Positions 1 through 60,210 of a stretch of DNA of 60,210 nt are shown here, piece after piece; position 1 is the first letter of the stretch, and each line of letters starts with the position of its first letter. Source of the stretch: Cyclobacteriaceae bacterium (GTDB lineage: Bacteria > Bacteroidota > Bacteroidia > Cytophagales > Cyclobacteriaceae); contig JAGQYK010000005.1 in NCBI GenBank assembly GCA_020436125.1, positions 39,342-99,551 on the forward strand. Direction: 5' to 3'. The translations under genes and the position numbers were made by a program. The notes under the pieces are model-generated. The model was not told where the DNA came from and did not search any database. It worked only from the letters and a program-made list of their open reading frames with translations.

Positions 1-531
1 CTGGATAACCCTAGTAATGGAGAATATCATTTCGGTGAACATGAGGTAGCTAAATATTCTGAACGTCAGCGTGCCCAATTAAGAAAAGGTTCTATCGGTT
101 TTGTGTTTCAGAGCTTTAACCTGATTGATGAACTTACCGTATTTGAAAACGTTGAACTTCCATTGCTGTATTTGAAAGTTCCTTCCAGTGAAAGGAAAAC
201 CAAAGTAGAAGAAGTTCTTGAGCGAATGAATATCATGCATCGCAGAAATCACTTCCCACAGCAATTGTCAGGTGGTCAGCAGCAAAGAGTAGCGATTTCA
301 AGAGCCATTGTGGCAAAACCGAAGGTAATTTTGGCGGATGAGCCAACTGGAAATCTTGACTCTGCCAATGGCGAAGAGGTAATGAAATTATTATCTCAAT
401 TGAATGAAGAGGGTACTACCATTGTGATGGTAACGCACTCTCCATATGACGCAAATTATGCACACCGCGTTGTCAACTTATTTGACGGTAAGGTAGTAAC
501 TGAAAATATCAAGGAACGTTTCCACGTTTAA
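1..531 (+). CDS. ABC transporter ATP-binding protein, 5' end missing (LolD/MacB type)
   Basis: The reading frame is open from the first base of the window, so the start codon and Walker A motif lie upstream. What remains shows the Q-loop (FVFQSFNL), the ABC signature (LSGGQQQR), Walker B with its glutamate (VILADEPTGNLD) and the switch histidine (VTHS). The Q-loop form and the PTGNLD Walker B are typical of the LolD/MacB/FtsE branch, which powers FtsX-type permeases rather than substrate importers. The two permeases that follow at 740 and 3220 are its likely partners. A strong hairpin terminator lies between this gene and the first permease, so expression may be uncoupled. The family call is firm; the transported substrate is unknown. 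Confidence 0.93.
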   Translation: MDNPSNGEYHFGEHEVAKYSERQRAQLRKGSIGFVFQSFNLIDELTVFENVELPLLYLKVPSSERKTKVEEVLERMNIMHRRNHFPQQLSGGQQQRVAISRAIVAKPKVILADEPTGNLDSANGEEVMKLLSQLNEEGTTIVMVTHSPYDANYAHRVVNLFDGKVVTENIKERFHV

Positions 532-602
532 TGTGGAGCAATCGTTGTAAAAACGATTGATCAAAGAGTTCAGGGTTTGATCATCCTGATTCGTTCTCTT
601 AG

Positions 603-619
603 TTTAGGTTTAGGTTTAG
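603..619 (+). repeat. short TTTAGG tandem repeat
   Basis: Two full copies of TTTAGG and a partial third stand in tandem just after the ABC ATPase gene and directly before the terminator hairpin. This is probably a chance microsatellite. Confidence 0.5.
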
Positions 620-653
620 AATAAGGCCCTGATCCAGCGTTCAGGGCCTTATT
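620..653 (+). terminator. Rho-independent terminator after the ABC ATPase
   Basis: A perfect 13-bp stem (620-632 paired with 641-653) encloses an 8-nt loop, with AATAAGG at the base of the left arm and CCTTATT plus further T on the right arm. It closes the ATPase transcript about 90 bases after the stop codon and separates it from the first permease. Confidence 0.85.
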
Positions 654-739
654 TTGGATTGTATACTTGGTATTGCAAGGTACTTTCATGAATGCAACCT
701 TCCCATTGATTCAATGTCTTAGATGCAAATGTCGGCCTT

Positions 740-3127
740 ATGTTAAAAAACTACTTTCTGATCACCATTCGAAGTATGATGAAGAACAAACTTCACATCT
801 TCATTAATATTTCGGGTTTAGCCATAGCTGTGGCTACATGTATCGTTTCGTATTACAATTACGATTTCAATGCATCTTTTGATACCAATCATAAAAACCT
901 ATCTTCTATTTATCGGGTTAACTCAACGCGGGAATTTCAAAACCAAACAACGGCATACGGTTATGTGCCTATAGGCTTAGGTAACGCTATTAAAGAAACC
1001 GTTCCAGACGTTGATCAACTTACTCGTTATTATCCTGATAGAGCGGATTTTAGAATTGGTGATGAAATATTTTCTGAACCCTTACAATATGTTGACCCCG
1101 ACATGTTCAGCATGTTTACTTTCGATTTTATAGATGGCAAAGGAGCATCTATTGCCGAAAAGGGAACGATCATTATCAGTGAGGGGCAGGCTAGAAAATT
1201 TTTTAATGAGGTCCTTGTGGTGGGAAAGGTAATCACGCAAGTACTTGATAGTGGAAAGGTAAAGGAATACCTCATTGGTGGGGTATATAAAAACCAACCT
1301 GAGAATTCCAGTTTTGGATTTGAAGGAACCTATGTTTTGTTTGACAATTGGTTTGATGGTTCTGATCCATCTTTCAATGAAAACAGCTGGAAATCAAGAA
1401 GTCAATTATATGTTCAAATCAATGATGCATCACGCATAGCTGCAGTAGAAGGCCAGATCAAACCGTTGACTGAAAATAATAATAGGGTGAGGGAAGATTT
1501 TATTATTAAAGAATTTAAACTTGATCCGTTCGAAGGGATGGGCGTCAGGGACAGTTATAATGAAGTGCCTGGTAGCTGGACCCGGCAAGCTTCTCCATTG
1601 GCAGCAGTAGCCGGTACAGGCATGATGGGGATATTAATTCTTTTGATCGCCTGTTTTAACCTTACTAACACCTCGATTGCGATTTCTTCCGGAAGGCTCA
1701 AAGAAATTGGGATAAGAAAAGTGATGGGGAGCGAGCGCAGGCATTTAATCCTGCAGTTTATGGGAGAGACGGTGTTCATCACTTTTATAGCTTTGATTCT
1801 TGGAGGCTTATTGGCTGAATTTTTCCTCATCCCTGCATTTAATGAACTATGGGAGTTCATGAAACTGCAAACGAATTATTTTGAAACTCCAGATTTTACT
1901 TTATTCATGGTGGGCACTTTGTTCTTTGTAGCGCTCGCTGCAGGTAGCTATCCAGCATTGTATATCAGCAAATTTCAATCCATAGAAATACTTAAAGGGA
2001 AGTTAAAATTCGGTGGAACAAATCCTTTTACCAGGGTCTTGCTTACACTTCAATTTGCTATTTCGTTAGTCGGAATAGTGTGCAGCTTTGCATTTGTTGA
2101 AAATGCTAAATTTCAACGTGAATTTGATTTGGGTTTTAATAAAAGTGGAGTGGTGTACTCCAGAGTTGAAAATCAAGGTGACTATGAGGTGTATAAAAAC
2201 GAATTATCTAAGAACTCGGATATAAAGCTAATCAGTGGTACCGAGCATCATTTTTTTTCCAGCTATTATAATGACCCCATCAAGAATGGTGAAGAACAAA
2301 TTGAAGTTGACATCTTGAATGTTGGAGATGATTATATGCAGACCATCGGCCTTACTTTGTTAGAAGGGAGAAATTTCAAAAAAGATTCGGAGACAGACCG
2401 AAAGGAATCAGTAATTGTGACGGAGGGACTGGCAAGGAAATTTAATTGGCAAGATCCAATTGGTAAGGAAGTCATATGGATGGATACCGTATCTCTTTAT
2501 GTCATTGGAGTTGTTAAGGATATTTATAGTCACGGACTCTGGGACCAATTGGAGCCTACCATGTTTAGATATGGGACTGAAGATAGGATAGGCTATATAG
2601 TAGTAAACGGACCAGCTGAAAAAATTGTTGATATCAACCGTTATATGGAAAGTACATGGAATGAATTATTCCCAAACAAAATGTACAGGGGGAGATACAT
2701 GGATGAAGAGATTGTTGAAGCAAATACAGTTAATAATAACATCGTAAAAATGTTTGTTTTTCTTGGTATTGTAGCGCTGCTACTTTCTGCTACTGGATTG
2801 TTCACTATGCTTTCTTTGAATATTATTAAGCGAATGAAGGAGATCGGGGTAAGGAAGGTGCTTGGGGCCTCCATCGCCAATATTTCCAAGGTGGTTAATA
2901 TGGAGTTTGCAATAATTTTACTAATTGCAAGTGTACTTGGTATAGGAGGAGGCTATTATATGGCTAAAGCATTGATGGGTAGTATATGGGATTATTATCT
3001 CCCGGCTACAATTTCTACCCTGTTGATCTCTGTCTTTTTAATGTTATTTATTTCATTCTTGTCTATTGTTTTTAAAACATATAATGCGGCCAGGATGAAT
3101 CCCGCTAAGACATTAAGAGACGAGTAA
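740..3127 (+). CDS. ABC transporter permease, FtsX/MacB family (first of two)
   Basis: This 795-residue inner-membrane protein has the duplicated layout common in Bacteroidota. An N-terminal helix is followed by a MacB-type periplasmic domain, a three-helix FtsX domain (about residues 290-410, with GRLKEIGIRKVMG), a fourth helix, a second periplasmic domain and a second FtsX domain near the C-terminus (RMKEIGVRKVLG). The two KEIGIRKV/KEIGVRKV segments are the cytoplasmic coupling stretches seen in this family. It most likely works with the upstream ATPase. Proteins of this type handle lipoproteins, peptides or toxic compounds by mechanotransmission; the cargo here cannot be read from sequence. 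The start ATG gives a normal positively charged leader (MLKNYFLITIRSMMKNK). Confidence 0.92.
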   Translation: MLKNYFLITIRSMMKNKLHIFINISGLAIAVATCIVSYYNYDFNASFDTNHKNLSSIYRVNSTREFQNQTTAYGYVPIGLGNAIKETVPDVDQLTRYYPDRADFRIGDEIFSEPLQYVDPDMFSMFTFDFIDGKGASIAEKGTIIISEGQARKFFNEVLVVGKVITQVLDSGKVKEYLIGGVYKNQPENSSFGFEGTYVLFDNWFDGSDPSFNENSWKSRSQLYVQINDASRIAAVEGQIKPLTENNNRVREDFIIKEFKLDPFEGMGVRDSYNEVPGSWTRQASPLAAVAGTGMMGILILLIACFNLTNTSIAISSGRLKEIGIRKVMGSERRHLILQFMGETVFITFIALILGGLLAEFFLIPAFNELWEFMKLQTNYFETPDFTLFMVGTLFFVALAAGSYPALYISKFQSIEILKGKLKFGGTNPFTRVLLTLQFAISLVGIVCSFAFVENAKFQREFDLGFNKSGVVYSRVENQGDYEVYKNELSKNSDIKLISGTEHHFFSSYYNDPIKNGEEQIEVDILNVGDDYMQTIGLTLLEGRNFKKDSETDRKESVIVTEGLARKFNWQDPIGKEVIWMDTVSLYVIGVVKDIYSHGLWDQLEPTMFRYGTEDRIGYIVVNGPAEKIVDINRYMESTWNELFPNKMYRGRYMDEEIVEANTVNNNIVKMFVFLGIVALLLSATGLFTMLSLNIIKRMKEIGVRKVLGASIANISKVVNMEFAIILLIASVLGIGGGYYMAKALMGSIWDYYLPATISTLLISVFLMLFISFLSIVFKTYNAARMNPAKTLRDE

Positions 3128-3219
3128 AAAAAATATTAAAATCTCTGTAACGTATCGATAAGGTTAAGCGTCTTAGGGCAAAGTGGTTTTCTAATTGATT
3201 TTATTAATGTTTTAATGCC

Positions 3220-5625
3220 ATGATAAGAAACTATCTAAAGGTTGCTGTACGTAATATATTAAAATATAAATTTTTTTCAGCGATAAATATATTTGGATTA
3301 TCAATAGGAATAACATGTTGTCTTTTCATTTTTATCTACGTGTTCGATGAGCTAAGTTATGATCGCTTTCATAAGGATGTTGATCAAACTTACAGAGTGG
3401 GTTTATTCGGAAGAATGGCAGGCCAAGAGTTTAATACTGCGAGTTCAAGTTGGCCGGTAGGAGAGACCATGCAGGAAGAAATACCTGGAGTAGAATCATC
3501 CTTGAGGCTATGGCCACGGTCTTTACCAATTGTTTTTAAGTATGAGGATAAATCTTTTTCTGAAAAGGAAATAATTTACGCTGATTCCAATTTTTTTGAG
3601 TTCTTCAGTTTTAATCTATTGCAAGGTGACCCTAGCACTGTGCTAAAAGAACCAAATTCAATTGTGCTAACGCCAACCTTTGCCAGTAAATACTTTGGAG
3701 ACGAAGATCCAATTGGAAAAATACTATCAATGGGAACGGATGGCAGGGCCTTAAAGGTTACTGGATTGGTGGCTCCGGCCCCAGGAAATTCCCATTTTCA
3801 CTATGGGGCAATTATCTCGTTTATGACTGCAAAGGGTCAACTTTTTGAGGGTTGGACTGGGAATTCGCTACAGACCTATGTGAAGTTGAACGACAAAATT
3901 ACAATGAGTGAGACCAATACTAAATTGGATGATATTGTAGCTAAGTATGTGGGGCAAGAGGTAGAGCAGGGGTTGGGTATTACTTTTAAAGAGTTTAAAG
4001 AGAATGGTGGTGAATATAAGTATTACTTGTATCCTATGGCTGATACGCATCTCAATTCTCCGACTCAAGATGACATGGAACCTAATGGTGAAATGAAGTA
4101 CGTCTATATTTTCTCGCTTATTGGAGGGTTTATATTAATTATTGCCTGTATTAATTTTATGAATCTTAGCACTGCCAAATCTTCAAGTCGGGCAAAGGAA
4201 GTGGGATTAAGAAAAACACTTGGTTCTTTACGGTCTCAAATGATTTGGCAGTTTTTGGCGGAGTCAGTTGTTTATAGCCTAATTGCTATGGTCATTGCAT
4301 TGAGCCTTACCTATTTGTTGATGCCTTATTTCAATCTCTTATCAGGTAAGCAGCTTTCTTTCGAATCGCTTTTTAATATCAAATTGATTATTGGTGCGGT
4401 GGTAATGGTTTTATTTGTGGGGTTAGTAGCTGGAAGTTATCCTGCATTTTATCTCACCTCATTTAATGCAGTTGAAGTACTTAAGGGAAAACTACGTGCA
4501 GGCATGAAAAGTAAAGGGGTAAGAAGTTCGTTGGTTGTAGTTCAGTTTGCCATTTCCATATTTTTGATCATCGCTACTGCTATTGTACTTCAGCAATTAG
4601 AATATTTGCAATCCAAAAACCTGGGCCTTGACAAACAAAATGTAATTATCGTACAGAATGCCCGCAAATTGGGGAACAGCCGTCAAGCTTTCAAAAATAG
4701 TGTGCAGCAAATACCTGGTGTGGAAATTACCAGTTACACCAACAATGCTTTCCCAGGGGTAAATAATACTACAGTGTTTAAGACAAGAGGTTCTGAGCAG
4801 GAGCAATTATCCGGAACCTACTATGCGGATTATGATCACCTTGATGTCCTAAAGTTTGAAATGAAGGACGGCAGATTCTTTTCCCGCGATTACCTAAGTG
4901 ATAGCAGTGCGGTGATTGTAAATGAAGCAGCAGTAAAGCAGTTTGGTTGGGAAAATCCTGTGAATGAAGAACTGATCAGTTTCAACGGCCCAGAACCTCA
5001 AACGCTAAAAGTGATTGGAGTGGTTAAGAATTTTAACTTTGAGTCATTAAAATCTGAAGTACGCCCGCTAATAATTGCATTTACCGAACAATCTAATTTT
5101 TTATTAGTTCGCTATTCTGGTACTCCGGAGACTGTAATCAACTCGCTACAGGGTATATGGAATCAACAGGCTGGAGGAGACCCATTTGAATACACCTTTC
5201 TTGATCAGGACTTTGATGCCCTTTTCAGAGCAGAGCAAAGGCTAAAGAATATCTTTATGCTGTTTGCCGGACTAGCTGTATTTATAGCATGCCTCGGTCT
5301 TTTCGCTTTGGCAGCGTTTATAACTGAACAGCGGACCAAAGAGATCGGGATAAGAAAGGCAATGGGGGCTACAGTTCCCAATCTTACACTACTCTTATCT
5401 AGAGAATTTACAATTTTAGTCTTGATATCGTTTATTCCCGCTGCTCTTGCCGGATACTATTTTACCAGTAATTGGTTGCAAGATTTCGCCTATCGGATAA
5501 GCATCAACCCGTTGATATTTATAGTTAGTGGTATGATCGCTTTTGCAGTGGCATGGGCCACTGTAGGGTTCCAGGCAATCAAAGCTGCTCGGGCAAACCC
5601 TGTCCACTCTCTTCGATATGAGTAA
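3220..5625 (+). CDS. ABC transporter permease, FtsX/MacB family (second of two)
   Basis: This 801-residue protein is a diverged paralogue of its upstream neighbour with the same order: N-terminal helix, MacB-type periplasmic domain, FtsX domain (SRAKEVGLRKTLG), helix, second periplasmic domain and final FtsX domain (QRTKEIGIRKAMG). It ends in the family's typical ARANPVHSLRYE tail. The 92-base gap to the first permease has no clear terminator, so the two are probably co-transcribed and may form a heterodimer. Tandem paralogous permeases with a separate ATPase are common in Cytophagales genomes. The substrate is unknown. Confidence 0.92.
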   Translation: MIRNYLKVAVRNILKYKFFSAINIFGLSIGITCCLFIFIYVFDELSYDRFHKDVDQTYRVGLFGRMAGQEFNTASSSWPVGETMQEEIPGVESSLRLWPRSLPIVFKYEDKSFSEKEIIYADSNFFEFFSFNLLQGDPSTVLKEPNSIVLTPTFASKYFGDEDPIGKILSMGTDGRALKVTGLVAPAPGNSHFHYGAIISFMTAKGQLFEGWTGNSLQTYVKLNDKITMSETNTKLDDIVAKYVGQEVEQGLGITFKEFKENGGEYKYYLYPMADTHLNSPTQDDMEPNGEMKYVYIFSLIGGFILIIACINFMNLSTAKSSSRAKEVGLRKTLGSLRSQMIWQFLAESVVYSLIAMVIALSLTYLLMPYFNLLSGKQLSFESLFNIKLIIGAVVMVLFVGLVAGSYPAFYLTSFNAVEVLKGKLRAGMKSKGVRSSLVVVQFAISIFLIIATAIVLQQLEYLQSKNLGLDKQNVIIVQNARKLGNSRQAFKNSVQQIPGVEITSYTNNAFPGVNNTTVFKTRGSEQEQLSGTYYADYDHLDVLKFEMKDGRFFSRDYLSDSSAVIVNEAAVKQFGWENPVNEELISFNGPEPQTLKVIGVVKNFNFESLKSEVRPLIIAFTEQSNFLLVRYSGTPETVINSLQGIWNQQAGGDPFEYTFLDQDFDALFRAEQRLKNIFMLFAGLAVFIACLGLFALAAFITEQRTKEIGIRKAMGATVPNLTLLLSREFTILVLISFIPAALAGYYFTSNWLQDFAYRISINPLIFIVSGMIAFAVAWATVGFQAIKAARANPVHSLRYE

Positions 5626-6079
5626 ATCAAAATATCATTATTTAGTGGCAAAATAATACCCTCGGTAAATTTTCATATCTATTTTTTTTATTAAGAAAAA
5701 GCCTCGTGAAGCCCATGTGGAGAGAATACTACCACTTGTGGTACGTGCGGCATCATTTTATCGCTATACGGTCTAAAATGGCATAAAACGGTACCCCCCC
5801 AAATCGTGTTATTATTTTGGCTTTCTTAAAATACAGAAATTGCATTACATTAAATTACCATTAGTAATATTCACATAATGCTAAAATAGGTTGTTATAGA
5901 AGATTTTGATTTTTAAATTCATATCAACCTAACCTAAACCTTACATCAAATGAATAATCCAAATAGCTTGAAATTCATTGGCATGCCCTAGCATCTGGGG
6001 CATTGTCGATCAATGATGATTGTACCAATATGGTACAGTGACCACCTCATCTTTTATTATTAACCTTAACCCAAGTACT
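5626..6079 (+). other. 454-base intergenic region holding the susC-like leader
   Basis: No coding region is apparent. The first half is AT-rich and holds an imperfect dyad TACCAC-TT-GTGGTA at 5730-5743 and a C7 run near 5793. The second half, just before the SusC-like gene, has two compact hairpins, described in the next entry. A TAnnTTTG promoter could not be identified with confidence. Confidence 0.6.
5983..6037 (+). promoter_or_regulatory. two hairpins in the 5' leader of the SusC-like gene
   Basis: The first hairpin pairs ATGCCC (5983-5988) with GGGCAT (5998-6003). The second pairs TGTACC (6021-6026) with GGTACA (6032-6037) around a 5-nt loop. They lie 43-97 bases upstream of the chosen start codon, so they would be in the mRNA leader if transcription begins further up. 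A role in translation control or RNA stability is an inference. Confidence 0.4.
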
Positions 6080-9000
6080 ATGTTAAAACTGTACAACAAG
6101 AAGTTGTTCAATTCCTTCCTTATTTTGGTAGGATTGAGCTTTGCAAGCTTCGCCACCCTGGCCCAGGGTTCAATATCGGGTACGATTACCGATGCGGAGA
6201 CCGGAGATCCGGTACCGGGAGTGAATATTTTCATTCCTTCTCTTGCAAAGGGTACGCTTTCGAACGTTGACGGAACTTATCAGATTTCTGATATTCCCAA
6301 CGGATCCTACAAAGTGGTAGGAAGTTTTATTGGTTACCGCAACATGGAAGAAAATGTTTCGGTGAATAACAACTCTCAAACTTTGAATTTTGCACTGGAG
6401 ACCAGTACTACACAATTGAGCGAAATTGTAGTAACAGGTACAGGTGGCCCGATGGAGAAAAGGAAGATTGGTAACGCGGTAGGTATTATTTCTACTGAAT
6501 CGCTTTCAAATGCCCCCATCACTTCATTCTCTGACTTACTTCAGGGTCGTGAGCCGGGTATGGTTTCTATACCAGGTGGTGGATTGACTGGAGAAGGAGC
6601 TCAGATCAGAATTAGAGGATCTGCCAGTTTATCTCAATTGAACGAGCCAATCATTATTATTGATGGAGTTCGTATTGACAATGGCGGTGGATTTGGTGCT
6701 GGTGGATTTGCCGGAAACGGTGGAGGCGGTACTTCTCGTTTGGACGACATCAACCCTGAGTCGATAGCTCGTATTGAGATTCTAAAAGGTGCTGCTGCTG
6801 CTACTCTATATGGTACAGAAGCAAGTAATGGTGTAATCCAGATATTTACAAAAAGAGGAGCTACAGGAGCCCCTAAGTTTGATGTAAAGTTAGCCAAGGG
6901 TATCATAACGTATCCAAAAAATCGCTACCCAGATAACGTGGGGTGGGCAAGAGATGCGACACAGGCATCAACAATGCAATCTGTTTTGGGCGGAACTGTT
7001 GTACCCTACCAATTAGTAGAAAGAAACTTTACGGAGGATTTATTTGAAACTGGATCAAACACAGAAGCCTCAGTTGCTGCTTCTGGCGGAACAAATGCAG
7101 TTACCTATTATGTAACTGGCCGATTCTATGATGAGGATGGTCCGTTTGGAGGTAAGGATAATAGAGGCTATAAACCTGGGCAAGCAACATTGGCTGAAGA
7201 CTTAATGAAGCGTGTTCAATTGAATGCCAATGTGGGTATTATTCCATCTGGTAAGACCAAGATCAACATTGTTACTGGTTACAATAAAACTGCATTCTCG
7301 TCACTTCAAACGAACAACAACATTTATGCTGTAGGTTCATTGGCGCAGTTTAGTAAGCCAGAAAGGGTTGCTGCTAATAATCTAACAGGAACTGCAGCAT
7401 TTGCAACGGTAAACGAGTCGATGCAGCAAACAGTTACGCAAAATGTAAATCACTATAATGGAAGTGTAAATGTTAACTATAACCCTATTCCATGGTTGAT
7501 TTTAGATGCTGTTGTTGGGGTCGATTACTCGAGCTCTATTGCTGAAAACTATAGACCGTTCGGTTGGAATATTGATGCATTTGGTAACAGCGAGCCAGAC
7601 GGTTCAAAAGCTTATACCAATCGCGATTTTATTGCCACTTCAATGCAGTTCAATGCGTCTGCAACAAATAAAATCAGTGACAATATCGAATCTGACTTTA
7701 TTGTCGGTTCGCAGTTGATACAGCAAAAGACCAGCATTTTCTCTGGAAATGGAGTTGCTTTTCCTGGCCCTGGATTTGCCGTTGCCGGAGCAGGAGCTAA
7801 CAAGGATATCTATCAATTCTTTTCGGAAACGATTAATGCTGGAGTATATGCTCAGGAGCAAATAGGCATTAATGATCATTTATTTATAACACTTGGTGCT
7901 CGTTTAGATGCACACAGTGCATTTGGTTCTAATTTCAATGCACAGTTTTATCCAAAGGTCGCTGCATCTTACGTAGTATCTGATGCCCCTTACTGGCCTG
8001 GAAATTTAGGCCCGATTAGCTCATTACAGTTCAAAGGATCTTTTGGTCAGTCTGGTCTTCAGCCTGGAGCATTTGATGCCCAAACAACCTACAGGGCGAT
8101 TGCTTCTACAACCGGTGCGGGTATTGCTCCTCAAAACTTAGGTAACCCCGATTTGAAGCCTGAAGTATCAGCAGAGTTGGAAGTGGGTACAAGTATTGGT
8201 TTATGGAACGGTAAATTGACATTTGATGCCACTTACTGGGATAGAACGGTTACTGATGCCTTGTTTGCTCAGCAATTCCCATTGTCCGGTGGATGGAGAC
8301 AGCCACAACTTGTAAATATTGGAGAGCTAGCAGCAAAAGGTATGGAATTGGGGCTAACAGCCACGGTTGTTAATACAGGTGACCTTAAAGTTGATATTTT
8401 TGCTAATGCCGCCTACCTGAATGAGGAAGTTATTAGTTTGGGTGGTGCACCTCCTGTAAAAGTAGGAGGAAGTTACCCACGATATAGAAACTTCTTGGTA
8501 GAAGGATACTCTCCTGGAGCCAATTTTGGTGTAAAGCTACTTGATGTTCCAGATGGCTTCTTGCCTTTGGATTATAATAGCGATGGTAACCCAGACTCTA
8601 GAGCAGAAGTAGTTAGTTATTTAGGAACTTTGCCTCTTGGGGCTTCACTACCTACGACTACTTCAATTGTTATGCTGGATGAAAATTATACCACTGCAGG
8701 CGAGCAATCGGTGTCTGGTCATTTCCTGGGTAAGACAACCCCAGATTGGCAAGGGGCGATTGGAGGAACCGTTACATACAAGAATTTTGTTTTACGGACT
8801 AATTTTGAATACCGAACAGGAAATTACTATGTGAATAACCTTACTGCCGCTTTCCGTCAGGCCAATGGTACTATTGGACGTAACCTTCCGAACTCAGCCC
8901 GTGTAGAAAGAGACTATTACACTGGAGGTGTAGATGCTAGCTTCAACCCACAATTAAGCGGTGAGGTGAGAGCAGCAGCGGTTGAGGAATGGGTAAATGA

Positions 9001-9325
9001 AATCTTAGCTCTTTCTCCTTTTGCTGGTATGAATACTATTGAAAAAGCTGATTTTGTAAGATGGAGAGAGTTGAGTTTAACGTATAAGTTCCCTAGATCT
9101 TTTACTGATAAATTAGGATTAAGCAATGGTTCATTTACTACCTCGGCAAAGAATCTTGCATTGTGGACTCCTTATTCTGGAGTTGACCCTGAAATCAACG
9201 TATTTGGTAGAGGTGGAAGTGGAAGTGGAACAAGTAATACTGATCAAAATTTTGGTCAGGGAGTTGAGGCATTCGGATGGGCTATCCCTACTTCAATTAT
9301 CTTCACTCTAAAAGTTGGATTCTAA
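6080..9325 (+). CDS. SusC/RagA-family TonB-linked outer membrane protein
   Basis: The chosen ATG gives a signal peptide (MLKLYNKKLFNSF...FATLAQG) that an earlier in-frame start would bury. The mature protein begins with a carboxypeptidase-regulatory-like domain (GSISGTITDAETGDPVPGVN), then an SEIVVTGTG segment, a TonB plug domain (GREPGMVSIPGG, IIIDGVRIDNG, IARIEILKGAAAATLYG) and a long beta-barrel ending in an aromatic residue (LKVGF), as expected for Bam-inserted barrels. At 1081 residues it has normal SusC length. It forms the TonB-powered channel through the outer membrane with the SusD-like lipoprotein that follows after 11 bases. No glycoside hydrolase or protease gene is linked, so the ligand is not evident. 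Confidence 0.96.
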   Translation: MLKLYNKKLFNSFLILVGLSFASFATLAQGSISGTITDAETGDPVPGVNIFIPSLAKGTLSNVDGTYQISDIPNGSYKVVGSFIGYRNMEENVSVNNNSQTLNFALETSTTQLSEIVVTGTGGPMEKRKIGNAVGIISTESLSNAPITSFSDLLQGREPGMVSIPGGGLTGEGAQIRIRGSASLSQLNEPIIIIDGVRIDNGGGFGAGGFAGNGGGGTSRLDDINPESIARIEILKGAAAATLYGTEASNGVIQIFTKRGATGAPKFDVKLAKGIITYPKNRYPDNVGWARDATQASTMQSVLGGTVVPYQLVERNFTEDLFETGSNTEASVAASGGTNAVTYYVTGRFYDEDGPFGGKDNRGYKPGQATLAEDLMKRVQLNANVGIIPSGKTKINIVTGYNKTAFSSLQTNNNIYAVGSLAQFSKPERVAANNLTGTAAFATVNESMQQTVTQNVNHYNGSVNVNYNPIPWLILDAVVGVDYSSSIAENYRPFGWNIDAFGNSEPDGSKAYTNRDFIATSMQFNASATNKISDNIESDFIVGSQLIQQKTSIFSGNGVAFPGPGFAVAGAGANKDIYQFFSETINAGVYAQEQIGINDHLFITLGARLDAHSAFGSNFNAQFYPKVAASYVVSDAPYWPGNLGPISSLQFKGSFGQSGLQPGAFDAQTTYRAIASTTGAGIAPQNLGNPDLKPEVSAELEVGTSIGLWNGKLTFDATYWDRTVTDALFAQQFPLSGGWRQPQLVNIGELAAKGMELGLTATVVNTGDLKVDIFANAAYLNEEVISLGGAPPVKVGGSYPRYRNFLVEGYSPGANFGVKLLDVPDGFLPLDYNSDGNPDSRAEVVSYLGTLPLGASLPTTTSIVMLDENYTTAGEQSVSGHFLGKTTPDWQGAIGGTVTYKNFVLRTNFEYRTGNYYVNNLTAAFRQANGTIGRNLPNSARVERDYYTGGVDASFNPQLSGEVRAAAVEEWVNEILALSPFAGMNTIEKADFVRWRELSLTYKFPRSFTDKLGLSNGSFTTSAKNLALWTPYSGVDPEINVFGRGGSGSGTSNTDQNFGQGVEAFGWAIPTSIIFTLKVGF

Positions 9326-9336
9326 ATTTGAAGATT

Positions 9337-10686
9337 ATGAAAAACAGAAAAATATATAAAACAAAAATGTTAAAGGTATTCACCTTACTATTGGCATTTA
9401 CTGTGTTCTCATGTAATGACATATTGGATGCAGAAAACCCAAATAGTTTGGTGGAAAGCGATTTATCCAATCCTGCGGCAGCAAGACCTATGGCTAATGG
9501 GTCGCAGGCCACGGTGACGCGTGCAATTGCAAACCTTTTGACTCCGTACTCTATTTCATCTGATGAAATGGTGTGGTCTGGGTCAAGAGATGACTGGCAG
9601 CAGCTTAATTTTGGTCAGTTATCCGACTTTGAAAATGAGTTTACGGATGCAGCATTTGCTTACACGGGAGAAGCAAGGTGGTGGGCTGATGAGGTAATCA
9701 CTCGCATAGAAGCATTTCAAACTGATGGGTTACTTAATGCTGGTGATGAGCTTGCATTGGCACGTGCCTATCTTTATGGCGCAACTATTTATATCACCAT
9801 TGCGGATATGTATACGGACTTTGTGTTCTCTGACAAACTAGAGTCGGGACCTGCAATTGGCCCTGCCAATATGAATGGTTTGTATGACACAGCTATTAGT
9901 TATTTGACTAAAGCAGTGGCATTGAATCAATCGGGTTTGACTGGTCAATTACAAGGAATGTTGGCTAGAGCGCATTGGAGCAAGGAAGCCTGGTCGAAAG
10001 CGAGAGCAAGAAATGCAGCAACAGCACTTATTAATAATGCTGCAGCTGTTGCAGCTGCTAATGCTGCTTTGACCGCAGGAAATGTTGCTTATGTTTTAGA
10101 TGTGGATAGTAGTACGCCTGATGTAATTAATGGATTACCAATTGGTAGTGAAGTTAACGACAGAAAAGAGCAACGTTTGTCAGATGCCTATATTATTGTT
10201 GACCCTGTTACGAATAATTCTGTAAATAAAATATCAAGTGGTGATCCCACAGAAAGCATTAGCTTGTTGGATCCTATAGATGGTATTCCTGATCCTGTAT
10301 TGTATAAGACAGTTGTAGATTTTGTTACAGCTCAGCTTTATCCTGACTTTACTCAGACTTCTGAAAGAGAGATGTATTTGATCTTGGCTGAAGCTGCGCT
10401 GGCAGCGAATGATGTACCAGGATTTACTACCAACATCAATTTATTGAGAGCTATGAATACGGAACTATCTCCTTGGGTTGATGAAATAACATCTGGTGTT
10501 AGTGCTCAGGATTTACTTATTCATGAGAGAAGAGTAAATTTATATTTGCAAGGAAGAAGATTGATTGATCATTATCGTTTTGATGATCCATCTCCTTATT
10601 GGATTCCTTCAAGTGATGCAATGAATGCTGTTACTTTCTTCCCTATTGGAATTTCAGAAGTACGTGCTAATACTTTGATTGATTAA
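9337..10686 (+). CDS. SusD/RagB-family outer membrane lipoprotein
   Basis: The start at 9337 gives a lipoprotein signal with a lipobox cysteine (FTVFSCND), so the protein is lipid-anchored in the outer membrane. The body has the helical TPR-like character of SusD, with ARAYLYGATIYITIADMYTDF in the middle and the family C-terminus where a LIHERRVNLYLQGRRLIDHYRF stretch matches the usual ERR.EL..EG.R..D.RR segment. At 449 residues it is close to typical SusD length. It caps the SusC-like channel encoded just upstream, and the two genes form an operon closed by the hairpin at 10709. Confidence 0.95.
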   Translation: MKNRKIYKTKMLKVFTLLLAFTVFSCNDILDAENPNSLVESDLSNPAAARPMANGSQATVTRAIANLLTPYSISSDEMVWSGSRDDWQQLNFGQLSDFENEFTDAAFAYTGEARWWADEVITRIEAFQTDGLLNAGDELALARAYLYGATIYITIADMYTDFVFSDKLESGPAIGPANMNGLYDTAISYLTKAVALNQSGLTGQLQGMLARAHWSKEAWSKARARNAATALINNAAAVAAANAALTAGNVAYVLDVDSSTPDVINGLPIGSEVNDRKEQRLSDAYIIVDPVTNNSVNKISSGDPTESISLLDPIDGIPDPVLYKTVVDFVTAQLYPDFTQTSEREMYLILAEAALAANDVPGFTTNINLLRAMNTELSPWVDEITSGVSAQDLLIHERRVNLYLQGRRLIDHYRFDDPSPYWIPSSDAMNAVTFFPIGISEVRANTLID

Positions 10687-10708
10687 TTCAATAGTTAGTT
10701 TTAAACTT

Positions 10709-10740
10709 AAAGCCGGCTCATTGATGAGCCGGCTTTTTTT
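10709..10740 (+). terminator. Rho-independent terminator of the SusCD operon
   Basis: A perfect 13-bp GC-rich stem (10709-10721 with 10724-10736) is followed by a T run. It lies 23 bases after the SusD stop codon. Confidence 0.92.
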
Positions 10741-10897
10741 GTGCTCATTGTTAAGTACTTAATATTGTTAGCGTCAATTTATTAGGTATGGAGGTTAGAA
10801 TAATACCGTTGGTAATTAGCAGTTTATAATTTTCATAAGTGACATACTGGTTCTGTATTTAGAATTTGTAGCTTAGTTAACTAATTGTTACTTGGAT

Positions 10898-13800
10898 ATG
10901 AAAGCCCTTCCTATAGTTTCTTTATTAATTTTAGTCAACTCTGCCTGTTTCTCTCAATCGTTCAATAATGAAAATTTCTCTCAATTAAAATTCAGGTTTA
11001 TTGGACCGGATGGCAACAGAGCAATTTCAGTAGTAGGGGAACCTGGAAACCCTGACGTATCTTATTTAGGGGCTGCCTCGGGGGGTATTTGGAAAACAGA
11101 AGATCGTGGTATCAACTGGAAGCCTGTTTTTGATGATGTAGATGATTCGTCAATAGGGGCATTGGCCATTGCTCCTTCCAATCATAAGCAAGTGTGGGCG
11201 GGTACTGGTGAAACTTTTATTATACGACCTGCTCATGCAGTGGGAAATGGAGTTTATAAGTCTTCTGATGCTGGTAAGACTTGGAGGCATATGGGTTTAA
11301 AAAACAGCTTCCGTATTAGCAGGGTGATAGTTCATCCAACAGATACCAATATTGTTTATGTAGGGGTTTTGGGGCATACACATGGACCACAACAAGAAAA
11401 GGGTGTGTATAAAACAATGGATGGGGGTAAAACTTGGGAATGCGTGTTGTTCGTCAACGAGTTTACTGGTGTTTCTGATATGGCCATAGATTCTAAAAAT
11501 CCAAACATCGTTTATGCAGCCATGTGGCAAGCAGAGATTAAAACATGGAATTTAAAAAGTGGAGGGCCCGGAAGTGGAATTTATCGGTCTAAAGATGCTG
11601 GAAAAACCTGGGAGCCATTAAGAAATGGATTGGAGAGTGGACCCACTCATCCAGTGGGAAAAACGTCTGTGGATGTAGCTTTCAGCAATCCAAAAGTATT
11701 GTACGCATTGGTGGAAGATAAGGAGCCAAGGTTATACAGATCAGAAAACGGTGGTGATTCATGGAAGCTGATGCAACAGGATCATTCTATGGCGCAGCGT
11801 GCAGCCTATTATACGCGAGTGCGAGTTTCTACTCAGGACGAGAACAGAGTATACACTGTTAACGTATCGATGAAAATGTCTAAGGACGGAGGTCAATCCT
11901 GGTCAGATGAGCTGGGGCCTTGGGATGCTGGTGGCGATAACCATGATATGTGGTTTGACCCCACCGATGCTAACCGAATTTTAGTAGCCCATGATGGTTG
12001 CCTTAATATGTCCTTCAATTATGGTAAAAGTTGGGAGAATATCAACTTACCTATAGCACAGATGTATAATATCTCCGTTGATGATCGCGTACCTTATTAT
12101 GTATACGGTAACCGTCAGGATGCATGGTCCTACAGGGGCCCTAGTAGATACCTCGGTGGGTGGAGTATTCCATTAGGTGTGTGGCATGGAGTAGGGGGTT
12201 GCGAGAGTGGTGATGCCAAAGTAGATCCTTTTGATAACAACGTGGTTTGGTCCCAGTGTTATGATGGAGGTTTGGATGTATTTGATTTAACCACCATGCA
12301 AATGCGTGATGTGCGTGCATGGCCTGAGGCAGGATACGGATTCGCCCCTTCAGATTTAAAATACAGATGGCATTGGAATTTTCCGGTTGTACTATCAAAG
12401 CATACCAGAGGTAAGGTATGGGCTGGCAGTCAATATGTACATGAGACTACTAATGCTGGACAAAGCTGGAAGGTGATAAGTCTGGATCTTACGACAAATG
12501 ATAAAACACACCAAATGAGTTCCGGAGGAATGGCTGGTGATAATCTCATGACATTTGACGGAAGTACTTTATTTTCAATGGCTGAGTCTCCCGTTCAAGA
12601 AGGAATTTTGTGGACTGGAAGTAATGATGGATTAGTGCATGTAACTAAAGATGGAGGAAAAAGTTGGTTCAAAGCATCCGACTTTATGCCTGAGCTGCCA
12701 AAGTGGGGAACCATTAGAAATATCGAACCATCGCACTTTGATGCATCTACTTGCTATGTGTCAGTAGATGCGCACCAGGATGGGGATTTTGGTAGCTACG
12801 TATATAAAACAGATGATTTAGGAAAGACTTGGAAAAGATTAACAGTAAACCTTCCTCCCTCTAACTCTAACTTCGTTCATCAGATCAAAGAAGATCCTGA
12901 AAAGCAGGGGCTGTTATGGATGGGAACGGACAAAGGACTTTATTTCTCACCTGATGACGGAGTCAACTGGATCCGCTTTAAGCATGGCCTACCTGCAGCA
13001 CCAGTTTTTGGAATTGCCATTCAGCCTCACTTCAACGATTTGGTAATAGGGACATACGGAAGAGGGATATTTATTCTGGACGATATCACTCCAATAAGAG
13101 AATTTACTGAAGCAGTTCAAAATTCTGATCTCTATTTTTTCACTCCAGGTACTGCTTATAGGTTTCAAAAAATAGATGCAATAAAATCAAAGGGGAGCTT
13201 TAGCGATGGAAAGAACCCTCCCTATGGAGTCTCTATCAACTATTATTTGAAAGAAGCTTCAGCAGACAGTGTTAAGATTAAGATCATGGATGCGAAAGGG
13301 AATGTGATTAAAGAGCTGGCAGAAAAAGGGGAGAAGGGAGTAAATCGAATTTGGTGGAACCTCCGACACGAAGATTATGAATTTCCTAAATTGAGAACGA
13401 AGCCTCGTGATAAAGAATGGGTACAATTAAGTGATAAGGGAACGCGAGATATGTTTATCTATGATTTGGATATTGGCCCTGGTATGGCACCTACCCTTGT
13501 CCCTCCCGGACAATATTCAATCGTGATTAAAACAAACGGAAAGGAAGTAAAGAAAAATGTACAGGTACTAAAAGACCCCAATACAAAAAGTTCATTGGCT
13601 GATATTGGGAAACAGTATGCATTTGGAATGGAGATTTATAAATCAGTTAATACTTGTTTGGGGTTAATTGATGAAATGGAAAAAGCCAGGACGGAATTGT
13701 TGGAGAAGTCGAAGGATCCAAAGACAGCGAGAACAGCAAAGCCTTTAGAGGATAAGATTTATAACCTCGAAGGGAAAATTTTTGATGTCCATTTGACGGG

Positions 13801-14008
13801 AGCTCGTCAAGATATTTTCAGAAACCCTGCTGGAATTTTGGAACGCATTTTTGCAATAGCAAAGGAAGGACAAACAGCAAGTGCTGATTTTCCTCCTACT
13901 GACCAGCAACTGGAGGTCTTTTCATTATTGAAAAACAGATTAGAAAAAGTGGAGAGTGATTTTGAAGCTTTGAAAAAAGGGGTAGAATGGAAAAAAAGTG
14001 GCCTATAG
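10898..14008 (+). CDS. secreted BNR/sortilin-like beta-propeller protein
   Basis: Starting at the ATG at 10898 (a TTG two codons earlier is less likely), the protein has a signal peptide ending near ACFSQ. Most of its 1036 residues form VPS10/sortilin-like propellers marked by about ten Asp-box motifs, for example KTEDRGINW, KSSDAGKTW, KTMDGGKTW, RSKDAGKTW, RSENGGDSW, TKDGGKSW, KTDDLGKTW and SPDDGVNW. The last ~230 residues change character, with a beta-rich stretch containing PPGQYSIVIKTNGKEVKK followed by charged helices. Such proteins are often annotated as glycosyl hydrolase (BNR repeat), but no catalytic residues are evident. It is probably periplasmic or surface-located. Its stop abuts that of the convergent lycopene cyclase gene with no spacer. 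Confidence 0.88.
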   Translation: MKALPIVSLLILVNSACFSQSFNNENFSQLKFRFIGPDGNRAISVVGEPGNPDVSYLGAASGGIWKTEDRGINWKPVFDDVDDSSIGALAIAPSNHKQVWAGTGETFIIRPAHAVGNGVYKSSDAGKTWRHMGLKNSFRISRVIVHPTDTNIVYVGVLGHTHGPQQEKGVYKTMDGGKTWECVLFVNEFTGVSDMAIDSKNPNIVYAAMWQAEIKTWNLKSGGPGSGIYRSKDAGKTWEPLRNGLESGPTHPVGKTSVDVAFSNPKVLYALVEDKEPRLYRSENGGDSWKLMQQDHSMAQRAAYYTRVRVSTQDENRVYTVNVSMKMSKDGGQSWSDELGPWDAGGDNHDMWFDPTDANRILVAHDGCLNMSFNYGKSWENINLPIAQMYNISVDDRVPYYVYGNRQDAWSYRGPSRYLGGWSIPLGVWHGVGGCESGDAKVDPFDNNVVWSQCYDGGLDVFDLTTMQMRDVRAWPEAGYGFAPSDLKYRWHWNFPVVLSKHTRGKVWAGSQYVHETTNAGQSWKVISLDLTTNDKTHQMSSGGMAGDNLMTFDGSTLFSMAESPVQEGILWTGSNDGLVHVTKDGGKSWFKASDFMPELPKWGTIRNIEPSHFDASTCYVSVDAHQDGDFGSYVYKTDDLGKTWKRLTVNLPPSNSNFVHQIKEDPEKQGLLWMGTDKGLYFSPDDGVNWIRFKHGLPAAPVFGIAIQPHFNDLVIGTYGRGIFILDDITPIREFTEAVQNSDLYFFTPGTAYRFQKIDAIKSKGSFSDGKNPPYGVSINYYLKEASADSVKIKIMDAKGNVIKELAEKGEKGVNRIWWNLRHEDYEFPKLRTKPRDKEWVQLSDKGTRDMFIYDLDIGPGMAPTLVPPGQYSIVIKTNGKEVKKNVQVLKDPNTKSSLADIGKQYAFGMEIYKSVNTCLGLIDEMEKARTELLEKSKDPKTARTAKPLEDKIYNLEGKIFDVHLTGARQDIFRNPAGILERIFAIAKEGQTASADFPPTDQQLEVFSLLKNRLEKVESDFEALKKGVEWKKSGL

Positions 14009-14713
14009 TTAGCCTTTAGCCTTTTTACCTCTGGCTTGTAATCCTTCAAATAAAGCAACATTCATCAGAATGAGAAGCATCCCATAAAATACGTCTTCAA
14101 TAGGAATTGTTCCTAATCTCAACCCTAAGTTTTCAGCATTGTTGTACCATACAACTTGGCCTTCAATTCCCGTTCCCGTGAGGATACCATTGACTATAAA
14201 AAATGGGATCAGAATGATAAGGTAGGTGAAATAGAACTTACCTAAATAAGAGGGCTTGAGTTTGAAGTGAATATAGAGTAGAAAGAGTAAAGAAAGGAAG
14301 CTGGTAGAAAGGGTGTACCAACGATGAATATTTAAGAAGGCAGTGATGGAAAGTAGCGCTAATAGAACAATGGTAATCTTATTGGCCGTAAATAGGGAGA
14401 AGTCTTTTTTAGAGAAATAACCAACGGCTTCATAGGTAAATACGCAGGCATAAGGAATACAGATAAAAAATAGAATCTCTTCTATGGGTAAACTAAATAA
14501 GTATATGCCGGTAAGGTATTTAGGGTTGAAACCCCACACTCCCATACTGGTAAACCATTCATCCCAAATCAAAAAAAATGCACCGGGTAATAAGATGGCA
14601 GGCCACAGGTATTTCCATTTTCTTGAAAAATTGGCTTTGGGATGAAAACTAAAAAGGAGAGGCAGCGAAACGGCAGCTAAATCAATTATTAGATATAAAT
14701 ATTTTGGATTCAA
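14009..14713 (-). CDS. crtY: lycopene beta-cyclase, fused CrtYcd type
   Basis: This 234-residue protein is an integral membrane cyclase of the heterodimer-derived type (CrtYc plus CrtYd fused), with about six to seven hydrophobic helices. Each half carries the family's conserved P-x-E-(E/D) segment: LPIEEILFF in the first and IPIEDVFYG in the second. The early FLIWDEWFTSMGVWGFN stretch is also characteristic. It cyclises both ends of lycopene to give beta-carotene. It is the last gene of the minus-strand block photolyase, SRPBCC protein, crtZ, crtY, and is 3 bases from crtZ, so these genes are almost certainly co-transcribed. The substrate call relies on family and context. Confidence 0.93.
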   Translation of the reverse strand: MNPKYLYLIIDLAAVSLPLLFSFHPKANFSRKWKYLWPAILLPGAFFLIWDEWFTSMGVWGFNPKYLTGIYLFSLPIEEILFFICIPYACVFTYEAVGYFSKKDFSLFTANKITIVLLALLSITAFLNIHRWYTLSTSFLSLLFLLYIHFKLKPSYLGKFYFTYLIILIPFFIVNGILTGTGIEGQVVWYNNAENLGLRLGTIPIEDVFYGMLLILMNVALFEGLQARGKKAKG

Positions 14714-14716
14714 ATC

Positions 14717-15211
14717 TTACTGCGTTTCCTTTCGCTCGTTCCGTAGTTTGAAATCCTTTGGCTCATATTTCTTGGGTGCGTATAAAAATCCAAAAGCTTC
14801 ACAGTCTTCTTTACTGTGCTTGCTATGATGAATATAATGAGCGTTGATCATTCTCTTCAAATATTGACTTTTCTTTTTTGGCCTCCATTTGATTCTTTGA
14901 TGAACAATAAAGTCGTGAAAAATTATATAAAAAAGTCCATAGCAGAATATACCTAAACCCACTGCCAATAAATAGGGATTGTAGGACACTAGGCTTGCAT
15001 AATAAAATAGGCCAATGGAGGGTAGGCTGAATACAACAGCAAACCAGTCATTTTTCTCTAAGGTGTGATCATGCACTTTATGATGTGATTTATGCCATAC
15101 CCAAAGAAAACCGTGCATGATGTATTTGTGAGTAAACCAAGCTACAAATTCCCAGAAAAGAAATGTGGCTATTACTATGATGGCACAAATTAAAATGGTA
15201 ATCCAATCCAT
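14717..15211 (-). CDS. crtZ: beta-carotene hydroxylase CrtZ (fatty acid hydroxylase superfamily)
   Basis: All four histidine clusters of the di-iron membrane hydroxylase fold are visible: HKYIMH (H-x4-H), HKSHH (H-x2-HH), HDFIVH (H-x4-H) and HYIHH (H-x2-HH). The 164-residue length and hydrophobic helices between the clusters match bacterial CrtZ. The enzyme adds 3- and 3'-hydroxyls to the beta-ionone rings, taking beta-carotene through cryptoxanthin to zeaxanthin. It sits between the SRPBCC gene (4-base gap) and crtY (3-base gap). No ketolase (crtW) is present in the window, so zeaxanthin or a derivative is the expected local end product. Confidence 0.95.
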   Translation of the reverse strand: MDWITILICAIIVIATFLFWEFVAWFTHKYIMHGFLWVWHKSHHKVHDHTLEKNDWFAVVFSLPSIGLFYYASLVSYNPYLLAVGLGIFCYGLFYIIFHDFIVHQRIKWRPKKKSQYLKRMINAHYIHHSKHSKEDCEAFGFLYAPKKYEPKDFKLRNERKETQ

Positions 15212-15215
15212 ATAT

Positions 15216-15698
15216 TTAATACGTGCTTAAATTGTTCTTGGTGTTAAAAAATGAAGCCAATACTTTGTATCTGTAATCAAAAATAGCATTTACCTGTCTC
15301 CCCACAAAAAGCCAGTGGGCAAGCTTGCCTAGAACACCCAATGGAATCACATAATTGACTTCATCGATCATTTCTACACCCTCTTTTATTCCTCTGAAAT
15401 GATGCTGGTGATGCCATAATTTGTATGGACCAAAGCGTTGCTCGTCAATAAAGTATTGTAAGTCCTTTACTTGTGTTATTTCTGTTACCCAGTTCATACG
15501 GATGCCAGGCAATACCTTTATTTTATAAGCGATAATTTGCCCAGGATAGGTCGTATCACCACCTGATATATATTGAATGTCAAACCCCATATCTGAGGGA
15601 GTAATTTTACTTAAATTCTTTGGTGAGGTAAAGAATTCCCAAGCTTCTTCCAGGGTAATGGGCAGTATCTGTTTGCGTTTTAAGTTGTACATTTTCAC
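15216..15698 (-). CDS. SRPBCC (START/Bet v1-like) family protein in the carotenoid operon
   Basis: This 160-residue soluble protein begins with the family pattern LPITLEEAWEFFTSPKNLSKITP and continues with FGPYKLWHHQHHF and DEVNYVIPLGVLG, which mark the helix-grip lipid-binding fold (polyketide cyclase/dehydrase and related). No catalytic residues can be assigned. It is packed between the photolyase gene (41-base gap) and crtZ (4-base gap) on the same strand. A role in binding or handing over a carotenoid or another hydrophobic molecule is plausible from fold and position only. The true start could be the second methionine, at 15692. Confidence 0.85.
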   Translation of the reverse strand: MKMYNLKRKQILPITLEEAWEFFTSPKNLSKITPSDMGFDIQYISGGDTTYPGQIIAYKIKVLPGIRMNWVTEITQVKDLQYFIDEQRFGPYKLWHHQHHFRGIKEGVEMIDEVNYVIPLGVLGKLAHWLFVGRQVNAIFDYRYKVLASFFNTKNNLSTY

Positions 15699-15739
15699 AA
15701 CCTTAAAACACCATGCATTTCAGATTGTTTTGAGTGGGC

Positions 15740-17047
15740 TTACTTATTTTGAAGGGCTTGTTTGTATGTTCTCAGGGCTCTTTCCCGGGCAAAGGAATGT
15801 TCAACAATAGGCCTTGGATATTGATCAGAATTGAACTCAGGTATCCATTTTTTTATATAAATCAATTCCGGGTCAAATTTTTCAGTTTGCAGGTAAGGGT
15901 TGAACACTCTAAAATAGGGTGCAGCATCGCATCCTGAACCGGCTGCCCATTGCCAGCCACCATTGTTGGCCGCAAGATCAAAGTCCAGTAGTTTTCTTGC
16001 GAAATAGGCCTCTCCCCATCTCCAGTCGATGAGCAGGTGCTTCACTAAAAAACTAGCGACAATCATTCGTACTCTGTTGTGCATAAACCCTGTAGTATTG
16101 AGCTCCCGCATACCTGCATCTACAATTGGATATCCCGTTTGTCCATCACACCATGCCTGAAATTCATTTGGGTTATTTCGCCACTCAATTCTATCATATG
16201 CTGGTTTAAATGCTTGACTTACATTGGGAAAGTGCCACAGAATCATGTGATAGAAATCTCTCCAAATTAATTCATTTAACCATGTTTCATTTTTCTTTAA
16301 TGCAACAGCTACTAACTTTCTGATGCTTACTGTGCCAAACCGAATATGAATACTAAGTTGTGTGGTGCCTTTTTTTGCTGGATAGTTTCTATCGCGGCTA
16401 TAATGTTCAATGATTGAGGACTTGATCACACGTGGAGGGAAATCAATTTTCGTTGTTTGAAATCCTATTTGTTTTAAAGAGGGTAGAGGAAGAGGAGCGA
16501 TCTTAATAAGGTTGTCGAGGTATTTATTGATTGGGTAATCTTTGTAATCGTTCGGTATAAGTTGTGCTTTCCATTTCTTTGAAAATGGAGTAAAGACAGT
16601 ATAGGGTGTTCCATCATTTTTGAGTATGTCTTCTTTTGCGAAGATGACCTGATCTTTATAGGTTTTAAACTCAACATTTTTAGAAGCTAGAATTTGCGCA
16701 ACTTTCTTATCACGCTGCATTGCATAAGGCTCGTAGTCTTCATTAGTATAGACCGCTTTGGGTGTATTTGATTTAAAAAATGTGCTTGGAGAAGCATGAA
16801 CCACCAGAAGCGAGCTACCTAACTTTTCGAGTTCACTTTTCAGTAGTTGCAGCGTATCATGTATAAAATTGACACGTGCATCATCTTTATCCTCTAACTT
16901 CCCTAAAATTTCTTTATCAAAAATAAATAGGGGTAGAACTTTTTTATTCTCTTTTAGTGCATAAAAGAGTGAAGTATGATCACTTAGTCTTAGATCTCGT
17001 CTTAGCCATAATAGTGTTACATTTTTATCAATAAACTGAGTCTTCAT
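15740..17047 (-). CDS. phrB: deoxyribodipyrimidine photolyase / cryptochrome family protein
   Basis: The ATG at 17047 (rather than TTG at 17053) gives a 435-residue protein. The N-terminal Rossmann domain opens with VTLLWLRRDLRLSDH, the standard photolyase start. The C-terminal FAD domain shows GTTQLSIHIRFGTVS, ELIWRDFYHMIL, DAGMRELNTTGFMHNRVRM and LLDFDLAANNGGWQWAAGSGCDAAPYFRVFNP, which carry FAD contacts and tryptophans of the electron-transfer chain. This suits a class I CPD photolyase, which uses blue light to split pyrimidine dimers; a signalling cryptochrome cannot be excluded. It is the first gene of the crt block ending with crtY, linking DNA photorepair to photoprotective pigment synthesis. 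Confidence 0.92.
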   Translation of the reverse strand: MKTQFIDKNVTLLWLRRDLRLSDHTSLFYALKENKKVLPLFIFDKEILGKLEDKDDARVNFIHDTLQLLKSELEKLGSSLLVVHASPSTFFKSNTPKAVYTNEDYEPYAMQRDKKVAQILASKNVEFKTYKDQVIFAKEDILKNDGTPYTVFTPFSKKWKAQLIPNDYKDYPINKYLDNLIKIAPLPLPSLKQIGFQTTKIDFPPRVIKSSIIEHYSRDRNYPAKKGTTQLSIHIRFGTVSIRKLVAVALKKNETWLNELIWRDFYHMILWHFPNVSQAFKPAYDRIEWRNNPNEFQAWCDGQTGYPIVDAGMRELNTTGFMHNRVRMIVASFLVKHLLIDWRWGEAYFARKLLDFDLAANNGGWQWAAGSGCDAAPYFRVFNPYLQTEKFDPELIYIKKWIPEFNSDQYPRPIVEHSFARERALRTYKQALQNK

Positions 17048-17202
17048 TAACAAGGTGTTAGGGATCAGTTGGTTATCTATTTTTCTTGATTAGAGAGCTT
17101 ACCTTTAACAAACATCTTGGATAAAGAATTGTTTATTGTGGCTTAGTCGATATTCTATTCAAATATGGGTATTTCTCTACATTTAGTATGTTTAAACAAG
17201 TG

Positions 17203-17217
17203 TTATCATCTTGATAA
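17203..17217. promoter_or_regulatory. dyad TTATCA-TCT-TGATAA between photolyase and beta-barrel genes
   Basis: A perfect 6-bp inverted repeat (17203-17208 with 17212-17217) lies in the 264-base divergent region between the photolyase operon and the plus-strand beta-barrel gene. It could be an operator for either direction, but no matching copy was noticed elsewhere in the window. Confidence 0.3.
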
Positions 17218-17226
17218 GTTTTACAA

Positions 17227-17254
17227 TTTGATTCAGTGAGTGTTGTAACTTTTG
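17227..17254 (+). promoter_or_regulatory. possible promoter for the beta-barrel gene
   Basis: TTTG at 17227-17230 and TAACTTTTG at 17246-17254 resemble the Bacteroidota -33 (TTTG) and -7 (TAnnTTTG) elements, with one extra base inside the -7 box and a short spacer. It lies 58 bases ahead of the chosen start codon. The match is imperfect. Confidence 0.3.
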
Positions 17255-17311
17255 TTTAATAGCCCTATTCTTGCGCGACTTTTAAAAATGGTGAAACTTT
17301 TAAGATATAAT

Positions 17312-18025
17312 ATGAAGTATAGATTGTTTGCATCCATCACTTTTTTATCACTTATATTTCTTGCGAATACGCTGTATGCGCAGGATGATCGTTCTGGACT
17401 GTCTTATGGATTTAAGATAGGTGCTACAGTAAGTAATTTTTCCAATGATCAGCCACACACCAGCGCAAGACTTGGTTTCTTAGCGGGTGGAGTTGTAGAA
17501 TACGGATTTTCTGATGTATTGTCTGTGCAAGCAGAGCCATCTTATATGCAGCAAGGCGGTCGCTTTGTTAGATTTAAGGATGATTCAAAATTTAGTACTG
17601 ACCCTTTTTATGATATGTACGCTACCAATTCGGATGTTGTTCTTCATACCATAGATTTGCCTGTACTTGCGAAATATTGGCTGCCTAAATTTGGCGATAT
17701 TCAGCCAAACGTTGTTTTAGGGCCAGCAGTTGGATATACGCTGGGGGCTTCCAACACGTATCAAACCACCTATAATAGTAATGGTGACTTCTATACGGCC
17801 AATGGCTACAAAGAAGAGGGAAGTCAGTATGAGCCTTTTCAGGTCGGGGTAACAGGTGGATTTGGTGGTGAAGTGAGTTTAGGCAGCAAACGATTAATGA
17901 TCGATTTCAGGTATCGCTATGGCGTTACACCTGTAAAGAAGAGTTATAGCTATGTAGGCTTGAATTATGTGCAAGGTGATTTACGTACCCACTCTGCATA
18001 TGTTACCATCGGCTTAGGACTTTAA
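17312..18025 (+). CDS. outer membrane beta-barrel protein (porin/OmpX-like family)
   Basis: The ATG at 17312 gives a clean signal peptide (MKYRLFASITF...LYAQDD), so an upstream in-frame start is rejected. The 237-residue protein then alternates hydrophobic residues in short strands (YGFKIGATVSNF, LGFLAGGVVEYGF, SVQAEPSYMQQGG, VLAKYWL) and ends in YVTIGLGL. This is the Bacteroidota PorT/OMP beta-barrel pattern of about eight to ten strands. The function is unknown. It is followed after 40 bases by a lipoprotein gene, and the pair interrupts the carotenoid locus on the opposite strand. Confidence 0.85.
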   Translation: MKYRLFASITFLSLIFLANTLYAQDDRSGLSYGFKIGATVSNFSNDQPHTSARLGFLAGGVVEYGFSDVLSVQAEPSYMQQGGRFVRFKDDSKFSTDPFYDMYATNSDVVLHTIDLPVLAKYWLPKFGDIQPNVVLGPAVGYTLGASNTYQTTYNSNGDFYTANGYKEEGSQYEPFQVGVTGGFGGEVSLGSKRLMIDFRYRYGVTPVKKSYSYVGLNYVQGDLRTHSAYVTIGLGL

Positions 18026-18065
18026 TAATTAAATTTTAAAATCAACTTTACTTTAATAATAACCA

Positions 18066-19259
18066 ATGATGAAACACAAGTTTAAACTGTTTACGGCTAG
18101 TCTCATGATAGGATTGATGACGCTATCCATATCATGTAAGGAACAATTTACGGAAGAAGAAGCACTAAAGGCACAACAATTGGTTGACTTCGCGTTGTTT
18201 GTATATAATGAAAGCTCAGAGGGTAGAGAGCCAGTACCTGGAGCAACAGTTACTTTTATACAAGGAACAGCTAAAATAGAAGCGACAACTGATGAGAGTG
18301 GAGTAGCATCATTTCCTGGTGTAAAATTTGGTGGGTTTGTTTATACAGTAACTGCTGAAAACTTTACATCTGTTACAGATAATGAATACATCTACCCAGA
18401 GGATATTCGTAGCTCTCAAGAGACCTATTCAGTAGGAATATATTCGATTGCTGATGAAACATTGGCTACAATTAAAGGAAAAATTCAGTTGGAGACTGAT
18501 TTGACTAATGATACTCGCGAAACAATGGAAGGTATCACACTTCGTTTCAGGGTTAATTTGAATAATGGAGATAAAGTATTTACTGCAACTACTGATGCAG
18601 ATGGCAACTACGAAGTAAAAGTGCCAGTGCGTAACTACGGTTCAACTGTTTATGTTCAGTATCCGGATATGTTAGTTGGGCAGAAGATTGCCTACAACAG
18701 ATTGGACTCAGATCCATTATATTTTCCAGAGGTTCTACCTAAAATTGAAACCATTGAGACTCTATTTGCCATGTATACTGGCTATAGCTTGAATGCTAAT
18801 AACTATCCTGTTACAAACGTATATCCAATTTATGCCATTGCTGAGCCTGCACCGGCTGGAGGAGAAACAGCTGTTATTGACTACGTTTATACAAATGACG
18901 ATGGTGAAATTACGGGTGTAAGTTTCGATGATGGAGGAGATTATACAGGTGATGCTGATGGTTTTGTAAATATCACTTTTACCTCACTGTTGGGTGGCTC
19001 TGGAGCAACGCTTCAGATTGAATTAGGTGATCAAACTGACTTGGAAGATGCCTATTTTGAAAATGGAACTGCAGTAAGGACCTTGGTTGGTGGAACAGGC
19101 TATCCGGATGATAACTATCGTTTGAATAGAATAGGGTACCGTGGCCCATCTGTAAATACTCAAAGCAGAGAGCAAAACTTTTACCTATACCCTGGAACTA
19201 TTACATTCAATCACCAGGATTACGGAACAGGTGTTGTTCGCCCTGATGACTTAGACTAA
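18066..19259 (+). CDS. lipoprotein with carboxypeptidase-regulatory-like/Ig-like domains
   Basis: The 397-residue product starts with a lipoprotein signal (lipobox LSISCKEQ). Two beta-sandwich segments follow. The first (about residues 60-110) has PVPGATVTFIQGTAKIEATTD; the second (about 135-200) has TIKGKIQLETDL and TTDADGNYEVKVPV, the usual form of CarboxypepD_reg-like domains. The C-terminal half is glycine- and aspartate-rich with no recognised family. It is probably surface or periplasmic and co-transcribed with the preceding beta-barrel. A strong terminator follows. No enzymatic motif is seen. Confidence 0.8.
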   Translation: MMKHKFKLFTASLMIGLMTLSISCKEQFTEEEALKAQQLVDFALFVYNESSEGREPVPGATVTFIQGTAKIEATTDESGVASFPGVKFGGFVYTVTAENFTSVTDNEYIYPEDIRSSQETYSVGIYSIADETLATIKGKIQLETDLTNDTRETMEGITLRFRVNLNNGDKVFTATTDADGNYEVKVPVRNYGSTVYVQYPDMLVGQKIAYNRLDSDPLYFPEVLPKIETIETLFAMYTGYSLNANNYPVTNVYPIYAIAEPAPAGGETAVIDYVYTNDDGEITGVSFDDGGDYTGDADGFVNITFTSLLGGSGATLQIELGDQTDLEDAYFENGTAVRTLVGGTGYPDDNYRLNRIGYRGPSVNTQSREQNFYLYPGTITFNHQDYGTGVVRPDDLD

Positions 19260-19279
19260 TTGTTCAAGTTAGTACTAAC

Positions 19280-19308
19280 AAAAAAGGCTCCCATCGGGAG
19301 CCTTTTTT
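19280..19308. terminator. bidirectional terminator between the lipoprotein gene and idi
   Basis: The arms AAAAAAGGCTCCC (19280-19292) and GGGAGCCTTTTTT (19296-19308) form a perfect 13-bp stem with a 3-nt loop. The A run on one side and T run on the other make it usable by both the plus-strand lipoprotein transcript and the minus-strand crt transcript that ends with idi. Confidence 0.92.
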
Positions 19309-19323
19309 ATTTGTAAAGGGTAA

Positions 19324-19827
19324 TTAAACGTATTGAGTATAAGTGTTGATAATCCTTTCTAGCCAAAAAGTATATTGTTCAGGATTCTCCTTGATCTTAT
19401 CCTTCAGTAATGAAGGCTCTACATAGGTCCAACCTTCTACTTCTTCCAAATTGATATTTGGTTCTCCGTCAAACTCACAAACAAACACGTGATCCAACTC
19501 ATGCTCAATCAAATCTCCAAGATTGGCTTTATACTGAAATTTGTATAAATATTGAGGGTGTGCATCAATCCCCAGCTCCTCTTTCATTCTTCGGGTGGTA
19601 GCAGCTGCTAAAGTTTCTTCTGGTCTGGGATGGCTACAGCAGGCATTGGACCATAATCCTCCGCTGTGGTATTTGGATTTAGCTCTTTTTTGTAACAGCA
19701 TTTCCCCTTTACTATTAAATACCAAAACAGAGAAGGCCCTATGTAAGGCACCTTTACGGTGAGCTTCCATTTTTTCCATTGTCCCTATTTGTTGGTCTTC
19801 TTCGTCCACCAAGATCACATGCTCCAT
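19324..19827 (-). CDS. idi: isopentenyl-diphosphate delta-isomerase, type I
   Basis: This 167-residue Nudix-fold enzyme interconverts IPP and DMAPP in the cytoplasm, supplying the starter unit for isoprenoid chains. Characteristic parts are the HRAFSVLVFNSKGEMLLQKRA strand-turn, the active-site cysteine in SNACCSHPRP, and the Nudix-type helix with RRMKEELG. It is the last gene of the minus-strand block regulator, sigma factor, crtI, crtB, idi, only 7 bases after crtB. Its presence in the operon suggests precursor supply is raised together with carotenoid synthesis. Confidence 0.96.
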   Translation of the reverse strand: MEHVILVDEEDQQIGTMEKMEAHRKGALHRAFSVLVFNSKGEMLLQKRAKSKYHSGGLWSNACCSHPRPEETLAAATTRRMKEELGIDAHPQYLYKFQYKANLGDLIEHELDHVFVCEFDGEPNINLEEVEGWTYVEPSLLKDKIKENPEQYTFWLERIINTYTQYV

Positions 19828-19834
19828 AAAATAT

Positions 19835-20677
19835 TTAAATAAGATTGAGTTGGTGTTTAAGATAGGAGAAAAATAATATCGAAAACTTGTGCCTGTTTCT
19901 GATCCTTATCCTTTTTTTCATTACGTATTCTGAAGGGGTATTCCTTATTTTTTTAAAGAGTGAAAGGTAATATAGGTATGCTACATAAACTCCTAACTTC
20001 GAACCTCTTGGAAGCTGTTGGATGCCCTTATACCCTTCTTGGAAATCTTCAGCAATACTGTCTTCAATCTGCTTCTTGGCATCGTCATCAAATGCATCTA
20101 AATCAATGCCTGGAAAATAGGATCTACCCATTCCTATGTAATCCGCATTAAGATCACGAAGGAAATTTATTTTTTGAAATGCTGAGCCCAATCTCATGGC
20201 CATTGGCTTAAGGTGATCGTAGGTGGATGCATCTCCATTACAAAATACTTTTAAACACATCAGGCCGACTACTTCAGCAGAACCTAGCACGTATTCTTCA
20301 AAGGATTTCTGATCATAACTTTTTTCATTGAGATCCATTTCCATACTGTGTAGGAATTGCTCAATTAAGATGTGATCAATATTGTATTGATGTACAGTAA
20401 GTTGAAAACTCTGTAAAATGGGGTTAAGACTTATCTTATCATCAATCGCTTTATAGGTTTCCTTTTTAAAATTATCCAAGAGGGCTTTTTTGTCATATTG
20501 ATGAAAGGTGTCTACGATTTCATCAGCAAACCTCACAAAGCCGTATATGGAGTAGATAGGGTCTCTTAATTCTTTATGAAGACACAATATGCCTAAAGAA
20601 AAGGAGGTGCTGTAGGCCTTTGTAGTGAGCCTTGAACATTTTATGGCATTTTTATCGTATAGTTCTTTTGGTGTCAT
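19835..20677 (-). CDS. crtB: phytoene synthase
   Basis: This 280-residue squalene/phytoene synthase joins two geranylgeranyl diphosphates head to head into phytoene. The two aspartate-rich metal-binding motifs are present as FADEIVD and FLRDLNAD, and SAEVVGLMCLKVF and GSAFQKINFLRD are the flanking family signatures. Length and start (MTPKELYDKNAIKCSRLTTKAYSTSF, carrying the substrate-binding YSTSF) are typical for Bacteroidota CrtB. The gene follows crtI by 20 bases and precedes idi by 7. Confidence 0.96.
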   Translation of the reverse strand: MTPKELYDKNAIKCSRLTTKAYSTSFSLGILCLHKELRDPIYSIYGFVRFADEIVDTFHQYDKKALLDNFKKETYKAIDDKISLNPILQSFQLTVHQYNIDHILIEQFLHSMEMDLNEKSYDQKSFEEYVLGSAEVVGLMCLKVFCNGDASTYDHLKPMAMRLGSAFQKINFLRDLNADYIGMGRSYFPGIDLDAFDDDAKKQIEDSIAEDFQEGYKGIQQLPRGSKLGVYVAYLYYLSLFKKIRNTPSEYVMKKRIRIRNRHKFSILFFSYLKHQLNLI

Positions 20678-20697
20678 CTACAATTATCGAATTTGGA

Positions 20698-22182
20698 CTA
20701 GTTATTGGATTTTCTTTTCTCTCTTTTTATCAATTCTTGAGCCACTACTTGTCCGGATATCAGAGATGGAGGTACCCCTGGCCCGGGAACAGTCAATTGC
20801 CCCGTATAAAACAGATTAGAAACCTTTTTGTTTACTATAGATGGTTTTAAATTGGCCGTCTGCCTGATGGTATTAGCCAATCCGTATGCGTTTCCTTTGT
20901 AAGAATTATAGTTTTCAATGAAGTCGCGGTGAGCGTAACTCCTTTTATAGACAATGTTAGAAGCAATTGATTGACCCGTTAGTTTTTCAATTCTTTGAAT
21001 AACGATTTGAAAATATTTTTCGCGTGTAGTTTCTTCATCTTCAAGCCCCGCAGCTACTGGTATAAGTATAAACAAGTTTTCGTGTCCTTCCGGAGCCACT
21101 GAAGTGTCAGTTTTGGAGGGGCAGCACACATAAAATAGGGGGTTGGTTGGCCATGAAGGATTTTGATAAATTTCTTTTGTGTGAACGGCAAAATCTTCAT
21201 CAAAAAAAAGATTATGGTGATGAAGGTTGTCTAACCTTTTGTTAACCCCCAAATAGAATATTAAACTGGAAGGTGCGAGTTTTCGATTTTCCCAGTAGTC
21301 TTCATCGTACTTCCTGAATTTTTTGGGTAATAGCTGTTGTTCAACATGATGATAGTCTGCTCCGGCTATTACATGGTCAACTGACTCATTGCGTCCATTT
21401 ATAGTGATGGACTTTACTTTTGTGCTATTCATGTTTAATGATTGCACATTGCTATTGAATTCGAACTTTACTCCTTTTTCTTTGGCTAATGTTACCATTG
21501 CTTCAACGATCTTGTTCATACCACCCTTTGGATACCATGTACCCAATACCATATCTGCGTAATTCATTAGGCTATAAAGGGCAGGAGTATCAGACGGAGC
21601 GGCTCCCAGAAATAATACTGGAAATTCAAGTAACTGTATTAACCTCGGGGACTTAAAGTATTTTCTTATGTAGGTGCTAATCGATTGAAGAACATGAAGC
21701 TTAAATACTCCCTTTATAAGCTTGGTGTCCATCAGTTCTATCACTGATAAACCTGGCTTGTAAACGAGGTCCTCTATACCCACTTTGTATTTGTACGCAG
21801 CTTCTTCAAGAAATTGTTTGAGTTGTACACTACTTCCTTTTTCTACTTTTTCAAAGAATTGGTATAGATCTTCTAATCCCGAAGGGATATCCCAGATTTC
21901 ATCCTTATTAAAAAAAACCCGATAGGAGGGACTAAGACGTTCTAATTCGTAGTAATCAGAAACGGATTTACCAAAGCGATTAAAATATTTTTCAAAGACA
22001 TCTGGCATCCAATACCAGCTTGGCCCCATGTCAAACACATATCCATCAGACTCGAATTTTCTTGCACGTCCTCCAGCTGTTTCGTTCTTTTCATAAACGG
22101 TTACATCAAAGCCTTCCGCAGCTAGTGTGGTAGCCGCTGAAATTCCAGCGAACCCTGAGCCTATAACCGCTATTTTCTCCAT
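20698..22182 (-). CDS. crtI: phytoene desaturase (CrtI family)
   Basis: The 494-residue flavoprotein opens with the dinucleotide-binding motif IGSGFAGISAATTLAAEG and the CrtI continuation EKNETAGGRAR, followed by FDMGPSWYWMPDVFE. Near the C-terminus it has the carotenoid dehydrogenase signature (LFYTGQLTVPGPGVPPSLISG). It introduces the successive double bases converting phytoene to lycopene. It is the first biosynthetic gene after the ECF sigma factor (26-base gap) and is tightly followed by crtB. With crtY and crtZ in the neighbouring block the set is complete for zeaxanthin. Confidence 0.96.
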   Translation of the reverse strand: MEKIAVIGSGFAGISAATTLAAEGFDVTVYEKNETAGGRARKFESDGYVFDMGPSWYWMPDVFEKYFNRFGKSVSDYYELERLSPSYRVFFNKDEIWDIPSGLEDLYQFFEKVEKGSSVQLKQFLEEAAYKYKVGIEDLVYKPGLSVIELMDTKLIKGVFKLHVLQSISTYIRKYFKSPRLIQLLEFPVLFLGAAPSDTPALYSLMNYADMVLGTWYPKGGMNKIVEAMVTLAKEKGVKFEFNSNVQSLNMNSTKVKSITINGRNESVDHVIAGADYHHVEQQLLPKKFRKYDEDYWENRKLAPSSLIFYLGVNKRLDNLHHHNLFFDEDFAVHTKEIYQNPSWPTNPLFYVCCPSKTDTSVAPEGHENLFILIPVAAGLEDEETTREKYFQIVIQRIEKLTGQSIASNIVYKRSYAHRDFIENYNSYKGNAYGLANTIRQTANLKPSIVNKKVSNLFYTGQLTVPGPGVPPSLISGQVVAQELIKREKRKSNN

Positions 22183-22208
22183 GCCCTTCTCAATTCCTCC
22201 GTTTTGAT

Positions 22209-22712
22209 CTACTTATAAGCTATCAATTTTTTTTGAATTTCTTTCCTGGCATGAAATATTCTGTTTTTGACAGTTCCTATTGGGATATTTAGATGCTCTG
22301 CGATTTCATGGTATTTATACCCAGTGGTATACATTTTAAAAGGGATTTGGAGCTCTTCTTTTACCTCGTTTACATTTTCCCACATTTCTTTAAACTCCAT
22401 TGATTTTTCAGGTCGATTAAAGGTGTGCGTATCTGCAACGTTAAGGTAGTATAGCTCTTTTGTATTGTCTGTTGACGTTTTGGCTATTTTGGCTTTTCTA
22501 TAGTTGTTGATAAACGTATTTCTCATAATGGTGAACAGCCACCCTTTAAGGTTGGTATCTGACCTGAATTTGTCTCTATAAGTAAGTGCCTTCAACATAG
22601 TGTCTTGCACCAAATCCTGAGATTCTTCAGCATTACGCGTAAATCTGTAAGTAAACCCTTTTAGCGTATCATTCAGGGCTGTTATCTGGGCGGTAAATTC
22701 GGCTGATGTCAT
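22209..22712 (-). CDS. ECF-type RNA polymerase sigma factor
   Basis: Starting from the ATG at 22712 (an upstream in-frame start adds an unlikely hydrophobic leader), this 167-residue protein has only sigma regions 2 and 4. Region 2 shows EESQDLVQDTMLKAL and TNLKGWLFTIMRNTFINNYR. Region 4 carries the helix-turn-helix YHEIAEHLNIPIGTVKNRIFHARK. No anti-sigma gene is adjacent. It lies between the cobalamin-binding MerR regulator and crtI on the same strand, an arrangement resembling LitR/LitS of Streptomyces, where light releases the regulator and the ECF factor turns on carotenoid genes. That it controls the crt and photolyase promoters is inferred. Confidence 0.93.
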   Translation of the reverse strand: MTSAEFTAQITALNDTLKGFTYRFTRNAEESQDLVQDTMLKALTYRDKFRSDTNLKGWLFTIMRNTFINNYRKAKIAKTSTDNTKELYYLNVADTHTFNRPEKSMEFKEMWENVNEVKEELQIPFKMYTTGYKYHEIAEHLNIPIGTVKNRIFHARKEIQKKLIAYK

Positions 22713-22811
22713 ATTGTTTAATAGTTTATAGTTAAAGTTAAACAAAATATTAACCAATACAAATTTTGGATACAAATGTTTAGCTTAATTTAATATATAT
22801 TAAACAATATG

Positions 22812-23662
22812 CTAAAAATCGGCTAAAATGGCCTTTAGTGCGATGGCGTTTTTGATCACCTTAAAATTGGAGCGCTGCGGAATGTTCTTCGGATCGGGGT
22901 TGCCTCCAATGAGTATGAGGGGTGTTGGAAAATCTTGATCTTTTGGGGCCTCTGAGAGGCAATAATGGAGGTTATAATTATAGCTGGTTCATGCTTTGCG
23001 CATACCTGTTTAAGGTCGTCATAAGGTAAATGCTGGCCCAAATAAAAGGTTTTATAGCCACAGGCTCTTACTAAATAGTGATAGAACAATAGGCCAATCT
23101 CATGAAGCTCGTTTTCAGGCAAAAAAAGAACAACCTTAATGGCGTTTGGCTTTGGGAAAGGTAGCGAGTCGATGGCCACTATTATTTTCTGCCGCACTAA
23201 ATTGGAAATGAAATGCTCCTGAGCAGGTGTAATATTTCCTGTTTGCCATAGAATTCCAATTTTCTCCAAAAAGGGATATACAATTTCTGTGATGGTCCTT
23301 TCAAAACCAAACTTCATAATGAGATGGGAGAGTAGCTTCTCAAATTGCTCTTCTTCCATATCAATCATACAGACCACGAGTTGGTCTATAAAAATGCTCG
23401 CCTCACTTTTACTTTCTGCAAGTTGTACAATTTCCGAGTTGAGCTCTGGGTCAGTCATTCGGGCTATCTTTGAAATCTTCAGCCCACTGTTATTGAGTAA
23501 AGAAACATTAATAATTTTCTTCAGGTCATCATCAGAATAATACCGGATATTGGTTGTTGTCCTTTTAGGGGCAATGATATTGTGCCTTTTCTCCCATATC
23601 CTTATCGTGTGGGCCTTAATACCAGACAGTGTTTCAAGTTCTTTGATGGAATAACTTCCCAT
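22812..23662 (-). CDS. MerR-family cobalamin-binding (CarH/LitR-like) regulator, frameshifted near the 3' end
   Basis: Residues 1-70 are a MerR winged helix-turn-helix (YSIKELETLSGIKAHTIRIWEKR). They are followed by a helical bundle with W139-x9-E149-H150 and a B12-binding domain with E185-x-H187-x2-G190 (ELHEIG). These are the cobalamin contacts known from CarH photoreceptors, which repress carotenoid genes in the dark with adenosylcobalamin and release DNA in light. The open frame stops at 22856 after an unlikely tail. One base added in the run at 22941-22948 (four C then four A on the coding strand) restores FPTPLILIGGNPDPKNIP and an end at 22812. This may be a sequencing error, a recent mutation or frameshifting. 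Residues up to about 240 are intact. Confidence 0.88.
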
Positions 23663-23681
23663 ATTAATTATTTCAAACTAC

Positions 23682-23698
23682 TAACCATGGTTTGGTTA
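23682..23698. promoter_or_regulatory. dyad in the MerR/helicase divergent promoter region, candidate autoregulatory operator
   Basis: A perfect 10-bp palindrome AACCATGGTT (23683-23692) overlaps a wider dyad TAACC (23682-23686) / GGTTA (23694-23698). It lies 20 bases upstream of the regulator's start codon. On the minus strand it is followed by TAGTTTG (23680-23674), close to a -7 element. MerR regulators commonly bind dyads between promoter elements, so this is the best local candidate site. Confidence 0.4.
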
Positions 23699-23739
23699 AA
23701 TTGTTCAATAAATCCAATATTAAGTATACAGTCAACGGC

Positions 23740-26169
23740 ATGCAAGACAGGCTTGTAAAGGGTAAAGAGTGGTTTGTCAGTAAAGGATGGGAGCCTTTTC
23801 AATTTCAGCTGGACGCCTGGGAAAGTTATCTTGATGGCCAGAGTGGCATTGTTAATGCACCCACAGGAAGTGGCAAAACATACTCTTTGGTCATCCCCAT
23901 TATTCTAGAAGCGTTTGCTAATAATTCAAAAAAAGGGCTACAAGCCATCTGGCTCACGCCTATTCGCGCTTTGGCAAAGGAGATCAAATATTCAGCGGAA
24001 TTGGCGATTGCAGAAATGGGACTGGAGTGGAGAGTAGGTATCCGTTCTGGAGATACTACATTGGCCGAACGCAAAAAACAAAAGGACAATCCACCACAAT
24101 TTTTAATAACCACTCCGGAGAGTTTGCACCTTCTTATTGCTCAGAAAGGGTACAATAATTATTTCAAAAAGTTGAGGGTAGTTGTAACAGATGAATGGCA
24201 CGAGCTAATGGGCTCGAAGCGCGGAGTTCAAGTTGAATTGGCGCTATCGAGGCTGAAGTATGTTGCTCCCGACCTTAAGATATGGGGTATCTCTGCCACT
24301 ATTGGTAACATGGAAGAGTCTATGCAGGTTTTGTTAGGAGATTATTTTGCGAAAAAAGAGCATAAAATAATTAGAGCTGATATAGAGAAGAAAATTGAGA
24401 TTCATTCCATTATGCCTGATGACGATGAACAATTACCATGGACTGGTCATATCGGCATTCACTTGCTGGACAAGGTGGTGGAGATCATTAAGAAAAGTAA
24501 TGCCACATTGATTTTTACCAATACCCGATCCTTTGCTGAGATATGGTATCAAAAACTATTAGATAAGGCGCCTGAACTTTCAGGACAGATCGCCATGCAT
24601 CATGGCTCGATTAGCCTTGATTTGAGAAACTGGGTAGAAGAACAGCTCCATAGTGGCAAAATCAAAGCGGTTGTATGTACTTCAAGTTTAGATTTGGGTG
24701 TAGACTTTCGTCCTGTTGAAACAGTTATTCAGGTAGGTAGTCCTAAGGGAGTGGCCAGGTTTTTACAGCGCGCAGGGCGCAGTGGTCATCAGCCGGGAGC
24801 CACCAGCAAAATTTATTATTTACCCACCCATGCTCTAGAGCTCATTGAGGCATCGGCCTTACGGGAGGCTTTGAGAAGAAAGATTGTGGAAGACAGGATA
24901 CCCTATGTTCGTTCATTTGATGTTTTGGTCCAATATCTAATCACGCTTGCTGTAAGTGAGGGGTTCGAATCAGATAAGATTTTTAAGGAAGTGCGAGGCA
25001 CCTACAGTTACGCGTCTCTTGATAAAGAAGATTGGAATTGGCTGCTGAGGTTCATCACCTCGGGAGGTGAAGCACTAACGGCATATGATGAATTTAGAAA
25101 GGTAAACCTCGAGCGTGGAATTTTTAAAGTTGATAATAGAAGGATAGCACACAGACATCGACTATCTATTGGGACTATCGTTGGTGATACGTCCTTACTT
25201 GTAAAATATGTTTCAGGTAAAACACTAGGTTCGATTGAAGAGTATTTTATTTCCAGCCTTAATCCAGGTGACGTATTTTGGTTTGCAGGAAGAAATCTTG
25301 AACTGGTGCGGGTAAAGGATATGACCGCTCAAGTGAGAAATAGCAAAAAGAAATCAGGCAAAGTGCCGTCCTGGCAAGGTGGCCGCATGCCCTTATCATC
25401 GGAAATGGGTGATCTTATTCGGTTAAAAATCCATGAGTTTATTAAGGGAAAGGAGTTAGATCCTGAAATGAAGTTTCTCCAACCCATGATGAAACTGCAG
25501 CAAACGCTTTCTTTGATTCCCAACGATAAACAGTTCTTAATCGAGTGTCTTACTTCTAAAGAGGGGCATCACGTAATGATGTATCCATTTGAAGGAAGAT
25601 TTGTTCATGAAGGAATGGCAGCATTGATGGCGTATCGAATTTCCAAAATCACACCCATTACTTTCTCTATTGCCATGAATGACTATGGGTTTGAATTACT
25701 GTCAGATCAGGAGATACCTATTGAAGAGGCGGTAGAAACCAATATTTTGGGAATTGATAATTTACAGGAAGACATTCAGGCAAGTATCAATTCTGTAGAA
25801 ATGGCCAGAAGGAAGTTTAGAGATATTGCCGCTATTGCAGGACTGGTATTCAAAGGGTTTCCTGGGCAACGCGTAAAAGACAGGCATTTACAATCCTCGT
25901 CTCAATTGTTTTTCGAAGTGTTTCATGACCATGAGGCGCATAACCTCCTCTTATTACAGGCCTTCGAGGAAGTGATGGATTTTCAGCTGGAAGAAACAAG
26001 GCTAAGAAGGTCGCTGGATAGAATTGCTCATCAAACAATAGTAATCAAATACCCTGTGCGACCTACTCCTTTTGCTTTTCCTATTATGGTAGATCGACTG
26101 AGGGAAAAGTTGACTTCAGAAAAACTAGAGGATCGAGTAAAGAGAATGATGGTTCAATACAGTTCTTAA
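23740..26169 (+). CDS. ligase-associated DNA damage response DEXH-box helicase (Lhr-type)
   Basis: With the ATG at 23740 (a TTG at 23692 is possible), the 809-residue protein begins in the family fashion with GKEWFVSKGWEPFQFQLDAW and reaches Walker A (APTGSGKT) around residue 43. Further motifs are the DEWHEL box, SATIGN (motif III) and LQRAGRSGH (motif VI). The C-terminal half is the Lhr-core type winged-helix and beta region. These enzymes unwind DNA using ATP and are usually encoded beside an ATP-dependent DNA ligase, an exonuclease and the phosphoesterase PdeM. PdeM is found here at 28499, but ligase and exonuclease are not in the window. The gene ends tail-to-tail with the phosphate permease, their stop codons overlapping. 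Confidence 0.92.
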   Translation: MQDRLVKGKEWFVSKGWEPFQFQLDAWESYLDGQSGIVNAPTGSGKTYSLVIPIILEAFANNSKKGLQAIWLTPIRALAKEIKYSAELAIAEMGLEWRVGIRSGDTTLAERKKQKDNPPQFLITTPESLHLLIAQKGYNNYFKKLRVVVTDEWHELMGSKRGVQVELALSRLKYVAPDLKIWGISATIGNMEESMQVLLGDYFAKKEHKIIRADIEKKIEIHSIMPDDDEQLPWTGHIGIHLLDKVVEIIKKSNATLIFTNTRSFAEIWYQKLLDKAPELSGQIAMHHGSISLDLRNWVEEQLHSGKIKAVVCTSSLDLGVDFRPVETVIQVGSPKGVARFLQRAGRSGHQPGATSKIYYLPTHALELIEASALREALRRKIVEDRIPYVRSFDVLVQYLITLAVSEGFESDKIFKEVRGTYSYASLDKEDWNWLLRFITSGGEALTAYDEFRKVNLERGIFKVDNRRIAHRHRLSIGTIVGDTSLLVKYVSGKTLGSIEEYFISSLNPGDVFWFAGRNLELVRVKDMTAQVRNSKKKSGKVPSWQGGRMPLSSEMGDLIRLKIHEFIKGKELDPEMKFLQPMMKLQQTLSLIPNDKQFLIECLTSKEGHHVMMYPFEGRFVHEGMAALMAYRISKITPITFSIAMNDYGFELLSDQEIPIEEAVETNILGIDNLQEDIQASINSVEMARRKFRDIAAIAGLVFKGFPGQRVKDRHLQSSSQLFFEVFHDHEAHNLLLLQAFEEVMDFQLEETRLRRSLDRIAHQTIVIKYPVRPTPFAFPIMVDRLREKLTSEKLEDRVKRMMVQYSS

Positions 26170-28421
26170 TCCTTTTTTTCTGTTGTAGTTACTGAGTGCT
26201 GAACGAATTCGTAGTACAACTGATACATGCGGTGAACCACCGCTACAATATCTTTTGTCTCCAATAAAATTCTTGTTTGTAAGAATGCCATTCGATTGCC
26301 AAGCTCATCACCTTGAATATCGACAATCATGGCGTCCAGTTTTTTATTGATGGTTGATAAAAGTTTGTTCTTTTGGTTTTCCAGGTCATCATGATTTTCA
26401 AACTTAAGATGCTCAATAGAATCTGCGCTCAAGTTGATGAAGGTTCCTAAATCTTTCATCAAGTCATTAAATACCTGAATGTATTTCTTTTTGGGAGGAG
26501 AGTGAAGGTTAATGACATGATTAGCACAGGTCTCATTAAGAAGATGTGCGCTTTGATACAAGTCTTGTACCAGGTCAAAAACAAGGATGTATAATCTACC
26601 TGCCGCAACATTTCCTTTTTCAATCTTCTTAACGTATTTGATGATTTTGTTGTGGAGCTTTTCGTTTTGAGCGCGAAGCTTTTGTATTTCCTTTCTGGAT
26701 TTTACTAGGGCTTCTTTGTTCTCGGTTATTAATGACTTGATACTTAGGGTGGACACCTTCATTACCGTTTTTAAATTCTTAACGGTATTAATTTTACTTT
26801 CGTCAATTACCTCCTGAATATTTACAACTGATCCGGAAAGGAATTTATTGGAAGTCTCTTCTTCACTCGTTTTTCTTTTGAAAACGATATGACTGCGAAC
26901 AAGAAGAAAAGCAGCCACAGCGACAAGGCAGAATACGCCAACCGTTCCTGTTTTATAAAGTATTAGAGCGAAAAAACCACAAGTAGTAAATGCCACAAGG
27001 GCGGTTGTAAGCCACCCTGCAATTACATTAACAACTCCAGCTACCCGGTATACTGCACTTTCTCTTCCCCATGCCTGGTCTGCAAAAGAGGTACCCATGG
27101 CCACCATAAACGTAACAAAGGTGGTAGAAAGTGGTAATTTTTTGGAGGTGGCATAGGCAATTACAATACTGGATACCAGTAGGTTGACAGAGGCTCTGAT
27201 TAAATCAAATGATGGTTTCTCTTTATCACTTAGGCCTGTAGTGTTCTTTGTAAATCTCCTTGACAGTGATTCTCTCCATGTTACAGGCACCATAACCTCA
27301 GCTACCTTACCTATAGCAATTGCGACACTTACCAAACCGCGAGAAACAAAATTTGACTTGAATCGCTCGTCCCCCTCATCTTGACGGCTTAGCGCCACTT
27401 CAGTTTCACTTACTTTTCTGCTTTTAGCATTGGTCCAGAGTGTAACTACCATGACGACACCACTAAAGAGCAGTATCCACGATGGAGTGGCCACCTTCTG
27501 GGCAAGCCCCGCCATATTAAATTCACCTGCTGGAATATTGGAGGCAGCCCAAGTCTGAAAAGAAATGAGACCAGCTACAGAGACACCAATAAAATTCACT
27601 AAGTCATTACCGGCAAAAGCCATGGCCAACGAAAAAGTACCTAACAACACTACTGCTTTCAATGGGTTGATCTTTTTCCACCACATCAATATTTGTATCG
27701 TGATGCTCCAAAAGATGAGCGAAATCAGTACAATGATCCAGGTATTGTCCAAAATCCAATCCACTAGACTGGCGCTGACCAAGGTGCTACCCTTTACCCC
27801 TTTTATAAGCAGGAAGTAAATGATGGTAGTGATTGCTAAACCACTAAAAACCGCCCCGTATCTCTTAAGACTTCTCTCAATGCTGAAGGTGAATACGATT
27901 CTTGAAATATGTTGGATGATAGCACCGAATAGAAAAGAGATAAAAACGGAGAGAAAAATGCCTGTAATAATGGTGATGGCACTGGAGTAATTGATGATTT
28001 CGTCCCATTTTTCGAAACCATAACCGCTATCATAGGCGATAAGTAATCCAGTCACTAAAGCACCCCCTAAGAGTTCGAATACAAGTGAAACCGTGGTGGA
28101 GGTGGGTAACCCCAGGGTATTATAAAAATCTAATAAGATGATGTCCGTAAGCATAACAGCTAAAAAAACGATCATGATCTTGTCAAAGGTGAAGAAAGCT
28201 GGGTTAAATATTCCCTTCCGGGCTACCTCCATCATACCACTTGAAAAGGTGGCGCCTAATAAAATACCGAAACTGGCTACTATAAGTATAGTACGGAAGG
28301 AAGCCACCTTAGACCCTATGGCAGAATTGAGGAAATTGACGGCATCATTACTCACCCCAACGATCAGGTCGATGAAGGCGAGGGAAAAGAGAACACATAT
28401 AAGAATCAGGTATACACTCAT
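26166..28421 (-). CDS. PiT-family inorganic phosphate permease with C-terminal PhoU-like domain
   Basis: The N-terminal ~500 residues form the two-part PiT permease. The first half holds the signature GVSNDAVNFLNSAIGSKV and the second a matching repeat near AFAGNDLVNFIGV. Further family segments are GLPTSTTVSLVFELLGGA and KLPLSTTFVTFMVAMGTSFADQAWG. The last ~220 residues are charged and helical (for example QLRAQNEKLHNKIIKYVKKIEK) and resemble PhoU, which in other species regulates phosphate uptake. The fused length of 751 residues is common in Bacteroidota. The protein should import phosphate with a cation across the inner membrane. It lies between two genes of the same DNA-repair set, on the opposite strand. 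Confidence 0.92.
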   Translation of the reverse strand: MSVYLILICVLFSLAFIDLIVGVSNDAVNFLNSAIGSKVASFRTILIVASFGILLGATFSSGMMEVARKGIFNPAFFTFDKIMIVFLAVMLTDIILLDFYNTLGLPTSTTVSLVFELLGGALVTGLLIAYDSGYGFEKWDEIINYSSAITIITGIFLSVFISFLFGAIIQHISRIVFTFSIERSLKRYGAVFSGLAITTIIYFLLIKGVKGSTLVSASLVDWILDNTWIIVLISLIFWSITIQILMWWKKINPLKAVVLLGTFSLAMAFAGNDLVNFIGVSVAGLISFQTWAASNIPAGEFNMAGLAQKVATPSWILLFSGVVMVVTLWTNAKSRKVSETEVALSRQDEGDERFKSNFVSRGLVSVAIAIGKVAEVMVPVTWRESLSRRFTKNTTGLSDKEKPSFDLIRASVNLLVSSIVIAYATSKKLPLSTTFVTFMVAMGTSFADQAWGRESAVYRVAGVVNVIAGWLTTALVAFTTCGFFALILYKTGTVGVFCLVAVAAFLLVRSHIVFKRKTSEEETSNKFLSGSVVNIQEVIDESKINTVKNLKTVMKVSTLSIKSLITENKEALVKSRKEIQKLRAQNEKLHNKIIKYVKKIEKGNVAAGRLYILVFDLVQDLYQSAHLLNETCANHVINLHSPPKKKYIQVFNDLMKDLGTFINLSADSIEHLKFENHDDLENQKNKLLSTINKKLDAMIVDIQGDELGNRMAFLQTRILLETKDIVAVVHRMYQLYYEFVQHSVTTTEKKD

Positions 28422-28498
28422 ACGGGTTGAAAGATATTAGTTGAGCCGTTTATTAACAAAAAGGGCACAATTAAACTTCATATTTCTTTTTAAATAAG

Positions 28499-29218
28499 GT
28501 GCAGGCCCAAGCCAAAATTCAGAAATTTGAATCTTTGACATTCAATAATCAAGGTATAGTGGACGCTGTAGCGGATAAGATATTTAGAATAAGAGAGACT
28601 GACCTTCAATTGTTATCTCAAAAAGCGGTTTGGGTACCTGAGAAGCAGGTATTACTTGTGGCAGATTTACATCTGGGTAAGGCCAACCATTTTAGAAGAT
28701 CGGGGATACCGGTTCCTAATGCAGTGAACAATAAAAACCTTGAAACACTCATAGCGCTCATCAATAGCTATCAACCGGGTAAAGTAATTTTTTTAGGAGA
28801 TCTCTTTCATAGCTCCTATAATGAAGAGTGGGAGGCTCTGAGTCAGGTAATACGGCATTTTGCTTCAACTCAATTTCAGTTGGTTCGAGGAAACCATGAC
28901 ATTATGAGTGAATTACAGTATCAAAGATGCCAATTGGAGGTTTTTGATCAACTTGAAATGGGGCCATTTTTGCTTACTCATGAACCATTGGAGGTGATAC
29001 CTGAAAATGCATATAATGTAGCTGGTCACATTCATCCTGGGGTAAGGCTGAAGGGGAAGGGCAGGCAATCAATTACACTACCTTGCTTTCATTTTGGAAA
29101 GCAGCAAGCCATACTTCCTGCCTTTGGTGCATTTACTGGCTTTGTAAAAGTGAGTGTGTCAAAAGGAGATGATGTTTTTGTGGTTGCTGATCAACGCGTA
29201 ATTAAAATTAATGAGTAG
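28499..29218 (+). CDS. pdeM: ligase-associated DNA damage response endonuclease PdeM
   Basis: This calcineurin-like phosphoesterase has the metal-binding motifs VADLHLGKANHF, FLGDLFHS, RGNHD, THEP and GHIHPG in order. The PdeM signature VWVPEKQVLLVADLHLGK separates it from other phosphoesterases. The set to which it belongs (ligase, helicase, exonuclease, PdeM) is thought to process damaged DNA ends. No ATG is available upstream of the motifs. GTG at 28499 gives 239 residues; GTG at 28559, with AAGG four bases before it, gives 219 and fits the family length better. It overlaps the CapA-family gene by 8 bases, implying translational coupling. Confidence 0.88.
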   Translation: MQAQAKIQKFESLTFNNQGIVDAVADKIFRIRETDLQLLSQKAVWVPEKQVLLVADLHLGKANHFRRSGIPVPNAVNNKNLETLIALINSYQPGKVIFLGDLFHSSYNEEWEALSQVIRHFASTQFQLVRGNHDIMSELQYQRCQLEVFDQLEMGPFLLTHEPLEVIPENAYNVAGHIHPGVRLKGKGRQSITLPCFHFGKQQAILPAFGAFTGFVKVSVSKGDDVFVVADQRVIKINE

Positions 29219-30578
29219 AAGTATTATACTATTTGTTTTGTTCGCCTTCAGTGCTCAGGTCACTTTCGGACAGGATACAACCACCGTTTCATTACTTTTT
29301 GTTGGAGATGTTATGCAGCACGACTCTCAAATCAGTGCAGCATACGATCCGATCTCAAAATCATACGATTATAGTGCCTGCTTTCAGTACGTAAAACCGA
29401 TCATTCAGTCCGCTGATGTTGCCATTGCCAATTTAGAAGTAACACTTGCTGGCCCACCATATAAAGGTTACCCTCAATTTAGCGCGCCAGATCAATTAGC
29501 AGAAGAATTAAAGGAAACGGGGTTTGATATTTTGGTTACGGCCAACAACCACAGTCTGGATAGAAGGAGGAAGGGGTTAGAACGTACAATCGATGTGTTG
29601 GACTCCGTAAGTATTTTGCATACCGGTACTTTTAAGGATTCTTCCTCCAGAGCTGTAAAGTATCCACTTGTATTTGAAAAGAATGGCTTTCGCTTTTCAC
29701 TCCTCAACTACACCTATGGTACCAATGGAATTCCCGTAACTCAACCCAATATTGTCAACCTGATTGATACTGTAAAGATTAAAGCTGATTTGGCACAAGC
29801 ACGAGCGCAAAACACAGATGCGATTATAGTTTTCATGCACTGGGGTGCAGAATATCAGGATACACCCAATCGTTCGCAAAAGAGGATAGCAGCGCTTTGT
29901 TTTGAAAATGGAGCCATGCTGGTCATTGGAGCTCATCCGCATGTGGTACAACCCATGGAACGGGATACGGTTAAAAATACTTTGGTGGCCTACTCCCTTG
30001 GGAATTTTGTTTCAGGTCAACAATCCCGATATAGAGATGGGGGGGCCATGCTTTGGGTAGAGTTAGAAAAGATAAGAGCAACGGATTCCACATCAGCTGT
30101 TCAAATAAAGGAGGCTGCCTACGAATTAGAGTGGGTGTATAGAAATAATGAATCACCTAAAAAGTACTTTATCCTTCCGGTAAAGGAGTTTGAGAAAGAC
30201 ACTATGCTGTTAACCACCGCTGCTTCAAAAGGAATGTTCAAAACTTTTAAAGATGATTCGAGGAAATTGTTTTTGAAGAACAAGAATATTTCAGAGTCTG
30301 ACAGGTTGCCTTTAGAAACCAGTTACTATAGGGTAGTATTAACCTCTTCATCGGATTCACTTCCCGTTGTAGACTCTACCTCGATTTTAAATTTTTATGG
30401 ATTGAATGTAGAACAAGTCAATGATTCCTTATTCAACTGGACAACTGGACAATTTTACGATAGAGAGATTGCTGAGCAGGCATTAGCCGAAATAAAATCG
30501 ACAACACCCTATGCTGATGCAAAACTAGTCTGGTACTATTGGGACAGAAGGAGAGAAGAGTTACCCTCCGGTAAATAG
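29211..30578 (+). CDS. CapA/PgsA-family metallophosphatase-like protein, secreted, with SPOR-like tail
   Basis: A signal peptide (MSRSIILFVLFAFSAQVTFGQ) is followed by the CapA fold with LLFVGDVMQHD, ANLEVTL, TANNHSLDR, MHWGAEYQ and IGAHPHVVQPME. These are the metal-site motifs shared with capsule poly-gamma-glutamate proteins. After about residue 380 the chain changes to a short domain (YYRVVLTSSSDSLP ... EIAEQALAEIKSTTPYADAKLVWY) that looks like a SPOR peptidoglycan-binding unit; this part is inferred from shape. The start ATG overlaps the end of pdeM. No capsule genes CapB/CapC are nearby, so polyglutamate synthesis is not supported; a cell-envelope hydrolase role is more likely. Confidence 0.87.
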   Translation: MSRSIILFVLFAFSAQVTFGQDTTTVSLLFVGDVMQHDSQISAAYDPISKSYDYSACFQYVKPIIQSADVAIANLEVTLAGPPYKGYPQFSAPDQLAEELKETGFDILVTANNHSLDRRRKGLERTIDVLDSVSILHTGTFKDSSSRAVKYPLVFEKNGFRFSLLNYTYGTNGIPVTQPNIVNLIDTVKIKADLAQARAQNTDAIIVFMHWGAEYQDTPNRSQKRIAALCFENGAMLVIGAHPHVVQPMERDTVKNTLVAYSLGNFVSGQQSRYRDGGAMLWVELEKIRATDSTSAVQIKEAAYELEWVYRNNESPKKYFILPVKEFEKDTMLLTTAASKGMFKTFKDDSRKLFLKNKNISESDRLPLETSYYRVVLTSSSDSLPVVDSTSILNFYGLNVEQVNDSLFNWTTGQFYDREIAEQALAEIKSTTPYADAKLVWYYWDRRREELPSGK

Positions 30579-31247
30579 TATTCCGATTGAAAACTCCAAA
30601 CCAGTAAAATCAATCTTAGCATCTGGGAAGTCCGCATCCACTGTTTGATTGGTGCCACCGAGTAATCCTCCAGAATAATTTCCAATCATCGGAAATTTTG
30701 ATGTTCCGTTGAGGTAGTTGCATTCAAGGGATATACCAAATTGACGTGTTACATACACAGTAAACTCTGCACCAAAGTGAATACCAAATCCGGGGTTGTT
30801 TTCGAAGGATAGATTGGCATTAGCAATGTCCCATCCCTGATATTGGCGTAGTGCCCTGTCCATATTTCCATAATCGATGCGCTGGTCGAATCCATGGAAA
30901 AAAAAACCACCACCCTTGATGTCAAATTGTGCTTGTTTTCCCTTGAATTGCAAAACGAGTTCTACAGGAACGAAAACAGTGAAGTTAGGGCCCGTCAAGG
31001 ATTTGTTACTTTCAAATGGAAGGTCAATTATATTTAAGCCAGCCATTCTGTATAAAGAAACACCAGTTTCTACAGCTAGAAAACGGTTGATATCGAAACC
31101 AACGCCCCTCAACGAAAAAGGACTAATGGGTGTGGAGAAGGATCCGTTTCGGGGAATAAAGTAGGAAAATGAGAGGCCAACATTTTGGGCAAAGGCGCCA
31201 CAAAGGCTTACAGTTACAAATAGGCAGGTTATCAAACTTTTTTTCAT
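30561..31247 (-). CDS. outer membrane beta-barrel protein, function unknown
   Basis: The start at 31247 gives a signal peptide ending at GAFAQ; a start four codons earlier is less likely. The 228-residue mature chain alternates strands such as VGLSFSYFIPRNGSF, PFSLRGVGFDINRF, FGISLECNYLNGTS and LEFSIGILFTGG, and fits an eight- to ten-stranded barrel of the Bacteroidota OMP family. Its 3' end overlaps the convergent CapA-family gene by 18 bases. No family member of known function is recognised. Confidence 0.8.
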   Translation of the reverse strand: MKKSLITCLFVTVSLCGAFAQNVGLSFSYFIPRNGSFSTPISPFSLRGVGFDINRFLAVETGVSLYRMAGLNIIDLPFESNKSLTGPNFTVFVPVELVLQFKGKQAQFDIKGGGFFFHGFDQRIDYGNMDRALRQYQGWDIANANLSFENNPGFGIHFGAEFTVYVTRQFGISLECNYLNGTSKFPMIGNYSGGLLGGTNQTVDADFPDAKIDFTGLEFSIGILFTGG

Positions 31248-31393
31248 CAGCACTAACATTTATTCTTCAAAGTTAAGGACATACCCTATCTTTCTTAATT
31301 GATTGTAGATTCATATTCTTAAATCGAGCAAAAAGGTGCTAATTTTCAGCTAATACATCCTATTCTATTCATAAACCTTAGTAGTAAATCAAA

Positions 31394-33100
31394 ATGAAAA
31401 AAATTGTAGTAGTACTTGTTGCATTGGTAATGTTCTCGTGTGGCGAGAAACAAACCCCTGCTGATATGATTATTTCAGGCGGAACTATTTACACAGTGGA
31501 CGACACCAATCCTACCGTGGAGGCAGTGGCTGTTTCATCAGGTAAAATAGTTTTTGCAGGAGCTGCAGCAGAAGTGCAGAAATATAAAGGAGATCAAACA
31601 CAGATGATAGACCTGCAGGGGCAAACGATGACTCCTGGATTTATTGAATCACACGGCCATATCATGGGGCTTGGATACAATGAGTTGAACATCGACCTGA
31701 TGGATACTAAAAGTTGGGAAGAAATAGTAGAGCGCGTAAAAGATGCGGTAGGAAAAGCAAAACCAGGTGAATGGATTATTGGTAGAGGGTGGCACCAGGA
31801 TAAATGGGATAAGAAGCCTGAAAAAATGGTTAATGGATTTCAAACGCATCATCAGCTCAGTGAAGTATCACCTGACAATCCTGTTTATTTAGGACATGCC
31901 AGCGGTCATGCAGGATTTGCCAATGCCAAAGCCATGCAAATTGCCGGGGTGAATCAGATGTCTGTTGAAAAAATGGAGAAGGATCTGGGAGAAGGAGGAG
32001 AAATCATTCGTGATGAGTTGGGAAATCCCACAGGACTCTTTAATGAAAGAGCACAATCCTTAATTGGCAAATACATTCCTGAAAGTACTGAAGAAACCGA
32101 TACCAAAGCGCTTGAATTAGCAATGGATGCGTGTGCGAGAGCAGGTATAACCAGTTTTCATGATGCTGGTGCTTCAAGAGAAGATATTGCGCTATTTAAA
32201 AAATTCAGGTCTGCGGATAACATGAAGACGCGATTGTATGTAATGGTTTCTGGTCGTGATCCTGAGTTGGTCTATGAGTGGATCCGCAAAGGGCCCGAAG
32301 TGGATAGTGCATATTTTCTAACCATTCGTTCTATTAAATTGAATTGCGATGGTGCGTTAGGGTCCCGTGGCGCATGGCTCCTTGAACCTTACGAAGATAG
32401 ACCGGGATGGTACGGTATGCCTACCATTTCTATGGATACAGTGTTAAGTGTTTCAAGAGCAGGCCTAAAAGCGGGATTTCAAGTATGCTCCCATGCCATT
32501 GGGGATAGAGCCAATAGAGAGATTTTGGACAGATACGAGATAGCGTTTAATGAAAATCCTGATAAGATCGCTGATCATCGATTTAGAATTGAACATGCAC
32601 AACATGTTCATCCTGATGATATTCCAAGGTTTGGAAAAATGGGAGTGATTGCGGCTATGCAGGCAATCCATTTGTCTTCTGATCGTCCTTGGGCTATTGA
32701 CAGGCTAGGAGAAAAAAGAATCGTAGAGGAGACCTATGTGTGGCAGGACCTGATGAACTCTGGCGCAATGATTATTAATGGTACGGATGTTCCTGTCGAG
32801 CCAATCAGCCCGGTAGCTAGTTTTTATGCATCAGTCACCAGACAGACGCTTGCTGGAGAACCAGAAGGGGGCTATGAACCAAAACAGAAAATGACAAGAC
32901 AGCAAGCGTTGAGATCTTACACACTCGATGCTGCTTATGGAGCATTTCAGGAAGAATATCTTGGTTCGATTGAAGTAGGCAAGGCTGCCGACTTTACTAT
33001 TTTTGCTAAAGATATAATGACAGTACCTGACAATGAGTTATTGTCAACGGAAATAGCCAAAACTATTGTAGATGGTAAAGTGGTCTACGAAAGAAAGTAG
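31394..33100 (+). CDS. amidohydrolase family lipoprotein (YtcJ-like)
   Basis: The 568-residue protein starts with a lipoprotein signal (lipobox MFSCGEKQ), placing it in the periplasm or outer membrane. It then shows the Amidohydro_3 layout: a beta-sandwich with DMIISGGTIYTVDD, the metal-site FIESHGHIMGLGYNE, the CDGALGSRGAWLLEPY segment, SHAIGDRANREIL, IEHAQHV, GTDVPVEPISP, and the closing sandwich (GKAADFTIFAKDIM). Related enzymes hydrolyse N-substituted formamides or other C-N bonds; the substrate is not predictable. The gene is monocistronic, with its own terminator. Confidence 0.9.
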   Translation: MKKIVVVLVALVMFSCGEKQTPADMIISGGTIYTVDDTNPTVEAVAVSSGKIVFAGAAAEVQKYKGDQTQMIDLQGQTMTPGFIESHGHIMGLGYNELNIDLMDTKSWEEIVERVKDAVGKAKPGEWIIGRGWHQDKWDKKPEKMVNGFQTHHQLSEVSPDNPVYLGHASGHAGFANAKAMQIAGVNQMSVEKMEKDLGEGGEIIRDELGNPTGLFNERAQSLIGKYIPESTEETDTKALELAMDACARAGITSFHDAGASREDIALFKKFRSADNMKTRLYVMVSGRDPELVYEWIRKGPEVDSAYFLTIRSIKLNCDGALGSRGAWLLEPYEDRPGWYGMPTISMDTVLSVSRAGLKAGFQVCSHAIGDRANREILDRYEIAFNENPDKIADHRFRIEHAQHVHPDDIPRFGKMGVIAAMQAIHLSSDRPWAIDRLGEKRIVEETYVWQDLMNSGAMIINGTDVPVEPISPVASFYASVTRQTLAGEPEGGYEPKQKMTRQQALRSYTLDAAYGAFQEEYLGSIEVGKAADFTIFAKDIMTVPDNELLSTEIAKTIVDGKVVYERK

Positions 33101-33108
33101 AAAACAAT

Positions 33109-33138
33109 AAAAAGCCTCTGAATGGTCAGAGGCTTTTT
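33109..33138. terminator. bidirectional terminator between amidohydrolase and TerB-like genes
   Basis: A 13-bp perfect stem, AAAAAGCCTCTGA (33109-33121) with TCAGAGGCTTTTT (33126-33138), has a 4-nt loop. The A and T runs allow it to end both the plus-strand amidohydrolase and the convergent minus-strand transcript. Confidence 0.93.
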
Positions 33139-33156
33139 ATGGGAAGATTTTAATTT

Positions 33157-33549
33157 CTATTTCAAGAATTTGCGTGCTCTTTCAATAAGCAATGCACGAT
33201 CTGAAGTAATCGTAGGATCGCTATAAATTCTTGCTGAAAGCTCAGCTACAACTCCTTTTTTGTAGCCAAGTTTATCCGCTATTTCCTCGCAAAAACTAAT
33301 TTCACTTTTGAAGACCTGACCATCCGCCTTCATGAGTTGGATTAAATGATACAGGTTTTCAAATTTTTGATCTTCACTAAAACTGCCGAGATCTCCGACA
33401 GGTTGTGGCGCTTTCATCATAGCGTCTACTTCGTCTTTAGAAAGGCCGTTTGCTTTGCCAATCATGTGAAGAATCTTTGCTTCTTTTTCTCCCACTGTCA
33501 TATCACTGGCAGCCAGATTGATTAAAATATTTAGCTGTTCTTTAATCAT
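33157..33549 (-). CDS. TerB-family protein
   Basis: This 130-residue soluble helical protein has the TerB/DjlA-N pattern of two EF-hand-like helix pairs: LAASDMTVGEKEAKILHMIGKANGLSKDEV and LMKADGQVFKSEISFCEEIADKLGY, with acidic residues in the turns. TerB proteins are linked to tellurite resistance in some bacteria and to membrane-stress complexes, but here it stands alone without terC, terD or terZ genes, so no resistance function is implied. Confidence 0.8.
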   Translation of the reverse strand: MIKEQLNILINLAASDMTVGEKEAKILHMIGKANGLSKDEVDAMMKAPQPVGDLGSFSEDQKFENLYHLIQLMKADGQVFKSEISFCEEIADKLGYKKGVVAELSARIYSDPTITSDRALLIERARKFLK

Positions 33550-33703
33550 AGTAGTTTATTTTCGCTAATTGTGACGGTTATAAGCTGAAATTTAGGTAAA
33601 AATGAATAATTTTTCGCAACATGGAAAAAAAAACCTTACAGAGGCATTATTTGTAAGCAACCCTATGTTGACTATGTTGTCATTAGTGCAAAAAGTGCTT
33701 GAT

Positions 33704-34384
33704 ATGAGAAGTTACGTTTTAATTGGATTATTATTATTGCTTATAAACCCCTTGTGGGCTCAAAGCAGTGAAGTGAGATCGGTAGGCTCTTTTAGTGGTA
33801 TTAAGTCAGCTGAGGCAGTAGATGTATACTTGAAAAAGGGAGATAAGGAAAGTGTTAGGGTGGAGACAACCGGAACCTCACTATCTGATGTAATTACCGA
33901 AACTTCTGGATCTTACTTGAAGATTCACATGGCTAGTGGTAATTACCGAAGAACCAATGTGAAGGTATATGTAACCTACGTTAATCTAGATAAGATAGCA
34001 GCCAGTTCTGCTTCCAACGTGTTTTCTGAAGGAACCATAAAAACATCATCCATCGAAATAAATGCTAGCAGTGCAGCTTCAGTGGAGGTAAGTCTTGATG
34101 CAACAGAAGTGACAGCAGATGTTTCAAGTGCTGGTGATATTGTTCTTGAAGGACGGGCCAAAGTTTTGGAAGTTGAAGCAAGTAGTGCAGGTGATGTGGA
34201 TGCCTATCGACTGGAAAGTGAATCCGTAAGAGCTAGGGCAAATAGTGCTGGTTCCGTAAAGGTTACGGCTACTAAGTCGTTGGACGCCAGGGCTTCCAGC
34301 GGGGGGGATGTCCGCTACAGAGGAAACCCCATGAAGACCAATACCGACTCCAGTAGTGGAGGGTCCGTGAAAAAATCAAATTAA
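33704..34384 (+). CDS. head-GIN domain-containing putative auto-transporter adhesin (DUF2807)
   Basis: Starting at 33704 gives a signal peptide (MRSYVLIGLLLLLINPLWAQ). The 226-residue protein then matches the head-GIN domain: EVRSVGSFSGIKSAEAVDVYLKKGD at the front, and a series of right-handed beta-helix turns with repeated serine- and alanine-rich steps (AASSASNVFSEG, ASSAASVEV, VSSAGDIVLEG, ASSAGDVDA, ANSAGSVKV, ASSGGDVRYRGNP). It should be periplasmic or cell-surface. Family members have no established biochemical role. Confidence 0.9.
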   Translation: MRSYVLIGLLLLLINPLWAQSSEVRSVGSFSGIKSAEAVDVYLKKGDKESVRVETTGTSLSDVITETSGSYLKIHMASGNYRRTNVKVYVTYVNLDKIAASSASNVFSEGTIKTSSIEINASSAASVEVSLDATEVTADVSSAGDIVLEGRAKVLEVEASSAGDVDAYRLESESVRARANSAGSVKVTATKSLDARASSGGDVRYRGNPMKTNTDSSSGGSVKKSN

Positions 34385-34564
34385 TTAATAAGAAGAACCC
34401 GGTCTAAGGCTGGGTTTTCTTCTTTTCGAGACGTCATTTAACTGACGTTCCTCCAGAATATTCTGCTCAAAATTCAAAACCGCCTGGCTGAAACTGTGTA
34501 AGTAAGCCGAGTCTGTCTTTATCATTTTCGGCCATTTAGGAGCTTTCTTAATGAAATTGATCAT
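34385..34564 (-). CDS. small hypothetical protein
   Basis: The 59-codon frame beginning at 34564 has AGGA three bases before its ATG, favouring it over the longer frame from 34588. The product is basic, with a KAPKWPKMIKTDSAYLHSF stretch and an arginine/lysine-rich tail (SKRRKPSLRPGSSY). It has no recognised family, no signal peptide and no helix long enough to span a membrane. Its 3' end runs through the terminator of the convergent head-GIN gene, which weakens the case. It may be a chance frame. Confidence 0.35.
   Translation of the reverse strand: MINFIKKAPKWPKMIKTDSAYLHSFSQAVLNFEQNILEERQLNDVSKRRKPSLRPGSSY
34390..34425 (+). terminator. terminator after the head-GIN gene
   Basis: AAGAAGAACCC (34390-34400) pairs with GGGTTTTCTTCTT (34412-34424) with a small bulge, followed by T-rich sequence, five bases after the stop codon. 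Confidence 0.65.
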
Positions 34565-34769
34565 GATTCCTAGTTTTTTGTGAGTCAACGTAATACAATA
34601 CCGATAGGTTCGAATTTCCTATCTCTTTTATAGACAGTTATATAGCCGCTTACCCCTACAAGGTTAACAACATACTTTAAGGATTCTTGCTATACCATAT
34701 TCTTGAACCGGTTAATAAATTAACCTATATCAGCCATATTTAATATTTTTTTATAAAAATGGGGTAAAA

Positions 34770-34804
34770 TTTGACCCTATTAACCCTAATATCATATACA
34801 TTTG
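34770..34804 (+). promoter_or_regulatory. promoter of the glutamine synthetase III gene
   Basis: TTTG at 34770-34773 and TACATTTG at 34797-34804 match the Bacteroidota -33 and -7 (TAnnTTTG) elements with a 23-base spacer, within the range seen in flavobacteria. The -7 box lies 30 bases before the start codon. Confidence 0.6.
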
Positions 34805-34834
34805 CGTAAAATCAGATAAAAAAATAACCACTAT

Positions 34835-36997
34835 ATGGCTCATTTACGTTTTGAAGCATTAAGTAAGTTAAGTGAAAGAACTAAGGTTCAGGTTGAGTTA
34901 CCCTCAACTAAAATATCGGAGTTTTTCGGAGAGGATGCATTTGGAATGAAACAAATGCTTGGCTCTTTAGCTCCTGCTGTTTTTAAGAAAGTAAGCGAGG
35001 CGATTAAAAACCATCAGAAAATTGATGCCGAAACAGCCGATGCAGTAGCCTCAGCAGCAAAAAGTTGGGCCATGGGCAAGGGGGCAACCCATTTTACCCA
35101 TTGGTTTCAACCGCTAACGGGAGGGACTGCAGAAAAGCATGACTCTTTCTTCGACCCTATTTCTGGAATTGAAAAATTTAAAGGAAGTGAACTGGTTCAG
35201 CAGGAACCGGATGCATCATCTTTCCCGAGTGGAGGGATAAGAAGCACTTTTGAGGCTCGTGGTTATACCGCCTGGGACCCAACTTCTTCCATGTTTATTT
35301 ATGGTAAAACACTTTGTATCCCAACGGTATTCGTTTCTTATACTGGTGAAACCCTCGATACAAAATCACCTTTGCTAAAGGCGTTAAAGGCTGTTGATAA
35401 CGCGGCTACCAAGGTTTGCCAATTTTTCGATAAGGATATCAATACCGTAGTAGCCTCATTGGGATGCGAACAAGAGTACTTTGTAGTGGATAGGGATTTA
35501 TATATGGCGCGACCTGATCTTGTGATGACAGGTAGAACCGTGTTTGGTCACTCGCCTGCCAGAGGGCAGCAGTTGGATGATCACTATTTTGGTGCGATTC
35601 CAACGCGCGTTTACAAATTCATGAAGGACTTTGAAATTGAGTGCTGGAAATTAGGAATCCCACTTCGAACAAGGCACAATGAGGTGGCTCCGAGTCAATT
35701 TGAGGTGGCTCCATTGTTCGAAGAGGTCAACGCGGCTAACGATCATAATCAAATGTTAATGGATGTGATGAATCGTGTATCGGAGCGTCACAACCTGCAG
35801 GTATTATTTCACGAAAAGCCTTTTGCCGGCTTGAATGGTAGCGGAAAGCATAATAACTGGTCATTAATTACCAATACAGGTGTTAATCTATTTGCACCAG
35901 CAAGCAGTGCAAAGGACAATCTTTTGTTCTTGACCTTTTTTGTGACAGCTATCAAAGCTGTTCATGAGTATTCCGACTTACTCAGAGCGAGTATTGCAAC
36001 AGCAGGCAATGATTTCAGGTTGGGTGCCAACGAAGCTCCTCCAGCTATCATGTCCGTTTTCATTGGTACACAAATGAACGCAGTATTAGATGAGTTGGAG
36101 AAAAAAGGAAATGTAAAAATTCAAAAAGGGGATAATATGTATATGAAATTAGGGATCGATCAGATTCCTGAAATCATATTGGATGCCACTGACCGTAACC
36201 GTACTTCACCTTTTGCTTTTACTGGTAATAAATTTGAGTTTCGCGCAGTAGGCTCTAGCGACAACAGCGCCACGCCAATGACTGCTCTTAACTTAATAAT
36301 GGCAGATCAATTGGTAGATTTTCATGCCGCTGTGACTAAAGAAATTGAAAAGGGAACAGAGAAGAGATTAGCCATAGTGAATGTGCTTAGAAAATATATT
36401 AAAGAGTCTAAAGCAATACGATTTGAGGGAGACGGATATAGCGAGGAGTGGGTGAAGGAGGCAGAGAAAAGAGGCCTGAGCAATATTAAGAATATGCCTC
36501 GCGCTATTGAAGCCTATTTATCTAAAAAGTCAATTGATCTTTTTGAGCGTCATAATATTTTCAACAAAATTGAAGTAGAGGCGAGGAATGAAATCAAATT
36601 GGAGGCGTACATCAAAAAGGTGCAAATCGAGGGGCGTATCATTGGTGACTTGGCGATTAATCACATTGTTCCTACGGCTATCTCGTATCAAAACAAGTTG
36701 ATAATCAATGCCAATGGTTTGAAAGGACTTGGGATAGATAATAGCGGGGTGATTGCTACTATCAAGGAAATAAGTTCCCACATAGATTCAATCAAAGAGA
36801 ACGTGAATAAGATGACAGAAGCAAGAAAGAAGGCTAACAAGATTGAGGAGATGGATAAAAGGGCACTTGCTTATTGCGATGATATCAAAGAGAAATATTT
36901 CGATAAGATCAGGGATTCGGTAGATAAATTAGAGTTGCTGGTAGATGACGAAGACTGGCCTTTGGTGAAGTACCGCGAGTTGTTGTTCTTACGTTAA
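34835..36997 (+). CDS. glnN: glutamine synthetase type III
   Basis: The 720-residue length and the early GATHFTHWFQPLTGGTAEKHDSFF segment identify the large GSIII form typical of Bacteroidota and some cyanobacteria, rather than the ~450-residue GSI. Other family landmarks include CEQEYFVVD, HNEVAPSQFEVAP, GLNGSGKHNNWS (ATP site) and NRTSPFAF followed by KFEFRAVGSS. The enzyme joins ammonia and glutamate using ATP and is cytoplasmic. It stands alone between its own promoter and terminator. No nitrogen regulator or transporter is adjacent. Confidence 0.97.
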   Translation: MAHLRFEALSKLSERTKVQVELPSTKISEFFGEDAFGMKQMLGSLAPAVFKKVSEAIKNHQKIDAETADAVASAAKSWAMGKGATHFTHWFQPLTGGTAEKHDSFFDPISGIEKFKGSELVQQEPDASSFPSGGIRSTFEARGYTAWDPTSSMFIYGKTLCIPTVFVSYTGETLDTKSPLLKALKAVDNAATKVCQFFDKDINTVVASLGCEQEYFVVDRDLYMARPDLVMTGRTVFGHSPARGQQLDDHYFGAIPTRVYKFMKDFEIECWKLGIPLRTRHNEVAPSQFEVAPLFEEVNAANDHNQMLMDVMNRVSERHNLQVLFHEKPFAGLNGSGKHNNWSLITNTGVNLFAPASSAKDNLLFLTFFVTAIKAVHEYSDLLRASIATAGNDFRLGANEAPPAIMSVFIGTQMNAVLDELEKKGNVKIQKGDNMYMKLGIDQIPEIILDATDRNRTSPFAFTGNKFEFRAVGSSDNSATPMTALNLIMADQLVDFHAAVTKEIEKGTEKRLAIVNVLRKYIKESKAIRFEGDGYSEEWVKEAEKRGLSNIKNMPRAIEAYLSKKSIDLFERHNIFNKIEVEARNEIKLEAYIKKVQIEGRIIGDLAINHIVPTAISYQNKLIINANGLKGLGIDNSGVIATIKEISSHIDSIKENVNKMTEARKKANKIEEMDKRALAYCDDIKEKYFDKIRDSVDKLELLVDDEDWPLVKYRELLFLR

Positions 36998-37019
36998 TTA
37001 AGGAATTTAGTTTGAGCCT

Positions 37020-37053
37020 AAAAAAGGTTAGCCACTGTGGCTAACCTTTTTTT
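37020..37053. terminator. terminator after glutamine synthetase
   Basis: A 15-bp stem (37020-37034 with 37038-37052) with A and T runs at its base encloses a 3-nt loop. It lies 22 bases after the stop codon and could also end the convergent minus-strand protease transcript. Confidence 0.93.
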
Positions 37054-37139
37054 ATTGGGTTGAGTATTTATAATTGGTGAGTCGAAAGAAAGTGTAATCA
37101 CCTTCTTTTCCCGTATTGAAAAAATAATGGAACAGAGGC

Positions 37140-38786
37140 TTACGGAAGGCGAAGTATTTTCTTGTACTCCGCTTTATTATTGAGCACCTCTACTGATTTT
37201 TCAATGTCGGAATCATTCTTAAACTCTACCTCAGTTATCCCTTTTTCAAGGTAATAACGGGAAGCAATGTCTTGCTCGAGAAGGAGTTTGATTTGATCTT
37301 TAAAAGTATAGAGGTCTCTTTTTCTGCTTTCTTTCAAGAGTTCAGCTATTTGATCGATTTGAGGACTGAGCTCCTCATAGTAACGCTCACGCTTAGCTTG
37401 TTCTTTCAGCACGGTCAGCTCAACTTCTACAGGCGATCGATAATTGTATTGCTTGGATTTCACAAAACTGACAAAGGCCTCATAGTCTTTATCTGTCAGC
37501 TTGAAGTCGCGCGCTGGAGGAATCGTAGCATGTTCGCTTGCATATAGCGTTGCGTAGTCGAAGATATACCCATTGAGGTATAGCATCTGGGTTAAGGAAG
37601 AGACTTCATTTCCATCCAATACAATGTCCGGGTCAATTCCACCCCCATCATAAACTACTCTACCGTTTGTTGTCTTGAATTCTTTTTTTACAGAATCAGG
37701 AATGGCACCCACGCTTCCGTCCTCTCTGCGATGGGAATAGTCCAATACCTGAATGCATCGCCCGGTAGGGGTGTAATATTTTGCAGTAGTGATTTTTACC
37801 TGCGAATTATAAGAGAGCTGTCTGGGGATCTGCACCAACCCTTTGCCAAAAGATTTTTCTCCAATGATAATGGCACGGTCATAATCCTGAAGAGTACCCG
37901 CAACAATTTCAGAAGCAGAGGCGCTTCCTCGATTGATAAGTACAGCCACAGGGATTTCAAGATCTGCAGGATTGTTCAGTGTTTCATAAGTAACGTTGCT
38001 ATTCTGCACTTTACCTTTGGTAGTAACTACTTTCTTTCCCTTAGGAATAAAAATATTGCAAATGTTGACGGCTTCGAAAAGTAGCCCACCTGGGTTGTCA
38101 CGCAAGTCTAGGATAATGTTTTCTGCGCCTTGTTCTTTTAATTTAACAACGGCACTTCTTACTTCCTTACCAGCATCAGGTGTGAAATCAGTAAGCTGAA
38201 TATAACCGGAGTTGGCACCTATCATACCAAAGTAGGGTACGTTGCTCACTTTAATTTTTTCTCTTTTGAATTCTAGGTTAACCAACTCTGGTGACCCCAT
38301 CCTTTTCACGGTGAGTTTTACTGTAGTTCCTATTTGACCTCGCATCAGTTGGTTGGCTTCTTCTATCGATATTTTGGCCAATTCTACTTCGTCCATCTTG
38401 ATTACCTCATCTCCGATTTTTAATCCATTCTTCTCTGCTGGATATCCTTCGTAGATCATGGTCACCAATGTGCGATTGCCGATCACTCTCGTTACCGCAC
38501 CTATGCCCCCATATTGACCGGTGTTCATGGTACGATACGTTTCTACTTCATCTTCAGCAATAAAATTGGTGTACGGATCCAAAGACATGAGCATGGCATC
38601 AATGCCAGTGCGAATCAATTGATTGGGGTTGACTTCGTCAACATAGAGGGCGTTGACTTCTTTGAACAGGGAAGCAAAAATATCCAGGTTCTTAGCGATC
38701 TCGAAATAGCGCTCAGCAGGAGGGGTGAATGAAAAAGCAAAAACACCCAACACTGGAATTAACAACACGACCAAAAACTTCCTCAT
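37140..38786 (-). CDS. S41-family carboxy-terminal processing protease (CtpA/Prc type)
   Basis: The start at 38786 gives MRKFLVVLLIPVLGVFAFSF, a membrane anchor or signal peptide; a start three codons earlier is possible. A PDZ domain follows (about residues 85-170, with YGGIGAVTRV and GDEVIKMDEVELA). The S41 catalytic domain contains LDLRDNPGGLLFEAV, the nucleophile serine in NRGSASASEIVAG and the general-base lysine in GEKSFGKGLVQ. The C-terminal ~150 residues are helical. Such proteases trim C-termini of periplasmic proteins. It is the last gene in the minus-strand series, downstream of ridA. Confidence 0.94.
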   Translation of the reverse strand: MRKFLVVLLIPVLGVFAFSFTPPAERYFEIAKNLDIFASLFKEVNALYVDEVNPNQLIRTGIDAMLMSLDPYTNFIAEDEVETYRTMNTGQYGGIGAVTRVIGNRTLVTMIYEGYPAEKNGLKIGDEVIKMDEVELAKISIEEANQLMRGQIGTTVKLTVKRMGSPELVNLEFKREKIKVSNVPYFGMIGANSGYIQLTDFTPDAGKEVRSAVVKLKEQGAENIILDLRDNPGGLLFEAVNICNIFIPKGKKVVTTKGKVQNSNVTYETLNNPADLEIPVAVLINRGSASASEIVAGTLQDYDRAIIIGEKSFGKGLVQIPRQLSYNSQVKITTAKYYTPTGRCIQVLDYSHRREDGSVGAIPDSVKKEFKTTNGRVVYDGGGIDPDIVLDGNEVSSLTQMLYLNGYIFDYATLYASEHATIPPARDFKLTDKDYEAFVSFVKSKQYNYRSPVEVELTVLKEQAKRERYYEELSPQIDQIAELLKESRKRDLYTFKDQIKLLLEQDIASRYYLEKGITEVEFKNDSDIEKSVEVLNNKAEYKKILRLP

Positions 38787-38846
38787 ACCATTCAAATTTA
38801 TTGAATAATAACGGGTATTGTAAAAAATAGTATGGGATAATCGTGA

Positions 38847-39308
38847 TTAATTCAGTTTGAAGAGCGCCTCGATTTCTACCGGAATCCCTTCAGGAAGAGA
38901 GTTTACACCCACTGCACTTCGAACACCTACGCCTTTGTCATCACCCCAAACTTTGGCAAAAAGTTCGCTACAGCCATTGATCACATAGGGATGACGTGTG
39001 AAATCAGGAACCGCATTAACCATACCCAATACTTTTATCACCCTATCTACGCGATCCAGACTGCCCAGGTATTTTTTTAGAGTAGCGAGAATGGCGAGAC
39101 CAACTTGTTGCGCTGCAAGCTTTGCTGTCTCTGGGTCCAGGTCGGCACCTACCTTGCCCACGATCCACGTTCCATCTTCTTTTAATGTTCCATGTCCTGA
39201 GATATAGGCGTGATTGTCATCGATGAGTAATAATTTATAGACACCCAGCGGATCAGGTGAAGGGGGAAGTGTGAGTCCTAATTTTTCGAATCGTTGCTCA
39301 GGCGTCAT
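38847..39308 (-). CDS. RidA-family protein (YjgF/UK114 superfamily)
   Basis: This 153-residue protein resembles the longer RidA subgroup with MTPEQRFEKLGLTLPPSPDPLGVY at the front, GKVGADLDPETAKLAAQQVGLAILATLKKYLGSLDRV in the middle and a GVGVRSAVGVNSLPEGIPVEIEALF end, where the arginine corresponds to the imine-binding residue. RidA enzymes hydrolyse reactive enamine or imine intermediates; some members of this subgroup have unknown substrates. It is 3 bases downstream of a small unknown gene. Confidence 0.92.
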   Translation of the reverse strand: MTPEQRFEKLGLTLPPSPDPLGVYKLLLIDDNHAYISGHGTLKEDGTWIVGKVGADLDPETAKLAAQQVGLAILATLKKYLGSLDRVDRVIKVLGMVNAVPDFTRHPYVINGCSELFAKVWGDDKGVGVRSAVGVNSLPEGIPVEIEALFKLN

Positions 39309-39311
39309 AGT

Positions 39312-39536
39312 CTATAATTTATCGGGTATCTGTACAATTCTCACTACTAGCTCATGCGGATCACCATCTTTATCCAGTAGATTAAACTTAATGGAGGGGT
39401 TATCTTTCTTTAGGTCCGACTCTGCATGGATGATCTTATTGTCCTGCATGTGTTTTTCAATTTCTCCTTGTAGAATGAGCAGTGCGTTGGCCATATCTAC
39501 TTCAAGAGGGCTGGGATTATAGGAGGTTGTTTTCAT
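39312..39536 (-). CDS. small conserved-looking protein between fabH and ridA
   Basis: This 74-residue acidic, soluble protein is not recognised. It has an amphipathic helix (EVDMANALLILQGEIEKHMQ) followed by a beta-rich part ending GDPHELVVRIVQIPDKL. The tight packing (10 bases after fabH, 3 before ridA, same strand) and balanced composition support it being a real gene, co-translated with its neighbours. No signal peptide, membrane segment or metal motif is seen. Confidence 0.75.
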   Translation of the reverse strand: MKTTSYNPSPLEVDMANALLILQGEIEKHMQDNKIIHAESDLKKDNPSIKFNLLDKDGDPHELVVRIVQIPDKL

Positions 39537-39546
39537 TATAAAAAGT

Positions 39547-40548
39547 TTACCATTTAATTAAAGCCGATGCCCATGTAAAGCCACTTCCAAATGCAGCAAG
39601 GCAAATAATATCGTTATTGTTTATCTTCCCTTCATCCCATGCCTCACTCATTGCGATAGGAATGGAGGCAGCTGTTGTGTTTCCATATCGCATAATATTG
39701 TTGTATACTTTTTCGTCAGGCAATCCCATCTTTTGTTGTATGAATTGGCTGATACGAAGATTGGCCTGATGAGGCACGAGTAAACCGATGTCTTCTTTCG
39801 TCATGTTATTGGCTACCAGTGCTTCATTGATCACTTCCATGAATCGTACTACGGCATGCTTAAACACCTGACTTCCATTCATCACCACTTTAAAAGAAGA
39901 AGTATCCAGAATTTGTTCTGGCTGACGTTCCGCATGAGGTCTACTACTTCCAGGATCTTTTACGTAAAGTTCCTCCGCAAAATTTCCATCGGAGTGAAGG
40001 TGTGTAGATAGTATGCCAGGCTGTTCTGAAGCCTGTAAAATGGCAGCTCCAGCTCCATCTCCAAAAATCACGGCTGTATTTCTTCCTCTTGTGGTAAGGT
40101 CCAAAGCAGTGGATTGGATCTCTGCTCCCACAACAAGTACGTTTTTGTACATGCCTGTCTTAATGAACTGGTCAGCAACGGAAAGCCCATAGATAAAACC
40201 CGAACAGGCATTACGTATGTCCAGTGCTCCGATTCTTCCATCTAAACCCAACTCTCTTTGGAGTAACACCCCAGAGCCTGGGAAAAAGTAATCCGGTGTG
40301 ATGGTAGCAAAAACAATAAAGTCAATATCTGTTTCTTTTAGTTGAGCTCTTTCCAGCGCCATGCGACTGGCCTTGGCAGCCATGTTGGCAACGGTATCCT
40401 TTGCGGGATCTATCCATCTCCTCTGATTTATTCCGGTGCGTTCAACAATCCATTCGTCAGTCGTATCCATAATGTTGGACAAATACTGATTAGAAATCAC
40501 CGTTTCGGGCACGTAATGCCCAAGGCCAACTATTTTGCTGTGTTTCAT
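39547..40548 (-). CDS. fabH: 3-oxoacyl-ACP synthase III
   Basis: The 333-residue protein has the KASIII catalytic triad: Cys115 in DIRNACSGFIYG, the histidine in VPHQANLRI and the asparagine in YGNTTAASIP. The DTTDEWIVERTGI start and FGSGFTWASALIKW end are classical. It condenses acetyl- or branched-chain acyl-CoA with malonyl-ACP to start fatty acid synthesis. It is not beside other fab genes here, and follows leuS by 41 bases. Bacteroidota often have several FabH-like copies, some used for special lipids or flexirubin-type pigments, so the housekeeping role is likely but not certain. Confidence 0.93.
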   Translation of the reverse strand: MKHSKIVGLGHYVPETVISNQYLSNIMDTTDEWIVERTGINQRRWIDPAKDTVANMAAKASRMALERAQLKETDIDFIVFATITPDYFFPGSGVLLQRELGLDGRIGALDIRNACSGFIYGLSVADQFIKTGMYKNVLVVGAEIQSTALDLTTRGRNTAVIFGDGAGAAILQASEQPGILSTHLHSDGNFAEELYVKDPGSSRPHAERQPEQILDTSSFKVVMNGSQVFKHAVVRFMEVINEALVANNMTKEDIGLLVPHQANLRISQFIQQKMGLPDEKVYNNIMRYGNTTAASIPIAMSEAWDEGKINNNDIICLAAFGSGFTWASALIKW

Positions 40549-40589
40549 TCCTTTCTACTTTATTCTGGACTCCGGGCTGGAATCAAACG

Positions 40590-43394
40590 TTAAAGTACAA
40601 CATTCACAATTTTACCGGGTACAATTATTACTTTTTTGGGCGTTTTGCCTTCGGTCCATTTCTGCACAATCTCTGAAGCCATCACTTGCTTTTGGATATC
40701 CTCTTTTGGCATATCCAATGCCATATTCATTTTTGCCCTTACCTTTCCGTTGATGGAGATGGGGTATTCAAAAGAACTCTCAACCAAATACTTTTCTTCT
40801 ACTTTATGATAAGTGGCGTTGAGCACGGTGTCAGGGTGTCCTAGTTTCTCCCATAATTCCTCTGCTATATGAGGGGCAAAAGGGGAGAGGGCTATTACCA
40901 AAGGCTCGATTACCGCACGCTTATTACATTTCAATGCGTTCAATTCATTGATACAAATCATGAACTCACTTACAGAAGTGTTGAAAGAGAAGTTGTCAAT
41001 GTCTTGCTCAATTTTCTTTAGTGTTTTGTGTAACACTTTCAGTTCTTCCTTGGTAGGCTCGGCATCACTCAGTTTGACGTTGCCCTCTGCATCGTGCATC
41101 AGGTTCCAGAATTTTCTCAGAAATTTATACACACCATCTATTCCGCTGGTATTCCAAGGTTTGGATTGCTCCAATGGACCCAAGAACATTTCGTACATAC
41201 GTAAAGTGTCCGCTCCGTAGTTTTCAATAATGTAGTCAGGGTTCACTACGTTGAAATAGGACTTACTCATTTTTTCAATGGCAGAACCACAGATGTATTT
41301 GCCGTCTTCTAAAATAAACTCAGCATTTGCAAAGTCAGGTTTCCACTTTTTGAAGGCTTCAGTATCTAACTCGAGGCCGTTGACAATGTTGACATCAACG
41401 TGAAGGGCATCAGTTTCGTATTGATCCTTTAACCCAGAAGAAACAAAATGATTTTTACCCCGAACCCTGTACACAAACCTTGAATCCCCGGTAATCTTTC
41501 CCTGATTGATCAGCTTCTTAAACGGTTCATCAAAATTCAGGTAACCTAAATCGTGTAATACTTTTGTCCAAAGTCTGGCATAGAGCAAGTGAGCTACAGC
41601 ATGCTCGGAACCGCCCACATAAACATCCACCTGGTTCCAATAATCCAAAGCTTCTTTAGATGCAAATTCTTTTTCATTGTGCGGATCCATGTAGCGAAGG
41701 AAATACCAGGCAGCACCTGCGTGCGTAGGCATGGTATTGGAATCTCTTTTTTCATTTGGACCAATATTGATCCAGTCTTTTAGGTTGGCCAATGGCCCTT
41801 CACCAGAACCAGAAGATTTGAATTCATTGGTATCGGGCAATTCCAAGGGTAGCTCCTTTTCATCCATGGCATAAGGCATGTCATCCTTAAACGCGACAGG
41901 GAAGGGCTCTCCCCAATAGCGTTGTCTGCTCCAGCCTGCATCGCGCATTTTATAATTCACCTGTCTTTCACCGATGCCCATCTCTACCAACTTATCAATA
42001 ACCACTTTCATGGCAGGTTTCATTTTGATGCCATTTAGAAACTCGGAGTTGGTTAGAGTTGCTTCGAAGGTGGGATTAGCTTCCTCACCAGTGTAATGCT
42101 CACCTATGATGTTGGTGATGGGTATGTTAAAGTGCTTGGCAAAACGATGATCGCGGTCATCACCACAGGGTACGCCCATGATCGCTCCCGTACCATAACC
42201 TGCCAATACATATTCACTGATCCAGATAGGAACTTCTCTCTGATTAAAAGGATTGATAGCATACGCTCCGGTAAAACAGCCAGTAATCTTTTTTACTTCC
42301 GCCATGCGATCCACTTCGGATCTGCTTTCTACATAGCTCAAGTATTTGTCTACCTCATTCTGGTTTGCTACGCTGGTAATCTCCTTTACCATATCGTGTT
42401 CAGGGGCCACTACCATAAAGTCCACACCAAAAATGGTATCTGGGCGGGTAGTAAATACCTTCATATTTTTTACTACACCCTTTTCACTCTTGAGATCAAA
42501 TGTAATCTTGGCGCCTTCACTTCTTCCAATCCAGTTGCGTTGAATGTCTTTCATGGATTCGCTGTAATCCACTTCATTCAATCCTTTTAATAAACGCTCA
42601 GCATATTCTGTAATGCGTAAACTCCACTGACGCATTTGCTTTTTCACCACAGGATGGCCACCTCGGTAACTCACACCATTGATCACTTCGTCATTGGCCA
42701 ATACAGTACCCAAGGCTTCACACCAGTTAACATCGGTGTAGGCCAGATAGGCCAGGCGGTATTGCATCAATATTTCCTGCTGTAATTTTTCATCCAATGA
42801 CTTCCAGTCTGCAGCAGTAAATTCAGTAGTACCTGAAGGCAATTGATATTTGGCATTGGGGAATGGATGGTTTGTGTTTCCTTCTTTTTCAAAAGTAGCA
42901 ATGAGTTGCTCGATGCGTTCTGCTTTTTGCAAGCTGCGATTGAACCAACTGTCAAACAATTGCAGGAAGATCCATTGCGTCCATTTGTAATAGTTAGGAT
43001 CACACGTTCTCACTTCGCGGCTCCAGTCATAACAGAACCCTATTCTATCCAATTGACTTCTAAAGGTCTCGATATTTTTTGCGGTAGATATGGCAGGATG
43101 CACACCGTGCTCAATGGCATATTGCTCAGCGGGTAACCCAAAAGCATCATACCCCATAGGGTGAAGCACGTTAAAGCCTTTTACTCGTTTAAAGCGGGCA
43201 ACGATATCTGTGGCGATGTACCCTAATGGATGCCCTACATGCAAACCTGCTCCGGATGGGTAGGGGAACATGTCCAGTGCATAGTATTTGGGCTTTGAGG
43301 GGTCATTACTGACTTTATATACCTCGTCTTTGCGCCATTTCTGTTGCCACTTTTCTTCTATCTTTTTGATCTCTTCTTTGCTATAGTCCGCCAT
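40590..43394 (-). CDS. leuS: leucyl-tRNA synthetase
   Basis: This 934-residue class I synthetase charges tRNA-Leu. It shows the HIGH-type motif in YPSGAGLHVGHPLGY near residue 50, the CP1 editing domain (around TTRPDTIFGVDFMVVAPEH and GTGAIMGVPCGDDRDHRFA), the KMSKS loop (EKMSKSYFNVVNPD) and the anticodon-binding region with LSPFAPHIAEELWEKLGHP. The length exceeds ~860 residues of Escherichia coli LeuRS, mostly through insertions common in Bacteroidota. The gene is between an M28 peptidase gene and fabH on the same strand. Confidence 0.98.
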   Translation of the reverse strand: MADYSKEEIKKIEEKWQQKWRKDEVYKVSNDPSKPKYYALDMFPYPSGAGLHVGHPLGYIATDIVARFKRVKGFNVLHPMGYDAFGLPAEQYAIEHGVHPAISTAKNIETFRSQLDRIGFCYDWSREVRTCDPNYYKWTQWIFLQLFDSWFNRSLQKAERIEQLIATFEKEGNTNHPFPNAKYQLPSGTTEFTAADWKSLDEKLQQEILMQYRLAYLAYTDVNWCEALGTVLANDEVINGVSYRGGHPVVKKQMRQWSLRITEYAERLLKGLNEVDYSESMKDIQRNWIGRSEGAKITFDLKSEKGVVKNMKVFTTRPDTIFGVDFMVVAPEHDMVKEITSVANQNEVDKYLSYVESRSEVDRMAEVKKITGCFTGAYAINPFNQREVPIWISEYVLAGYGTGAIMGVPCGDDRDHRFAKHFNIPITNIIGEHYTGEEANPTFEATLTNSEFLNGIKMKPAMKVVIDKLVEMGIGERQVNYKMRDAGWSRQRYWGEPFPVAFKDDMPYAMDEKELPLELPDTNEFKSSGSGEGPLANLKDWINIGPNEKRDSNTMPTHAGAAWYFLRYMDPHNEKEFASKEALDYWNQVDVYVGGSEHAVAHLLYARLWTKVLHDLGYLNFDEPFKKLINQGKITGDSRFVYRVRGKNHFVSSGLKDQYETDALHVDVNIVNGLELDTEAFKKWKPDFANAEFILEDGKYICGSAIEKMSKSYFNVVNPDYIIENYGADTLRMYEMFLGPLEQSKPWNTSGIDGVYKFLRKFWNLMHDAEGNVKLSDAEPTKEELKVLHKTLKKIEQDIDNFSFNTSVSEFMICINELNALKCNKRAVIEPLVIALSPFAPHIAEELWEKLGHPDTVLNATYHKVEEKYLVESSFEYPISINGKVRAKMNMALDMPKEDIQKQVMASEIVQKWTEGKTPKKVIIVPGKIVNVVL

Positions 43395-43487
43395 TGTGCC
43401 TTTTCTGCCTTAAAATAAAGCGCAAAAATAAGGCAAAGTGGGGAGAAAGTCAGCCTGAAGTGGCTTCTATGAAGGCAATGATTTTGA

Positions 43488-44798
43488 TCAATTCACCTTT
43501 GACTTATCCACTCGGCTGGGGGTATCCACGCCATCCACTATCGTCTTTGCACTAAGGGCAATCCCCCGGATAGCAGCAGTGATATTGGCCATATCCAATG
43601 TGGAGACTTCGTCATCTACAGTGTGATAGTAGGGATCGGTGGGTATTTGGTCGGTAGAGATGGAATGAGCCGGCACGCCCAGTCTGGCCAGTGTTGCATT
43701 GTCAGAGCGATAGAAAAGGTTTTGCTCGGGATAAGGGTCTGGGTGAATTTGAAATTCAGTTCCTTTTAAATTCTTCTGAAGAATTTCTCCAAAGTCACTA
43801 CGCTCGAAGCCCGTAATGAAAGCTGCATTTTGTCCCCACTTGGAAGCTTTACCAATCATTTCAATATTGAACATGGCAGTTACTTTTTCCGGATCAAGTT
43901 GCTGAGAAAAATACTTCGACCCGAAACCGCCAATTTCTTCTGCGGTGAAGGCCACAAATATCAAAGACCTTTCATTCGATTTTATTTTACTGAAATATTT
44001 GGCCAGAGCAATTACAGCGGTAGTTCCTGATGCATCATCATCAGCGCCATTGGCAATGGAATCACCAGCGACAGGCTCTTGGATCCCGATATGATCATAG
44101 TGGGCAGAGAAGACAACGCTTTCATTTGATTTTGACTTTCCAGGTAAAACTCCCACAATATTGGCCATGGTAATCATCTCCCTACTCTGTGTGGCTTTCA
44201 CTGAGATATCACTTGGTCTTTCTTGATCGAGGATGTAGAGGATCGATCCAGTTGATTTTGCGTCAGGGTCTACTATTTTCGGACGGCCCAGGTAGTGTTG
44301 TGCGGTTTTAAATTCCTCCGCATGGGCTTTATCTACCAGTACAATTCTTTCTCCGCCATTTCTACCGAGCGCAGAAATGGAAGGAAAAAGCCGCTGACTT
44401 TTCCCAATCGTATCAATAGGTGTAGTTGAATCTAAGTTGATGATTTCAGCTCCTGAAGAAAGAATAAGCCGATCTTCAGTAATTGCTTTGCCAGCTATGA
44501 TTACTTCTAAACTCGTCCTACTTAATTTTATTTTCCGGAATTCCTGTCGGTATCCATCTAAACCCTCCATCGTTTGCAGGCCTGCCTTTTTAAACTCCTT
44601 CTCAATAAATGCACCAGCCTTATTGATATCTTCTGGAGATAAAGCGGACCTTCCACGCATGTCATCTGCCGCTAAGGTGTTGATGATTTTCGAGACTTGT
44701 TTTTCCTTGATGAGTTTATTGACATCCTGTGCCAATAGGGGGTGAGTTAATACAGTTATTAGGAGGATGAGGTAGGAAATACGCTTCATTGGTTTCAT
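43488..44798 (-). CDS. secreted M28-family metallopeptidase
   Basis: A signal peptide (MKRISYLILLITVLTHPLLAQ, preceded by three residues if the first ATG is used) leads into a 436-residue protein. The zinc-binding residues of the M28 family are visible in FSAHYDHIG (His), NGADDDASG (bridging Asp), FTAEEIGGFG (Glu pair), FNIEMIGK (acidic ligand) and PYYHTVDDE (final His). A PA-type insert precedes the catalytic domain. It probably acts as a periplasmic or secreted aminopeptidase. It is the first gene of the minus-strand run and is divergent from the TonB-dependent receptor. Confidence 0.93.
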   Translation of the reverse strand: MKPMKRISYLILLITVLTHPLLAQDVNKLIKEKQVSKIINTLAADDMRGRSALSPEDINKAGAFIEKEFKKAGLQTMEGLDGYRQEFRKIKLSRTSLEVIIAGKAITEDRLILSSGAEIINLDSTTPIDTIGKSQRLFPSISALGRNGGERIVLVDKAHAEEFKTAQHYLGRPKIVDPDAKSTGSILYILDQERPSDISVKATQSREMITMANIVGVLPGKSKSNESVVFSAHYDHIGIQEPVAGDSIANGADDDASGTTAVIALAKYFSKIKSNERSLIFVAFTAEEIGGFGSKYFSQQLDPEKVTAMFNIEMIGKASKWGQNAAFITGFERSDFGEILQKNLKGTEFQIHPDPYPEQNLFYRSDNATLARLGVPAHSISTDQIPTDPYYHTVDDEVSTLDMANITAAIRGIALSAKTIVDGVDTPSRVDKSKVN

Positions 44799-44953
44799 TT
44801 AGAAGCCAAATTACCTTTTTGCGGGCTAATAAAACAAATTCAGTAGTGGGAATCCCTTTTCTGACAGTTCATCCGGGCTATCCTACAGTTCAGTAACACC
44901 TTTTGCAAGGAATCGACTTAGTGGCCAAATATTTACGCTGTAATCACAACATT

Positions 44954-47107
44954 ATGAGAACAGCACTACAACTTATCTTACTTTTTATCACCAGCACCGC
45001 ATTTGCACAGACACGTATTTCAGGTGCAGTTACTGATGAAAGGGGAGCGGCTATTCCCGGAGCCAATGTATCGATTGAAGGAACTTATGATGGAGCGAGT
45101 ACTTCATTGGAAGGGGTATTTCAGTTTGAGACCAGCGAAACAGGAGCGCAAAACATTTTGATCACTTTCGTGGGATTTAAGGCTTTCCGTCAGTTGGTGA
45201 ATTTGGTTGGTGAGCCTATTCAGCTTCAAGTTGCGCTGAGAGAGGAAATCAATCAATTGGATGCCGTAGTGATTTCTGCAGGTTCTTTTACAGCCGGAGA
45301 GGAGAAAAGAAGAACTGTTTTGAAGGCCATTGACATTGCTACCACAGCAGGTGCTACAGCGGACATTGCAGGGGCGCTGAATACATTGCCTGGCACACAA
45401 AAGGTAGGAGAGAGTGGAAGACTATTTGTGAGGGGTGGTGATGGAAGTGAAACCAAAACATTTATTGATGGAATGCTGGTAGCCAATGCCTACAGTCCAT
45501 CAGCGCCCAACACACCTTCAAGAGGTCGATTTTTACCTTTTATGTTCAAAGGAACAAGCTTTAGCACTGGAGGATATTCGGCAGAATATGGGCAGGCACT
45601 TTCCTCTGCATTGGTCCTCGATTCAAAAGATAAAGCCGAGCTGAATCAAACCGATCTGGGATTGCTTTCGGTGGGAGGTGATGTGGCCCATACTCAGGTG
45701 TGGGATCGCGCATCGGTATCAGGGAAAATCCAATACACTAACATCCGTCCTTATTTTGGGTTGATCAATCAGGAAATAGATTGGATCACCCCGCCAGCTT
45801 CTATTGAAGGCAGTACTGCCTTCAGGCAGGAAGTAGGTGAACACGGCATTGTCAAGTTCTTTGGAAATTTTAACCATTCGGATTTTAAGCTTAACAACCA
45901 TGATATACTGAACCCTAATCAAAAGACGCCATTTGCTTACGCTAATAACTATGGGTATGGCAATGCCTCTTTCTTACAAGCACTCAACGACAGTTGGTCA
46001 GTAAAAGGAGGGCTCTCTTATAATTACAATGAGAATAATATTGTACTGAACGATAGCCCTATTGATGAAGTAGAGAAAGCCATTCATGCTAAACTAGTTT
46101 TTGAAAATACAGTTTCTGATCATGTAGAATTAAAGTTTGGAGTCGAACAACTTCAATCCAATTATGAAGCTTCACGGATAGATAGCTTATCATTAAAACA
46201 AACAGTAGCGTTTAGCACCCCTATCAGCGCTGGATTTGTGGAAGCTGAATTGTATGCCAGCAAATATTTTGTGACTCGTGCAGGCGTACGAACTGAATAC
46301 AATGGTTTAATCGATAAGTTAAATGTTGACCCCAGAGTCTCCATTGCATACAAGCCATTTACATACGGTCAGTTTTCACTGGCGTACGGACAATTTCGTC
46401 AGGCGACACAAAATCAATTTCTTAGGATAAACCAAAACCTGGAAGAAGAAAAGGCGGAGCACTTCATTTTGAATTATCAGGTGATCAACAACCAACGCAC
46501 TTTCAGGGCTGAGCTTTACCATAAGCGATACGCTAATCTTGTCAAATTTATTAATGGCAACCCAGAGCAACTTACAAACGCTGGTGACGGGTATGCGCAA
46601 GGTTTTGAATTGTTTTGGAGAGATAGTAAAACGGTTCGCAACTTAGACTATTGGATTTCCTACTCCTACCTGGATACAGAAAGGGATTATCTTCATTTCC
46701 CAACTCCTTCTACTCCTAGTTTTGCCTCTGCACATAACTTTTCAGTAGTAGGCAAAAAATTTATTTCTGAGATCAAGTCGCAAGTCGGAGTCACTTATTC
46801 TTATAGCAGTCCCAGGGCTTACAACAATCCTAATAGCGAGAGTTTTAATACTGGAAGAACGCCAGTGTATCAGGATCTAAGTGTCAATGTATCTTACCTG
46901 CCCAAACCTTTTCTTATCATTCATTTGTCAGTCACCAATGTGTTGGGCAGGGATAATATTTTTGGATACGACTACAGTGAGGCTCCTGATAGCAACGGAA
47001 ACTACTTGAGTCGAGCCATTCGTCAGCCTGCAAAACGATTTCTATTTCTAGGTGTATTCTTTACCATATCAAAAAATAAATCAGTTAATCAATTACCCAA
47101 TTTATAA
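44954..47107 (+). CDS. TonB-dependent receptor
   Basis: The ATG at 44954 yields a signal peptide (MRTALQLILLFITSTAFAQT). A carboxypeptidase-regulatory-like domain (RISGAVTDERGAAIPGANVSIEG) precedes the plug (IAGALNTLPGTQKVGESGRLFVRGGDGSETKTFIDGML) and a ~500-residue beta-barrel. At 717 residues it is of the smaller TBDR type, not SusC, and no SusD partner is present. It shares an operon with a periplasmic repeat protein that starts 12 bases later. The ligand is unknown; siderophores or metals are typical for this class but nothing here decides it. Confidence 0.93.
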   Translation: MRTALQLILLFITSTAFAQTRISGAVTDERGAAIPGANVSIEGTYDGASTSLEGVFQFETSETGAQNILITFVGFKAFRQLVNLVGEPIQLQVALREEINQLDAVVISAGSFTAGEEKRRTVLKAIDIATTAGATADIAGALNTLPGTQKVGESGRLFVRGGDGSETKTFIDGMLVANAYSPSAPNTPSRGRFLPFMFKGTSFSTGGYSAEYGQALSSALVLDSKDKAELNQTDLGLLSVGGDVAHTQVWDRASVSGKIQYTNIRPYFGLINQEIDWITPPASIEGSTAFRQEVGEHGIVKFFGNFNHSDFKLNNHDILNPNQKTPFAYANNYGYGNASFLQALNDSWSVKGGLSYNYNENNIVLNDSPIDEVEKAIHAKLVFENTVSDHVELKFGVEQLQSNYEASRIDSLSLKQTVAFSTPISAGFVEAELYASKYFVTRAGVRTEYNGLIDKLNVDPRVSIAYKPFTYGQFSLAYGQFRQATQNQFLRINQNLEEEKAEHFILNYQVINNQRTFRAELYHKRYANLVKFINGNPEQLTNAGDGYAQGFELFWRDSKTVRNLDYWISYSYLDTERDYLHFPTPSTPSFASAHNFSVVGKKFISEIKSQVGVTYSYSSPRAYNNPNSESFNTGRTPVYQDLSVNVSYLPKPFLIIHLSVTNVLGRDNIFGYDYSEAPDSNGNYLSRAIRQPAKRFLFLGVFFTISKNKSVNQLPNL

Positions 47108-47119
47108 ACCCCAACAATT

Positions 47120-47752
47120 ATGAAAACCAAAATGCTAATTTTATTCAGTTTCTGTTCTACACTATTGTTCGCCAATGATAAGTATGAGCAGGTCATGCAA
47201 ACTAACATCCAATCTATTTACAAGGCGCAAACTGCCGAAGAAATGCAACAAAGTATAAATACTTTTGAGCGCATTGGTGCTGCAGAGAAGAGTAAGTGGG
47301 AGCCATTCTATTACGCATCTTTTGGATATATCATGATGGCAACTCGTGAAGAGGATGGGGCCAAAAGAGATGTGCTGTTGGATAAGGCAACGCAAGTTTT
47401 AGAGAAAGCATCGGCCATCCAGAAAAACGATTCTGAGATCATTGCGCTAGAGGGCTTTATTTACATGATGAGAGTAACTGTTGATCCTGCCACACGAGGA
47501 CAGCAATACTCAGGATTGGCGATGCAAACATTTGGTAAGGCACTTGGCCTTAATCCAAATAACCCGAGGGCGATGGCGTTAATGGCGCAAATGGAATTTG
47601 GAACCGCACAGTTTTTTAAATCGCCAACTACTAGTGCATGTGAGAAAGCTACAAATGCAATAGCTATGTTCGATGCTACTTCTTCAGTTGGCCCACTAGC
47701 TCCACGATGGGGCAAGGAAACAGCAATGCAGGTAGCAAAGCAGTGTCAATAG
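47120..47752 (+). CDS. periplasmic TPR-like protein paired with the TonB-dependent receptor
   Basis: This 210-residue protein has a signal peptide (MKTKMLILFSFCSTLLFAND) and then consists of helical pairs, with TPR-like features in LDKATQVLEKASAIQKNDSEIIALEGFIYMM and MQTFGKALGLNPNNPRAMALMAQMEFG. Two late cysteines (SACEKA and AKQCQ) could form a disulfide. Its position 12 bases after a TonB-dependent receptor gene suggests a partner role in the periplasm. The function is unknown. Confidence 0.85.
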   Translation: MKTKMLILFSFCSTLLFANDKYEQVMQTNIQSIYKAQTAEEMQQSINTFERIGAAEKSKWEPFYYASFGYIMMATREEDGAKRDVLLDKATQVLEKASAIQKNDSEIIALEGFIYMMRVTVDPATRGQQYSGLAMQTFGKALGLNPNNPRAMALMAQMEFGTAQFFKSPTTSACEKATNAIAMFDATSSVGPLAPRWGKETAMQVAKQCQ

Positions 47753-47763
47753 TTATTTGTTTG

Positions 47764-47791
47764 AAAAGCGAGGATAGCATTCCTCGCTTTT
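47764..47791 (+). terminator. terminator after the receptor operon
   Basis: AAAAGCGAGGA (47764-47774) pairs perfectly with TCCTCGCTTTT (47781-47791) around a 6-nt loop, 12 bases after the stop codon. Confidence 0.9.
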
Positions 47792-47861
47792 GTATTATAG
47801 CAATTACTATGATCTTTATCTACAGGATAAAGTGTAATTTTCACTAGTCATATTTTCAGTT

Positions 47862-48878
47862 TTGGAAAAAGAAACAGGTAAAGTTCGAGGTTATGTCATT
47901 ACGGCAATTTGGTTGATCGTAGCCGGAATGTCGTTAACGGCAATTACTTTTTATTCTATGGGCAGGGGTTTTTCTGGTTTTCTGAAAATAGCTTCTTTTT
48001 CTTCCTTAATGTGGATTTTTTTGTGGTTAGGAAATGCCCTGGCAAGCGATCTGATTGACAGGCGGATTGAATGGATAAAAGAACCCGTTAAGAGATTTGT
48101 GGTAGGCATGCTCGTAATGGTCGTGTATACCGTAGCCATCTCGTATGCTTTGGTTTGGGTTTATAAGGCTGTGTTTGGTCTGAACGTGGGAGATACCAGT
48201 ACATTCCAATACTCTACACTCATTGTCACCTTTATCATTTCATTGTTCATGCATGGGAGAGGTTTTTTGCAAAGTTGGAAACTGGCAGAAATTGAAGCGG
48301 AAAAAGCCAAGCAGGAAAGTATAAAAGCAAACTATGAGAGCCTTAAAAACCAGGTGAATCCTCACTTCTTATTTAATAGCTTAAATGCACTTACAAGTCT
48401 TGTTTACGAGGATCAGGATAAAGCGGCCAAATTCATAAAGCAACTTTCGGAAGTGTATCGTTATGTCTTGGATTCTCGCAATAAAGAAGTCGTAACGATT
48501 GAAGAAGAATTGGATTTTATGAACGCGTACCTTTTTCTGCAACAGATTCGTTTTGGAGATAAATTAAAGATTGAAAATGAGTTAAAACCCATAAAGGGAA
48601 ACGTTCCACCGTTGGCTCTTCAGATGCTCGTAGAGAATGCAATTAAGCATAATGAGGTTTCGCAGGAACAACCTCTTATAATTAGATTATATGCTGATGG
48701 TTCAAATCTATTTGTTTCCAATAATCTTCAGTTGAAATCGAAATTGATAAGCGACTCCGTGGGTGTTGGCTTAGATAATATCAGAAAAAGGTATGAGTTT
48801 CTAAGCGATCGCCCTGTTGTTATTGAAAAAAAGGAAAACAAGTTTATTGTTAAACTTCCCATTTTAACAGAAGAGTAA
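47862..48878 (+). CDS. LytS-type sensor histidine kinase
   Basis: Starting at TTG 47862 (no ATG lies ahead of the first membrane helix), the 338-residue protein has four transmembrane helices in its first ~130 residues. It continues with a coiled-coil linker (AEIEAEKAKQESIKANYESLK), the His_kinase domain with the phospho-acceptor in NPHFLFNSLNAL, and a HATPase domain with LVENAIKHNE and GVGLDNIRKRYEFL. It has no recognisable extracytoplasmic ligand domain. The next gene, its response regulator, overlaps it by one base (TAATG), so they form a two-component pair. Confidence 0.94.
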   Translation: MEKETGKVRGYVITAIWLIVAGMSLTAITFYSMGRGFSGFLKIASFSSLMWIFLWLGNALASDLIDRRIEWIKEPVKRFVVGMLVMVVYTVAISYALVWVYKAVFGLNVGDTSTFQYSTLIVTFIISLFMHGRGFLQSWKLAEIEAEKAKQESIKANYESLKNQVNPHFLFNSLNALTSLVYEDQDKAAKFIKQLSEVYRYVLDSRNKEVVTIEEELDFMNAYLFLQQIRFGDKLKIENELKPIKGNVPPLALQMLVENAIKHNEVSQEQPLIIRLYADGSNLFVSNNLQLKSKLISDSVGVGLDNIRKRYEFLSDRPVVIEKKENKFIVKLPILTEE

Positions 48879-49639
48879 TGAAGGTTCTGATTATAGAAGA
48901 CGAGCCGTTGGCAGCCGAGCGATTAAAAAAAGTATTAAGAGATATTAACTCCTCTATCGAGGTAATACATATTCTGGATACAGTGAAGTCTTCTGTAAAA
49001 TGGTTTTCGGAAAATGAAGTGCCTCAACTGGTGTTTATGGATATACAGTTGGCCGATGGGTTGAGTTTTGAGATCTTTGAGAAGACTACAATTAATGCGC
49101 CTGTTATATTTACCACGGCTTACGATGAGTATGCGCTCAAGGCATTTAAAGTAAATAGCATCGATTATATTTTAAAACCCATCGATGAAGAGAGTTTAAG
49201 AGCTGCTTTTCAAAAATATGAAACATTGATTCCTCAACCCCAGGTGCAAGAATCCTTGTTGGAGCGGGTAGGGGTGGCGATGCAAATGCTCACCAAAAAA
49301 TACAAGGAAAGGTTTGTGACTAAGGTGGGGGAGCACCTACGCTTTATTGATGTAGATGAAGTATTGTATTTTTTTAGCGCTGATAAGATAACGTTTTGCA
49401 TTACGAAAGATAACAGAAAACATATACTTGATTTTACCCTTGATCAATTAGATGGGTTGGTTGATCCTTCTCGGTTTTGCAGGATCAATCGAAAATATAT
49501 TGTGAGCATTGGTGCAATTACCGATGTGATCAGTCATACGAACAGCAGGCTAAAGCTAGTTTTAAAAACCAACGATGACAATGATGTAATTGTGGCACGC
49601 GAGCGCGTACAAACTTTTAAGGATTGGCTCGATCGATAG
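48878..49639 (+). CDS. LytTR-family response regulator
   Basis: The 253-residue protein has an N-terminal receiver domain with acidic pocket (IIEDEP), phospho-acceptor Asp55 in LVFMDIQLADG, the conserved threonine in FTTAYDEYAL and lysine in YILKPID. The C-terminal LytTR DNA-binding domain (about residues 145-250) includes ERFVTKVGEHLRFIDVDEVLYFF and FCRINRKYIVSIGAI. It should bind DNA as a dimer once phosphorylated by the upstream kinase. Its target genes are not evident. Its stop is three bases from that of the convergent Rieske gene. Confidence 0.95.
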   Translation: MKVLIIEDEPLAAERLKKVLRDINSSIEVIHILDTVKSSVKWFSENEVPQLVFMDIQLADGLSFEIFEKTTINAPVIFTTAYDEYALKAFKVNSIDYILKPIDEESLRAAFQKYETLIPQPQVQESLLERVGVAMQMLTKKYKERFVTKVGEHLRFIDVDEVLYFFSADKITFCITKDNRKHILDFTLDQLDGLVDPSRFCRINRKYIVSIGAITDVISHTNSRLKLVLKTNDDNDVIVARERVQTFKDWLDR

Positions 49640-49642
49640 CTG

Positions 49643-50731
49643 CTATTGCTCATTCATAAAATCACTAATTAAGCAATGAAAATGATGTGTTCCTTTTTCT
49701 TGCTTCACAGAATAACGTCCATGTTTATAAAACCTTGATCGGATGCCCTTCTGTACATTTTGCACAATGTCTTCATCTTCCATCTCTACCTTGTGCAGGT
49801 TCGATCCTGCTCCCAATCGAAGCTTACTCTCATCCCACACATAAGAGAGAAATGAAACTTTGCATTTGTCGGTAGCCATAGGATCCACAATGTTGATGGA
49901 CAATCCCCATGGATAGAAATTGAACATCATGTTGGGAAAAACCCAAAAGTAATACCCAGCTACATTTTTTCCGTAGTCAGGAGAATTCTTCGGTAACTCG
50001 AAAGTAAGTTCTCCCTCTTTAGCAATGCCTATTTGGAGTGAACTGTATTTATTGAGTTCAATAGTGTAGCTGCTGTAATCAATAGTAGCATTGAGGCCGG
50101 CATGTACAAATGGAATATGAAAACCCTCAAGGTAATTTTCGCAATACAATGCCCAGTTGGAAGTAACCAGATAAACTTTGGAGAGGTCTGGCCGGAATTT
50201 GAAATCGGCCAGAGGCATCCACTTGACGCGCTCCATCATGGGGCCCAAAAATTCTTCTGCAGAAAGGCTTGGCTGAAGGGTAGTAAATATCCACTTGGCC
50301 CATTCAAAGGTGGGCATATTACTTAGGTCATCATCCTGAGTTGGAAAATTTTCAACTTCCTTAAACTCTGGCATGGATTGAAACTTGCCATCCAGAGCAA
50401 ATCTCCTTCCGTGGTATTTGCACCTCAGGTCTTTTACATGACAAGGTTGCTCCACCAGTAAGTTTCCACGATGTGTGCATACGTTGGACATGCAATGAAG
50501 ATTTCCGCTTTTGTCTCGGGAGAGTATAAGTGGTTCATTGATGTAATGTTCTAAAAGGTTGACAGGTGTTACCCAGCCGCTTTCTTTTACCTGATCGGTA
50601 TCGCCAACGAACTGCCATGCTTTACTGAATATCTTTTCTTTAGCGGCTTCGTAGTATTCCTCCTTAAGATAAAAATCCGTGCTCAGCGTCTTTGCTGTGG
50701 CTATGTTTTTATCCATTATTAGTGTTTTCAT
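49643..50731 (-). CDS. Rieske non-heme iron oxygenase, alpha-subunit type
   Basis: The 362-residue protein has an N-terminal Rieske domain with the cluster ligands C-x-H (VCTHRGNL) and C-x2-H (RCKYHGRRF), followed by a catalytic SRPBCC-like domain with iron-binding histidines in ENYLEGFHIPFVH. It resembles choline/carnitine/glycine-betaine monooxygenase-like enzymes in layout. No ferredoxin or reductase partner gene is in the window, so electrons must come from elsewhere. The substrate cannot be inferred. The true start may be the second methionine, at 50716. Confidence 0.9.
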   Translation of the reverse strand: MKTLIMDKNIATAKTLSTDFYLKEEYYEAAKEKIFSKAWQFVGDTDQVKESGWVTPVNLLEHYINEPLILSRDKSGNLHCMSNVCTHRGNLLVEQPCHVKDLRCKYHGRRFALDGKFQSMPEFKEVENFPTQDDDLSNMPTFEWAKWIFTTLQPSLSAEEFLGPMMERVKWMPLADFKFRPDLSKVYLVTSNWALYCENYLEGFHIPFVHAGLNATIDYSSYTIELNKYSSLQIGIAKEGELTFELPKNSPDYGKNVAGYYFWVFPNMMFNFYPWGLSINIVDPMATDKCKVSFLSYVWDESKLRLGAGSNLHKVEMEDEDIVQNVQKGIRSRFYKHGRYSVKQEKGTHHFHCLISDFMNEQ

Positions 50732-50829
50732 AAACCTAAATTTGAACTAATTTATTAAATTGATTCAAGACTATCAGCTAAGTCTTCGTTTGGACGATAA
50801 TAATGCCCTTTAGTAACTAATTGGTTCTT

Positions 50830-51222
50830 ATGGTAAAATTATTATTCTACTGGGGTGCCAGGGTCATCGCAGCTCTTATCTTACTACAAACTTTGTTTTT
50901 CAAATTTTCAGGGTCAGCTGAGTCGGTCTATATTTTTTCTACTGTAGGCATGGAGCCATGGGGCAGAATTGGAATTGGTGTACTGGAACTCCTAGCGGCA
51001 TTATTACTCTTAATTACTAGCGTTTCCTGGATAGGTGCTTTGTTGAGTCTAGGCTTAATGCTGGGTGCAATAGGAATGCATTTAACGTTATTGGGCATAG
51101 TGGTTCAGGGTGATGGTGGTTATCTGTTTATTCTGGCCGTAGTTGTTGTGATATGCTCGGTGTTTGTGCTTTGGACAGATAGAGAGAGGGCGATTGCTTT
51201 TCTGGAAAGTCTAAAAAGTTGA
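50830..51222 (+). CDS. DoxX-like integral membrane protein
   Basis: From the ATG at 50830 (a TTG at 50821 adds three residues) this 130-residue protein consists of four transmembrane helices. It opens VKLLFYWGARVIAALILLQTLFFKFSG and continues with GRIGIGVLELLAALLLLI, the layout of DoxX/SURF4-like proteins. Some relatives act in redox or detoxification complexes; nothing here narrows the role. Confidence 0.85.
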   Translation: MVKLLFYWGARVIAALILLQTLFFKFSGSAESVYIFSTVGMEPWGRIGIGVLELLAALLLLITSVSWIGALLSLGLMLGAIGMHLTLLGIVVQGDGGYLFILAVVVVICSVFVLWTDRERAIAFLESLKS

Positions 51223-51331
51223 CATTTTTATTGATGACAATAAGCATTTCTATTCAGTAAGGTTGATCTTTAAGAGTGCCTTTTGGAAATGAAGCTATGA
51301 ATAAGTTTATTAGCGGATAATTCCACTTTAG

Positions 51332-52216
51332 ATGATTTCTTACAACCCCAAAAGCTGGCTTTCTTTAATTTTTCACTCCTACAGTAGACACGTGATGAAG
51401 ACTTTAACACCCGTTATTGTCTTTATGGGTATGTTCAGTTTTGCGTTTTGCTACATTATACTGGATGTCTATAAATTACAAGAGCAAGATTTGCATAGCA
51501 CCACTTCAATGCATTCTCTTGTAGGTATTGTGCTAGGACTTTTTTTGGTTTTCAGAACTAATACTGCATACGACCGTTGGTGGGAAGGTAGAAAACACTG
51601 GGGACTCTTAGTGAATAACACCCGAAATTTAGCGCATAAATTAAATGCCTTTCTTGATCGCGGAGATTCAGCTAATAGAAATTGGTTTGCTAAAATGATT
51701 CCCAATTTTGTTTATTCTACTAAGGAGCACTTGCGGAAAGGAGTGAAGATGGATGAGTTGGAAATAGTTGATGAGAATTTTAACGGTAGGTTAAAAGGGG
51801 TGAAGCATATTCCAAACCGATTGTCCACAATGATGTATGAGCGCGTGAATGATCTTTACAAGGATAAAAAATTGAGCGGAGATCAATTGTACATTGTTGA
51901 TAAGGAATTGAAACAATTCTCCGATATACTTGGTGCATGCGAACGGATTAAGAATACGCCCATACCTTATTCCTATACCATGTACATCAAGAAATTCATA
52001 TTTATTTACATACTCACTCTGCCCTTTGGCTTTGTTACCATTGCAGAGTACATGACAGTGCCTATTGTTATTCTTATTTCATACGTGCTATTGAGTGTAG
52101 AGCTTATTGCAGAAGAAATTGAAGATCCTTTTGGTAACGATGTAAACGATTTGCCTACCGATGAGCTATCGCTTAAAATCAAGGACAATGTGAAAGAGAT
52201 TCTTTTGCAGGACTAA
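51332..52216 (+). CDS. bestrophin-family ion channel
   Basis: This 294-residue protein belongs to the bestrophin/UPF0187 family. Diagnostic parts are LVFRTNTAYDRWWEGRKHWG after the second helix, PYSYTMYIKKFIFIYILTLPFG before the third, and the AEEIEDPFGNDVNDLP acidic clasp near the C-terminus. Bacterial homologues form pentameric channels, reported to conduct cations or anions depending on the species. The start ATG and length are typical. The tiny membrane-protein gene on the minus strand overlaps its stop codon. Confidence 0.95.
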   Translation: MISYNPKSWLSLIFHSYSRHVMKTLTPVIVFMGMFSFAFCYIILDVYKLQEQDLHSTTSMHSLVGIVLGLFLVFRTNTAYDRWWEGRKHWGLLVNNTRNLAHKLNAFLDRGDSANRNWFAKMIPNFVYSTKEHLRKGVKMDELEIVDENFNGRLKGVKHIPNRLSTMMYERVNDLYKDKKLSGDQLYIVDKELKQFSDILGACERIKNTPIPYSYTMYIKKFIFIYILTLPFGFVTIAEYMTVPIVILISYVLLSVELIAEEIEDPFGNDVNDLPTDELSLKIKDNVKEILLQD

Positions 52217-52338
52217 TCTGCCAACATCGTATAGATAAAGAATAATATGATGAGGAGAATCCAAACGCCATACATGATCAAATCCGTTTTCACGTAAGCG
52301 CTGTATTCGTTATACATTCTCTTTATCCACCGTAACAT
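52213..52338 (-). CDS. 41-residue single-helix membrane protein
   Basis: Reading the minus strand, an ATG at 52338 opens a 41-residue frame ending in TAG at 52213. The product has a basic, aromatic N-terminus (MLRWIKRMYNEYSAYVKTD) and one clean hydrophobic helix (YGVWILLIILFFIYTMLA) ending in a short acidic tail. That composition is typical of a real small membrane protein with the N-terminus in the cytoplasm. It overlaps the bestrophin stop codon by four bases. No family is recognised. Confidence 0.6.
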   Translation of the reverse strand: MLRWIKRMYNEYSAYVKTDLIMYGVWILLIILFFIYTMLAD

Positions 52339-52480
52339 ATTGCTAAATTACACAAAACGTAAATGTTTTATCCTCAGCTACCGTAAAATTGGTGATGGGG
52401 ATGTTGAAATTTAATGCTGAAGAACTGTGTACTTTAAGGTTACTGATGTAGCTTACATGGCTTTATTTTAATCTGATATT

Positions 52481-55468
52481 GTGATCGCTAGAATATGTTT
52501 AGCAGTATGCATCTGCTTATGCCTGATAAAGGTTGCTAAAGCTCAGGAATCGGTAGTGCAGGAGACGAGCCCTGCCAGTATGAAATGGTATCAGATTAAT
52601 ACCAGTAATTTCAGGGTACTCTATCCATATGGTTTTGAAAAAGAAGCCAACCGTGTAGCCAACACCCTGGAACACATCGGAGTGCCGGAAGCCAAAAGCC
52701 TAAATGCTACACCAAAAAAAATATCGATTGTATTACATAGTCAATCTGCAGTTTCTAATGGTTTTGTGACCCTCGCCCCCAGACGGTCAGAGTTTTACGC
52801 CATGCCGCCACAGAATTATAATTTCATTGGTACCAATGAGTGGCTGACCCTGCTATCGTCTCATGAATACCGTCATATTGTTCAATTTCAAAAAAGTGTA
52901 ACTGGTTTTAATAAAGGCGTTCATCTTTTATTCGGGCAGCTGGCTCAGGCGGGAATGGCGTTTGTTGCTGTACCTCAGTGGTTTTGGGAAGGAGATGCCG
53001 TGGCGGTCGAAACCGCATTTACTCCCAGCGGAAGAGGTAGGATACCAGAGTTTGATATGTTGTTCAGAACCAATTTGCTGGAGGAAAGAAATTTCAACTA
53101 TCATAAACAGTACCTACGATCTTATAAACATGCGGTGCCCAATCATTATGTGTTAGGCTACCACATGGTTTCTTACTTGCGTAGAAAAACCGGTAATCCC
53201 AATGTATGGGCAGATATTACAAAACGTGCATGGAATGTTCCGTTTATCCCTTTTACTTTTTCCAATGCCATTAAAAAGGAGACAGGCTTATATGTGACAG
53301 ACCTTTATAAGGAGATGGCGCAGGAAGCAAAGGCAGAATGGGAACAACAGCAAGATGAAATTTCGCTTACTGAGTTTGAAACCGTTAATTCAAGATCATC
53401 CAAAGCGTACACGGATTACTTGTATCCACAGCCACTCAACGATGGAAGGATGGTTGCCATTAAAACGGGTATTGGAGATTTCTCTCAGTTGGTAACGCTC
53501 TCAGATACCGGGAAGGAAAAAAGACATTTTGTGCCTGGCCCCATCAATGATGCAGGGATGCTTTCTGTAGCAGCAAATAAGGCAGTATGGAATGAGTATC
53601 GTTTTGATCCTAGATGGCAGACAAGGTCTTATTCAATTATTAAAGGATATGACTTCAATACCGGTAAGCCTAAGGTGATTGCTAAACATGAACGCTTTGG
53701 AGCAGCCGCTTTGTCTCCCGATGGAAATAAAGTAGCAACGATTCAAGTGGACGATTCCTATCAAAACAACCTGGTGATTTTAGATTACAACTCAGGTGAA
53801 CTAATTCAAAAGATAGACAACCCGGATAATCGCATCCTCACCATGCCCAGATGGAGCCATGATGGAAAACAAATTGTGTTCATTCAATTAACCAGTGAAG
53901 GAAAGGAAATAATGGCGGTGAATGTAGCTTCATCAGCGGTAAGCATGCTCTACAAAGCAGGTGACGAAAACGTAGGCCATCCGTTATTGTTCAACGATGT
54001 GTTGCTATATAATTCTCCCTTTAGTGGCATTGATAATATTTATGCACTGAACTTATCTACACAAAAGCGTTTTCAAGTTACATCCAGCCAATACGGAGCG
54101 TTCAATCCTTCTATGGCTGCTGATGGGAAAACAATTTGGTACAATGAGCAAACCAGAGATGGGTTTGATGTTGTAAAAATACCTTTTGAAAAGGAAAATT
54201 GGATTCCTGTGGAAGAGGTAAAAGTGCAGCCCAGTTTGTTTGCGGATATGCTGGCGGAACAGGAAGGGGAACCGGAGTTGATGGAAACTATTCCTACTAC
54301 TGAATATGCAAGTAAACGTTACCATCGCGCCAGCGGGATGATCAATCCACATTCATGGGGTCCTTATTTTACCAATTCTATTTATCAGGCCAACTTAGGC
54401 ATTACATCCAAAGACATATTAAGTACTACTGAAATTAGTGGTGGATATACTTACGATATCAATGAGCAAACCGGTGCATGGGGAGCCAATATCAGTTATC
54501 AGGGGATGTATCCGATAGTTGACGGTTCGTTTACTTATGCGAAAAGAAGCAGCTCTGATGGCATCTTTGGCAGGGATGTGGAATTCAAATGGACGGAGAT
54601 TGGCGGTGCAATTGGTATCAGAGTTCCGTTGATTCTCACCAGCTCAAAGTACAACAGAAGTCTGTCCATCGGTAATTCAGTGGGGTATACCCAAGTTTCA
54701 GGATTTAAAAATACGGTAAGTGAAAATGGAAGTGTCATCTCTTCCGGGTTTGGCAGGTTAGTGCCAGCCAATGATTCATTGTCTTATAATTTTTTTAACA
54801 AAGCCAGCAATGGAGATTTGTTGTACAATCAATTTTCCTTCAGTTTTAACAATCTGTTGAAGCGCAGCAGGAGAGACTTTAACCCCAAGTATGGACAGTC
54901 GGTTTCGCTTGAGGCATACAATACAGCCTTCGGAGGTGACTTTACTGGACACCTGTATGTAGCTCGAGGTACATTCTTCTTCCCTGGATTATTTAAACAC
55001 CACTCTCTTTATTTTAGAGGAGGCTATCAGCAACAGTTGTCAGATTTTAATCTGAATACCTATTCCTTCAGAAACAGGCTAGCCAAACCACGTGGTTATT
55101 CTTATCCTCAGGATTCACGGTTCTATTCCATTTCATCCAATTACGCGTTGCCCATATGGTACCCGGATATCAGTATCGGTCCATTGCTTAACATCCAACG
55201 GATCAAAGCCAATTTGTATTTTGACTACGGTAGCGGAGAGGGAAGTCAGTTTTTCTATCGATTCAATACCGGGCAGTCAGCAACGGTATATTCTATCGAT
55301 AATGCCGATGTATACCAATCGGTAGGCGCTGAGATTACTTTTGACATCAATATCATGAGGTTCCTTCCTCAATTTGAATTGGGGCTCAGGACTTCTTACA
55401 TCCAGGCCAACAGATTTAATAAAGGAGGCGCTGTTTTTGAATTCATCCTGGGCAATATTCCCTTTTGA
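52481..55468 (+). CDS. gluzincin-like peptidase / TolB-like propeller / outer-membrane barrel fusion
   Basis: The frame starts with GTG and a signal peptide (ICLAVCICLCLIKVAKAQE). Residues 33-290 look like a peptidase_MA-type domain, with the zinc motif H128-E-Y-R-H132 and a downstream PQWFWEGDAVAVE whose Glu170 is placed like the third ligand. Residues ~320-600 are a TolB-like propeller (RFGAAALSPDGNKVATIQVD, MPRWSHDGKQIVFIQLTS, NPSMAADGKTIWYNEQ). The last ~370 residues form a beta-barrel (SLSIGNSVGYTQVSG, YGQSVSLEAYNTAFGG, HSLYFRGGYQQQ) ending in an aromatic residue (LGNIPF). It is probably an outer-membrane-anchored protease or maturation factor; the activity is inferred. Confidence 0.86.
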   Translation: MIARICLAVCICLCLIKVAKAQESVVQETSPASMKWYQINTSNFRVLYPYGFEKEANRVANTLEHIGVPEAKSLNATPKKISIVLHSQSAVSNGFVTLAPRRSEFYAMPPQNYNFIGTNEWLTLLSSHEYRHIVQFQKSVTGFNKGVHLLFGQLAQAGMAFVAVPQWFWEGDAVAVETAFTPSGRGRIPEFDMLFRTNLLEERNFNYHKQYLRSYKHAVPNHYVLGYHMVSYLRRKTGNPNVWADITKRAWNVPFIPFTFSNAIKKETGLYVTDLYKEMAQEAKAEWEQQQDEISLTEFETVNSRSSKAYTDYLYPQPLNDGRMVAIKTGIGDFSQLVTLSDTGKEKRHFVPGPINDAGMLSVAANKAVWNEYRFDPRWQTRSYSIIKGYDFNTGKPKVIAKHERFGAAALSPDGNKVATIQVDDSYQNNLVILDYNSGELIQKIDNPDNRILTMPRWSHDGKQIVFIQLTSEGKEIMAVNVASSAVSMLYKAGDENVGHPLLFNDVLLYNSPFSGIDNIYALNLSTQKRFQVTSSQYGAFNPSMAADGKTIWYNEQTRDGFDVVKIPFEKENWIPVEEVKVQPSLFADMLAEQEGEPELMETIPTTEYASKRYHRASGMINPHSWGPYFTNSIYQANLGITSKDILSTTEISGGYTYDINEQTGAWGANISYQGMYPIVDGSFTYAKRSSSDGIFGRDVEFKWTEIGGAIGIRVPLILTSSKYNRSLSIGNSVGYTQVSGFKNTVSENGSVISSGFGRLVPANDSLSYNFFNKASNGDLLYNQFSFSFNNLLKRSRRDFNPKYGQSVSLEAYNTAFGGDFTGHLYVARGTFFFPGLFKHHSLYFRGGYQQQLSDFNLNTYSFRNRLAKPRGYSYPQDSRFYSISSNYALPIWYPDISIGPLLNIQRIKANLYFDYGSGEGSQFFYRFNTGQSATVYSIDNADVYQSVGAEITFDINIMRFLPQFELGLRTSYIQANRFNKGGAVFEFILGNIPF

Positions 55469-55548
55469 TGTAGCCCTTTTGAATTTGAATATGGAGGTTT
55501 TTACAGCTATTTTTGACGAATTGATTCTAATTTAATAGCGTTACGACA

Positions 55549-57159
55549 ATGGCAGAAATAGTCCGAATGCCGAAAATGAGCGATACCATGACCGAAGGGG
55601 TGATCGCCAAGTGGCATAAGAAGGTTGGAGATACAGTTAAGTCTGGTGAACTGATGGCAGAGATAGAGACAGACAAGGCTACAATGGACTACGAGTCGTT
55701 CAATGAGGGAGTCGTTTTACACCTGGGTGCCAAAGAGGGGGAAGCCGTGCAAGTGAATGATGTACTGGCTGTTGTAGGAAAGAAAGGGGAAGACTTCAAG
55801 GAATTACTAGCCTCATCATCTCAAACGGAAACCGCTGCTGCCGGAGGCAAAACAGAAACATCACAAGACAAGGATATCGCAGTAGCTGAATCGATAGATA
55901 CATCAAATATCAAGGCGGAAATAGTCCGTATGCCGAAAATGAGTGATACCATGACAGATGGTGTAATCGCTGCATGGCACAAAAAGGTAGGTGATACCGT
56001 GAAATCCGGTGAGTTGATGGCCGAGGTAGAAACGGATAAAGCCACCATGGAATACGAGTCGTACAATTCTGGTACGGTACTTTACCTGGGAGCAAAAGAA
56101 AAAGATTCCATTCCTGTGGATGGAGTGCTTGCCATTGTAGGAGAAAAGGACGCTGACTGGAAAACTTTGTTAAAGGCTTCTGAACAGGAGGAAGCACCAA
56201 AAGAGAAAAGTGCACCTGCACCGACCTCAGCACCTGTAGCATCATCTCCCTCATCCTCTACTGCGAGTTCAACCTCATCCCATTCCAGCAATGGAAGAGT
56301 GAAGGCTTCACCGTTGGCTAAGAAAATGGCCAAAGATTTAGGCTATGACTTGGGTAAGATCGAAGGATCCGGAGACAATGGACGTATCACTAAAAAAGAC
56401 GTTGAAAACTTTAAGCCAGGGGCTTCCACTTCCAAAGCAGGAGGTGCTCCGGTGGTGTTGCCATCAGTGGTAGGAGAAGAAAGCTTTGAAGAGGTAGCCG
56501 TTTCTCAGATGCGTAAAACCATTGCGCGTAGGTTGTCTGAAAGCAAGTTCACTGCGCCTCATTTTTACCTTACCATGGAGATCAACATGGACAAGGCCAT
56601 TGAAGCACGCAAGAGCATCAATGAAATTGCTCCTGTAAAGATTTCATTTAATGACTTTGTGATTAAAGCGGTAGCTGCAGCATTGCGTCAGCATCCGGAT
56701 GTCAATGTCTCTTGGTTGGGCGATAAGATCAGAAAGAACCATCATGTTCATATTGGTGTGGCCGTAGCGGTTAAGGACGGTTTGGTCGTTCCTGTGGTTC
56801 GCTTTGCCGATAACAAATCATTGGCTCATATTTCTACGGAAGTAAAAGACCTGGCACAACGTGCGCATGATAAAAAACTTCAACCTAGCGATTGGGAAGG
56901 AAGTACTTTTACCATCTCTAATCTTGGGATGTTTGGCATTGAAGAATTCACCGCCATTGTTAATCCTCCTGACGCCTGTATTTTGGCCGTGGGTGGCATC
57001 AAAGAAACTCCGATTGTGAAAAACGGACAGATAGTACCTGGAAATGTAATGAAGGTAACGATGTCTTGTGATCACCGAGCGGTGGATGGTGCAGTTGGAT
57101 CGGCCTTCCTCAAAACCTTGAAAGGTTTGCTGGAAGACCCGGTGAGAATTCTAATCTGA
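55549..57159 (+). CDS. pdhC: pyruvate dehydrogenase E2 component (dihydrolipoyl acetyltransferase)
   Basis: The 536-residue protein has two N-terminal lipoyl domains with lipoylation lysines Lys43 and Lys164, each in ETDKAT. A serine/proline/alanine-rich linker, an E3-binding domain (VKASPLAKKMAKDLGYDL, about residues 251-287) and the catalytic acetyltransferase domain (about 305-536) with His509 and Asp513 in DHRAVDG follow. Two lipoyl domains and the MPKMSDTMTEG start point to a pyruvate rather than 2-oxoglutarate complex. It transfers acetyl groups to CoA in the cytoplasmic complex. E1 and E3 genes are not in the window. Confidence 0.95.
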   Translation: MAEIVRMPKMSDTMTEGVIAKWHKKVGDTVKSGELMAEIETDKATMDYESFNEGVVLHLGAKEGEAVQVNDVLAVVGKKGEDFKELLASSSQTETAAAGGKTETSQDKDIAVAESIDTSNIKAEIVRMPKMSDTMTDGVIAAWHKKVGDTVKSGELMAEVETDKATMEYESYNSGTVLYLGAKEKDSIPVDGVLAIVGEKDADWKTLLKASEQEEAPKEKSAPAPTSAPVASSPSSSTASSTSSHSSNGRVKASPLAKKMAKDLGYDLGKIEGSGDNGRITKKDVENFKPGASTSKAGGAPVVLPSVVGEESFEEVAVSQMRKTIARRLSESKFTAPHFYLTMEINMDKAIEARKSINEIAPVKISFNDFVIKAVAAALRQHPDVNVSWLGDKIRKNHHVHIGVAVAVKDGLVVPVVRFADNKSLAHISTEVKDLAQRAHDKKLQPSDWEGSTFTISNLGMFGIEEFTAIVNPPDACILAVGGIKETPIVKNGQIVPGNVMKVTMSCDHRAVDGAVGSAFLKTLKGLLEDPVRILI

Positions 57160-57171
57160 GTCTAAGCTTTA

Positions 57172-57711
57172 ATGGAAAAAATTCGTTCTACAACTATACT
57201 TGCCGTATTGCACAACGGTGAAGTCGCCATTGGTGGTGATGGACAAGCCTCTATGGGCAATACTGTTGCCAAAAGCAACGTAAAAAAACTGCGCAAACTG
57301 CAAGACGGAAAAATTGTAGTTGGTTTTGCAGGCTCTACGGCCGATGCCTTTACTTTATTAGACAGGTTCGAAGAAAAGCTCAATGCTTTTGGTGGCAACA
57401 TGAAAAGGGCTGCCATTGAATTGGCCAAAGACTGGCGCATGGATCGCTACCTCAGAAGATTGGAAGCCATGATGATCACAGCCAGCAAGGATGAGTTGTT
57501 AGTGCTATCAGGAACAGGTGATGTGTTGGAGCCGGATAATCAGGTGGCTGCGATAGGTTCGGGCTCAATGTATGCCCAGGCTGCTGCCCTCGCACTGAAA
57601 AAACATGCTCCTCAACTTTCTGCTGAAGAAATGGTGAAAGACAGTTTACACATCGCTGCCGATATCTGTGTGTTTACCAATCATAATATTATTATCGAAA
57701 AGCCTCAGTAG
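57172..57711 (+). CDS. hslV: ATP-dependent protease peptidase subunit HslV
   Basis: This 179-residue protein is the proteasome-like peptidase of the HslUV complex. After a six-residue leader (MEKIRS) the [21 protein letters not shown] segment begins, whose first threonine should become the N-terminal nucleophile after processing. Further family segments are [54 protein letters not shown] and [15 protein letters not shown]. The gene lies 12 bases after pdhC. The ATPase partner HslU is not in the window. Confidence 0.96.
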
Positions 57712-57718
57712 TTCTTAC

Positions 57719-58909
57719 TTAGGATTGCTCAATCGCTGCAAGCAGAATTTCGCAGGAGAACTTGATCTCATCTTCAGTAATAGTGAGAGGTGGCGCAATC
57801 CGGAAACTGTTAGGACAGGAGAGAAACCAAAAACAAATAGCGCCCATTGCTAATGCATTGCCTACAATGCGTTTCACCTTTTCTTCAGATTCAAAGTCGA
57901 TAGCAAAAAACAAACCGATTCTTCTGATTTCTTTTATGGAAGGATGTGTCAAATATTTTTCAAATAACTTTCCCTTTGCTTCCACCTGCGCTACTACGTT
58001 TTCTTCCTGAAGTACCTGCAGCGTGGCCAATGCCGATGCACAGCACACAGGGTTGCCACCAAAAGTGGTGATATGTCCCAGCATCGGATCGTGCGTCAAT
58101 AGTTTCATCCACTTTTGATCGGCAATGAAGGCACCAATGGGGAGTCCTCCACCAAACGCCTTACCTATAGTGAGTATATCGGGTACAATGTCGAATTGTT
58201 CAAATGCAAATAAGCTTCCTGTTCTACCCATCCCACATTGGATCTCATCCAATATAAGGAGTGTTCCTGTTTCATGGCATTTTTTTCTAAGTGCCTTCAT
58301 GTAGGCCTTAGTGGGGATGCGCACTCCGGCATCGCCCTGAATGGTCTCCATGATCACACACGCTGTTTTGTCATTGATCATAGAAAGATGATCTGTGTTG
58401 CCGAACTCAATAAAACGAACATCAGGAAGAAGTGGACGGAAGGCACTTTTTTTGGTTTCGTTTCCGGATACACTTAACGATCCATGTGTACTTCCATGAT
58501 ACGATTTTTTGCAGGAGATGATGCCAGTTCTTCCCGTAGCCCTTTTGGCTAGTTTTAAGGCACCTTCATTAGCTTCTGTTCCGGAGTTGACGAAGTAGCA
58601 ACTGTTGAGTGATTGGGGAAGTAATGAGGTCAGCTTTTGCGCCAGTAGATTAGGAGTAGATTGAATGTATTCGCCATACACCATTACATGCAGATGTTTG
58701 TCCACTTGATCTTTGATGGCCTGAACTACCTTGGGGTGTCGATGGCCAATGTTGGTGACCCCAACTCCTGAAATCAGATCGATATAATGCTTACCCCCTG
58801 GCTCATAAAGGTAAATGCCTTCGGCACGTTCAATAGGAATAAGGAATGGAAACGGAGTGGTTTGAGCGAGATGAGCTAAGAAAATTTCCGGACTGTATTC
58901 CATGTACAA
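57719..58909 (-). CDS. class III (ornithine/acetylornithine-type) PLP-dependent aminotransferase
   Basis: This 396-residue fold-type I enzyme shows FVNSGTEANEGALKLAKRATGR (PLP phosphate contacts), KKSYHGSTHGSLSVSGNETKK, the aspartate in LLILDEIQCGMGRTGSLFAFE and the Schiff-base lysine in ILTIGKAFGGGLPIGAF. HITTFGGNPVCCASALATLQVLQEE closes the domain. The group includes acetylornithine, ornithine and 4-aminobutyrate transaminases. No arg genes are nearby and the substrate is uncertain. It is convergent with hslV, with 7 bases between stop codons. The start may be the second methionine, at 58903. Confidence 0.92.
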   Translation of the reverse strand: MYMEYSPEIFLAHLAQTTPFPFLIPIERAEGIYLYEPGGKHYIDLISGVGVTNIGHRHPKVVQAIKDQVDKHLHVMVYGEYIQSTPNLLAQKLTSLLPQSLNSCYFVNSGTEANEGALKLAKRATGRTGIISCKKSYHGSTHGSLSVSGNETKKSAFRPLLPDVRFIEFGNTDHLSMINDKTACVIMETIQGDAGVRIPTKAYMKALRKKCHETGTLLILDEIQCGMGRTGSLFAFEQFDIVPDILTIGKAFGGGLPIGAFIADQKWMKLLTHDPMLGHITTFGGNPVCCASALATLQVLQEENVVAQVEAKGKLFEKYLTHPSIKEIRRIGLFFAIDFESEEKVKRIVGNALAMGAICFWFLSCPNSFRIAPPLTITEDEIKFSCEILLAAIEQS

Positions 58910-58937
58910 ATCTACTTACTTCAGCAGGTAAAAAGAA

Positions 58938-58965
58938 AAGCCCTTCCCGTTTCGGGGAAAGGCTT
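58938..58965 (-). terminator. terminator of the 42-residue membrane protein gene
   Basis: On the minus strand a GC-rich hairpin (arms 58961-58965/58938-58942 plus an inner CCCCG/CGGG stem with a small bulge) is followed by a T-rich run. It lies 24 bases after the stop codon of the small gene at 58990 and before the aminotransferase gene. Confidence 0.75.
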
Positions 58966-58989
58966 AATATCTTTTGCGTAAAATTAGTG

Positions 58990-59118
58990 TTAAACGCCCA
59001 AGATGTTTGAAAATATGATCCCTATAATGATGATTAAGCTCAGTAACAAAGCTTCCCTAAGTCTTCTGGAGTAACCTTCTTTTAACCAAACTTTTGACAA
59101 ACCTTTTAATCTGTTCAT
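58990..59118 (-). CDS. 42-residue single-helix membrane protein
   Basis: On the minus strand an ATG at 59118 opens a 42-residue frame ending in TAA at 58990. The N-terminal half is strongly basic (MNRLKGLSKVWLKEGYSRRLR) and the second half is one hydrophobic helix (EALLLSLIIIIGIIFSNILGV). A good terminator follows in the right direction, which strongly supports an independent transcript. It is a probable inner-membrane micropeptide. No family is recognised. Confidence 0.6.
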   Translation of the reverse strand: MNRLKGLSKVWLKEGYSRRLREALLLSLIIIIGIIFSNILGV

Positions 59119-59358
59119 GTTCGTAGTGGTATTTTGTAGATACAAAGGTTCATCGTCTGCAAATATTGTTTTTTATAAAAAGGTGTAAAATCATACATCG
59201 GTAAACAAGAATTATTCTCTGTATATATTCTGCTCACCTTTGTCCATTATCCCCCTTTTGGAGTGATTGAGGAGTTTTTTTTTGATGGTTCAGACTAACT
59301 TGTCAACCCTGCGACTCGAATTCAAATCTGTCCTCGCTAATTTTCATTAAATTATTGT

Positions 59359-60210
59359 ATGAGAATTGAGATCGTAACCTTGAGTGCACTCCTTATGCTG
59401 GGTGGTTGTATTGGAACTGACCTGGTGGATGATCCGATCGTTGATGGTCAACTGCAAATTGTTCCAGAAAGATTGGCGCTATTGGTGGGTACTTCTGAAA
59501 TAGCTGATGCTACCTATTTCAATATGTTTGGAATAGAAGAGGCAGTACCAGTAGCATGGCGTACCGAACCAGAAAGCGTTGCTACCGTGGATGCCAACGG
59601 TAAGGTTACCGCCATTATTCCAGGACAAGCCCTTCTTTTTGCGACTTACTCCATTACCACAGACTCTATCCATGTTACAGTAGTTGAAGATGATAATGAT
59701 GTGGCTTTGGTCGACTTAAGTGCAACAGCAACCTCACTATCTGTAGGGGAATCTACTGCACTGATGGCAATACCTAAAAACATCAACAAGGTGGAGGTTG
59801 CAGGGATTACTACGCAATGGTTTTCTACCGATGAAATGGTAATTACCATGGATGCAGCAGGCACAGCCACTGCACAAGCAGCTGGCATAGCCAATGTGTA
59901 TGCGGTAGTAGATGGTGTATTCAGCAATCCAATAGAAATAACAGTGGGTGGAGGAAAGCGGGTAGGCACTTTTCAATCGGCCAATGGCTACGAGGCCACG
60001 GGCATGGTGACACTGGAGGTCGAAGGAGGAAATCTAATATTAAAATTCAGTGATGATTTTATGACTGACTTTGCACTGGGCACCTTCATTTATCTTTCCA
60101 ACAATAACAGTTCCGGAACTTCCATACGCAACGAAGGGATTGAACTAGGGGAGATCACTACTAACGGTTCCCATACATTTAATGTCACCCAGAACTTTCC
60201 CAATGCCACA
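59359..60210 (+). CDS. Ig-like (BIG2)/DM13 domain lipoprotein, 3' end beyond window
   Basis: An ATG at 59359 opens a frame that runs to the last base of the window, so the stop is outside. The product has a lipoprotein signal (lipobox MLGGCIGT). Two BIG2-like Ig segments follow (about residues 31-108 with WRTEPESVATVDANGKVTAIIPG, and about 112-195 with WFSTDEMVITMDAAGTATAQAAG). From about residue 200 comes a DM13-like domain (VGTFQSANGYEATGMVTLEVEGG, FALGTFIYLSNNN). DM13 domains are proposed to work in redox or electron transfer in extracellular proteins. The protein is likely surface-exposed. Gene identity is confident at the domain level only. Confidence 0.82.
   Translation, partial: MRIEIVTLSALLMLGGCIGTDLVDDPIVDGQLQIVPERLALLVGTSEIADATYFNMFGIEEAVPVAWRTEPESVATVDANGKVTAIIPGQALLFATYSITTDSIHVTVVEDDNDVALVDLSATATSLSVGESTALMAIPKNINKVEVAGITTQWFSTDEMVITMDAAGTATAQAAGIANVYAVVDGVFSNPIEITVGGGKRVGTFQSANGYEATGMVTLEVEGGNLILKFSDDFMTDFALGTFIYLSNNNSSGTSIRNEGIELGEITTNGSHTFNVTQNFPNAT

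Follow-up and report, generated by a model that had tools for sequence, protein, structure and literature searches.

The closest described systems are the CarH and class I LitR proteins of Thermus thermophilus, Bacillus megaterium and Myxococcus xanthus, which combine a MerR domain and a four-helix bundle with a Rossmann cobalamin domain and are linked to carotenoid genes. According to the accessible part of PMC8156234, the B12 form of characterised CarH acts as a repressor in the dark, and binding by the apo forms is poor; their operators contain repeats with the core TnnACA, according to the accessible part of PMC9304148. The window, the whole 60,210-nucleotide stretch of a Cyclobacteriaceae genome analysed here (contig JAGQYK010000005.1 of assembly GCA_020436125.1), contains a probable CarH/LitR-type B12 light sensor gene with a broken reading frame, beside genes for an ECF sigma factor and carotenoid synthesis that appear intact (Table 1).

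Table 1. Features of the regulator locus, in positions of the window.
Feature	Position	Strand	Basis or remark
MerR/B12 (CarH/LitR class I-like) regulator	22856..23662	-	Frame broken, the ORF listed for the window encoding 268 aa; Pfam, phmmer and fold matches
C4A4 run, equal in length in L031, not the lesion	22941..22948	-	DNA alignment
Deletion junction, 25 bp gone relative to L031	22935..22939	-	DNA alignment and gap-length scan; 3-bp microhomology, four placements equivalent
Remnant of original C-terminus in the second frame, alignable to relatives	22812..22937	-	Match to L031 residues 251-290 at 67.5%
Inverted repeat TGTTTA-N18-TAAACA, copy 1 (candidate operator)	22777..22806		Repeat scans
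Inverted repeat TGTTTA-N18-TAAACA, copy 2, adjoining sigma gene start	22715..22744		Repeat scans
ECF sigma factor, intact	22209..22709	-	ORF, Pfam, match to L031
CrtI-like protein, presumably phytoene desaturase, intact	20698..22182	-	Position and Amino_oxidase family
CrtB-like phytoene synthase, intact	19835..20677	-	SQS_PSY, 3.4e-43
NUDIX protein, presumably Idi-like, intact	19324..19827	-	ORF, Pfam, match to L031

Several lines of evidence bear out the CarH/LitR-like identity that the first-pass annotation had proposed. The window product matches the Pfam families MerR_1 (2e-15) and B12-binding_2 (2.6e-11), and its nearest solved structures are Thermus CarH/LitR both by sequence (3WHP and 5C8D, the latter at 2.5e-20 with phmmer) and by fold (5C8E and 5C8D). 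A scan of genomes yielded 113 relatives of the regulator, the best 80 of which (loci L031-L110, with the start of L077 cut by a contig end) are the basis of the counts given below; the closest is L031 of Flammeovirgaceae bacterium UBA2338, with 89% amino-acid identity. The N-terminal MerR DNA-binding domain, MerR_1, is present in all four of these 80 that were scanned with Pfam. The window product has no match to the Pfam Rossmann family PF02310, an absence of little weight, as two of the four unbroken relatives scanned also have no match and the other two fall below the curated cut-off. The residues W139, E149, H150, E185, H187 and G190 are all at the positions first assigned to them. The Wx9EH motif is found in the window product and in every one of the best 80 of 113 relatives, ExHx2G in 71 of these 80, and the full motif ExHx2Gx41SxV/Tx22-27GG, in relaxed form, in 47, of which 45 have SG rather than GG; L031 itself carries a nearly exact full motif (SxI, x26, GG). 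A motif search found no [GS]G beyond residue 240 of the window product, and by this result and the predicted structure described below its Rossmann subdomain, GG region included, is incomplete. No second homologue of the regulator was found in its own genome at E <= 0.001; the single other MerR_1 match there comes from a 114-aa open frame. The genome also encodes a cobalamin adenosyltransferase (PF01923, 6.4e-59).

The surroundings of the gene are conserved as well. In 77 of the 80 loci (best 80 of 113) the regulator is followed downstream by a same-strand homologue of the ECF sigma factor, at most 400 bp from the regulator stop in 61 of the 80, and crtI, crtB and idi are present in 53, 52 and 50 of the 80, respectively, some loci being short. 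One cultured species with this cluster is Ohtaekwangia koreensis (L044). This arrangement points to a circuit of B12, light, sigma factor and carotenoids that is widely conserved in Bacteroidota, and the broken regulator probably controls the adjoining, intact-looking pigment genes. A search of 58 genomes, including that of the window, found a regulator match in 40, the closest relative among them being 80% identical. Among the other 35 genomes of the genus, the regulator and the sigma factor (E <= 1e-30) occur in the same 22, all of which also have crtB or at least fragments of it. Three genomes of the genus have crtB matches but no regulator: G010 is 81% complete and its crtB starts at base 2 of a contig, G028 is in 810 contigs and its crtB match covers a 115-residue part only, and G016 is 95% complete in 10 contigs. 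The carotenoid genes of G016 are in the same place, adjoining the same helicase, and a gene for a Cys/Met-metabolism PLP enzyme (PF01053, 3e-118) occupies the position of the regulator and sigma factor; no exact operator-like repeat was found within the 14 kb of this locus (L121, G016:C1:727000-741000). The pathway genes can therefore persist without the regulator. In another locus (L122, G019:C182:15000-26000) crtB matches in four pieces at 5520-6346, either because the pigment gene is broken or because the draft is in error; the regulator and sigma factor each match in one piece there, and two operator-like repeats are present.

As judged by alignment, the lesion is a 25-bp deletion relative to the relatives of the gene, which shifts the frame in the B12 domain. 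When the DNA of the window and L031 was aligned across the upstream region, the gene and the downstream spacer, one long gap of 25 bases was found, directly past the C4A4 run, which is of equal length in both with one C/T difference. A scan of gap lengths from 0 to 39 bases through L031 gave 79 matches at 100 positions for a gap of 25, and at most 63 for every other length. In translation, residues 1-242 of L031 fit one frame of the window and residues 251-290 fit the next, and an alignment with 29 relatives from the genome search places the residues absent from the window between two conserved stretches. Other close relatives also possess the missing residues, and the loss therefore occurred in the window. 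The open frame does end at 22856 in an odd tail, as described at first, and this in-frame tail is not common to the relatives; the second frame resembles them and stops at 22812. Thus a break in the B12 domain with a second frame was correctly recognized, but its attribution to a single base in the run at 22941-22948 was not. Since 25 is three times eight plus one, a single added base is enough to restore the frame, which would still be eight residues short: a frame restored by one base can conceal a larger deletion. A GATTTT direct repeat at the junction, suggested by amino-acid resemblance, was dropped after the comparison with L031, which gives a junction microhomology of 3 bp.

The predicted structures place the lesion within the fold that holds cobalamin. 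In the AF2 model of L031 (mean pLDDT 90.0), which aligns to 5C8E and 5C8D over approximately its whole length and so represents the Rossmann B12-binding subdomain of the relatives, the missing residues 243-250 fall inside helix 239-252, downstream of which are strands 257-262 and 275-277 and helix 281-290. In the model of the window product (mean pLDDT 84.0), residues 237-255 are below 50, a short helix (264-267) remains, and both strands and the last helix are absent. The published cobalamin motif extends into the lost C-terminal part, according to the accessible part of PMC8156234, so the window product is likely to have lost cobalamin binding and to be unable to hold adenosylcobalamin. The lesion is probably null, although the DNA-binding domain and four-helix bundle, predicted intact, could keep some activity. 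By analogy with CarH, it is plausible that the organism would produce carotenoids in dark and light alike. LitR of Streptomyces is reportedly a positive regulator; on that model, pigment would be lost.

The body of the gene is under strong constraint, and the window branch carries no excess of changes. Over the intact body, comparison of the window with L031 gave dN 0.059, dS 1.358 and dN/dS 0.043, a low ratio that mostly reflects time before the deletion, with dS near saturation at 1.36; of the 27 amino-acid differences, 5 were assigned to the window branch and 11 to the L031 branch, with 11 unresolved. The remnant tail has a dN/dS of 0.252 against L031, with three changes in the window, four in L031 and six unresolved, and the three further tail pairs for which a ratio could be computed gave 0.245-0.391, with saturated dS. 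By this measure the tail downstream of the deletion has decayed no further than those of the relatives. Neither dN/dS nor the polarised changes gave any sign of relaxed selection on the window gene, in a test with little power for a recent event. The lesion, seen in one assembly, is probably recent. The first-pass annotation had listed a recent inactivating mutation among its options, and this is the option favoured by the 25-bp deletion, the strong constraint elsewhere in the gene and the predicted loss of the fold.

The preferred reading, with a probability of roughly three in four, is that an intact CarH/LitR-type light regulator of the ECF sigma factor and carotenoid operon was inherited and then inactivated, probably recently, by the 25-bp deletion. 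The ancestor would have possessed a B12-dependent regulator controlling the adjoining genes. A deletion in this genome, perhaps through replication slippage at the 3-bp microhomology, would have removed eight residues of the Rossmann helix and shifted the frame, with loss of the final part of the cobalamin-binding fold, two strands and the last helix. The product would then be null and the carotenoid genes uncoupled from light, and constitutive if the regulator represses.

It is unlikely that the deletion is an artefact of assembly, binning or strain mixture, in which an intact population would be represented by a consensus that took a deleted variant. Such an origin would suit a draft of 216 contigs (92% complete, 2.5% contamination), a gene otherwise free of decay, and a lesion found in no other genome, whether in the 58-genome search or among the best 80 of 113 relatives. 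However, the junction microhomology with L031 is probably too short, at 3 bp, to mislead a k-mer assembly, and the lesion sits about 62 kb into a contig of 99.5 kb. A general assembly error was rejected: among the 14 ORFs of L031 of at least 100 aa that were matched to the window, covering about 15.2-31.2 kb of it, the regulator alone is broken and the other 13 are unbroken. Very unlikely is a functional short form able to bind DNA in the absence of B12, in the manner of class II LitR, which keeps the four-helix bundle only. Proteins of that class exist, one of them being a repressor according to the accessible part of PMC9758184, and the domains it would need are those predicted to be intact; against it, the tail is frameshifted and of low predicted confidence, and two characterised apo-CarH proteins bind their operator poorly, according to the accessible part of PMC8156234. 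An early stop, which would have made the short form normal, was found in none of the best 80 of 113 relatives, all of which reach 288-298 aa, and at the lesion position none of the relatives examined shows a frameshift; the short form is therefore not normal and slippage is not conserved, and the gene does not belong to a lineage of short proteins of the class II kind. Homopolymer error or -1 ribosomal slippage into two protein forms on the C4A4 run, suggested by the one base that reopens the frame to 22812, can be dismissed almost entirely as sole cause, since the run is not one base longer in L031 as the first proposal would have it, 25 other bases are missing, the relatives require no shift, and eight residues would still be absent.

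Besides the deletion, the locus has a candidate operator: the inverted repeat TGTTTA-N18-TAAACA is probably the operator of the regulator, as judged from its distribution. Across the window and 61 loci, the spacers between the regulator and the sigma gene contain GTTTA/TAAAC 229 times, against 61 +/- 7 in shuffled sequences. In the 80 loci (best 80 of 113), TGTTTA and TAAACA are separated by 18 bases in 88 cases, by 19 in 14, by 11 in eight, and by any other distance from 4 to 40 in 0-2. Of the 88 repeats with spacing 18, 82 are found no more than 300 bp upstream of the sigma gene and are spread over 62 of 77 loci; the best matches in the remaining 15 loci, counted with no control, have one mismatch in nine, two in three and three in three. 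In 78 upstream stretches of 150 bp, including that of the window, there are 80 sites in 61 stretches, two of them in the window (shuffle mean 0.02, maximum 1), and of 20 cases in which two sites fall within 300 bp, 17 have a distance of 62-64 bp between them. A looser scan of the whole window (up to three mismatches) found four places, a count unremarkable by itself as eight of 100 shuffles reach it, and the best two, with 0 and 2 mismatches, were the copies listed in Table 1.

Genome-wide, the stricter repeat occurs in 31 of 58 genomes, compared with eight of 58 for the control, the same pattern read backwards. Within the genus the stricter repeat is found in 15 of the 22 regulator-bearing genomes and one of the 13 others (Fisher p 0.001, uncorrected for kinship), although in two of the 15 (G025 and G034) it lies elsewhere than at the regulator. 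Against the operator reading, seven of the 22 genomes with the regulator have no strict form, and G028 and G037 carry it without a regulator match. A second exact operator-like place in the genome of the window, C18:3106, lies inside an ABC-transporter-like frame beside an AraC-type regulator and was set aside as probably due to chance. In other families, exact copies of the stricter repeat number three in G039, four in G046, three in G050 and five in G051; some are beside the regulator gene (G046 and G050), one is near the sigma gene far from the regulator (G039), and others are elsewhere. A larger regulon is possible in these families. We infer that the MerR protein, and not the sigma factor or another factor, binds the repeat.

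A literature search that covered titles and abstract openings, with subscription journals mostly outside its scope, found among the papers listed none on a CarH/LitR operator in Bacteroidota. There may be a CarH switch, so far undescribed, in Cytophagales and other Bacteroidota, in which a B12 regulator acts on an ECF sigma gene through the putative inverted-repeat operator TGTTTA-N18-TAAACA, often duplicated at a distance of about 63 bp, and of which the window would be a natural regulator-null that has kept both operators, the sigma factor and the carotenoid genes; this proposal could as readily hold as fail. If it is true, comparison of the window with a sister species tests light control of the whole cascade. 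The break is ordinary gene loss, adjoining a well-conserved light-response cluster; the allele is ordinary as a mutation, and the conserved candidate operator, sharply defined and directly testable, is the part worth following.

The window gene shares with CarH and class I LitR the MerR domain, the four-helix bundle, the Wx9EH and ExHx2G motifs and the linkage to carotenoid genes, and its relatives share the Rossmann cobalamin domain, but the window product stops short of a complete Rossmann fold. Directly following the W of Wx9EH, Thermus CarH has His132, which ligates cobalt after light; the window has Gln there, and among the best 80 of 113 relatives Gln prevails (61), ahead of Leu (14), His (three) and Ile (two). 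With His so rare, the light state may differ in this group. The likely operator here is an inverted repeat, in contrast to the tandem 11-bp direct repeats of the CarH systems, though its half-site TAAACA fits TnnACA. Tandem direct 11-bp repeats with TnnACA gave no pairs in the window stretch and four matches in three of the 78 upstream stretches (shuffle mean 1.54, maximum 6), and a three-repeat tandem form gave one match in one of the 78 (mean and maximum 0 in 50 shuffles). LitR-LitS of Streptomyces coelicolor resembles the window in that a regulator of the LitR type neighbours carotenoid genes and an ECF sigma factor gene, but it belongs to a different phylum and its LitR reportedly acts positively, so the effect of loss may differ. 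The class II LitR proteins of Pseudomonas (PplR/PmlR2) keep the DNA-binding domain and four-helix bundle and have no full Rossmann cobalamin domain, according to the accessible part of PMC9758184; whereas these are established families, the window holds a single frameshifted allele.
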